30,329 nucleotides of DNA from a virus: the IMG/VR virus record IMGVR_UViG_3300027279_000178, positions 1-30,329 of that record. One strand, written 5' to 3'. The position numbers and the translations under genes were made by a program. The notes under the pieces were generated by a model. The model saw only the letters and a program-made list of their open reading frames with translations. It did no database searches and was not told the DNA's origin. Shown piece by piece: positions 1-30,329 of the stretch (within the stretch, counting starts at the first letter, position 1; every line of letters begins with the position of its first letter).

Positions 1-414
1 CTAGCTGTGTTCCACGCCGCCCAGGACGGTGAACTCCAGCTCCACCGTGACCCGCTCGGTGTCCTGCTCCACGCCGCCGAAGGAGCGCTTGGTGAAGAGG
101 CAGTCCTTGAGGGTGTCGGTGACGGTCGCCGTCCCCTTGTCGTAGGAGACCACGATGTCAAAGGGCTCCAGCTTGAAGACGTTCCCCTTGGGGGCGGCGG
201 CCCGGAGGCGGTCGTACTCCTCGCGGAGGAGGACGACCTTGCCCGAGCCCTCGTAGTTCCCCTTGGTGTAGCCCCTGGGCGTGCGCCCTTTGCCGAAGAT
301 GGCGTTGATCTTCTCGGCGTCCTCGTAGTCAATGGAGAGGACGTCGGCCAGGGGCACGCCCTTCACCTGGATGCTGATGTGCTCCCAGTCATAGTAGCGG
401 CCGTTGATGGGCAT
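1..414 (-). CDS. Tail tube protein (Mu gpM-like)
   Basis: This 137-residue protein is the likely tube subunit of a contractile tail, forming the inner tube inside the sheath. The call rests on its place directly after the tail sheath gene, its small size (Mu gpM is similar) and its content: an N-terminal PINGRYYDWE segment and alternating beta-strand-like stretches ending in VTVELEFTVLG, as expected for a beta-barrel tube fold. The start is ATG with GGAGG six bases upstream. The stop codon is exactly at the window edge, so the gene is complete but its downstream neighbours are unseen. In Mu the next genes would be the tail chaperone and tape measure, yet the tape measure here lies 22 kb away on the other strand. 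No catalytic motif is present or expected. Confidence 0.8.
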   Translation of the reverse strand: MPINGRYYDWEHISIQVKGVPLADVLSIDYEDAEKINAIFGKGRTPRGYTKGNYEGSGKVVLLREEYDRLRAAAPKGNVFKLEPFDIVVSYDKGTATVTDTLKDCLFTKRSFGGVEQDTERVTVELEFTVLGGVEHS

Positions 415-425
415 GTTTTACCTCC

Positions 426-1847
426 TCACGCCGTGGCCTGGGCCAGGAAGGGGTTCTCAAAGCCGATGTCCAGGATGATCTCCCGGAGGTAGCCCAAGGG
501 GACGACCCGCACCTGCAGGAGGAGGGTGCGGGAGGCCAGGATGTCCTGGCCCGGGGGCACCACCACCCGGCCCCGGGCAATCTCCCCCAGAGACTGCATG
601 ACCCGGAGAGGGGTGTTGGCCCGGGCGATGAGGCTGGCCAGGGAGGCGTTCAGGTCCGTGGGGTCCACGTGCCACTGCACGAAGTCCAGGAGGGCCTGGC
701 GGACCTGGGTGACCGCCTTGTCCATCACCCTCCGGTTCTGGACGATGAGGTAGTCGCTGGTGGGGGGCGCCGCCATGCGGCCGTCCACCAGGTAGACCCC
801 GTCCCGCCCGATGAGCCGGTAGACGGTGGTGAAGCCGGCCGTGTCCAGGGCCAGGGCGTGGGCGTTGTTGAAGAGGCTCTTCTTGCCGTAGTCCGTCTGC
901 ACGAAGGGGGCCACGGCCACCACGCCGGGGAGGGGCCCCAGCTGGACCCAGGCGGGGGAGACGTGGACCCGGTTCTTGGAGATTCGGGCCCCCACCCGGG
1001 CGGCCAGGCTCTGGACCTCCAGCCTCCCGCTGAGGGTGTCCACCACCTCCCCCCAGGCGGCCACGATCATGACCCGCTTGGAGGTGAAGTTGGCCTTCTC
1101 CGCGAGCCTGGCGTTCACCCAGGCGTCCACGTCGTTGCCCGGCGCGGTGGTCTCGGTGAGGAACCAGATGTAGCGGAACCGGCCCTCCGCCTCCGTGGCC
1201 AGGGCGTCCAGGGCGGCCCACATGGCGGCGTCGGTGGGCTGGGCCACCTGGATGTACTCGTAGAGGATGGGGGCGTTGAGGGCCTCCCGCACGGCGGCCT
1301 GGACGCTGGAGACGCTGGCCCTGGGGGCGGTGGTCTGGAAGCGGTAGACCGCCCCCGCGGTGTAGGTGCCGGCGCCGAAGTTGAGGGTCAGCTCGGTGCC
1401 GGGGAGGTCGTAGCTTGCGGCGGTGACGATCTCGGCGCTCACGGTGTCCCCGCCGTCCAGGCTGTAGGTGAAGGTGGCGGTGCCCACGGCCCCGCCCCGG
1501 ACGATCTGCACCACGATCTCGTAGGCGTCCAGGGGGCTACCGCTCACGCTCACGGTGGGGGAGGAGGGGTTCCCGCTGTTGGCGGTGACGCTGCCCGCGA
1601 TGTCCCCCGCGGCGCGCACCGCGTAGACCTGGCCGCCTCCGTAGGCCAGCTGGTCGGCCACGGCCCGGGCCAGGGGGCCGGTGCCGAGGAGGGTGGGCAC
1701 CTGGGAGAGGTCGGAGAGGCCCATCACCTGGTTCACGGGCCCCTTGGAGGAGACCCCCACCACCACCCGCTGGCCGTCCCCGCTGGGGGCCACGATGCCC
1801 AGGCCCCCGTCCTGGATCTCGGGATAGACACCCGGAAGTCTAGGCAT
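426..1847 (-). CDS. Contractile tail sheath protein (Mu gpL-like)
   Basis: This 473-residue protein is the sheath subunit that contracts to drive the tube through the envelope. The N-terminus carries the PGVYPEIQDGG pattern typical of Mu-type sheath proteins, followed by a KGPVNQ turn. Residues about 80-180 form a beta-rich insertion with many Gly, Thr and Val residues, probably the surface domain. The C-terminal third (about 300-473) reads as the conserved core with QVRQALLDFVQWHVDPTDLN. Mu gpL is of similar length. The start is ATG 11 bases after the preceding small gene, with GGAGGTAAGGC upstream. Pairing with the tube gene just downstream supports the call. Confidence 0.9.
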   Translation of the reverse strand: MPRLPGVYPEIQDGGLGIVAPSGDGQRVVVGVSSKGPVNQVMGLSDLSQVPTLLGTGPLARAVADQLAYGGGQVYAVRAAGDIAGSVTANSGNPSSPTVSVSGSPLDAYEIVVQIVRGGAVGTATFTYSLDGGDTVSAEIVTAASYDLPGTELTLNFGAGTYTAGAVYRFQTTAPRASVSSVQAAVREALNAPILYEYIQVAQPTDAAMWAALDALATEAEGRFRYIWFLTETTAPGNDVDAWVNARLAEKANFTSKRVMIVAAWGEVVDTLSGRLEVQSLAARVGARISKNRVHVSPAWVQLGPLPGVVAVAPFVQTDYGKKSLFNNAHALALDTAGFTTVYRLIGRDGVYLVDGRMAAPPTSDYLIVQNRRVMDKAVTQVRQALLDFVQWHVDPTDLNASLASLIARANTPLRVMQSLGEIARGRVVVPPGQDILASRTLLLQVRVVPLGYLREIILDIGFENPFLAQATA

Positions 1848-1858
1848 GCCTTACCTCC

Positions 1859-2068
1859 CTACTCCTTGACGGTGGGCCCCCGGAGGAACTCCCTCAGGGC
1901 CCGCTCAAACTGGGCCCGGGAGACCCGGGTTCCCACGGCCCAGCCCATCCGCACCCGGAGGCCCGCCAGGGCCCAGGGCTCCACCTGGAGGAGTTCGGCG
2001 AGCTCCTCCACAGTGGGGTCGGGCTGGGTGATCTCCTTGTCCTCCACTTCCTTGGTCTCCTTGGGCAT
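1859..2068 (-). CDS. Small protein at the Mu gp38 position
   Basis: This 69-residue acidic protein has no motif that I recognise. It lies between the gp37-like gene and the tail sheath gene, which is where Mu and its relatives carry a small gene (gp38). The sequence has a charged, probably disordered N-terminus (MPKETKEVEDKE) and a helical middle with TVEELAELLQVEP, then REFLRGPTVKE. Its ATG follows the previous stop by one base, and GGAGG lies a few bases upstream, so it is probably translationally coupled. The role is inferred from position only; a tail-joining or assembly role is possible but unsupported by sequence. Confidence 0.6.
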   Translation of the reverse strand: MPKETKEVEDKEITQPDPTVEELAELLQVEPWALAGLRVRMGWAVGTRVSRAQFERALREFLRGPTVKE

Positions 2069-2069
2069 G

Positions 2070-2570
2070 TCACACCTCCTCTACGAGCCCTTCTACCTCC
2101 ACCGCCACGGGCACCCAGTCCACCCCCTCCAGGAGGTAGACCTCCACGGGGATCTCCAGGGCGAGCCCGTTTTCGGGGAGGAGGAAGCCCTCCTCGTCCT
2201 GATACGACAGGGTGATCTCGTCCAGCTTGGCCTGATAAGACCCCCCGGCTTCCAAGGGGGTGTGCCAGAGATAGAGGAGTACCCCCACCAGGAGGCGGTC
2301 CAGCTCCTCCTGGCTTCGGGCATAGAGTTCCAGGCGGGCCCGCACGAGCCCGCGATACAGGGTCCGGGTGGTGCGCTCGGGCCCCGCCTGCACCCGGCTC
2401 CCGTCCCGCCGCAGGCTCCCCGAGGTGAGGGCGAGGAGGGCGGCGGGCACCGTCCGGTAGGCCTCCTCGCGGCTCCGGCGCACGAGGACCCGGGTCCGGG
2501 GAAGCCCGGCGTGGACGCAGGCCTCGGTGAGGTAGGCGAGCACAGGGGCGGTCATCTCCGGGAAATCCAC
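2070..2570 (-). CDS. Mu gp37-like head-tail/tail terminator protein
   Basis: This 166-residue protein occupies the slot between the virion morphogenesis protein and the sheath, where Mu gp37 (K) lies. Proteins at this position usually close the head-tail interface or terminate the tail. The sequence shows an N-terminal helix (MTAPVLAYLTEACVHAG), then a strand-rich domain and a C-terminal run of strands (ALEIPVEVYLLEGVDWVPV). It contains no catalytic motif. The start ATG overlaps the end of the upstream gpG-like gene by 19 bases, which suggests coupling. The family is assigned by order and fold-like pattern rather than by clear sequence identity. Confidence 0.6.
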   Translation of the reverse strand: MDFPEMTAPVLAYLTEACVHAGLPRTRVLVRRSREEAYRTVPAALLALTSGSLRRDGSRVQAGPERTTRTLYRGLVRARLELYARSQEELDRLLVGVLLYLWHTPLEAGGSYQAKLDEITLSYQDEEGFLLPENGLALEIPVEVYLLEGVDWVPVAVEVEGLVEEV

Positions 2571-3040
2571 TCCTTCAGGAGTGCCTCGGCCTCCCGCCGA
2601 TCCTCCTCGGTGAGGCCCAGGAACGGCCGGGCAGGGATGCGCACCTTCCTCCCCCGGCCCGCCCTTCCCCCGAACTGGTGGATGGCGGCGTAGACCAGGT
2701 TGGTGCCCACGGCGATGGCGTTCCCCGCGACCTTCCAGCCGATGGAGGCCTTGAGGCGCCCGGTGCGGATGAGGGGCTTCCGCAGGGCCACGCGCCGCTG
2801 GGCCCGGGCGGAGAGGCCTCCCGACCTGGCGTGGTCCCGGCCCACCTCCCCGAGGAGGGTGGCCGGGGAGAGGGGCGGCCAGGGCCGGCCGTCCGGCCCC
2901 CGGCTCTCCTCAAAGCGGCGCTGGGTGCGGGCGTGGACGCCCTCGGCCACCGCCCGCTTCACCGCCTCGGGTACGCCCCCGGAAAGGCGGTGGAGGTGCC
3001 GGTGGAGGTCCCGCCAGTCCCCTTTGAGCCGCACGCCCAT
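2552..3040 (-). CDS. Virion morphogenesis protein (Mu gpG / phage tail completion type)
   Basis: This 162-residue basic protein matches the Mu gpG/P2 gpS group, which acts in head-tail completion. Recognisable features are an N-terminal helical region, the RFEESRGPDGRPWPPLSPATL block, a LIRTGRLKASIGWKV segment, VYAAIHQFGG and the RIPARPFLGLTEEDRRE close; this series is characteristic of the family. Length agrees with Mu gpG. It starts with ATG one base after the gp36-like stop overlap and itself overlaps the next gene. In Mu, G lies beside F rather than beside gp36, so local order is slightly changed here. Confidence 0.85.
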   Translation of the reverse strand: MGVRLKGDWRDLHRHLHRLSGGVPEAVKRAVAEGVHARTQRRFEESRGPDGRPWPPLSPATLLGEVGRDHARSGGLSARAQRRVALRKPLIRTGRLKASIGWKVAGNAIAVGTNLVYAAIHQFGGRAGRGRKVRIPARPFLGLTEEDRREAEALLKEWISRR

Positions 3041-3477
3041 CAGAAGTCCTCCAGGCTCTCCCGGCTGAAGACCCGCTTGCCCTGGACCTTCGCCCCACCC
3101 TTGGGCTGGGCCGGGGCGGAGGCTGGGGGAAGGGGGAGGCTGGCCTTGCCCAGGGCCACGTCCTTGAGGAAGGCCACCGCGTCCCGGTACCGCTGGAGGA
3201 GGATCTCGTCGGCGGTGCCGGGTCGGATGCCCCGCCTGAGGGCGAGCCGGTAGACGGCGATGTCCAGCGCCTTGGCCCGCAGCACCTCGGGCAGGGCGGG
3301 GAGGGGGAGGGCGTAGCGCTGGGCCAGGTAGCTCTCCACCTCGCCCCAGGCCTCCCTGAGGGCGGCCTGGGCCCGGGCCTCCCCCTCCGGGGTGAGGACC
3401 CCCGCCCCCTCCTCGTCCACCAGGTAGAGGAGGGTGTCCAGGGGGAGGGCGTGGCGGAGATCCTCTAGGGTGATCAT
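3040..3477 (-). CDS. Mu gp36-like head completion protein (DUF1320 type)
   Basis: This 145-residue protein probably acts as an adaptor at the head-tail connector. The N-terminus MITLEDLRHALP, the AQAALREAWGEVESYLAQRYALPLP stretch and the following LRAKALDIAVYRLALRRG helix match the DUF1320/gp36 pattern (a small all-helical connector protein). The Pro/Ala/Lys-rich tail after residue 115 looks disordered. I chose ATG at 3477 rather than a longer upstream frame because it forms a TGATG overlap with the stop of the head protein gene, and because the upstream extension is the head protein read out of frame. Confidence 0.85.
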   Translation of the reverse strand: MITLEDLRHALPLDTLLYLVDEEGAGVLTPEGEARAQAALREAWGEVESYLAQRYALPLPALPEVLRAKALDIAVYRLALRRGIRPGTADEILLQRYRDAVAFLKDVALGKASLPLPPASAPAQPKGGAKVQGKRVFSRESLEDF

Positions 3478-4373
3478 CAGGAGCCGGCGCCGGTGGAGCC
3501 GTAGGCCAGTTGCCAGTAGAGGTAGCCTACGGCCTTGCGCTCGTACACGCCGAAGACATACTCGTTGTGGCGGAAGACGTGGTCGTCCTCGGGGTCGGTC
3601 TTGGCCACCCACTCGGAGTCCATGCGCCGCTGCAGGATGAGGGGCTTGATGGGCCGCGAGCCGTCCACCAGGAACCAGTAGCCGGCGTAGCTGTCCACCA
3701 GCCACGGGTTGACCACGACCTCGGCCGCCCCGTAGTCGGGGTTGGCCCCCCCGTTCGGCAGGGTCGGGACCCCTACGATCTCCGTGGCGGTGGGGGCCAG
3801 CTGGGGGCCCACAATGAGGAGCGGGCGATCTAGGAAGAAGCCCAGGGGGTAGCCCCGGCTGTCCTGAAGGCTGCGCATCCTGGCCAGGGCCTCCCGGAAG
3901 GCCTCCCGGGTGAGGGGGGCGGTGCCGGCGTTCTGGTAGTTCTTCTTGCCCACCCGGTGGGTGCCGAAGAAGTTGGCGTCATCGGGCCCCTGGGCGCTGA
4001 AGCCCTTGAGGAGGAGCTGGGTCACCAGGTAGTCGTCGTGCTGCGCCCAGCGGAAGGCGTACTCGCGGGCGTTGGCGCCCACCTGGTCCAGGAGGTCGTC
4101 CTCCACGTCCTTGCGGGCGATGGCGAAGGTCATCTCCCAGTCGGCGTTCTCCAGGTTGATGGTCTTGAGGCTCAGGTTCTGGACCTGGCGCTCCCCCTTC
4201 CACTCCCGCATGGTGGGGAAGTCCTCCAGCCAGGTGTAGACCCCCACCCGCCCTTCCGTCCTGGACTCCAGGGCGATCCTGTTCCAGGAGGGGCGGTACT
4301 CCTCCCGGGCCTGGAAGACCAGGGCCCGGAGAGAGCGGGAGAGGGCGTTGAGATTCTCCCTGTTGAGCAGCAT
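3477..4373 (-). CDS. Major head (capsid) protein, Mu gpT-like
   Basis: This 298-residue protein is the capsid subunit. It has the gpT signature in its first half: YTWLEDFPTMREWKGER, then LKTINLENADWEMTFAIARKDVEDD, and later the C-terminal RRMDSEWVAKTDPEDDHVFRHNEYVFGVYERKA region. Mu gpT is about the same length and fold (HK97-type, from family knowledge). The start is ATG at 4373 within a TGATG overlap with the decoration gene and with GGAGGTGTGGTG just upstream; two GTG codons immediately before it are less likely starts. It is preceded by decoration and protease genes, as in many transposable phages. Confidence 0.92.
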   Translation of the reverse strand: MLLNRENLNALSRSLRALVFQAREEYRPSWNRIALESRTEGRVGVYTWLEDFPTMREWKGERQVQNLSLKTINLENADWEMTFAIARKDVEDDLLDQVGANAREYAFRWAQHDDYLVTQLLLKGFSAQGPDDANFFGTHRVGKKNYQNAGTAPLTREAFREALARMRSLQDSRGYPLGFFLDRPLLIVGPQLAPTATEIVGVPTLPNGGANPDYGAAEVVVNPWLVDSYAGYWFLVDGSRPIKPLILQRRMDSEWVAKTDPEDDHVFRHNEYVFGVYERKAVGYLYWQLAYGSTGAGS

Positions 4374-4756
4374 CACCACACCTCCACCCAGACGTAAACT
4401 CCGTCCACCTGCAGGGCCCGGCCCGCCTTGGAGCGGCCGGAGCTCCCTTTGGCCACGGTGTTGGGCCCGGTGGCGTAGACGTCCTTCCCCAGCTCCGTGG
4501 GCCCCACCGGGTCGGCGGGGTCGTTCTCAAACCGGAACACCCCGCGCCGCACCAGGACCTCCTTGGCCCCGTCGGCGCCCCCGGTGTTGTTCACGGTCTC
4601 CTGGGCCACCCCCAGGGCGATCTTGCCGGTGCCAGGCCCGGCCTCTTCGGCGTAGCCCCCCGAGACCATGACCAGCGCCCCTTGCCGGATGCGGGCGTTG
4701 GCCCGGACCGGCAGGGCGATCAGGTACTCGTCTAGCCAGCGCTCGGTGTCAAACAT
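4373..4756 (-). CDS. Capsid decoration / cement-like protein
   Basis: This 127-residue protein lies between the protease and the major head protein. Its strand-rich sequence, with RQGALVMVSGG, KIALGVAQETV, VLVRRGVFRFEN, ELGKDVYAT and a short aromatic C-terminus VYVWVEVW, fits the small beta-barrel cement proteins (DUF2190-like) that sit on capsid surfaces. The stop codon overlaps the head-protein start. ATG at 4756 follows the upstream gene by three bases. Stabilising the capsid would suit a thermophile phage, but this is inference. Family membership is by pattern and position, not by search. Confidence 0.65.
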   Translation of the reverse strand: MFDTERWLDEYLIALPVRANARIRQGALVMVSGGYAEEAGPGTGKIALGVAQETVNNTGGADGAKEVLVRRGVFRFENDPADPVGPTELGKDVYATGPNTVAKGSSGRSKAGRALQVDGVYVWVEVW

Positions 4757-4759
4757 ACG

Positions 4760-5260
4760 CTACCCCCACTTCTTCCACGCCTCGTCCTTCACGCCCAAAG
4801 CCCGGCGCAGCCGCTCGGCGGGGTCCTCCTCCAGGGGGGCCCTGAGGGCCTCGGCCCGGGGCAGGCTGGTGGGCACCAGCCGGGGCATCCCCTCCAACGC
4901 TTTGCGGGCGGCCTCCAGATCGGCCCGGGCCTGGGCCAGCCAGAACTCCCGCTGGTGGGGCAGGATGCGCCCCTCCTCCAGGGCGGCCCGCACCAGGGCT
5001 TGAGCCTTCTCCTCCCGGGTCTCGGTCCTAAGGGCCTCCAGCTCCGCCCGGGTTCTCTCCAGCTCCGCCAGGGCGTCCTGTGCCGCCAGGAGCCTGAGGA
5101 GCTTGGCCTTCAGCTCCGTCTCGTCCTCGGCCCCCAGGCCCACTTCCAGGACCACCTGGCCCACCCGGGCCTCGGCCAGGGTCCTCTCCAGGGCCTGGAA
5201 GGCCTCGTCCTCCGTGGCCTGGGGCGGGAGCCCCAGGGCCTGCCTGAGCTTCTCCAGCAT
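4760..5260 (-). CDS. Possible nested scaffold protein (Mu gpZ-like) from an internal start
   Basis: Inside the protease gene, in the same frame, ATG 5260 begins a 166-residue product covering only the coiled-coil half (MLEKLRQALGLPP onward). GGAGG lies five bases upstream of this ATG, as good a ribosome site as those of neighbouring genes. In Mu, the scaffold Z is made in just this way from within gene I. The site also encodes Ala-Glu-Ala-Asp, so it could be chance. The arrangement and spacing are seen; translation is inferred. Confidence 0.5.
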   Translation of the reverse strand: MLEKLRQALGLPPQATEDEAFQALERTLAEARVGQVVLEVGLGAEDETELKAKLLRLLAAQDALAELERTRAELEALRTETREEKAQALVRAALEEGRILPHQREFWLAQARADLEAARKALEGMPRLVPTSLPRAEALRAPLEEDPAERLRRALGVKDEAWKKWG

Positions 5261-5770
5261 GTCCGCCTCCGCTTCTATGCGCTTTTGCATCCGGATGCCG
5301 GGGTTGTTGGTGAGGGCGAAGGAGTGGTAGCCCAAAACCTTATGCCTGCCCAGCTCGTCGGGCCGGGGGTCGTAGTAGAAGACGGGGCTCACGTAGGCGT
5401 ACTCTCCCCGGCTCACCCTCTCCCGTCCCGTCTCCGACCACTCCACCAGGCCGTAGACGAAGCCGTCATCCCCCACCTCCAGCCCGGTGATGAAGCCCGC
5501 CGCCGGGGCCTCCTGGCCCTGGCCCTCCTCCACCCGCACCGTCTGGTGGTGGAAGTCCAAGACCCAGGGCGCGCCCCGCTCGGCCAGGTCCCGCAGGGCC
5601 GCCTGAAGGCTCTCCTCGTCGTAGAGGAAGACGGTGCCGTTCCCCACGAACTCCCCGAAGGGGTGGAGGGGGATGCGGCTAGGCGCCTCGGCCAAGGCGG
5701 CGCGCAGCGTGCCGGAAAAGGTCGGGGTGGAGGTATCGGTATTCTTGGGGAAGCCGGTCAAACTCGGCAT
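4760..5770 (-). CDS. Head maturation protease with C-terminal scaffold (Mu gpI-like)
   Basis: This 336-residue protein has two parts. Residues 1-165 resemble the Mu gpI prohead protease: HPFGEFVGNG near the start, WVLDFHHQTVRVEEG (the DxxHQT-type active-site block), AAGFITGLEVGDDGFVYGLVEW and EYAYVSPVFYYDP. Residues from about 170 to 330 are a charged, Leu/Ala/Glu-rich coiled-coil typical of scaffold. The protease would cleave scaffold and itself during head maturation. The start ATG at 5770 has GAGGAGG four bases upstream. An 80-base gap separates it from the holin gene. A good internal ribosome site precedes ATG 5260, see the nested entry. Confidence 0.88.
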   Translation of the reverse strand: MPSLTGFPKNTDTSTPTFSGTLRAALAEAPSRIPLHPFGEFVGNGTVFLYDEESLQAALRDLAERGAPWVLDFHHQTVRVEEGQGQEAPAAGFITGLEVGDDGFVYGLVEWSETGRERVSRGEYAYVSPVFYYDPRPDELGRHKVLGYHSFALTNNPGIRMQKRIEAEADMLEKLRQALGLPPQATEDEAFQALERTLAEARVGQVVLEVGLGAEDETELKAKLLRLLAAQDALAELERTRAELEALRTETREEKAQALVRAALEEGRILPHQREFWLAQARADLEAARKALEGMPRLVPTSLPRAEALRAPLEEDPAERLRRALGVKDEAWKKWG

Positions 5771-5850
5771 AGGGCCTCCTCAGGACCACGCCCCAGTAGG
5801 CTCGGTTCTCCAGCCTGGCCGTCTCCGGGGAGAGGGGCCACCGGGGGGCC

Positions 5851-6120
5851 TCAGGCCCCGGCGGGGGCGCTTTGAGGGCCCGCGCCTTTGCGAAAGGTGC
5901 CGTCCCGGTTGAAGATGGCCACCACCGTGTCAATGACCCAGCCCACCACCGAGTCCGGGATCCAGGCGGGCCAGAAGCCGATGATGGAAACCACCAGCTC
6001 CTTCACCCGCTTCAGGGCCTCCTCCTTTTTCTGGATGCCTGGGACCCCGTCCATGAGGTCCTCCACCACCAGGACCGCGAGGGCGGTGGCGGCGAAGATG
6101 ATCTTCAGAACTCTCAGCAC
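5851..6120 (-). CDS. Holin-like membrane protein, first gene of the left late operon
   Basis: This 89-residue protein has an N-terminal hydrophobic helix (KIIFAATALAVLVVEDLMDG), a charged KKEEALKRVKELV turn and a second, amphipathic to hydrophobic stretch (IIGFWPAWIPDSVVGWVIDTVVAIF). Two short membrane segments and this length fit a holin, which would release the endolysin encoded in the right late operon. I chose GTG 6120 because GGAGG lies five bases upstream; the frame can be extended to a GTG inside the leader hairpin, but that would place the start within the regulatory stem. It is the first gene after the late promoter at 6222-6193. Holin identity is by topology and context only. Confidence 0.6.
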   Translation of the reverse strand: MLRVLKIIFAATALAVLVVEDLMDGVPGIQKKEEALKRVKELVVSIIGFWPAWIPDSVVGWVIDTVVAIFNRDGTFRKGAGPQSAPAGA

Positions 6121-6133
6121 GCTTCCCTCCGGT

Positions 6134-6154
6134 GGGGGTAAAAGATTTACCCCC
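6134..6154 (-). promoter_or_regulatory. Second, mutually exclusive leader hairpin of the left late operon
   Basis: On the minus strand GGGGGTAAA, a 3-base loop and TTTACCCCC form a perfect 9-bp stem. Its first GGGGG is the same five bases that close the conserved late-leader hairpin (6150-6171), so the two stems cannot coexist. It lies 9 bases before the ribosome site of the holin-like gene. This may be an attenuator-like switch or simply a symmetric sequence; the other two late leaders do not have an equally good second stem. Confidence 0.5.
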
Positions 6155-6171
6155 TGGGTTTCCCCAGGGGG
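6150..6171 (-). promoter_or_regulatory. Conserved late-leader hairpin, copy A
   Basis: The minus-strand RNA would form a 9-bp stem CCCCCTGGG/CCCAGGGGG capped by GAAA. It lies about 15 bases after the predicted transcription start, preceded by AAGGTTGGGTAAGTG, which is identical in all three late leaders. Confidence 0.85.
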
Positions 6172-6192
6172 CACTTACCCAACCTTAGCTCT

Positions 6193-6222
6193 AAGGTACC
6201 ACGGGGGGTGGGGGGGTGTCAA
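6193..6222 (-). promoter_or_regulatory. Late promoter A (left late operon)
   Basis: On the minus strand: -35 TTGACA (6222-6217), an 18-base spacer C7-A-C6-GTGG, and -10 TACCTT (6198-6193). The same layout precedes the other two late operons at 14031 and 22025, with identical spacer length and C-rich content. It drives the holin, head and tail-shaft genes leftward. Confidence 0.8.
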
Positions 6223-6273
6223 CCTGGGGGGCGTTCAGGCTGGAAGGCCCTACCGGATAGGCGGTCCAGTGTC

Positions 6274-6306
6274 AAGGGAAAAGACCTTGGGTAGGTGTTT
6301 TCCCTT
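6274..6306 (-). terminator. Hairpin between repressor gene and late promoter A
   Basis: AAGGGAAAA (6274-6282) pairs with TTTTCCCTT (6298-6306), and an inner ACCT/AGGT stem with a 5-base loop extends it after one mismatch. It lies 38 bases beyond the repressor stop and before the late promoter, so it probably ends repressor transcription. There is no long T tract. On the plus strand the loop contains TTGGGTAGGTG, one base different from the TTGGGTAAGTG box of the late leaders. Confidence 0.5.
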
Positions 6307-6334
6307 GCTCTGAAGGGCCTGTTTGTGCTATAAT
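6305..6334 (+). promoter_or_regulatory. Putative promoter antisense to the repressor gene
   Basis: On the plus strand there is a perfect -10 TATAAT (6329-6334) with the extended TGC motif just before it, and TTGCTC 18 bases upstream as a -35. Transcription would start near 6341, just outside the 3' end of the minus-strand repressor gene, and run antisense through it. This is one of only a few TATAAT boxes in this very GC-rich window. Confidence 0.5.
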
Positions 6335-6344
6335 CTGTCCCCCC

Positions 6345-7046
6345 TCATTCCAGCTTGCTCCGCACCTCCACCACCCGGCCCACGATCTCGGCCACTTGGT
6401 CCACGGGGATGACGGGAGGGCCGTTGGGCTCCTCGGGGTTGGTGGAGTACAGGGTGCCATCCGGCCCCATCCTTTTGACCACGTAGCTGTTCCCGTCCAG
6501 CCGCGCCACCACGATGGCCCCGGGGTGGCCCTTGTCCTGGGTGTTGACGATGATGATGTCCCCATCGCAGATGGGCCGCCGCCCGGCGCACATGGAGTTC
6601 CCCCGCACCTTGAAGGCCACCAGGTGGGAGGCGCTTCCCTTCACCCGCACGGGTACGGTGCGGTCGCCGATCTCCTCCAGCTGGGCGGGGCCGCCGCCCA
6701 CGTAGCCGAGGATGGAGATGTGGTGTTCAAAGCGGTACTCGTACCCAGGGGCACTTGGTTCTAGTCGGTATACAAGCTCGTGCAGAGGCACGTCTAAGGC
6801 TTTGGAAAGGGCCACCAGGGTGTCAATGTTAGGTTTGACCCACGTGCCAGCTTTGGTCTGGCGCCCCCGCACCAGGTAGTAAATGGTTCCCCGTGGGATT
6901 CCAACCCGGCGGGAGAACTCCTCAAGGCTATTGATCTCCCATTCCCGCATCTTTTCTAGGATGAGGTCGTTGAAAGGGCCGCGTAGTTCGGCCTTCCCCT
7001 TATCCCAGAACGTTTCATGCCTGCCGTTGCGCCCTGCTGTTGACAT
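6345..7046 (-). CDS. Phage repressor, XRE DNA-binding plus S24 (LexA/CI-like) domain
   Basis: This 233-residue protein should maintain lysogeny. Residues about 25-95 form a helix-turn-helix domain (NSLEEFSRRVGIPRGTIYYLVRG). Residues about 110-230 form an S24 serine peptidase-like domain with the catalytic serine in GNSM (Ser151) and the lysine in VVKRM (Lys191). The likely self-cleavage region is around GYVGGGP (Val116-Gly117), so the protein may be inactivated after DNA damage as CI and LexA are. ATG 7046 has GGAGG six bases upstream, and the start codon lies in a palindrome that is probably its own operator. It diverges from the Cro-like and transposase genes. The classic Mu c repressor lacks an S24 domain, so this immunity type is lambda-like. 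Confidence 0.9.
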   Translation of the reverse strand: MSTAGRNGRHETFWDKGKAELRGPFNDLILEKMREWEINSLEEFSRRVGIPRGTIYYLVRGRQTKAGTWVKPNIDTLVALSKALDVPLHELVYRLEPSAPGYEYRFEHHISILGYVGGGPAQLEEIGDRTVPVRVKGSASHLVAFKVRGNSMCAGRRPICDGDIIIVNTQDKGHPGAIVVARLDGNSYVVKRMGPDGTLYSTNPEEPNGPPVIPVDQVAEIVGRVVEVRSKLE

Positions 7047-7068
7047 ATGTGACCTCCCCCGCTACACT
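7040..7068 (+). promoter_or_regulatory. Early promoter (rightward)
   Basis: TTGACA (7040-7045), a 17-base spacer and TACACT (7063-7068) form a near-consensus sigma-70-type promoter firing toward the Cro-like gene and the transposase operon. The -35 box overlaps the left ACATATGTG operator and the repressor start codon. Confidence 0.85.
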
Positions 7069-7092
7069 AACTTATGTGAAGTCACATATGTG
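7043..7092. promoter_or_regulatory. Operator pair of the repressor/Cro switch
   Basis: ACATATGT occurs at 7043-7050 and again at 7084-7091, each followed by G, with centres exactly 41 bases apart (about four helical turns). The left copy contains the repressor start codon and overlaps the early -35; the right copy contains the Cro start codon. Between them a perfect 16-base palindrome, TATGTGA-AG-TCACATA (7073-7088), overlaps the right box and gives a third half-site. Confidence 0.75.
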
Positions 7093-7097
7093 GGCAA
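7069..7097 (-). promoter_or_regulatory. Repressor promoter (leftward)
   Basis: On the minus strand TTGCCC (7097-7092), a 17-base spacer and TAAGTT (7074-7069) would start transcription near 7062, leaving a short leader before GGAGG and ATG 7046. The right operator palindrome lies in the spacer, as expected for control by the Cro-like protein. The boxes are only moderate matches. Confidence 0.5.
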
Positions 7098-7351
7098 CCC
7101 CTCTAGACCCCCAAAAGCTCAGGAAGTTGCTCACCGAGCGCGGGATGACCGTGCGACAGCTTTCCGAACTGACAGGGATTCGCACCAACACTTTGTACTG
7201 TTATCTGAGCGGCAAGCGAGGACGTCGGCCCAGCTACAAGGTTTTGGAGGCCCTCAAAATAGCCCTCCAACTTGACTCGTTGAAAGAAGTTTTGACCCAA
7301 GATATCACAAATGAAGCCCACAAGGAGAAGGAATATGTGGGTAAGCATTGA
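7088..7351 (+). CDS. Cro-like helix-turn-helix regulator
   Basis: This 87-residue protein is the first gene of the early operon and diverges from the repressor, the place of Cro in lambda and Ner in Mu. Residues about 8-65 form an XRE-type domain: LRKLLTERGMTVRQLSELTG, then IRTNTLYCYLSGKRGRRPSY and KVLEALKIALQL. It should bind the operator palindromes and turn down the repressor and early promoters. I chose ATG 7088, which lies about 13 bases after the predicted transcription start; a longer frame upstream would begin inside the promoter. The ribosome site is poor. Its 3' end overlaps the transposase start by 17 bases. Confidence 0.8.
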   Translation: MWATPLDPQKLRKLLTERGMTVRQLSELTGIRTNTLYCYLSGKRGRRPSYKVLEALKIALQLDSLKEVLTQDITNEAHKEKEYVGKH

Positions 7352-9284
7352 TGAGGCCGCCGCCAGATTAGGCGTTACCAGGCGTTGGGTTTGGACACTC
7401 ATCCGTCGGTACGGGATTCCCACCCGCAAGGAGGGGCGCAAAACCGTTGTGGATTTGGGGACTCTCCTCCTGATTAAGGATGGGGGCGCTTCATCAGGGC
7501 CAGATGGCAAGGGTGCCTCGGATATCCACTGGGTGCCTCCCGAGGCTGAGGGTAGGCTCGGGTTTTTAGCGCGCCTCGCAGAAGAAACTGCGAACTTGCC
7601 CAGGGGATTGCGCTGGGATGCGGTGAAAAAGGGGGCTCAGGAGTTGGGTATCACGCCCGAGCACCTATACCGCCTCATCCGCCGCTTCCAGCAAGAGGGC
7701 CCGAAGGCCTTCCATCGGGCTCGGCGCGACAAGGGGCAGCACAGGGTGCCCTCCGAGCTTCGCCAGCTGATCCTGGGACTGAAGCTGGCCCACCCGGGGG
7801 CTTCGGCCCAACGCATCCTGCGGATCATTGAGCTGAATGACCCGGAAATCCTCCGCTACAAGCCCTATAAGAACGGCTCCACGCTGTTCACGCTTTCCGC
7901 CTCCACGGTACGTAGGTTAATCAAGGCAGCTGAGAGCATCCCCGCATTCCGCTGGGCCCTCCTCTCTGACGAGGGTAGACGCGAGTTTGCCCGTACCTGG
8001 GCCGGGCACGTCCTGGCCGAGTACCCCATGCAGATGGTCATGGTGGACATGACCCGATGCGACGTCTTCGTCTTCAATCCTGATGAGGATACCGCTTACC
8101 GCCTTCGCATTCACGTGGCTCTGGACGTTTATTCCGGGGCCTCGCCCAGTTTGGTGTTCAGCCGCGAGGAGTCTCAGGTCCCCACGGACCAGCTCCTTAT
8201 CCTGATGACCCAGGACAAGAGTGAACTGGCCCCGTCCTGGGACATCTTCGGCATCCCGGAGCGGATTTATTGGGACAACGGTAAGGTCTATCGCTCGGAG
8301 AAGAGTGGGCACTTCGCCCGCCAGCTGGGCATTGAGCTGGTCTACTCCCGCCCCCGGGTTTCCCACACTCGGGGGCGCGTTGAGAGGTTTTTCGGTGCGT
8401 TCCACCAGGAGTTTGAAGCCCTTTTGCCCGGATACGCGGGCCGGGACGCCACCGAGCGGGATTCTACCCAGCTGAAAAGACTGATCGCCAACACTCGGGC
8501 TTGGGTGGCGGCGGGCATGTCTCCCGAGGAGGACCCCTACCCGAACCGCCTCCTCCTGGAGGAGGAGTACAAAGCCAAGGCTTTGGCCTGGCTCCTCCAG
8601 GACTGGCACCGGAAGCCGGTGGACGGGAATCTTTCCCGGGCCGACATTTTCAGGGCTTTTGTTCCCCGCCACCGTCTCGTGAGGTTGGACCTCGGCGATC
8701 TCTATCTTCTCACCGCCTACCAGACCGAGCGGGTGGTGCGGGGGAACGGCACCGTGGCCTACAACGGCAAGACCTACTACCTCCGCCCCGAGGACGGATC
8801 CCTCATTCCCTGGCAAGGGCAGAATATCGTGGTTCTGGACGTCCGGGTTCTGCCCGGCCAGCCGCTTCGGGCCGCTCTGCGTCAGCCTGATGGGAGCCTA
8901 AAGGTCCTCGGGGAACTCATTCCCGAGCCCCTGCGGGCCGACAGCCTCGAGGCCAAGGCCAAGAGGCTGGCCGATAAGGCCGCCATCCGGGCCGTGCGGG
9001 AGGCGGCCCAGGAACTGGCCGCCCAGCTGGGCCCCGCCGTGCGGTTTGAGGAGATTCTGGAACACCTTTCTGGCCTTGCCCCTCTGGCCCGGCGGGAGCG
9101 GGTCCGCCCGATGGCCCAGGAGCCCCTCCCCCGTCCCTCGGAGGAGGAGATCCAGGCCGTCGCGGCCGAGCTGGAGGACGGCCTAGACGACCTGATTTGG
9201 GAGCCCATTGCCCTGGGCGAGAAGTGGCTCCGGGAGCGGGGCCTTCTCCCCTCGGGCGAAGGGGAAACGGGAGGTGAAGCATGA
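7335..9284 (+). CDS. A: Mu A-type DDE transposase
   Basis: This 649-residue enzyme (MuA is about 660) joins phage ends to target DNA, for integration and for replicative transposition. The N-terminal 50 residues form a helix-turn-helix (SIDEAAARLGVTRRWVWTLI). A second and third DNA-binding region lie at about 85-200 (DAVKKGAQELGITPEHLYRLI; then LSASTVRRLIKAA). The catalytic core has Asp238 in MVMVDMT, Asp314 in YWDNGK and Glu350 in GRVERFF, giving D-75-D-35-E. A Mu-type beta-barrel follows with VRGNGTVAYNGKTYYL (about 470-490), and the last 100 residues probably contact the B protein. ATG 7335 has AAGGAGAAGG upstream; an earlier ATG at 7311 has none. The stop overlaps the B gene by four bases. 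Confidence 0.95.
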   Translation: MWVSIDEAAARLGVTRRWVWTLIRRYGIPTRKEGRKTVVDLGTLLLIKDGGASSGPDGKGASDIHWVPPEAEGRLGFLARLAEETANLPRGLRWDAVKKGAQELGITPEHLYRLIRRFQQEGPKAFHRARRDKGQHRVPSELRQLILGLKLAHPGASAQRILRIIELNDPEILRYKPYKNGSTLFTLSASTVRRLIKAAESIPAFRWALLSDEGRREFARTWAGHVLAEYPMQMVMVDMTRCDVFVFNPDEDTAYRLRIHVALDVYSGASPSLVFSREESQVPTDQLLILMTQDKSELAPSWDIFGIPERIYWDNGKVYRSEKSGHFARQLGIELVYSRPRVSHTRGRVERFFGAFHQEFEALLPGYAGRDATERDSTQLKRLIANTRAWVAAGMSPEEDPYPNRLLLEEEYKAKALAWLLQDWHRKPVDGNLSRADIFRAFVPRHRLVRLDLGDLYLLTAYQTERVVRGNGTVAYNGKTYYLRPEDGSLIPWQGQNIVVLDVRVLPGQPLRAALRQPDGSLKVLGELIPEPLRADSLEAKAKRLADKAAIRAVREAAQELAAQLGPAVRFEEILEHLSGLAPLARRERVRPMAQEPLPRPSEEEIQAVAAELEDGLDDLIWEPIALGEKWLRERGLLPSGEGETGGEA

Positions 9285-10051
9285 CGGAAGCAGAGATCAA
9301 CAGGCTCATTGACGAAGTGTTTGGTGGCTACGTCTCCGAGGCGGAGCTGAGGGACCCCCGCAACGGGTTCATCCCCACCGCCGGCGCCCGGGCCCTGCTG
9401 GGCCACCTGGCCCTGGCAATCCAGGAGCGCTTCCCCTTCGCCCTGGTGGTAGGGCCTGCTGGGGTGGGGAAGACCCTGACCTGCCGCTACTACGCGATGG
9501 AGCACCAAGCCCCCTGGGTGCGGGCGCAACCCGCCTACAGCCCCGTGGCCTTCCTGGAGAACCTGGCAGTGGAGCTCCGCATTACCAGGCATAAGGTCTT
9601 TCGGGTTCTCCTCACCATGATCCGGGACGCCCTGCTTCTTCGGCCTCGGGCGGTTTTTGTGGATGAGGCCCAGCTCATGGACCGCCCCACGCTGGAGACG
9701 GCGAAGTACCTAGCGGACGAGACCGGCTCCACCTTCATGCTCATCACCACCGATGAGTACGCCCCCCAGATCCGCCGCTACCGGGACATTGAGTCCCGCA
9801 TCGGCACTGTGGCCCAGATAGGACCTGTATCCGCCGCCGAACTGGTGGACATCTACGGGAGCTCGGGCTACACCCGCACCGTGCTGGAAGAGGTGCACCG
9901 GCTTACGGGCGGAATCCTCAGGGACGTGGTTCGTCTCATCAAGCAGATGGATACGCTGGTGGAGCTCAACCAAATCCCCAAGGGAGCCATCACTCCGGCC
10001 CATGTGCGGCGCCTGGCGTCCCGGCTGAACCTAGCAGGAGGTGCGGCGTGA
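9281..10051 (+). CDS. B: Mu B-type AAA+ ATPase, target-DNA activator
   Basis: This 256-residue ATPase (MuB is 312) binds target DNA and delivers it to the transposase. Walker A is GPAGVGKT (residues 58-65) and Walker B is AVFVDEAQ (124-131). A sensor-like LITTDEY follows near residue 155, and SRIG with a downstream arginine-rich helix completes the AAA+ core. MuB's longer N-terminal helix-turn-helix region appears reduced here to about 30 residues. The start ATG forms an ATGA overlap with the transposase stop, and the next gene begins with a GTGA overlap, so the three are coupled. Confidence 0.93.
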   Translation: MTEAEINRLIDEVFGGYVSEAELRDPRNGFIPTAGARALLGHLALAIQERFPFALVVGPAGVGKTLTCRYYAMEHQAPWVRAQPAYSPVAFLENLAVELRITRHKVFRVLLTMIRDALLLRPRAVFVDEAQLMDRPTLETAKYLADETGSTFMLITTDEYAPQIRRYRDIESRIGTVAQIGPVSAAELVDIYGSSGYTRTVLEEVHRLTGGILRDVVRLIKQMDTLVELNQIPKGAITPAHVRRLASRLNLAGGAA

Positions 10052-10404
10052 AGCGCCGGTTCTTCCAGTTTGAGGGGATGCAGATTCCTATACGCCGCGA
10101 TGAGGCCACCGAGTTCTATGAGGTTGACGAGGAAGGGAACCTGATATCCCCGCGTCCGTTCCTGGCCTTGCTAGCTGACGGCTCGTGGGTCAGGGAATGC
10201 CAGGAGTTCTACGTGAATCGGCTTGGAGAAAGGCAAAAGTACGAGATCGTCCTGGTGGAGTACGAAATAGAGCATCACCAAAAACGTGGCTTCTACGGGC
10301 AACTGCGCCGCCGGGTAGCGGTCAGACGTGTGCCCGACTGGCAAGAGATTGAAGAGATTTTCAGGTCGCAGGCAAAGGAGGAAAACGATGAGCTTCCCTT
10401 CTAA
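10048..10404 (+). CDS. Unknown early protein after B
   Basis: This 118-residue protein starts at GTG in a GTGA overlap with the B gene, with AGGAGGT five bases upstream. It is rich in charged and aromatic residues and mostly predicted strands (FFQFEGMQIPIRRDEATEFYEVDEEG), ending in EENDELPF. That acidic, aromatic last stretch recalls the C-terminal tails of single-strand DNA-binding proteins, which recruit partners, but I do not see an OB-fold signature that I would trust. Base composition is slightly less GC-rich than downstream genes. In Mu, the genes after B modulate replication and host nucleases, so a DNA-metabolism role is plausible. Confidence 0.7.
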   Translation: MKRRFFQFEGMQIPIRRDEATEFYEVDEEGNLISPRPFLALLADGSWVRECQEFYVNRLGERQKYEIVLVEYEIEHHQKRGFYGQLRRRVAVRRVPDWQEIEEIFRSQAKEENDELPF

Positions 10405-10810
10405 CTTGCCACCCGCTAAGGAGGTGGTTCGCCTGCTGGAGCTCCCCGCCCTCATCCGGCGGGTGGGGGAGCGGCTCACCGCCCTCCGGGCCGAGCGCCG
10501 CGCGGTGGAGCGGGAGCTGAAGGACCGGGAGGCCCGGGCCTATCTGGCCGCCGAGGGGCGCTCCGCCCAGGAGCGGGAGGCCAGGGCCCGCGTCCTGCTG
10601 GCCCAGGACCCGGAGTACCAGGCCCTGATGAAGAGGCTGGACCAGCTTCACGCCGCCATTGACGTGGCCACGGAGGAGAAAAACACCCTGGAACACGAGC
10701 GCAAGGCGATTTACGGGGCGCTGGTGGATCGGCACGCCCAGGTCCTGGAGATGGCCCTGGCCCAGGGCCTCTTCGGGGTCCGGCCCCCGGCGCCCCGGGG
10801 AGGGAACTGA
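10388..10810 (+). CDS. Coiled-coil early protein of unknown function
   Basis: This 140-residue protein is largely helical. Residues 20-125 are long heptad-like stretches (ALRAERRAVERELKDREARAYLAAE, and further LDQLHAAIDVATEEKNTLEHERKAIYGAL), and the end is Pro/Gly-rich. ATG 10388 has AGGAGG six bases upstream and overlaps the previous gene by 17 bases. It occupies roughly the position of the Mu early accessory genes (such as gam), and a long coiled coil would suit a DNA-end protector, but it shows no clear Gam signature. The function is unknown. Confidence 0.7.
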   Translation: MSFPSNLPPAKEVVRLLELPALIRRVGERLTALRAERRAVERELKDREARAYLAAEGRSAQEREARARVLLAQDPEYQALMKRLDQLHAAIDVATEEKNTLEHERKAIYGALVDRHAQVLEMALAQGLFGVRPPAPRGGN

Positions 10811-10999
10811 TGACCCGGGAAGAGCTCATTCGGCTCCTCAGGGAGGACCCGGAGGTTTGGGCCGCCCTACGCGGAAGCCCTCCGGGGGGTTCGCCCCCGC
10901 CCCCTGGAGGAGGCGGGAAGGGGGATACAGGCCATTTTGGCGGAGGCGGAGCTGGAGTGGCTCCGCCGGAGGGAGGTGAGGGATGAACAAGACGCCTAA
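10810..10999 (+). pseudogene. Small early gene apparently split by a one-base frameshift
   Basis: ATG 10810, with GGGAGGG upstream, opens a sensible frame (TREELIRLLREDPEVWAA). After about 10872 this frame becomes Gly/Pro low complexity until TGA 10984-10986. The +1 frame instead reads YAEALRGVRPRPLEEAGRG and on to EWLRRREVRDEQDA, ending TAA 10999. Removing one C from the CCC at about 10871-10874 joins the halves into one helical protein of about 62 residues. Either a real mutation, a sequencing error in a homopolymer, or a recoding site would explain this. As read, the in-frame product is 58 residues. Confidence 0.55.
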
Positions 11000-11267
11000 G
11001 AGCAAGCTGGAGGAGTTGGTGGAAGAGCTGGCGGAGGAGGGGCTTCCCCGGCACCTGCGGGTGGCCTACGCCCTCTACGACCTGGCCCGGGACATGGTGC
11101 GGGCGGCCAACGAGGCGCGGGACACCGAGGCCGTGGACCTGGGGGAGCTTTCCCGGCTGGCCCGCCGGGCCCTGGCGGTGCACCTGGCCGCCGAGGCGGA
11201 GTCGGACCAGAAAGCGCGGGAGGTGCTGGCCCACCCGCACCGGATGAAGGGGGTGGAGTGCCCATGA
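10983..11267 (+). CDS. Small helical early protein, unknown
   Basis: This 94-residue protein starts at ATG 10983, with GGGAGGTGAGGG just before it. It is almost wholly helical: KSKLEELVEELAEEGLPRHL, VAYALYDLARDMVRAANEA and LSRLARRALAVHLAAEAE. It lacks cysteines in motif arrangement and any nucleotide-binding loop. It is tightly packed between the frameshifted gene and the zinc-ribbon gene (ATGA overlap), so it belongs to the early operon. I cannot assign a function; a host-modifying role is possible for genes in this interval but is only positional inference. Confidence 0.65.
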   Translation: MNKTPKSKLEELVEELAEEGLPRHLRVAYALYDLARDMVRAANEARDTEAVDLGELSRLARRALAVHLAAEAESDQKAREVLAHPHRMKGVECP

Positions 11268-11533
11268 GGCCCTTTAAGAGCGCCCTGGACACTATCCGCG
11301 GCTACGGCCTCACCCCGGGGGAGCTTCGGGAGCGGTCCAGGCTGGCGGAGCGGCACGGCCAGGCCTTCCTGGCCCAGCTCTACCGGGACGAGGCGGAGGC
11401 CCAGGAGGCGGCCCTTCGCCTCCGGCCCTGCCCTCTCTGCGGGGGCACGGGGCGCATCGCCGACAACATCTTCTGCTGGCGGTGCGACCCTCGCCTTTCC
11501 CGGGCCTGGGTGGAGGTGCGCCGTGGACCATAG
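11264..11533 (+). CDS. Small zinc-ribbon protein
   Basis: This 89-residue protein has an N-terminal helical part (ALDTIRGYGLTPGELRERSRLAERHG) and a C-terminal zinc-ribbon: CPLCGGTGRI, then about 13 residues later CWRCDP. Two CxxC pairs imply one bound zinc and probable nucleic-acid or protein contact. ATG 11264 overlaps the preceding stop (ATGA). Its product may bind DNA or RNA polymerase, as small phage zinc proteins often do, but that is inference. Identity beyond zinc binding is unknown. Confidence 0.7.
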   Translation: MRPFKSALDTIRGYGLTPGELRERSRLAERHGQAFLAQLYRDEAEAQEAALRLRPCPLCGGTGRIADNIFCWRCDPRLSRAWVEVRRGP

Positions 11534-11765
11534 GTTCCTCATCCGCAAGCTCCGGGCCGACCCCGGCACCCCCTACCGCCTGCGCATCCGGGGGCTTACG
11601 TGGGAGGGGACGGTGTTCCTGAAGTGGGACGGGGGCGGGGTCATGTTCTACCTCCGCCCCCTCCGCCAGTGGGAGGGCCCCTACGCCGAGCCCTGGGCCC
11701 TGGAGGTCATGGCGGTCTGGAGGGTGCTGGAGGCCCGGCCCGTGGCCGTGGAGGAGGTGGCGTGA
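11523..11765 (+). CDS. Small strand-rich protein, unknown
   Basis: This 80-residue protein starts at GTG 11523 with GGAGGT five bases upstream, overlapping the zinc-ribbon gene by 11 bases. It is strand-rich with several aromatics (YRLRIRGLTWEGTVFLKWDGG, VMFYLRPLRQWEGPY) and ends in a helix, resembling a small SH3-like or OB-like barrel in pattern, but without a diagnostic motif. No function can be given. Confidence 0.6.
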   Translation: MDHRFLIRKLRADPGTPYRLRIRGLTWEGTVFLKWDGGGVMFYLRPLRQWEGPYAEPWALEVMAVWRVLEARPVAVEEVA

Positions 11766-12160
11766 GCCTGCGCGAGCGCCTGAAGGAGCTGGGCTGGGAC
11801 GGGAAGGCCCTCCTCACCCCCAACCAGGTGGCTGCTCTTCTGGGGGTGGGCCGCCCGGCGGTGGAAGACCTCATGCGGCGGGGCCTCCTCCGGGTGGTGC
11901 GCATGGGGAGCAAAAGCTACATCACCCTGGCCAGCCTGGAGGAGCTGGTGGAGGGGGCGGTGCCCAGGCGGCGGGCGGTTTGGCTGACCCTGAGGCTCCT
12001 GGAGCGCCTGGGGGCCCGGGTGGAGCTGGCCACCCACCCCGAGGGCTACACCGCCCGGGCCCTGGGGGAGGAGGGCCGGGGGCTGACCCCTGAGGAGGCC
12101 ATCCTGGCCCTGGCGGACCGGCTCGCGGGGGAGGTGGAGCGTGAAGGTGGAGATCTCTGA
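11762..12160 (+). CDS. Helix-turn-helix (excisionase/MerR-like) protein
   Basis: This 132-residue protein has a helix-turn-helix at about residues 17-50: LLTPNQVAALLGVGRPAVEDL, MRRGLLRVVRMGSKSYI, the pattern of excisionase-type or MerR-N domains (HTH_17), in which a short wing contains the GSKSYI strand. The C-terminal part is helical. GTG 11762 makes a GTGA overlap with the preceding gene. It could regulate phage promoters or assist transposition. The late promoters have an unusual 18-base spacer, and MerR-type activators work on long spacers, so it is one candidate for a late activator; this is speculation. Confidence 0.7.
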   Translation: MSLRERLKELGWDGKALLTPNQVAALLGVGRPAVEDLMRRGLLRVVRMGSKSYITLASLEELVEGAVPRRRAVWLTLRLLERLGARVELATHPEGYTARALGEEGRGLTPEEAILALADRLAGEVEREGGDL

Positions 12161-12521
12161 AGGCGACCTGCGGGCCGCGGCGGAACTGCTCTTGCAGCGG
12201 GGGGAGTGGGGCGTGGCCCGGGCGGACTTTGAGCGCCAGTTCGGGGGGGACCGCCGGGGCCGGGCCATCATGGCCGAGCTCCGCAAGCGGGGCATCCTCC
12301 CCGTGGTGGTGGCGGAAAACCCCGCGGGGGACGAGGTCTACAAGGTGGCGGACAAGGAAGAGGAGTTCCGGGCCTTCCGCCAGAGCCTGGTCTCCCGCAT
12401 TGAGGAGCTCTACGCGGCGGTGCGGGGGCTGGACGAGGCCTGGGCCCACTGGCAGAAGCACTGGGCGCCCCGTTGGCGCCAGGCCAGCCTCTTTGAGGTG
12501 GGCGATGGGGGGAGAGGATGA
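12141..12521 (+). CDS. Possible winged-helix early protein
   Basis: This 126-residue protein begins at GTG 12141, overlapping the previous gene by 20 bases, with GGAGGT upstream. Residues 5-65 have a helix-helix-helix-strand-strand pattern (DLRAAAELLLQRGEWGVARADFERQF, GRAIMAELRKRGILPVVVAENPAGDEVYKV) that fits a winged helix. Residues 68-110 are helical and may dimerise (FRAFRQSLVSRIEELYAAVRGLDEAW). The role is unknown; DNA binding is inferred. Confidence 0.65.
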   Translation: MKVEISEGDLRAAAELLLQRGEWGVARADFERQFGGDRRGRAIMAELRKRGILPVVVAENPAGDEVYKVADKEEEFRAFRQSLVSRIEELYAAVRGLDEAWAHWQKHWAPRWRQASLFEVGDGGRG

Positions 12522-12729
12522 GGTCCTGGCCTTCCTGGCGGGCTTCCCTTCGCGCTACCCGCGCCGGGTGGGGGAGCTGGAGGTCTACGCGTACCGCGAC
12601 GAGCGGGGACGCTGGACGCTGGCCCTCTTCCGGGGCGAGGTCCTGGTGGCCCTGGACTGGGGCTGGGACCCGGAGGAGATAGAGGAGGCCCTATGCAGGC
12701 GCTTCGGTTCTTACTTTGGCAGGTCCTGA
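12505..12729 (+). CDS. Small protein, unknown
   Basis: This 74-residue protein starts at ATG 12505 with GAGGT upstream, overlapping the previous gene by 17 bases. The sequence is compact and mixed alpha/beta: FLAGFPSRYPRRVGELEVYAYRDERG, then WTLALFRGEVLVALDWGWDP and EEIEEALCRRFGS. It has no motif that I recognise. I rejected a longer frame upstream because that part is the preceding gene in another frame. Confidence 0.6.
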   Translation: MGGEDEVLAFLAGFPSRYPRRVGELEVYAYRDERGRWTLALFRGEVLVALDWGWDPEEIEEALCRRFGSYFGRS

Positions 12730-12808
12730 GGGCGCGGGCGCTGGAGGACCGGGCCGCTACCGGGTCCTCAAGCTGGTCCTGGAGCTGGAACGGGAGCTGA
12801 AGCTATGA
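12693..12808 (+). pseudogene. Tiny early gene apparently broken by a one-base deletion
   Basis: ATG 12693 has GGAGG four bases upstream and overlaps the previous gene, like its neighbours. The frame reads MQALRFLLWQVLRARALEDR and then becomes Ser/Trp low complexity to TGA. In the frame two bases on, the end reads GRYRVLKLVLELERELKL and stops at TGA 12806-12808, overlapping the next start ATG 12805 exactly as other genes here do. Adding one G to the GGG near 12752-12754 would fuse both into a 38-residue helical protein. This is the second such break in a G/C homopolymer in this operon. Confidence 0.45.
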
Positions 12809-13617
12809 GGAACGCGTTGATCGGACTGCTGATTCTGGCCTATCTGAGCACCCTGGCCATGAGCGCGGGCCACCTGGCCCAGTGGTACGCCCTTTCCCTG
12901 GGGGCCCTGCCCCCCTGGCTGGCCTGGGGCCTGGCGGGGAGCCTGGAGTTCACGGCCTTCCTTCTCTCCCTCCTCTCCAACTCCCTCCTCCGGGGCTCCT
13001 CCTGGGCCTCGGGCGGGGCCCTGGCCGCTCTGCTCCTGGTGTGGATGGGGAACGCCCTCTCCATGCGCCGGGCGGCCCCCGAGCTTCCCACCTGGGAGAC
13101 CTTGGCCATGAGCCTCTTCGTCCCCGTGGGGACCTGGGTGGTGGGGAAGGTGGTGGGGGAGCTCCTTGCCTGGCGGCCACCCCACCTGGCCGGGGTGGCC
13201 GCTAGGGGGAAGGAGGTGGCCAGCGCGGATGGCCACTCCCCTGGCCAGATGGCCACTCCCCTGGCCACCCCTAGGACCGATGTGGCCACCCGGGAAGGGG
13301 GACTGGCCACCCCTGACCGGATCGGGGCGGCCCAGGTGGACAGGGGTGGCCACTTCCCCCGGGACGAGGCTGAGCCCACGGCCACGCTTAGGGTGAAGCG
13401 GAGCGTGGACATGGAGTGGACACTGGAAGGCCGGGCGGTGGAGGTGGTCAGGGCTCTGTCCGCCCACGGCGGTCCCGTGGCCGTGGCCAGGTTGGCCGCG
13501 GAGCTAGGGTGGCCACGGACCACCGTGAGGCGGTACCTTGAACGCTTGGAGGAGGAGGGGGTGGCCATCCGGACGGAAGAGGGGTGGACCCTGGCCAGGG
13601 AGGTGGCCAGTGTTTGA
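12805..13617 (+). CDS. Four-helix membrane protein with C-terminal winged-helix domain
   Basis: This 270-residue protein has a membrane half and a DNA-binding half. Hydrophobic segments lie at about residues 4-25, 33-60, 68-88 and 100-122. A low-complexity Gly/Pro/Thr linker (about 128-200) follows. The last 65 residues are a winged helix: EVVRALSAHGGPVAVARLAAELG, WPRTTVRRYLERLEEEGVAIRTEEGW. This layout resembles DUF2637-type transfer/regulatory membrane proteins of actinobacterial elements in architecture; I cannot claim homology. The linker DNA is packed with TGGCCA palindromes that might be binding sites for the protein itself. ATG 12805 overlaps the tiny gene before it; its ribosome site is weak. 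Confidence 0.7.
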   Translation: MRNALIGLLILAYLSTLAMSAGHLAQWYALSLGALPPWLAWGLAGSLEFTAFLLSLLSNSLLRGSSWASGGALAALLLVWMGNALSMRRAAPELPTWETLAMSLFVPVGTWVVGKVVGELLAWRPPHLAGVAARGKEVASADGHSPGQMATPLATPRTDVATREGGLATPDRIGAAQVDRGGHFPRDEAEPTATLRVKRSVDMEWTLEGRAVEVVRALSAHGGPVAVARLAAELGWPRTTVRRYLERLEEEGVAIRTEEGWTLAREVASV

Positions 13618-13652
13618 GAACAAGGAGTTGTGGCGGGCCCAGTGGGTGGCCA
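13217..13652. repeat. Cluster of 14 TGGCCA palindromes
   Basis: TGGCCA begins at 13217, 13230, 13242, 13250, 13262, 13283, 13304, 13347, 13484, 13510, 13562, 13592, 13604 and 13647. Eight fall in the first 136 bases. They occur in all three codon positions of the host gene, so the repeat is not a protein motif. Several spacings are near whole helical turns (21, 21, 43, 43). The cluster spans the linker and winged-helix part of the membrane protein gene and the start of the next gene. Confidence 0.7.
13228..13267. repeat. Perfect 20-bp tandem duplication within the TGGCCA cluster
   Basis: The 20 bases 13228-13247 are repeated exactly at 13248-13267; each unit contains two TGGCCA palindromes separated by CTCCCC. 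Because 20 is not a multiple of three, the two copies are read in different frames. Confidence 0.9.
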
Positions 13653-14062
13653 CGGCCCTATGGCGGGTGGTCCACGGGGAGGCCAGGTGGATTCCCCTGA
13701 GCCCGGAGGACCCCCGGCCCTCCAAAGGCCCCCCGGCGGCGTCCTACGCCCTGATCACCCGTCAAACCGACTCCCCGGCCTACCTGCCCGTGTACGTCCC
13801 CCCGCTGTCCGACCTGGGGGTAGAGCGGGAGCACCTGCGCCTGTGGCGGTCGGACTACCAGGCCTTCCTCCGCGGGCTCCACCCTGGGGAGCGCCAGGTG
13901 CTGGAGGCCTGGTTAGGGAAGGGGAAGGCCACCCCCCTGGCGGTGTGGAACGCCTCGGCCAGGCGGCTCCAGATCACAGCCCCCCTGGACGCGGTGGACC
14001 TCTTCGTGCGCCTGGCCAGGCGCGTCACCCTAGACACCCCCCCACCCCCTGAGGTAAAGTAG
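13610..14062 (+). CDS. Unknown protein, last gene of the early operon
   Basis: This 150-residue protein starts at GTG 13610 with GGGAGGT five bases upstream, overlapping the membrane protein gene by eight bases. It has an N-terminal Trp-rich helix (ELWRAQWVATALWRVVHGEARW), a Pro-rich middle and a helical C-terminal half (RLWRSDYQAFLRGLHPGERQVLEAWLG, DAVDLFVRLARRV). No family is recognised. Its last ten codons (TLDTPPPPEVK) are written by late promoter B, whose C-rich spacer encodes the prolines, so the coding end and the promoter coincide. Confidence 0.65.
   Translation: MFENKELWRAQWVATALWRVVHGEARWIPLSPEDPRPSKGPPAASYALITRQTDSPAYLPVYVPPLSDLGVEREHLRLWRSDYQAFLRGLHPGERQVLEAWLGKGKATPLAVWNASARRLQITAPLDAVDLFVRLARRVTLDTPPPPEVK
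14031..14060 (+). promoter_or_regulatory. Late promoter B (terminase/portal operon)
   Basis: TAGACA (14031-14036), an 18-base spacer C7-A-C5-TGAGG and TAAAGT (14055-14060). The layout is the same as at 6222-6193 and 22025-22054. It lies inside the end of the preceding gene. Confidence 0.8.
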
Positions 14063-14081
14063 GGTTAAGGTTGGGTAAGTG

Positions 14082-14104
14082 CCCCCTGGGGAAGCCCCAG
14101 GGGG
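14082..14104 (+). promoter_or_regulatory. Conserved late-leader hairpin, copy B
   Basis: A 10-bp stem CCCCCTGGGG/CCCCAGGGGG with loop AAG, preceded by the invariant AAGGTTGGGTAAGTG. It has one extra C in the 3' arm relative to the other copies, yet still pairs, so the structure is kept while sequence varies. Confidence 0.85.
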
Positions 14105-14127
14105 TAGGCCTTTTGGGAGGGGGGCGT

Positions 14128-14385
14128 GTGGACGAGCGCGTGGATGGGCTCATGCGCGTGGTGGAAGGTCTCTTGGACGAGCTGGCCCACCAGGGCGTGC
14201 CCGAGGAGAGGCTCCGCGTCTACCGGGAGGAGCTCCTGGCCCTCCGGATCTACACCCGGATGCGGGCGGAGCGGGACCGCCCCAGCTCCCTCTGGGCCAA
14301 CCCGCGTCTCTGGCTGGTCCTGGCCCTGCTCCTGGCCATTGTCGGCGCTATGATGGGCCTGCCCGTCCACAAGCTCTTCCCCTGA
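14128..14385 (+). CDS. Small membrane protein, first gene of late operon B
   Basis: This 85-residue protein has a charged helical N-terminal half (RVVEGLLDELAHQGVPEERL, REELLALRIYTRMRAERDR) and one C-terminal membrane helix (LWLVLALLLAIVGAMMGL) with a short tail. GTG 14128 has GGGAGG seven bases upstream; a longer frame would begin in the leader hairpin and is rejected. Membrane proteins at this place in Mu-like phages take part in lysis or are of unknown role; a holin or spanin-like partner to the endolysin is possible. Not further assignable. Confidence 0.6.
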   Translation: MDERVDGLMRVVEGLLDELAHQGVPEERLRVYREELLALRIYTRMRAERDRPSSLWANPRLWLVLALLLAIVGAMMGLPVHKLFP

Positions 14386-14394
14386 GGAGGTGCG

Positions 14395-14721
14395 ATGTTT
14401 CGCGATCCAAACCGTCCGAAGCTGATCCGGGGAGCCGTGCTGCAGGTGCTCTACCTGCATGCGATGGGAACTGAGTCGCCCCTCAACGTGGCGGACCCCT
14501 ACGCCATGCCCAGGGGGGTCCTGGTGAGGACCCTAGAGTACTCCCACATCCTCCCTGCCCGTCCTGAGCTCAACGCCGCCGTGCGCTACCTCCAGGAGAA
14601 GGGCTACCTCAGGGCCGAGTGGGACGAGGACGGGGAGTTCCGCGTGATCCGGCTCACCGAGAAGGGCATAGACCTGGTGGAGGGGTCCATCCGGGATGCC
14701 GGGGTCCTCCTGCCGCGGTGA
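14395..14721 (+). CDS. Winged-helix protein upstream of the terminase
   Basis: This 108-residue protein has a winged-helix pattern: KLIRGAVLQVLYLHAMGTES, then ELNAAVRYLQEKGYLRAEWDEDGEFRVIRLTEKGIDLVEGS, where the two strands flanking DEDG form the wing. A similar small winged-helix gene lies just before the terminase small subunit in several Mu-like prophages. It has a strong ribosome site (GAGGAGGTGCG). It may help DNA recognition during packaging or regulate late genes; the sequence alone does not decide. Confidence 0.7.
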   Translation: MFRDPNRPKLIRGAVLQVLYLHAMGTESPLNVADPYAMPRGVLVRTLEYSHILPARPELNAAVRYLQEKGYLRAEWDEDGEFRVIRLTEKGIDLVEGSIRDAGVLLPR

Positions 14722-14727
14722 AGGACG

Positions 14728-14910
14728 ATGGACGTCCGGGAAGAACTCCACGCCATCTCCGTGGCCATCCGCCGGTACCAGGAGGAGACCCTGGCCGAGA
14801 TCCGGAAGCTCCGCCAGGAACTAGAGGAGGAGCGGAGGCACCACAGGACCGAGCGCTGGCTCATCGCCGTCCTGCTGGTGGTGGCCTTGGTGGGGTGGGT
14901 GCGGTCGTGA
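14728..14910 (+). CDS. Small coiled-coil/membrane protein (Mu gp26 position)
   Basis: This 60-residue protein has a coiled-coil (VAIRRYQEETLAEIRKLRQ, ELEEERRHHRTER) followed by a C-terminal membrane helix (WLIAVLLVVALVGWV). It lies directly before the terminase small subunit, where Mu-like phages encode a small DUF2730-type membrane coiled-coil protein, although in those the membrane helix is usually N-terminal. The stop overlaps the next GTG start (GTGA). Confidence 0.65.
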   Translation: MDVREELHAISVAIRRYQEETLAEIRKLRQELEEERRHHRTERWLIAVLLVVALVGWVRS

Positions 14911-15446
14911 AGCTCCACTACCGCAGGCACCGCCTCTGCAAGGTCTGCGCGCTCCCGGACGAGGTACGGGAGCGGGTGGACGCCATGCTCCTGGGCGAGG
15001 AGACCGAGGAGGACGGGCGCCCCTACACCCTGGAGGGCATCGCCCGCTGGCTCCAGGCCCAAGGGTATGAAGCCTCCCCCTCGGGCCTACACCGCCACGC
15101 CCGGCACCTGGCCCCGGCCCTGGATCAAGTGCTGCAGATGGAGCGCCTGGTGGAGGCGGTGGAGGAGGCCACGGGTAAGCGCCTCTCCTACGCCGCCGCA
15201 TTGGCCAACATCGTGGTGCACAAGGCCCTCCGCTACCTGGACGGGCTGGAGCTGGGGGAGGCGGAGGTGGACCCGGAGAAGGTGGTGCGCCTCGGGCTGG
15301 AGGCGGCCCGGGTGGCCCTCTCCCTGGAGCGGATAGACCGCTCCCTCAGGCAGGAGGCGGCGGAGAAGGTGGAAAAGGCCCTCCGGGTGCGGGAGATTGA
15401 GCCTGAGGTGATTGAGGCCATCAAGCGGGACCTCTATGGGCTTTGA
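14907..15446 (+). CDS. Terminase small subunit (Mu gp27-like, DUF3486 type)
   Basis: This 179-residue protein precedes and overlaps the large terminase gene. Its N-terminus has a CKVC pair in a basic context, followed by LPDEVRERVDAMLLGEE, YTLEGIARWLQAQGYEASPSGLHRHARHL (a helix-turn-helix-like block in which LHRHARHL is the recognition region) and long C-terminal helices. This is the pattern of Mu gp27, which recognises the phage end for headful packaging. GTG 14907 overlaps the previous stop; the longer upstream frame is out-of-frame reading of earlier genes. Confidence 0.8.
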   Translation: MKLHYRRHRLCKVCALPDEVRERVDAMLLGEETEEDGRPYTLEGIARWLQAQGYEASPSGLHRHARHLAPALDQVLQMERLVEAVEEATGKRLSYAAALANIVVHKALRYLDGLELGEAEVDPEKVVRLGLEAARVALSLERIDRSLRQEAAEKVEKALRVREIEPEVIEAIKRDLYGL

Positions 15447-16713
15447 CCTCCTCCCTTACCAGCGGACGTGGATCCGGGACGAGAGCCGCTTCAAGATCGG
15501 CCTCTGGTCCCGCCAGACGGGCAAATCCTTCGCCCTCACCCTCGAGGCCGCCCTCCACGCCGTGGAGCACCGGGGGAGCACCTGGGTCCTCCTCTCGGCG
15601 GGGGAGAGGCAGAGCCGGGAGCTGGCCGAGAAGACCAAGGCCCACCTAGACGCCATGCGGCAGATGGCCACCCTCATGGAGAGCCGCTTCTTCGAGGGGG
15701 GCGAGAGCGTGACCCAGCTGGAGATCCGCCTGCCCAACCTCTCCCGCCTCATCTTCCTCCCCGCCAACCCCCGCACCGCCCGCGGCTACACGGGGAACGT
15801 GGTCCTGGACGAGTTCGCCTTCCACCAGGACTCCGAGGCCATCTGGGCGGCCATGTACCCCATCATCACCCGGAGGCCCGACCTCAAGATCCGGGTGATG
15901 AGTACCCCCAACGGCCCCCGGGGGAAGTTCTGGGAGCTCTGGGAGAAGGGCGGGCCCGCCTGGAGCCGCCACAAGGTCACCATCTACGACGCCGTGGCCC
16001 AGGGCCTGCCCGTGGACCCCGAGGAGCTCCGCGCGGGCCTGGCGGACGACTTCATCTGGCAGCAGGAGTACCTTTGCGAGTTCCTGAGCGCCGAGGAAGC
16101 CTTCCTGCCCTGGAGCCTCATCCTGGAGGCCGAGGCCCGGGAGGACCCCCGGGGCCCCTGGAACCCCGACCAGGCCTACCTGGGGGTGGACGTGGGCCGC
16201 CACCGGGACCTCACCGTCTTCGTGGTCCTGGAGCGGGTGGGGGACGTCTACTGGGTGCGCCTCCTGGAGACGCTGCACCGGGCCCCCTTCGCCCAGCAGG
16301 AGGCCCGCCTCCACGCCCTCCTGCCCCAGGTGCGCCGGGCCTGCCTGGACGCCACGGGCCTCGGGGAGATGCTGGCGGAGAACGCCCGCCGGGCCTTCGG
16401 CTACAGGGTGGAGCCGGTGAAGTTCACCCCCGAGGTCAAGGCCGACCTGGCCCAGCGCCCCCGCCTCTTCTTTGAGGACCGCAGGGTGCGCATCCCCGAG
16501 GACCGGGCCCTCCGAGAGGACCTCCACAGCGTGCGCCGGATCGTCACCCCCTCCGGGAACGTGCGCTACGACGCCGAGCGCTCGGAGAGGGGCCACGCCG
16601 ACCGCTTCTGGGCCCTGGCCCTGGCCCTCCACGCCGCCGAGAACCCGAGGGGCCCCGTGGAGTACAAGAGCGTCCTCCGCCGGGCCTTCGCGGGCTGGAA
16701 AGGAGCCTTCTGA
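15436..16713 (+). CDS. Terminase large subunit (Mu gp28-like)
   Basis: This 425-residue motor packages DNA into the head. An adenine-binding LLPYQRTWI is followed by the Walker A-like SRQTGKS (25-31) and Walker B VVLDEFAF (about 122-129, Asp125-Glu126). The motor coupling STPNGPRGKF lies near 156. The RNase H-like nuclease domain begins with YLGVDVGRHRDLTVFVVLE (Asp252), followed by ACLDATGLGEML and a C-terminal HADRFWALALALHAAE. ATG 15436 overlaps the small subunit gene by 11 bases. It is shorter than Mu gp28 but has all motor and nuclease blocks. Confidence 0.92.
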   Translation: MGFDLLPYQRTWIRDESRFKIGLWSRQTGKSFALTLEAALHAVEHRGSTWVLLSAGERQSRELAEKTKAHLDAMRQMATLMESRFFEGGESVTQLEIRLPNLSRLIFLPANPRTARGYTGNVVLDEFAFHQDSEAIWAAMYPIITRRPDLKIRVMSTPNGPRGKFWELWEKGGPAWSRHKVTIYDAVAQGLPVDPEELRAGLADDFIWQQEYLCEFLSAEEAFLPWSLILEAEAREDPRGPWNPDQAYLGVDVGRHRDLTVFVVLERVGDVYWVRLLETLHRAPFAQQEARLHALLPQVRRACLDATGLGEMLAENARRAFGYRVEPVKFTPEVKADLAQRPRLFFEDRRVRIPEDRALREDLHSVRRIVTPSGNVRYDAERSERGHADRFWALALALHAAENPRGPVEYKSVLRRAFAGWKGAF

Positions 16714-18221
16714 TGCCCATCTTAGACCAGTACGGACGCCCAATCCCCACGGAGCCCCCCAAGGCGGCCCGGGGCAGTCTGCCGGTGTGGCGGCCCTTCG
16801 CCGGCTACCCCTCCCGCGGCCTCACCCCCGAGCGGCTAGCCCGGATCCTCCGGGAGGGGGCCGAAGGCTACCTGGCCGAGCAGGCGGAGCTCTTCCTGGA
16901 GATGGAGGAGAAGGACGCCCTCCTCTTCTCCCTCCTCCGGACCCGGAAGCTCGCCGTCATCGGCCTGGACTGGCGGCTGGAGCCCGCCGAGGCCTCCCGC
17001 CAGGGGAGGCGGGTCCTCGGGGCCCTGGAGGAGGTGTGGTGGAACCTCCCCTTGGAGAACCTGATGCTAGACCTCCTCTCCGCCATCCCCCAGGGGGTGA
17101 GCGTGGTGGCCGTGGCCTGGGAGTGGGACGGCCTCCTCTGGCGGCCCGCCCAGTTCCGCTGGGTCCACCCCGGGGCCCTGGCCTACGAGGAGGCCCACGA
17201 CCGCTTCCTCCTGGTGGGGGAGCGGGGGGAGGCGGAACCCTTCGCCTTCGGAGCGGCCATAGAGCACCGCTACAAGGCCCGCTCGGGCCTCCCCACCCGG
17301 GCCGGGCTCATGCGGAGCCTGGCCTGGCTCTACCTCTTCAAGCACTACGCCCTCAAGGACTGGGTGGTCTTCGCCGAGACCTACGGCCAGCCGTACCGCA
17401 TCGGTCGGTACGACCCCGCCGCCGGGGAGGAGGAGCGGCGGCGGCTGGAGGAGGCGGTGCGCTCCTTGGGGGCGGACGCTGCCGGGGTCATCTCCAAGGA
17501 CACGGAGATCCAGATCCTGGAGGCGGCCAAGGGCCAGGGCCCCCAGGTGTACGAGAGCCTGATCCGCCTCGTGAACCGGGAGATGGCCCAGGCGGTCCTG
17601 GGGCAGACCCTCACCTCCAGCGAGGGGGACGGGGGGAGCTACGCCCTGGCCAAGGTGCACGAGCGGGTGCGGATAGACCTCCTCCGGGCCGACGCCCGCG
17701 CCCTGGCCAAGACCCTCCGGGAGGGGCTCATCCGCCCCTTTGTGGCCTTCAACTTCGGCCCCGAGCTCCTGAACCTCGCCCCCTACCCCGTGCCCGAGGT
17801 GGAGGAGGAGCGGGACCTGGAGAGCCGGGCCCGGGTGCTCCAGGCCCTCCAGGGCATGGGCCTCGCCCTGCCCGAGGCCTGGCTCCGGGAGGAGTTCGGG
17901 GTGCCCGCCCCCGGGGAAGGGGAGGCGGTCCTCTCCGCCCGCGCCCTCCAGGAAAGGCGGCCCCGGGGCATGGTGGCGGGGCAGGCCTTCGTGGACGCCC
18001 TGGCGGACCGCCTCCTGGAGCGGGCCCCCATGCCCGGCCTCCCCGACCTCCTCCGGGCCATCGCCGAAGCCCAGGACTACGAGGACCTGAGGCAGCGCCT
18101 CCTCGCCCTCTACCCCGGCATCCCCTTCGCCGAGCTGGCCCAGCTCCTGGACGCGGCCTTGACCCTCTCGGAGCTGGCGGGCAGGCTGGCCCAGCGCCAG
18201 GACAGTGGCCTGGATGGTTGA
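16713..18221 (+). CDS. Portal protein (Mu gp29-like, DUF935 type)
   Basis: This 502-residue protein forms the portal ring through which DNA enters the head. Typical blocks are the N-terminal GRPI and RGLTPERLARILREGAEGYL, LLRTRKLAVIGLDWRLEPA, EWDGLLWRPAQFRWVHP, KHYALKDWVVFAETYGQPYRIGRYDP, and MAQAVLGQTLTSSEGDGGSYALAKVHERV. This series is characteristic of the Mu-type portal family and the length agrees. The ATG overlaps the terminase stop (TGATG). The C-terminal 100 residues are helical and less conserved in the family. Confidence 0.93.
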   Translation: MPILDQYGRPIPTEPPKAARGSLPVWRPFAGYPSRGLTPERLARILREGAEGYLAEQAELFLEMEEKDALLFSLLRTRKLAVIGLDWRLEPAEASRQGRRVLGALEEVWWNLPLENLMLDLLSAIPQGVSVVAVAWEWDGLLWRPAQFRWVHPGALAYEEAHDRFLLVGERGEAEPFAFGAAIEHRYKARSGLPTRAGLMRSLAWLYLFKHYALKDWVVFAETYGQPYRIGRYDPAAGEEERRRLEEAVRSLGADAAGVISKDTEIQILEAAKGQGPQVYESLIRLVNREMAQAVLGQTLTSSEGDGGSYALAKVHERVRIDLLRADARALAKTLREGLIRPFVAFNFGPELLNLAPYPVPEVEEERDLESRARVLQALQGMGLALPEAWLREEFGVPAPGEGEAVLSARALQERRPRGMVAGQAFVDALADRLLERAPMPGLPDLLRAIAEAQDYEDLRQRLLALYPGIPFAELAQLLDAALTLSELAGRLAQRQDSGLDG

Positions 18222-19395
18222 GCCCGACCCCTTGAAGCCCGAGGAGGCCCTGGCCTGGTTCCGGGCCAGGCTCCCCCTCCCCGACCCCGAGTTCCGGGCC
18301 CTCCGGGAGGAGGCGAGGCGCCGGGCCTTCTGGGTCTCGGGCCTGGCCGCCTTGGACATGGTGCAGGAGGTCATGGACGCCCTGGAGGAGGCCCTGAGGG
18401 AGGGAACCACCTTCGGCGACTTCCAAAAGGCCCTCTCCGAGCGGGTGAAAAGCGCCTGGGGCGAGGGGAGCCGCCACCGCCTGGAGGCCGTCTTCCGCAC
18501 CAACCTCCAGCTGGCCTACGGGGCGGGGCGATGGAAGGAGGCCGTCTCCACCCGGGAGCTCAGGCCCTACTGGGGCCTCTCCGTGGTGCTGGACGGGCGC
18601 ACCTCCGAGGTGTGCAGGCTCCTGGCCGGGGTGGTTCTCCCCGCCGACGACCCCTTCTGGCGCACCCACGTCCCGCCCCTCCACTACAACTGCCGAACCG
18701 TCCTGGTCACCTACTCCCGGGAGGAGGGGGAGAGGCGGGCCTGGAGGGAGCCCCCGGTCCACGAGCCCCAGCCGGGCTTCGGCCGCTCCCCCACGGAAGA
18801 CGAGTGGAGCCCGGACCCCAAGGACTACCATCCCGAGCTCTGGGGGGCCTACCTGAGGGCCCTGGCCGCCCTGCCCGAGGCGAGGGACCGTCTCAGGCGG
18901 CTCGCGGAAAGCCGGGGCCGGGAAAAGCCAGAGCCCAGGGACTGGCTCTTTGCCGCCGGGACGATGGCGGGTAGCCCCTTCAACCGCAAGACCCGGTCTG
19001 TCCCCGAGAACCTGCGGTCCTCCCTTGGCGGCGGGCGGGCCACCGTGCTGGACATCCACGTGGCAAAGCGGGTTTCGGACGGGGACCTGGCCCCGGGCAC
19101 GTCCCCTGAGGTGTACGAGCGCCTGTGCCGCGAAGCCCCCGCCCACCCCGAGGCGGCCCTCTTCGCCTACACCCGGGCCCAGGGGCCGGTGCTGGCCGCC
19201 CTGGCTCCCGCCTCCTTCCTACCCGAGGGGATCCGCGGCCCCCGGCTCAGGGGCTTCTGGTTCGTGGTATACTCTTTCCACAGCGGGACGTTGGTGACCG
19301 GATACAGCGTCAACGTCCTGCGTGAGCTGGACATCCCGTGGGAGGAAGTGACGTGGCTCAAGAAGCCGCCCTGGCTTACCGCCCCCTCCAGCTAG
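18205..19395 (+). CDS. MuF-type head morphogenesis protein with C-terminal extension
   Basis: This 396-residue protein is minor head protein F (gp30), placed after the portal as in Mu. Residues 1-190 hold the MuF domain: EARRRAFWVSG, EALREGTTFGDFQKALSERV, LEAVFRTNLQLAYGAGRW, and the conserved close HVPPLHYNCRTVLVTYS. After about residue 240 a separate domain begins (SVPENLRSSLGGGRATVLD, ALFAYTRAQGPVLAALAP, GFWFVVYSFHSGTLVTGYSVN). MuF proteins of many phages carry C-terminal nuclease or other toxin-like domains delivered with the DNA; the strand-rich FWFVVYSFHSGTLVTGYS resembles their close, but no catalytic set can be proven. Start GTG 18205; ATG 18214 is an alternative. Confidence 0.85.
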   Translation: MAWMVEPDPLKPEEALAWFRARLPLPDPEFRALREEARRRAFWVSGLAALDMVQEVMDALEEALREGTTFGDFQKALSERVKSAWGEGSRHRLEAVFRTNLQLAYGAGRWKEAVSTRELRPYWGLSVVLDGRTSEVCRLLAGVVLPADDPFWRTHVPPLHYNCRTVLVTYSREEGERRAWREPPVHEPQPGFGRSPTEDEWSPDPKDYHPELWGAYLRALAALPEARDRLRRLAESRGREKPEPRDWLFAAGTMAGSPFNRKTRSVPENLRSSLGGGRATVLDIHVAKRVSDGDLAPGTSPEVYERLCREAPAHPEAALFAYTRAQGPVLAALAPASFLPEGIRGPRLRGFWFVVYSFHSGTLVTGYSVNVLRELDIPWEEVTWLKKPPWLTAPSS

Positions 19396-19643
19396 CCCGC
19401 GCCTACGTGGACTGGGTGCGGGAGCTTTTGGACCTGGGGGAAGAAGCGGACCCGGACGAGCTCCTGGAGGCCGTGGAGGAGTGGAGCCGCTTCCGCCACT
19501 ACCTCCAGGACGCCGCCCAGGAGGACCGGGAGGCCGTCCTGGCCCTGGCCCGGGAAGTGTTCGCCGAGAGGGCGAGGCTTGCGGCCCAGGGGTTTCCCGT
19601 GCCAGAGACCTGGGAGGCCTTCCTCCGGAGGTTGGGCCTTTGA
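19353..19643 (+). CDS. Small acidic protein, paralogue 1 after MuF
   Basis: This 96-residue acidic helical protein starts at GTG 19353, with GGAGG seven bases upstream, 43 bases inside the MuF gene. Key stretches are YVDWVRELLDLGEEADPDEL, EAVEEWSRFRHYLQDAAQED and the C-terminal WEAFLRRLGL. It aligns along its length with the next gene, also 96 residues (EAFLKRLGL at the end). An overlapping acidic protein right after a toxin-like extension suggests an immunity protein, which is inference from context. The equal lengths support both starts. Confidence 0.7.
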   Translation: MAQEAALAYRPLQLARAYVDWVRELLDLGEEADPDELLEAVEEWSRFRHYLQDAAQEDREAVLALAREVFAERARLAAQGFPVPETWEAFLRRLGL

Positions 19644-19652
19644 GGGCCGGGC

Positions 19653-19943
19653 ATGGCTACGGAAACCTTCCTGGCTCCACGCGATCCCCTAGGGTACGCC
19701 CGTTGGCTCTGGCAGGGCTACCTGGAGCTCTTAGAGGACCCCGACGGCTACGATGAGGTGTTCATCCTGGCCGAAGCCGAGGAGTGGCCGCTTTTCGTGG
19801 AGGCCTTGGCCCGCCTGGCCCAATCGGACCCCGTGGCAGCGATGGCCCTCGTGGACGAGGTGATGGCGCGGGCGGAGGAGCTGAGGGCCCTGGGGGTGCG
19901 CTTGGAGGACCGGGAGGCCTTTCTGAAGCGGTTGGGCTTGTGA
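19653..19943 (+). CDS. Small acidic protein, paralogue 2 after MuF
   Basis: This 96-residue protein is a diverged copy of the preceding gene product: ARWLWQGYLELLEDPDGYDE corresponds to its first helix, EAEEWPLFVEALARLAQSDP to the central acidic helix, and REAFLKRLGL to the last residues. ATG 19653 has GAGGG upstream. It is the last gene before a strong terminator. A duplicated immunity or chaperone-like protein is possible; no domain is recognised. Confidence 0.7.
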   Translation: MATETFLAPRDPLGYARWLWQGYLELLEDPDGYDEVFILAEAEEWPLFVEALARLAQSDPVAAMALVDEVMARAEELRALGVRLEDREAFLKRLGL

Positions 19944-19959
19944 GGACGGGGGGAGAACG

Positions 19960-19990
19960 GGGCCGGGGGAACCCCGGCCCTCCTCCTTTT
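19960..19990 (+). terminator. Intrinsic terminator of late operon B
   Basis: GGGCCGGGG (19960-19968), loop GAA and CCCCGGCCC (19972-19980) form a 9-bp all-GC stem followed by TCCTCCTTTT. It lies 16 bases after the last gene of the operon. Confidence 0.85.
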
Positions 19991-20238
19991 GGGCGTCCGG
20001 CCGTTCCCGGCGGATGGCCTTCTGCGCCCCTAGAAGCCCCCTAGAAGGCCCGGCCAGGACCACGCCTAACTTCCCCAACTAGGCCCCGCCACCCCCCCGC
20101 CTTCTCGGGCCTCTGAGGGCCGGTTTCTCCCTCCTGTTCACAGCGTCAAGCGTCCTTCAGGACGGGGTTAGGGCGAGTTTCTGACCTGGAGCGTGAGCGA
20201 TCCCCGCAACACGTACGTTAGTGTGGCCTTCTCACCGG
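19991..20238. other. Intergenic region with no gene seen
   Basis: I see no supported gene in these 250 bases. CGTCCTTCAGGACG, a 6-bp stem with a 2-base loop near 20153-20166, lies downstream of the minus-strand XRE gene and may end its transcript. The rest shows no repeat or promoter that I would defend. Confidence 0.5.
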
Positions 20239-20469
20239 CTAACCTCTCCGCACCTCCACAAGCTCATCCAAGGACACGGGCCGCCCCAGGATGACCTCCA
20301 GGGCGCACTTGATGCGGGCGATGGTTTGGAGATCGGGGATGCTTTTCCCTTTTGCGGCTCGGTGTAAGCCTGTGTAGTTAACTCCGGACACCTGGGAAAT
20401 CCTATACAACGAAACGCCTTCTTGCCTTAGCAGTCGTAGAAAGGGGCCAAGATCGGGCCTGCAGTCCAT
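20239..20469 (-). CDS. Second XRE-family repressor
   Basis: This 76-residue protein consists almost only of a helix-turn-helix: FLRLLRQEGVSLYRISQVSG, VNYTGLHRAAKGKSIPDLQT, then IARIKCALEVILG. It diverges from the antirepressor-like operon and probably represses it. Its message looks leaderless: a -10 TAAAGT (20481-20476) stands six bases before ATG 20469, the TANNNT-N6-ATG arrangement known from Deinococcota, and there is no ribosome site. It is a second, separate immunity-type regulator besides the S24 repressor. Confidence 0.75.
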   Translation of the reverse strand: MDCRPDLGPFLRLLRQEGVSLYRISQVSGVNYTGLHRAAKGKSIPDLQTIARIKCALEVILGRPVSLDELVEVRRG

Positions 20470-20500
20470 GCCTATACTTTAGCGTAAATAGGTACCGGGG

Positions 20501-20539
20501 TAGATAGGATTTGACGCTATCTATATTGAGCTATATAAT
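20501..20539 (+). promoter_or_regulatory. Promoter and operators of the antirepressor operon
   Basis: TTGACG (20511-20516), a 17-base spacer and TATAAT (20534-20539) form a strong promoter. TAGATAG (20501-20507) and CTATCTA (20517-20523) make an inverted repeat that straddles the -35. Inverted TAGCGT/ACGCTA half-sites, at about 20480 and 20515-20519, lie over both divergent promoters and are likely XRE-binding sites. Confidence 0.8.
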
Positions 20540-20546
20540 GCGGCCA

Positions 20547-20581
20547 ACCAGGAGGCCGGTAGCTAGGGTCAGCTTCCTGGT
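20547..20581 (+). promoter_or_regulatory. Leader hairpin of the antirepressor operon
   Basis: ACCAGGA (20547-20553) pairs with TCCTGGT (20575-20581) in the untranslated leader, just after the predicted start near 20546 and before the ribosome site at about 20592. The pairing is perfect over seven bases, with a large loop. Confidence 0.5.
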
Positions 20582-20602
20582 GTACCCAAAAGGAGGTACG
20601 AG

Positions 20603-20863
20603 ATGCACGATAGCACGAAGGCTATACCACCGGCAACCGAGGCTTTTTGGAAGGAGGCGCCGTTCCAGGGGCCTCCGGCGGAGGCGTTCCTCTGGAACCG
20701 CTTGGCTCCCTACCTGGAGGCCCTTTGGGCTTCCGCCCGGGCCGGGGACTGGAGCGCCTTTGTGGACGGGGCCTACCAGGTTTACCTGGCCGGGCTTCTG
20801 GACGCAGGCCTTCCCTTGGCGGCCCTTCTGGCCGTGGATGAGGAGGCGGAAGATGACCAGTGA
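20603..20863 (+). CDS. Unknown small protein upstream of the antirepressor
   Basis: This 86-residue acidic protein has an excellent ribosome site (GGAGGT, five bases before ATG 20603) and a strong promoter, so it is probably well expressed when derepressed. The sequence is helical with many Trp and Ala residues: PPAEAFLWNRLAPYLEALWA, GDWSAFVDGAYQVYLAGLLD, then AALLAVDEEAEDDQ. No family is recognised. Its 3' end overlaps the antirepressor start by 11 bases, implying joint production. Confidence 0.7.
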   Translation: MHDSTKAIPPATEAFWKEAPFQGPPAEAFLWNRLAPYLEALWASARAGDWSAFVDGAYQVYLAGLLDAGLPLAALLAVDEEAEDDQ

Positions 20864-21263
20864 GGCCAAGGTCATCCGGTTGAAGAGCCTGCACACTCCC
20901 GCGGGTTCCCTGCCTGTGGCGTGGGTGGAGGTTGCGGGGCGTAAAGACCTGGCCGTTCCGCTGGCCCGCTTGGCCGAGGTAGTAGAGTACGACTTGAGGG
21001 CCTTGCGTAGGTTGGTGGATCGCGATCTAGTCCTTCGGGACTTACAGAAGGTCGTAACGACGCTCTCGGGGAACTTGAAACGCACCCAGACTTATCTCCT
21101 TCGCCCCGGGGTCTTGGGGGTGCTTGTGAAGATTTCCACCTCCCGCATCCAGGACCTCGCCAAGCGGGAGCGGATAATAGCCTTCCAGCGCTGGGCCTTT
21201 GAGGCCCTGGACCGGCTCCTCTTTGAGGAGTTTGCCCCGGTCCGTTACGACTCCTCGGACTGA
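20853..21263 (+). CDS. Phage antirepressor-like protein (P22 AR N-terminal type)
   Basis: This 136-residue protein reads as a P22_AR_N-like antirepressor domain: VAWVEVAGRKDLAVPLARLAE, VVEYDLRALRRLVDRDLVLR, then the KRTQTYLLRPGVLGVLVKIST block and RERIIAFQRWAFEALDRLLFEE. Antirepressors of this kind bind and inactivate phage repressors to induce lytic growth. ATG 20853 has GGAGG upstream. The last residues, VRYDSSD and stop, are written by what looks like the end of an inserted element (see 21240-21290), so the protein may have lost a longer C-terminus. Its targets, the S24 repressor or another prophage's repressor, are unknown. Confidence 0.7.
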   Translation: MTSEAKVIRLKSLHTPAGSLPVAWVEVAGRKDLAVPLARLAEVVEYDLRALRRLVDRDLVLRDLQKVVTTLSGNLKRTQTYLLRPGVLGVLVKISTSRIQDLAKRERIIAFQRWAFEALDRLLFEEFAPVRYDSSD

Positions 21264-21389
21264 AGTCCAAGGCTTCTCGGTTCTCACGGAACGGCTACTG
21301 CCGTATCCATCCCCGAAGGCTCCGTCCGAGCCCAGGAACAACCTTGACTCCGTATCGGCAGGCGAGCGCAATGCTTCTAGCTCTGCCAC
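21240..21389 (-). mobile_element. Probable relic of an IS200/IS605-type (TnpB) right end
   Basis: On the minus strand the segment ends with AAGCCTTGGACT, TC, AGTCCGAGGAGT (about 21269-21246), a hairpin of the style found at the right ends of TnpB-bearing elements, followed by GTAAC. The frame running into it reads DTESRLFLGSDGAFGDGYG and EKPWTSVRG, like the variable TnpB C-terminus that overlaps such ends. No TnpB catalytic core or zinc finger remains upstream, where this frame soon meets a stop. The end overlaps the antirepressor stop codon. Confidence 0.45.
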
Positions 21390-21680
21390 GGGTGTTCGTT
21401 TGGAGTTTTACCCATCGGACTACCCGATGGAACCCCCTACTCCAAGTTTCAAGGTGCACGGGGAACGCTGTCCCCAAGAGGATTTTACCACACATCCGCC
21501 GCTCACTATGCTATGTCCGCCACCGGCGGACGTGGGGGAGTCCATGTATCCCCGGTTTGAAAACCGGGGGATTATAAGTGCCCATGCATTAAACTATCCA
21601 CATGCCTGCCCCCCTTTCGCCAACCCCTCTTCCCTTCCGCCCCCGCCAAGTTTAAGGGGGATCGGGCCACGGCGGCCGCC
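21390..21680. other. Hairpin-rich non-coding segment
   Basis: No gene is supported here. Four hairpins stand in about 160 bases: CCATCGG/CCGATGG (near 21413-21431), GGGGA/TCCCC (near 21460-21475), GTCCGCC/GGCGGAC with a 3-base loop (near 21510-21526) and CCCCGGTTT/AAACCGGGG (21550-21569). On the minus strand TATAAT (21576-21571) adjoins the last. The segment is less GC-rich than its surroundings. It may be the rest of the inserted element or a structured RNA. Confidence 0.5.
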
Positions 21681-21911
21681 ATGCTTACAGGAGATGTGCG
21701 TAGGCGGGACGGGAGCCTATACAGCTACAGCGAGATCGCGCAGATTACCGGAGTGCCCGGGACTACCCTTCGCAGGATGGCTGACCGCCTGGGCGTGCGG
21801 CACCTTCGCCGTCCCCCGGCCCTGCCCACTCCTGCCAAGACTTCCGATGCCGAGCTCCTGAGGCTTCTGACAGATGTCCTCAATAAGTTGTACTTGCACC
21901 TAGCCCGGTGA
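21681..21911 (+). CDS. Small helix-turn-helix protein before the right late operon
   Basis: This 76-residue basic protein has a helix-turn-helix of resolvase or MarR-like type: DGSLYSYSEIAQITGVPGTT, LRRMADRLGVRHLRR, then a Pro-rich linker and a C-terminal helix (DAELLRLLTDVLNKLYLHLA). It lies just before late promoter C and could be a late-gene activator, the role of Mu C, which is inference from position alone. The start is uncertain: ATG 21681 lacks a ribosome site, and GTG 21696 has AGGAG but too close. Confidence 0.55.
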   Translation: MLTGDVRRRDGSLYSYSEIAQITGVPGTTLRRMADRLGVRHLRRPPALPTPAKTSDAELLRLLTDVLNKLYLHLAR

Positions 21912-21925
21912 GTGGCGGTCAACAA

Positions 21926-21955
21926 CATGACCCCTGGGTTCACCCAGGGGTCATG
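21926..21955. terminator. Perfect 30-bp palindrome after the small HTH gene
   Basis: CATGACCCCTGGGT (21926-21939), TC, and ACCCAGGGGTCATG (21942-21955) form a 14-bp stem with a 2-base loop, 15 bases after the gene. It has no T tract, so it may be a terminator or an operator. Its core CCCCTGGG/CCCAGGGG is the same as that of the late-leader hairpins. Confidence 0.55.
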
Positions 21956-22024
21956 CTCATGGAGCCCCCGAAAAGAGGCGAGGACGGCCTGAAAGACCAA
22001 GAACGGAAGGGGGGAGGGAACCCC

Positions 22025-22054
22025 TAGACACCCCCCCACCCCCTGTGGTACCTT
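22025..22054 (+). promoter_or_regulatory. Late promoter C (endolysin, tape measure, baseplate, fibre operon)
   Basis: TAGACA (22025-22030), an 18-base spacer C7-A-C5-TGTGG and TACCTT (22049-22054), matching late promoters A and B. Sequence upstream of the -35 is not shared among the three, so the conserved element begins at the -35. Confidence 0.8.
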
Positions 22055-22075
22055 ACGGCTAAGGTTGGGTAAGTG

Positions 22076-22097
22076 CCCCCTGGGGAAGCCCAGGGGG
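22076..22097 (+). promoter_or_regulatory. Conserved late-leader hairpin, copy C
   Basis: A 9-bp stem CCCCCTGGG/CCCAGGGGG with loop GAAG, preceded by the invariant AAGGTTGGGTAAGTG. The endolysin ribosome site GAGG begins three bases after the stem, so the hairpin abuts the translation start. Confidence 0.85.
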
Positions 22098-22108
22098 TTG
22101 AGGTTTTT

Positions 22109-22741
22109 ATGCGCGTGCTTTGGCCCCTGCCACCTGATCCCAAGGCGAACCGCGTGGACGCGGGCTTCCTTGACCCCCGCTACCCCGAGTGGCGCCGGGC
22201 CCAGGGCCTGCGGCCCGACCAGCACCCCGGGGCGGACATCAACCTCCAAGGCACCTCCGGGGACGCCGACCTGGGCTACCCGGTGGTGGCCGTGGCCGAG
22301 GGCAGGGTCGTCCACTCCGCCTTCCACCGCGTGTGGGGGAACGTGGTGCTCATGGAGCACGACCTGCCGGGTCTCGGGCGCTTCTGGACCCAGTACGCCC
22401 ACCTCGCCCACCGGGCGGCCCGGGAGGGGGACTACCTCTTCGCCGGGGAGCCCGTGGGGAGCGTGGGCAAAGGGGATCCGGCCCGCCCCTACCTGGCCCA
22501 CCTGCACTTTGAGGTACGGCGGGCCCCCCTGGAGGCCGACTTCTGGCCCGGCGGGGACGTGAACCTCATCCGGGAGAAGTACCTGGACCCCCAGGCGTCC
22601 CTCGGGGCTCACTACGAGCCCCGGCGCAGGTACTTCCGCGCGCGGGGCGTGCTCTGGATCCCCGAGCGGCGGGAGCTCTCCGGGGTGGTGGTGAACCTGG
22701 AAGACCCCGCCCTGGTTCAGATGGCCATGAGAAGGCCCTAG
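22109..22741 (+). CDS. M23 family metallopeptidase, probable endolysin
   Basis: This 210-residue protein has an M23 (LytM-like) domain that cleaves peptidoglycan cross-bridges. Zinc ligands are His39 and Asp43 in QHPGADIN and His133 in HLHFE, with His98 (YAHL) and His131 completing the active site. The GWP-like YPVVAVAEGRVVHSAFH and GNVVLMEHD strands fit the fold. No signal peptide is visible, so release needs the holin-like protein of the left operon, or it is a virion enzyme. ATG 22109 has GAGG five bases upstream; longer frames start inside the leader hairpin. The stop directly abuts the tape measure start. Confidence 0.88.
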   Translation: MRVLWPLPPDPKANRVDAGFLDPRYPEWRRAQGLRPDQHPGADINLQGTSGDADLGYPVVAVAEGRVVHSAFHRVWGNVVLMEHDLPGLGRFWTQYAHLAHRAAREGDYLFAGEPVGSVGKGDPARPYLAHLHFEVRRAPLEADFWPGGDVNLIREKYLDPQASLGAHYEPRRRYFRARGVLWIPERRELSGVVVNLEDPALVQMAMRRP

Positions 22742-25291
22742 ATGCTCACCGGCGCCCTCTTCCGCCTCCAGGTCCTGATGGAGCTCGCGGACCGCGTCTC
22801 GGGTCCGGCGGGGGCGGTGGCCGCCCGCATCCAGGCCATAGAGAGCGCCACCCTGCGGGCCGGGGCCGCCCTGGAGCGCCTGCAGACCGCCGCCTCCCTC
22901 ACCGCCGCCGGGGCCGCCCTGACCGCCCCCCTGGCCCTCGCCACCGGGGCGGCCATGCGTTTTGAGGACGCCTTCGCCGACGTCAGGAAGGTGGTGGACG
23001 CCCCTCTCCCGGCCCTGCAGGCCCTGCAGCGGGAGCTCCTGGCCCTCACCCGCGCCATCCCCATGAGTGCCACCGAGCTCACCCAGATCGCCGCGGCCGC
23101 GGGCCAGGCGGGCATCCCCTTCGGGGAGCTCGTGCGCTTCACCCGGGACGCGGCCCGGGTGGGGGTGGCCTTCGGCATCACCGCCCAAGAGGCGGGGGAC
23201 GCCCTCGCCAAGCTGAGGAACGTCCTGGAGCTCACCCAGCCCCAGGTGATGCGGGTGGCGGACGCCATCAACTACCTGTCCAACAACATGGCCGCCACCG
23301 CCCCCGAGATCATGGAAGTCCTCCGCCGGGTGGGCGGCACGGGGAAGCTCCTGGGGCTCACGGGCCAGCAGGTGGCGGCCTTCGGGGCGAGCCTCCTCGC
23401 CCTGGGCACCGCCCCCCAGGTGGCGGCCACGGGCCTCAACGCCCTCTTCCAGCGCCTGGCTACCGCCCCCGCCCAGCCCAAAGCCTTCCAGGAGGCCCTG
23501 GCCCGCCTGGGCCTCACCGCGCGGGGGCTCCAGGAGGCCCTGAGGCGGGACGCCGCCGGGGCCATCCTGGACTTCCTGAACCGCCTCCGGGCCGCTCCCG
23601 ACCAGCTCACCCTCCTCACCGACCTCTTCGGCATGGAGTACGCCGACGACATCGCCAAGCTGGTGGGGTCCCTGGGGACCCTGCGAACGGCCCTCGGCCT
23701 GGTGGCCGACCCCGCTCGGTACACGGGGAGCGTCCTCCAGGAGTTCCAAAACCGGAGCCAGACCCTCAAAAACCAGCTCCAGCTCCTCAGGAACGCCCTG
23801 GAGCGGGTGTGGATCGTCCTGGGGAACGCGCTATTGCCCATCGTGACCCCCGTGGTGGAGCGGCTCACCGGCCTCATCCACCGCGTCTCCGACCTCCTGG
23901 AGCGCTTCCCCCTCCTGCGGGGCGCGGTGGTGGGGGTGCTCGGGGTCCTGGGGGGCCTCCTCGTCCTCGGGGGGTTGGTGGTGGGGAGCCTGGCCGCCAT
24001 CGGCTTCGCCTCCGCCCAGGCGAGGCTCGGCCTCCTGGCCCTGCAGGGGGCGGCGGGAAGCCTCACGCGCCAGCTCCGCGGCCTCTCCCTGGGCTTCGCC
24101 CTTCTGCGGGGGGAGATGGCCCGCCTGGGCGCGGCGGGCCTCCTCCGGGGGGCCTTCGGCGCCCTCGCCCAGGGGGCCGTCCTAGCCGGGCGGGCGCTGC
24201 TCTACTTGGGGCGGGCCGTCCTCCTGAACCCCCTGGGCCTCCTCCTCACCGCCCTCGCGGGGACGGTGGCCCTATTCCGCCAGGCCTGGCAGGCCAGCGT
24301 GACCTTCCGGCAGGGCGTCATGGACACCCTGAACGCCCTACGGGGGGCCTTCGCCCCGGTCCTGGCCGAGCTCCGGAGCCTGGGTGAGGCCCTGGCGGGC
24401 CTCTTCCGCCCCGTGGGGGAGAGCCTCCAGGCCTCCCTGGCCGGGGTGCTCCCCGCCTGGGACCGGGTCATGTACGCCCTGGGGTTCGGCCTGGGCTTCC
24501 TCTTCGGCTTCCTCCGGGGCCTCCTCCAGCGCCTCGCCCCCATCTTCGGGGAGGGCTTGGCCGGGGTGGTGCGGGTGATCCGGGGCTTCGTGGACGTGGT
24601 GGTGGGCCTCCTCACCCTGAACCTGGACCGGGCGCGGCAGGGGGCCCTCAGGGTCTGGGAAGGGCTGAGGGCAGTCCTCTCCGTCCCCCTGAGGCTCGCC
24701 GGGGTGGCCTGGGACGCCATCCGGAGCGGGCTGGAGCAAGCCCTGGCCTGGCTACGGGGGCTCGTGGACCGCATGAAGCAAGTGGGAGGGCAGCTCGTCC
24801 AGGGCCTGGTGGAGGGCATCAAGAGTTGGGCGTTCGCCCCGGTGAAGGCGGTGGAGAACCTGGCCTCTTCCGTCTGGGAAGCCATTAAGAGGCGACTCGG
24901 AATCCGCTCCCCCTCCCGCGTCATGGCCCACCTGGGGGTGATGGCAGCCCTGGGCCTGGCCGTGGGGCTCCAGAACATGGTCCCCCGGGTGGCCCAGCAG
25001 GCGGAGGCCCTGGCCCAGGCAGCCACCTCCCGGCTGGAGACGCCCCAGGTTCCCGAGGTGCCCCTGCCCCGGCTTCCCGAGGCGGCGCTTCCCGGGGGGT
25101 GGAGGTTCCCCGAGGTGCCTCCGCCCCCTTCCCAGGCCCCCGCAGAACCCCCAGGGACCGCCCCTTCCCGGGAGGCCAGGCAGGTCCAGCAGGTGATCCG
25201 CATAGAGCGGCTGGAGCTACCCGGGGTGCGGGACGCCCAGGAGTTCCTGGAGGAGCTCAAGCGGCTCTTCCTGCCCTACATGGAGGCTTAG
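22742..25291 (+). CDS. Tail tape measure protein
   Basis: This 849-residue protein sets tail length. Residues about 55-330 match the TP901-type tape measure core: AMRFEDAFADVRKVVDAPLP, ELLALTRAIPMSATELTQIA, AAAGQAGIPFGELVRFTRDA, and NYLSNNMAATAPEIMEVLRR. Hydrophobic helices lie at about 395-425 and in later segments (GFGLGFLFGFLRGLLQ), typical of proteins that insert into the host membrane. Near residue 720 is the family motif KRRLGIRSPSRVMAHLG. The last 100 residues are Pro/Ala-rich linker and a helix. In Mu this gene follows the tube, sheath and chaperones; here those are on the other strand. Confidence 0.92.
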   Translation: MLTGALFRLQVLMELADRVSGPAGAVAARIQAIESATLRAGAALERLQTAASLTAAGAALTAPLALATGAAMRFEDAFADVRKVVDAPLPALQALQRELLALTRAIPMSATELTQIAAAAGQAGIPFGELVRFTRDAARVGVAFGITAQEAGDALAKLRNVLELTQPQVMRVADAINYLSNNMAATAPEIMEVLRRVGGTGKLLGLTGQQVAAFGASLLALGTAPQVAATGLNALFQRLATAPAQPKAFQEALARLGLTARGLQEALRRDAAGAILDFLNRLRAAPDQLTLLTDLFGMEYADDIAKLVGSLGTLRTALGLVADPARYTGSVLQEFQNRSQTLKNQLQLLRNALERVWIVLGNALLPIVTPVVERLTGLIHRVSDLLERFPLLRGAVVGVLGVLGGLLVLGGLVVGSLAAIGFASAQARLGLLALQGAAGSLTRQLRGLSLGFALLRGEMARLGAAGLLRGAFGALAQGAVLAGRALLYLGRAVLLNPLGLLLTALAGTVALFRQAWQASVTFRQGVMDTLNALRGAFAPVLAELRSLGEALAGLFRPVGESLQASLAGVLPAWDRVMYALGFGLGFLFGFLRGLLQRLAPIFGEGLAGVVRVIRGFVDVVVGLLTLNLDRARQGALRVWEGLRAVLSVPLRLAGVAWDAIRSGLEQALAWLRGLVDRMKQVGGQLVQGLVEGIKSWAFAPVKAVENLASSVWEAIKRRLGIRSPSRVMAHLGVMAALGLAVGLQNMVPRVAQQAEALAQAATSRLETPQVPEVPLPRLPEAALPGGWRFPEVPPPPSQAPAEPPGTAPSREARQVQQVIRIERLELPGVRDAQEFLEELKRLFLPYMEA

Positions 25292-25292
25292 G

Positions 25293-25886
25293 ATGCCCTA
25301 CCTGCGCTTCGCCACGGGAGACCGGCTCCGCCTGGACGGCGAGGAGTTGCCCGGGGTGGTGGTGGCCGTGGAGGTGGAAGGGGAGAACTCCATAGAGTCC
25401 ATCCCCCGGGAGAACCGGGCCGGGGACGTGCACGTGATGCGGGGGTATCGGGACTTCCGGGTGCGGATCACCCTGCGCCTGGCGGGTCAGGACCCCCTGG
25501 CCGAGGCCCGCAAGCTGCAGGCCAAGTTCGCCAAGAGCAAGACCGAGCCCCTCCGGGTGGTCCACCCCCACCTGGCGGCCCGGGGGGTGGAGAAGGCCCT
25601 CTTCGCCCGACTCACCACCCGGGAGCTCGGGGGAGAGGAGGGGATGGAGGCCGTCCTGGAGCTCACCCAGGTGGAGCCCCGGGAGGCCATCGCCCAGGCC
25701 AACGCGGAAGAGGGGAAGGCCCTGGGCCAGGCCGCGGCCCAAGGCCGGGTGGCGGGCCCGCCCCCCGGGAGCGCCCAGGCCCGGAGGAACAGCGAGGCGC
25801 GGAAGCCCGCGGAGCCCCCGGCCTTCCTGCGGGGCTTCATCGCCGGGGATCGGGCGGGCGCCGCCGCGGCGGGAGGTGGCCGGTGA
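25293..25886 (+). CDS. Tail/baseplate protein at the Mu gpN position
   Basis: This 197-residue protein follows the tape measure by one base. The first 130 residues are strand-rich: GDRLRLDGEELPGVVVAVEV, RDFRVRITLRLAGQDP and KTEPLRVVHPHLAARG, ending with EAVLELTQVEP. This recalls tail proteins that cap or bridge tube and baseplate hub. The last 60 residues are Ala/Gly/Pro/Arg-rich and probably disordered. In Mu the gene here encodes gpN, but I see no convincing gpN signature. Its stop overlaps the next GTG. Confidence 0.65.
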   Translation: MPYLRFATGDRLRLDGEELPGVVVAVEVEGENSIESIPRENRAGDVHVMRGYRDFRVRITLRLAGQDPLAEARKLQAKFAKSKTEPLRVVHPHLAARGVEKALFARLTTRELGGEEGMEAVLELTQVEPREAIAQANAEEGKALGQAAAQGRVAGPPPGSAQARRNSEARKPAEPPAFLRGFIAGDRAGAAAAGGGR

Positions 25887-26569
25887 GGCTCTTCCACCTA
25901 CCTAGGCCCAGGACCCCGGAGGGCGTCCCCTCCCTGGTGGAGGTGGCGGAAAGCCCCCACGTCCCCTGGCGGTGGGGGCTCGTCCGGGGCCTGGAGCGCC
26001 CGCCCTCCCGCCTGCTCTTGGACGACGAGCCCCTCCTGGCGGGGCAGGCGGTGGCCCGCCTGCCCGCCCAGGAGTGGGCCCTCTGGGGGCTCTCCGAGTG
26101 GCGGCGGCCCGTGGGGCCCCAGGGCTTTCAGGACGTCCGCCTGGAGGAGGTTCTGGGCTGGGTTCAGGGGTCCTGTGGGGGAAAGGCCCTTATCAAAAGC
26201 CAGGGGGAGGCCAAGCGCCACTACGCCCTGCCCCGCCTTCCCGCTTGGGAGGCCGCCCTCCACGCCCTGAGGGCCTGGGGGAAGGAGGACGTCCTCCACG
26301 AGCTGGACGGCGGGACCCTCTACATCGGCCCCCTGGACGGGAGCCCCCACGCCTCCGTGCGGCACCGGGTAGCGGAGGAGGTGGCCGTCCTCCGGCGCCT
26401 CGCCGAGGGGCGCTACTACCTGCTTCTCCCCCCCATGCCCCGCCTCCGCCTGTACCACCTCTTGGAGGTGGACCACCCTGGCTTCCGAGGGGTCCTGAGG
26501 GTGGTGGAGCACCGGCTCCACCTCTCCGGGCGGGAAGCCGTGCACGAGGTCTACGGGAGGGCGGTATGA
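25883..26569 (+). CDS. Baseplate hub protein (Mu gpP / T4 gp27-like position)
   Basis: This 228-residue protein lies just before the spike gene, where Mu gpP and other hub proteins lie. Its C-terminal third (RYYLLLPPMPRLRLYHLLEV, DHPGFRGVLRVVEHRLHLSG) shows the turn-strand pattern typical of gp27-like hub domains, in which the product binds the spike and connects to the tube. It begins at GTG 25883 (GTGA overlap), ends overlapping the next ATG. It is shorter than Mu gpP (about 380 residues), so some domain is reduced. Confidence 0.65.
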   Translation: MRLFHLPRPRTPEGVPSLVEVAESPHVPWRWGLVRGLERPPSRLLLDDEPLLAGQAVARLPAQEWALWGLSEWRRPVGPQGFQDVRLEEVLGWVQGSCGGKALIKSQGEAKRHYALPRLPAWEAALHALRAWGKEDVLHELDGGTLYIGPLDGSPHASVRHRVAEEVAVLRRLAEGRYYLLLPPMPRLRLYHLLEVDHPGFRGVLRVVEHRLHLSGREAVHEVYGRAV

Positions 26570-27210
26570 CCTCCAGGCTCCACCTGGCCCTGAGGCGGCT
26601 CGTGGAGGCCCTCTGGCCCGAGCTCGCCGCCCGAACCCACCTCCCCCACAAGGCACGGGTGATGGCGGTGCGCTCCGAGGCGGGGGTGGCGGGCCCGCCG
26701 GGGGCGTGCCGCTACAGCGTGGACCTGGAGCCCCTCACCCCGGACGGCCGGCCCGACCCCGCCCGGCCCTTCCTCCGGGACGTCCCCCTGGACGTGCCCT
26801 GGGTGGGGCACGGGCGGGGGGTCTACGCCCTGCCCGAGGTGGGGGCCATCGTGCGGGTGGCCTACTACGACGGGAACCCCGCCTACCCCTACGTGGACGG
26901 GGTGCTCTCCGAAGGGAGGAGCCTGCCCCAGGTGGAGCCCGGGGAGTACCTGGTGCAGCGGGACGCCGACACCTGGGTCCGCCTCCGCCCCGACGGGGAG
27001 ATCCACGTCCAGGCGGCCCCCGGGGTGCACCTCCGCCTGAAGCCCGACGGCACCGTGGAGCTCTACGGCACGGCGGTGGTGCGGGTGGACGCCCCCCGGG
27101 TGGAGCTGGCCGGGGGCGGCCCCCCCGTGGCCCGGGTGGGGGACCCGGTGCGGGTGGGGAGCGCCGTGGGCCAGATCATCGGGGGCAGCGGCAAGGTCTA
27201 CTCGGGGTGA
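26566..27210 (+). CDS. Baseplate spike / puncturing protein (Mu gp45, P2 gpV-like)
   Basis: This 214-residue protein is the likely membrane-piercing spike. An N-terminal helix is followed by an OB-like domain (KARVMAVRSEAGVAG, RYSVDLEPLTPDG, LPEVGAIVRVAYYDGNPAYP), then a repetitive beta-helix stretch with spaced short strands (YLVQRDADTWVRLRPDGEIH, VHLRLKPDGTVELYG, AVVRVDAPRVELAGG) and the tip PPVARVGDPVRV. This series is typical of gpV/gp45 spikes. ATG 26566 overlaps the previous stop and has GGGAGG upstream; earlier codons in this frame belong to the hub gene read out of frame. Confidence 0.87.
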   Translation: MTSRLHLALRRLVEALWPELAARTHLPHKARVMAVRSEAGVAGPPGACRYSVDLEPLTPDGRPDPARPFLRDVPLDVPWVGHGRGVYALPEVGAIVRVAYYDGNPAYPYVDGVLSEGRSLPQVEPGEYLVQRDADTWVRLRPDGEIHVQAAPGVHLRLKPDGTVELYGTAVVRVDAPRVELAGGGPPVARVGDPVRVGSAVGQIIGGSGKVYSG

Positions 27211-27213
27211 GCC

Positions 27214-27576
27214 GTGTACCGGGACTGGAAGTGGCAGGACGGGGACGTCCTCCTCTCCCCCAGGGGGGATGCGGCCCTGGCGGAGGGGATGGAGGTCCTC
27301 AGGCAGGACCTCCTCGCCCGCCTGCTCTCCCCCCGGGGGAGCCACTGGGCCTTCCCCTTGGAGGGCTCGGACCTCCTGGACTACGTGGGGGCCCCCCTGG
27401 ACGACCTCACCCGCACCGAGGTCCTGCAGGAGGCCGAGAGGACCCTTCTGGAAGACGCCCGAGTCCTGGAGGCTTGGGGGGAGTGGACGGAGAGGGACCT
27501 CCACCTCACCGCCCGCCTCGCGGAGGAGGCCCTGAGCCTCCTCCTGCCCTGGCCCCTGGAGGTGACGCGTGGCTGA
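27214..27576 (+). CDS. Baseplate wedge protein (Mu gp46, GPW/gp25-like)
   Basis: This 120-residue protein matches the gp25/gpW baseplate family, which clamps sheath and baseplate wedges. Family features are the N-terminal DGDVLLSPRGDAALAEGMEV, LRQDLLARLLSPRGSHWAFP and the helix-strand end RDLHLTARLAEEALSLLLPW. The length is normal for the family. GTG 27214 is three bases after the preceding stop, and its end overlaps the next gene by eight bases. Confidence 0.85.
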   Translation: MYRDWKWQDGDVLLSPRGDAALAEGMEVLRQDLLARLLSPRGSHWAFPLEGSDLLDYVGAPLDDLTRTEVLQEAERTLLEDARVLEAWGEWTERDLHLTARLAEEALSLLLPWPLEVTRG

Positions 27577-28606
27577 CCTGATCCCGCCCCTACCCGACCT
27601 GGAGGAGGAGGTGGCGCGGCTCGTGGCCCTCCTGCCTGAGGGCTTCCCCGTGCGGGACCCGGACGCCTTCAGCGCCTTCGGCACCTACCTGCGCCTCGCC
27701 GCCCAGGCCTCCCTGGAGGCCCGCGCCTTCGCCCGGGCCCTGGCCCCCCAACTCCTGGTCACCCGGGCCACGGGGGCCTGGCTGGACGAGCACGCGAAGG
27801 GGATGGGCCTGGAGCGGAAGCCCGCCCGTCCCGCCCGCCTCCGCCTCCGTTGCCTGGCCTCGGCCTCGGGCACCTTCCCCCTTGGGGCCCTGGTGGGCCT
27901 GGGAGAGCTCCGCTACCGGGTGCAGGGCCCCTACGCCCCCGAGGCCCTGGTGGAAGGGGTGAGCGAGGGGGTGGGAAGCCGCTACACCCTGCCCGTGGGG
28001 GCGGTCCTCTACCCCGTGACCGTGGTGCCCGGCCTGGAGCGCCTGGAGGTGGTGGAGGTCTTGGAGGCGGGGCAGGACGGGGAGACGGACGAGGAGCTCC
28101 GGGCCCGCCTCCTCCTCTCCTGGCCCGCTCTGAGCCGGGGGAGCACCTACCACGCCTACATGAGCTGGGCCCTGGAGGTGCCCGAGGTGCGGAAGGTGAA
28201 GGTTCTGGACCAGCATCCCCGGGGCCAGGGCACCGTGGACGTGGTCATCGCCCCGGCCCGAGGCCTCCCCTCCCCTGAGCTCATCGCCCGGGTCCAGGCC
28301 CTGGTGGATGAGCGCCGCCCTGTGACCGCGGACGCCCTGGTCCGGGACCCCACCCCTAGGACCCTCAACCTCTCCCTCCGCCTGCACCGCCTGCCGGGAA
28401 GCCCGCCCCTGGAGGCCTGGCGCTCCTGGGCCCTGGACTTCCTCCACGGCCTGGGCATCGGGGAGACCTTCTGGCCCTCCCGCCTCATGGACTACCTGCA
28501 CGATCGGGGGGGTCTCGAGGCGGTGGAGGTCCTCACCCCGGCCGCCCCCGTGGTCCCGGCCCAGGACGAGCTCCTCGTCCCCGGGGAGGTGAGCGTAGTT
28601 GAGTGA
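27569..28606 (+). CDS. Baseplate J-like protein (Mu gp47)
   Basis: This 345-residue protein is a baseplate wedge component. Conserved blocks include LEARAFARALAPQLLVTRATGAWLD (written here as two parts, LEARAFARALAP and TRATGAWLDEHAKGMGLER), SGTFPLGALVGL, DGETDEELRARLLLSWP, STYHAYMSWALEVPEVRKVKV, GTVDVVIAPARGLPSPELI and VQALVDERRPVTADALV. These are diagnostic of the BaseplateJ family. The start is GTG 27569, overlapping gp46. The length is close to Mu gp47. Confidence 0.92.
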   Translation: MADLIPPLPDLEEEVARLVALLPEGFPVRDPDAFSAFGTYLRLAAQASLEARAFARALAPQLLVTRATGAWLDEHAKGMGLERKPARPARLRLRCLASASGTFPLGALVGLGELRYRVQGPYAPEALVEGVSEGVGSRYTLPVGAVLYPVTVVPGLERLEVVEVLEAGQDGETDEELRARLLLSWPALSRGSTYHAYMSWALEVPEVRKVKVLDQHPRGQGTVDVVIAPARGLPSPELIARVQALVDERRPVTADALVRDPTPRTLNLSLRLHRLPGSPPLEAWRSWALDFLHGLGIGETFWPSRLMDYLHDRGGLEAVEVLTPAAPVVPAQDELLVPGEVSVVE

Positions 28607-29261
28607 ACTCGCCGAGGCCTTCTACCGCCATCTTCTGTCCCTCCTCCCCCCGGGGCGCTACCCCCGGGAGGGCGGGGCCGCGGACGGGACGGTGCGGATG
28701 CTGGGGGCCCTGGAGGCCTCCGCCGTGGAGGAGACCCTGGCCCTCTTCCGCCAGGCCCTGCCCCAGCACGCCGAGGGGGCCTTCCTGGAGGAGGTGGGGC
28801 GGGGGAGGGGGATCTCCCGCTTCCAAGGGGAGCTGGAAGCCGCCTTCCGGAACCGGGTGGTGTATGCCGTGCGCTTCTGGCTCCTCGGGGGCACCCTGCC
28901 CGGGATGCGCCTGTGGCTGGAGGCGGCGGGCTACGAGGCCCACATCCACGAGCACTTCCAAGACGATCCCTCCATCTGGGCCGAGTTCTCCCTCTACCTC
29001 TGGCCCTACCGCCCGGAGTTCACCACGGACCGCTGGGACGACGGGGTGGGAGCGTGGGACGACGACAGCACCTGGGACTACACCCTAAACGGGGCGGAAC
29101 TTCAGCGCGTGCCGGAACTGGTCAGGGAGGTAAAGCCCGCCCACGCCCGCGTGCGGTCCATTTACTACATCCCGGGACCCCGGGACGCTTGGGACGACGG
29201 AGCGGTGTGGGATGAAGACGGCGATGTCTGGGGTCCTGAGCCCGTACAGATATACCCATAG
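28599..29261 (+). CDS. Tail protein (Mu gp48-like, DUF2313/YmfQ type) with Trp-Asp-rich tail
   Basis: This 220-residue protein links baseplate and fibre. Residues 1-130 match the gp48 family: LAEAFYRHLLSLLPPGRYPR, EETLALFRQALPQHAEGAF, FRNRVVYAVRFWLLGGTLPG and LWLEAAGYEAHIHEHF. Residues 145-215 are unusual: DRWDDGVGAWDDDSTWDYTL and DAWDDGAVWDEDGDVWG are related Trp-Asp repeats flanking a VREVKPAHARVRSIYY segment that often ends the family. The start is TTG 28599 with GGAGGT upstream, overlapping gp47; no better start is near. The acidic repeats might bind metal ions. Confidence 0.83.
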   Translation: MSELAEAFYRHLLSLLPPGRYPREGGAADGTVRMLGALEASAVEETLALFRQALPQHAEGAFLEEVGRGRGISRFQGELEAAFRNRVVYAVRFWLLGGTLPGMRLWLEAAGYEAHIHEHFQDDPSIWAEFSLYLWPYRPEFTTDRWDDGVGAWDDDSTWDYTLNGAELQRVPELVREVKPAHARVRSIYYIPGPRDAWDDGAVWDEDGDVWGPEPVQIYP

Positions 29262-29270
29262 GAGGTAAGA

Positions 29271-30210
29271 ATGCCAAGAAACTTAACACCTGAAGACCGC
29301 TGGGAGACGGATTTTGAGGTGCCCATTCCAGGCGAGCCCCGGAGAATCGGGCCGCTGGAGGTTCTGTTTCAGCGTCTTCTCAATCGCACCGAGCGGCTGA
29401 AGAACCGCACCGGGGCCATCTTGGGATTGTCCTGGGACGCCACGCCACCGGATACGATCGCGGGGCTCGCGGGGCGGGTGAGCACGCTGGAAAGCAACCA
29501 AGGAGACACGACCCTCTCCGCTCACCGCAACGCTGCAACGCTGGACCACCCCGACGGGGCAGTCACGCTTGCCAAGCTCGCCCCCGCCATCTTGGGTCAG
29601 CCCAACGGTCTTCCCTTGCTAAACAGCGCTGGGGCCCTCGCCGCCAGCGACGCATACCTGGACAGGGGGTTGTTGAACAGCGCCGTAAACTGGAGTACCC
29701 TCACCGATGCGGGCACGTATGAGGTGGCGAGCGGGGCCTTCGGAACCGGCAGCGCCAACACGCCGCCCGCCGTGGCTCAGCAGGGGCACCTGGTGGTCTT
29801 CAAAACATCGGGGGTCACCACCCAGATATACATTCCCAAAGGCAGCGACCCTGGTATTTATCGGCGGCAGTACGCCGGAGGTACCTGGTCCCCCTGGGCC
29901 ACGGCTGGTGCGGTGTACGGCTCCAACTCCAACGGCTCCTATATCCGGTTCGCGGACGGTACGCAGATTTGCTGGGCCTCTCACTCTGATTCATCGTTTA
30001 ATAGCATTGTGATAGGAAATGATACAAACTACAAATACCGCCCAAAATATTGGCTTTTCCCCGCTGCATTTGCCAATACCCCTGTTGTGACATCGTCAGG
30101 CGATATAGAGGGGGCACGAGTAGACATCCTTAACTCGTACGATATTTCAATAACTCAATGCACTATAGAAGCAGGCCAATACAACACCTCCGCCATAAAT
30201 GTAATAGGAC
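29271..30210 (+). CDS. Tail fibre with pyocin-knob domain and AT-rich receptor-binding tip
   Basis: From ATG 29271 (perfect ribosome site AGGAGG) the protein has an N-terminal attachment region with coiled coil (LEVLFQRLLNRTERLKNRTG), a repeat DGAVTLAKLAPAILG common in phage fibres, a pyocin-knob-like domain (WSTLTDAGTYEVASGAF, QIYIPKGSDPGIYRRQYAGG, TWSPWATAG) and a distal head (GSYIRFADGTQICW, YWLFPAAFANTPVVTSSG, then AINVIG). Such heads normally end within a few residues after NVIG or MAIG. The frame stays open to the window end, but beyond about 30210 it overlaps an opposing gene and no longer looks like protein. The tip (29980-30210) is much more AT-rich than the rest, which suggests transfer. 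Confidence 0.85.
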
Positions 30211-30329
30211 TTACGCAGTTGAGGCAAACTCATAGACACGATGCGCCAGGTAGGTTCGGATGGCGTCGCGAACTATCGCGGTCTTGGCCTCATACCAGCT
30301 CACCCCCGTCTTCAACCGATACAGCTCCA
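30211..30329 (-). CDS. Partial opposing gene, C-terminal end only
   Basis: On the minus strand 39 open codons run from the window edge to TAA 30213-30211. The peptide reads ELYRLKTGVSWYEAKTAIVR and then DAIRTYLAHRVYEFASTA. The pattern LYRLKTGVSWYEAKTAIVRDAI, cited here in two parts, resembles the C-terminal half of ribbon-helix-helix proteins, as found in antitoxins and small regulators, but only a fragment is visible. It points against the late operon, so it is a moron gene at the phage right end or a host gene beyond the phage end. Confidence 0.45.
   Translation of the reverse strand, partial: ELYRLKTGVSWYEAKTAIVRDAIRTYLAHRVYEFASTA

Follow-up and report, generated by a model that had tools for sequence, protein, structure and literature searches.

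A gene-less IS200/IS605 family of Thermaceae and their phages, one copy of which splits an antirepressor-like gene, and its putative standalone omega-RNA

Palindrome-associated transposable elements (PATEs) are derived from IS605 (PMC3119063) and have also been described in PMC7290912. In the accessible parts of these accounts (for structure and movement, PMC3119063), PATEs resemble the family described here in several respects: absence of a transposase gene, IS605-type subterminal palindromes, lack of target duplication and movement in trans. They differ in that PATEs consist of ends fused after deletion of the core, whereas the present family holds a covarying 142-nt module that does not come from a coding core. 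The reRNA (omega-RNA) of ISDra2, as presented in the accessible text of PMC8612924, runs through the right end into the flank, which acts as the guide, and the target motif equals the left-end flank; both features are found or expected here. The ISDra2 RNA overlaps the 3′ end of tnpB, whereas our element has no tnpB and carries a separate 5′ module before the scaffold, and its use by TnpB is putative.

HEARO (RF02033), the structured RNA of IscB elements, likewise belongs to an IS605-superfamily element and occurs partly in the same bacterial family: with E ≤ 1, 7 of 50 Thermaceae genomes gave a match, six of them above the cut-off. It is a different RNA from the module, and its copies adjoin RRXRR (IscB-type) frames. 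An origin of the module from HEARO/IscB was considered and rejected, as the window has no RF02033 match and no clear sequence similarity. Phage P22 encodes sar, an RNA reading against the antirepressor gene; in the present case a mobile element supplies the RNA, and the gene it would read against is disrupted.

In the literature on TnpB and non-autonomous IS605 elements, no title or opening of an abstract dealt with this element; that search covered few subscription papers. The 2023 work of Meers and colleagues on TnpB and the selfish spread of IS605 elements may have covered the guide RNAs of non-autonomous elements already. For Thermus, the accessible text of a mobilome study mentions IS605 copies and the use of MITE-Hunter and names no IS605 MITE (PMC6352166), and Thermus phages with tnpB next to CRISPR-like arrays are reported in the accessible part of PMC11437467.

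An IS605-type insertion in an antirepressor-like gene

The window, i.e. the whole stretch of DNA analysed, is the IMG/VR virus record IMGVR_UViG_3300027279_000178 (30,329 nt), whose region 21240-21580 was read on both strands. An earlier note had placed a series of hairpins and an IS605-like end in this region. The element is real but larger: a non-autonomous IS200/IS605 element of ∼376 bp on the minus strand (21244-21619, boundaries uncertain by ∼2 nt), with its right end set by alignment to relatives and its left end by comparison with the relatives' TTAG|AGAAAAG. The minus-strand right-end hairpin (21253-21272; CCTTGGACTTCAGTCCGAGG; helix 11, with compensatory changes) contains the antirepressor stop codon (TGA, 21261-21263), just as the note had observed. 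Further minus-strand hairpins run from it up to the left-end hairpin; this series, also noticed earlier, keeps its pairing with covariation in relatives.

In a blastn search of phage and plasmid records, two blocks of the window that lie apart (∼21243-21333 and 21491-21576) matched Thermus elements. Elements in T. brockianus plasmids and phage TSP4 have tnpB between both blocks, and for a T. parvatiensis plasmid the match was confined to the right-end block. The right-end block is an omega-RNA-like scaffold (21244-21333, minus strand), with the same block present in TnpB-encoding relatives. The left-end block (21491-21576, minus strand), delimited by matches to relatives, includes a hairpin and a TATAAT (21576-21571), while the outer left end (21577-21619, minus strand) has diverged from the GTGGGGGAGC arm seen in relatives. 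A scan for consensus sigma-70 promoters listed TGGATA-18-TATAAT at 21600-21571, in the left end. The minus-strand TATAAT pointed out earlier is present, but it belongs to the family-wide left end; the box suitably placed to drive the RNA is a TAAAAT at 21487-21482. TnpB was absent from the 30,329-base window (best tblastn E 5.9), and the two frames scanned inside the element contained no Pfam domain.

On the plus strand, the N-terminal half of the antirepressor-like gene occupies 20853-21243 (its ORF, which together with homolog alignment defines it, extends to 21263). Residues 1-130 are encoded by the phage; the protein leaves the sequence of its homologs at FAPV, and the remainder, RYDSSD and the stop, is supplied by the right end of the element. 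The C-terminal half, located by alignment with uninterrupted homologs, lies at 21621-21911 (plus strand) and includes a small frame at 21681-21911. The name antirepressor is tentative because the P22_AR_N matches of both the 136-aa window protein (E 0.0035) and an intact homolog (E 0.00048) fall below the Pfam cut-off. The query for this protein (P0001) found no relative in viral contigs, phages or plasmids; the Thermaceae genomes gave seven matches in 6 of 50 genomes, in open frames 182 to 310 codons long. The uninterrupted homologs, whose presence in relatives the earlier note had proposed to look for, are ∼250-290 aa long, and six of the seven matches (the exception being a short one, L185) extend further, their C-terminal part aligning with window 21621-21911 (QPLFPSAPAKFKGDRA...). 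Removal of 378 bases and joining of the flanks restores the frame (V|Q); the TTAG rule (see below) predicts 376, and the difference probably reflects a small indel or a shifted boundary. Judged from these alignments, the element is an insertion that has split the phage antirepressor-like gene. The gene was earlier described as truncated: it is indeed disrupted, yet not merely shortened, given that its C-terminal half is still in the window.

At one of the homologous loci (L181), the DNA after the homolog resembles, by eye, the next gene of the window, an M23 peptidase. A small frame at 20239-20469 (minus strand), helix-turn-helix repressor-like with weak family matches only, is directed away from the antirepressor operon, and the arrangement has a lysogeny-switch-like layout.

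Family members, parent element and target site

Copies of the element are numerous. The right-end pattern occurred in 87 stretches of genome contigs and five of viral contigs; a search with the whole element gave matches in all eight chosen genomes or records. A search with the 135-nt module by itself was positive in 16 of 50 Thermaceae genomes (E ≤ 1e-6). Its model R1 detected it in 22 of 111 Deinococcota genomes, with 22 matches in Thermus scotoductus DSM 8553; the window and the viral contigs L020, L023, L026 and L272 were matched as well. Near-complete copies are present in Thermus scotoductus, T. altitudinis, Meiothermus sp. KatS3mg071, M. rufus and one IMG/VR contig. A short type, seen in phage phiLo (L006) and T. 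parvatiensis (L127), has the left end, TATAAT and scaffold only; three other copies (L012, L132 and L141) keep part of the module. Even in the shortest copies a −10 box is retained immediately upstream of the scaffold. By ends and internal blocks, the window element is a member of a multi-copy non-autonomous IS200/IS605 family in Thermaceae, bacteria of hot springs, and their phages. The earlier reading of a decayed non-autonomous remnant holds as to non-autonomy, but the element is more than a leftover: it belongs to a family of many copies that has a conserved RNA module of its own.

None of the 70 listed module hits had tnpB inside the element. A piece of TnpB lies 1.9 kb from the module at L100, and a TnpB of a different kind near L149/L124 (two views of one place). 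Derivation of the module from TnpB-coding sequence was rejected, there being no TnpB match inside the element among these 70 hits.

In phage phiLo (MH673673; L006, L010 and L012-L019), the same IS family is represented by full or partial TnpB elements (at least three) and by short copies without genes (three). A search of viral contigs with a module-core pattern returned 12 stretches; the already known L023 and L272 carry the module, and the other ten had no model match. In the viral contig L272 (IMGVR_UViG_3300044960_000421, 151-1031), a module element is followed by a C-terminal TnpB fragment and a second right end, which looks as if elements were nested. Plasmid pMESIL01 of Allomeiothermus silvanus (L149, 1686-1847, minus strand) has a degraded module between a TnpB right end and a CRISPR-array-like stretch.

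The earlier note had suspected a TnpB-type IS605 end, and comparison with Thermus ends bore this out: the left and right ends of the family are common to TnpB elements and to a TnpA-TnpB element of T. parvatiensis (L241), in which the order is same left end, TnpA, TnpB, same right end. Of 50 Thermaceae genomes, 20 yielded a Y1 TnpA; none was detected in the other 30 (drafts), some of which carry modules (e.g. G028, G004 and G023).

The bases preceding 42 distinct left ends read T (98%), T (95%), A (95%) and G (83%), and 115 distinct right-end flanks showed no consensus. The joined flanks of the T. parvatiensis short copy L127 were used as a 129-nt query, whose first 32 letters, foreign to the locus, were covered by no listed match. 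Matches were obtained in 24 of 50 genomes, one being the occupied genome itself; in all four that were aligned out of the other 23, TTAG runs directly into the right flank with the element absent. The family thus inserts 3′ of TTAG without target duplication. The window copy does not follow this rule exactly: its left flank is TTGG, and its diverged left end lacks the arm of its relatives. The antirepressor DNA just outside its right end (window 21207-21243, minus strand) is predicted to form a hairpin of −21.1 kcal/mol, which would hold the run-off guide. This copy is probably immobile and a poor guide.

These features of the window copy, immobile in appearance and with an occluded guide, agree with a passive PATE- or MITE-like element, in which TnpA needs nothing but the ends, and the RNA-like interior is a hitchhiker copied with them that does nothing as RNA. 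Gene-less IS605-derived elements of this sort are described in the accessible part of PMC3119063, and recent spread of one master copy would explain the high identity of the T. scotoductus copies. We nevertheless regard the passive reading as rather unlikely, since the module shows compensatory changes across divergent copies, as do the scaffold helices, and the module is reused with three right-end types.

A conserved RNA fold upstream of the right end

A structured RNA module of 142 nt (21341-21482, minus strand) was delimited by its match to model R1 (177.4 bits, the window itself being in the training set) and by covariation. Directly upstream is a −10-like box, TAAAAT (21482-21487, minus strand), recognized in alignment A1; many relatives have TATAAT or TACAAT in its place, and the sigma-70 consensus scan did not list the window's box. 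Stems P2 and P3 with the internal loop AGGGGGUU/GUAAA span 21396-21453 (minus strand), and the closing stem P1 abuts the scaffold.

The RNA of the window folds better than its shuffled versions (z −2.84; 1 of 200 shuffles as good), and the fold is more than chance because relatives show conserved pairing with covariation. Four alignments were used: A1 (25 rows, out of 31 distinct complete copies) and A2 (27 rows, out of 35 distinct modules), both leaving out near-duplicates, L116 and the broken L162 and L149; A3, all 17 distinct strings retrieved by an anchor pattern (blind to copies whose anchors are altered); and A4, 21 chosen sources. RNAalifold produced for A1 a structure of 62 pairs with 97.7% of cells paired; 46 cells were changed on both sides versus 14.9 (sd 3.7) in shuffles. 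Further pair types were not above shuffles (29 versus 29.1). Among the 17 sequences covering P2/P3, which include divergent copies from Calidithermus, Meiothermus and one viral contig, 8 of 11 pairs were double-changed (37 cells versus 8.9, sd 3.0, in shuffles), further pair types were unexceptional (117 of 500 shuffles) and the internal loop was nearly invariant. Fitting A4 to the model, a procedure that favours the structure, gave 25 double-changed pairs of 41. Since shuffling leaves relatedness in place, none of these comparisons is a probability.

As to the transcribed strand, the A1 module has no clear preference (18 G-U versus 16 A-C cells), while the A1 scaffold does show one (17 versus 4); for the module elsewhere, A3 gave 10 versus 3 and the fitted A4 39 versus 7. 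Beyond the terminal hairpin, tnpB-less copies retain the scaffold, in the same forms as copies with tnpB; part of its covariation may stem from an ancestry in different TnpB elements.

The module is not tied to one scaffold, as it is joined to three right-end types: L026 combines module and family left end with another right-end type, and L224 has a third type, resembling the A. silvanus TnpB end (both judged by eye). In Rfam nothing credible was found for the module, either at gathering threshold (whole window and 12 loci) or at permissive thresholds (element, L050, L062 and L272/L224/L222). Conservation of the module, its almost invariant internal loop, its different right ends and its absence from Rfam would also suit an independent regulatory or catalytic RNA, acting e.g. 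on TnpA/TnpB expression or on the host, with the scaffold only an end. We find such a role improbable, as the module always stands upstream of an IS605 right end in the complete copies examined and P1 abuts the scaffold.

In contig L026 (IMGVR_UViG_3300045107_000622), the stretch 4724-4895 matches Rfam HgcC (RF00062) above cut-off (57.9 bits). Its sequence resembles the right end of an IS605 element and lies 17 bases past a weak TnpB-like match; the HgcC family could be an omega-RNA as well.

A putative guide RNA supplied without protein genes

The element is a gene-less IS605-family transposon of Thermaceae that has split the antirepressor-like gene; we consider it probable that it relies on TnpA in trans for movement and specifies a standalone omega-RNA for use, likewise in trans, by TnpB. 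The sequence comparisons establish the insertion, the family with its ends and target, and the conserved fold; transcription of the RNA, its use by TnpB and retention through cleavage are postulated on the precedent of ISDra2, as set out in the accessible part of PMC8612924. TnpA supplied in trans would move the family. Transcription would start from the −10 box and proceed through the right end into flanking DNA; by analogy, this would yield a standalone omega-RNA with a flank-directed guide at its 3′ end. With this guide, a resident TnpB acting in trans might cut the empty site, so that the element would be kept in the population. The module would serve as a 5′ domain that stabilizes, processes or regulates the ORF-free RNA. 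The RNA has the scaffold with a terminal hairpin and the flank-derived guide position expected of an omega-RNA, its use by TnpB being putative; we do not call it an ordinary omega-RNA because the element has no tnpB and hence no overlap with a tnpB 3′ end.

The candidate guide position, adjoining the right end, is 21228-21243 (minus strand, antisense to the antirepressor gene), with the length of ∼16 nt taken from ISDra2 (PMC8612924, accessible part). An omega-RNA-like guide pointing into the phage, a further suggestion of the earlier note, is compatible with this geometry: the scaffold ends where the guide would begin, and the antirepressor sequence there is antisense. The note's other suggestion, a sar-like RNA regulating the antirepressor, shares the prediction that the RNA would run antisense into the gene; only the run-off 3′ end is antisense, the RNA arrives with a mobile element whose other examined copies have unrelated flanks, and the adjoining gene is disrupted, so that we judge such regulation very improbable.

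More tentatively, the family could represent a new class of protein-free mobile guide-RNA genes, in which a conserved 5′ domain is combined with at least three omega-RNA-like right ends and both TnpA and TnpB are borrowed; this broader proposal we put forward as a possibility rather than an expectation.

The insertion, by splitting the antirepressor-like gene, may change the lysis-lysogeny choice of the phage. The RNA domain described here is a structured domain absent from Rfam. If the proposed mechanism is true, the family would spread through Thermaceae and their phages and enjoy TnpB-guided retention at target sites derived from its flanks. It offers a concrete test case of whether TnpB-type nucleases serve RNA-only elements. 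Should the RNA work in trans, selfish RNA-only parasites of RNA-guided nucleases would exist, and guide RNAs would be mobilisable apart from the nuclease gene, which bears on the origins of Cas12-like systems.
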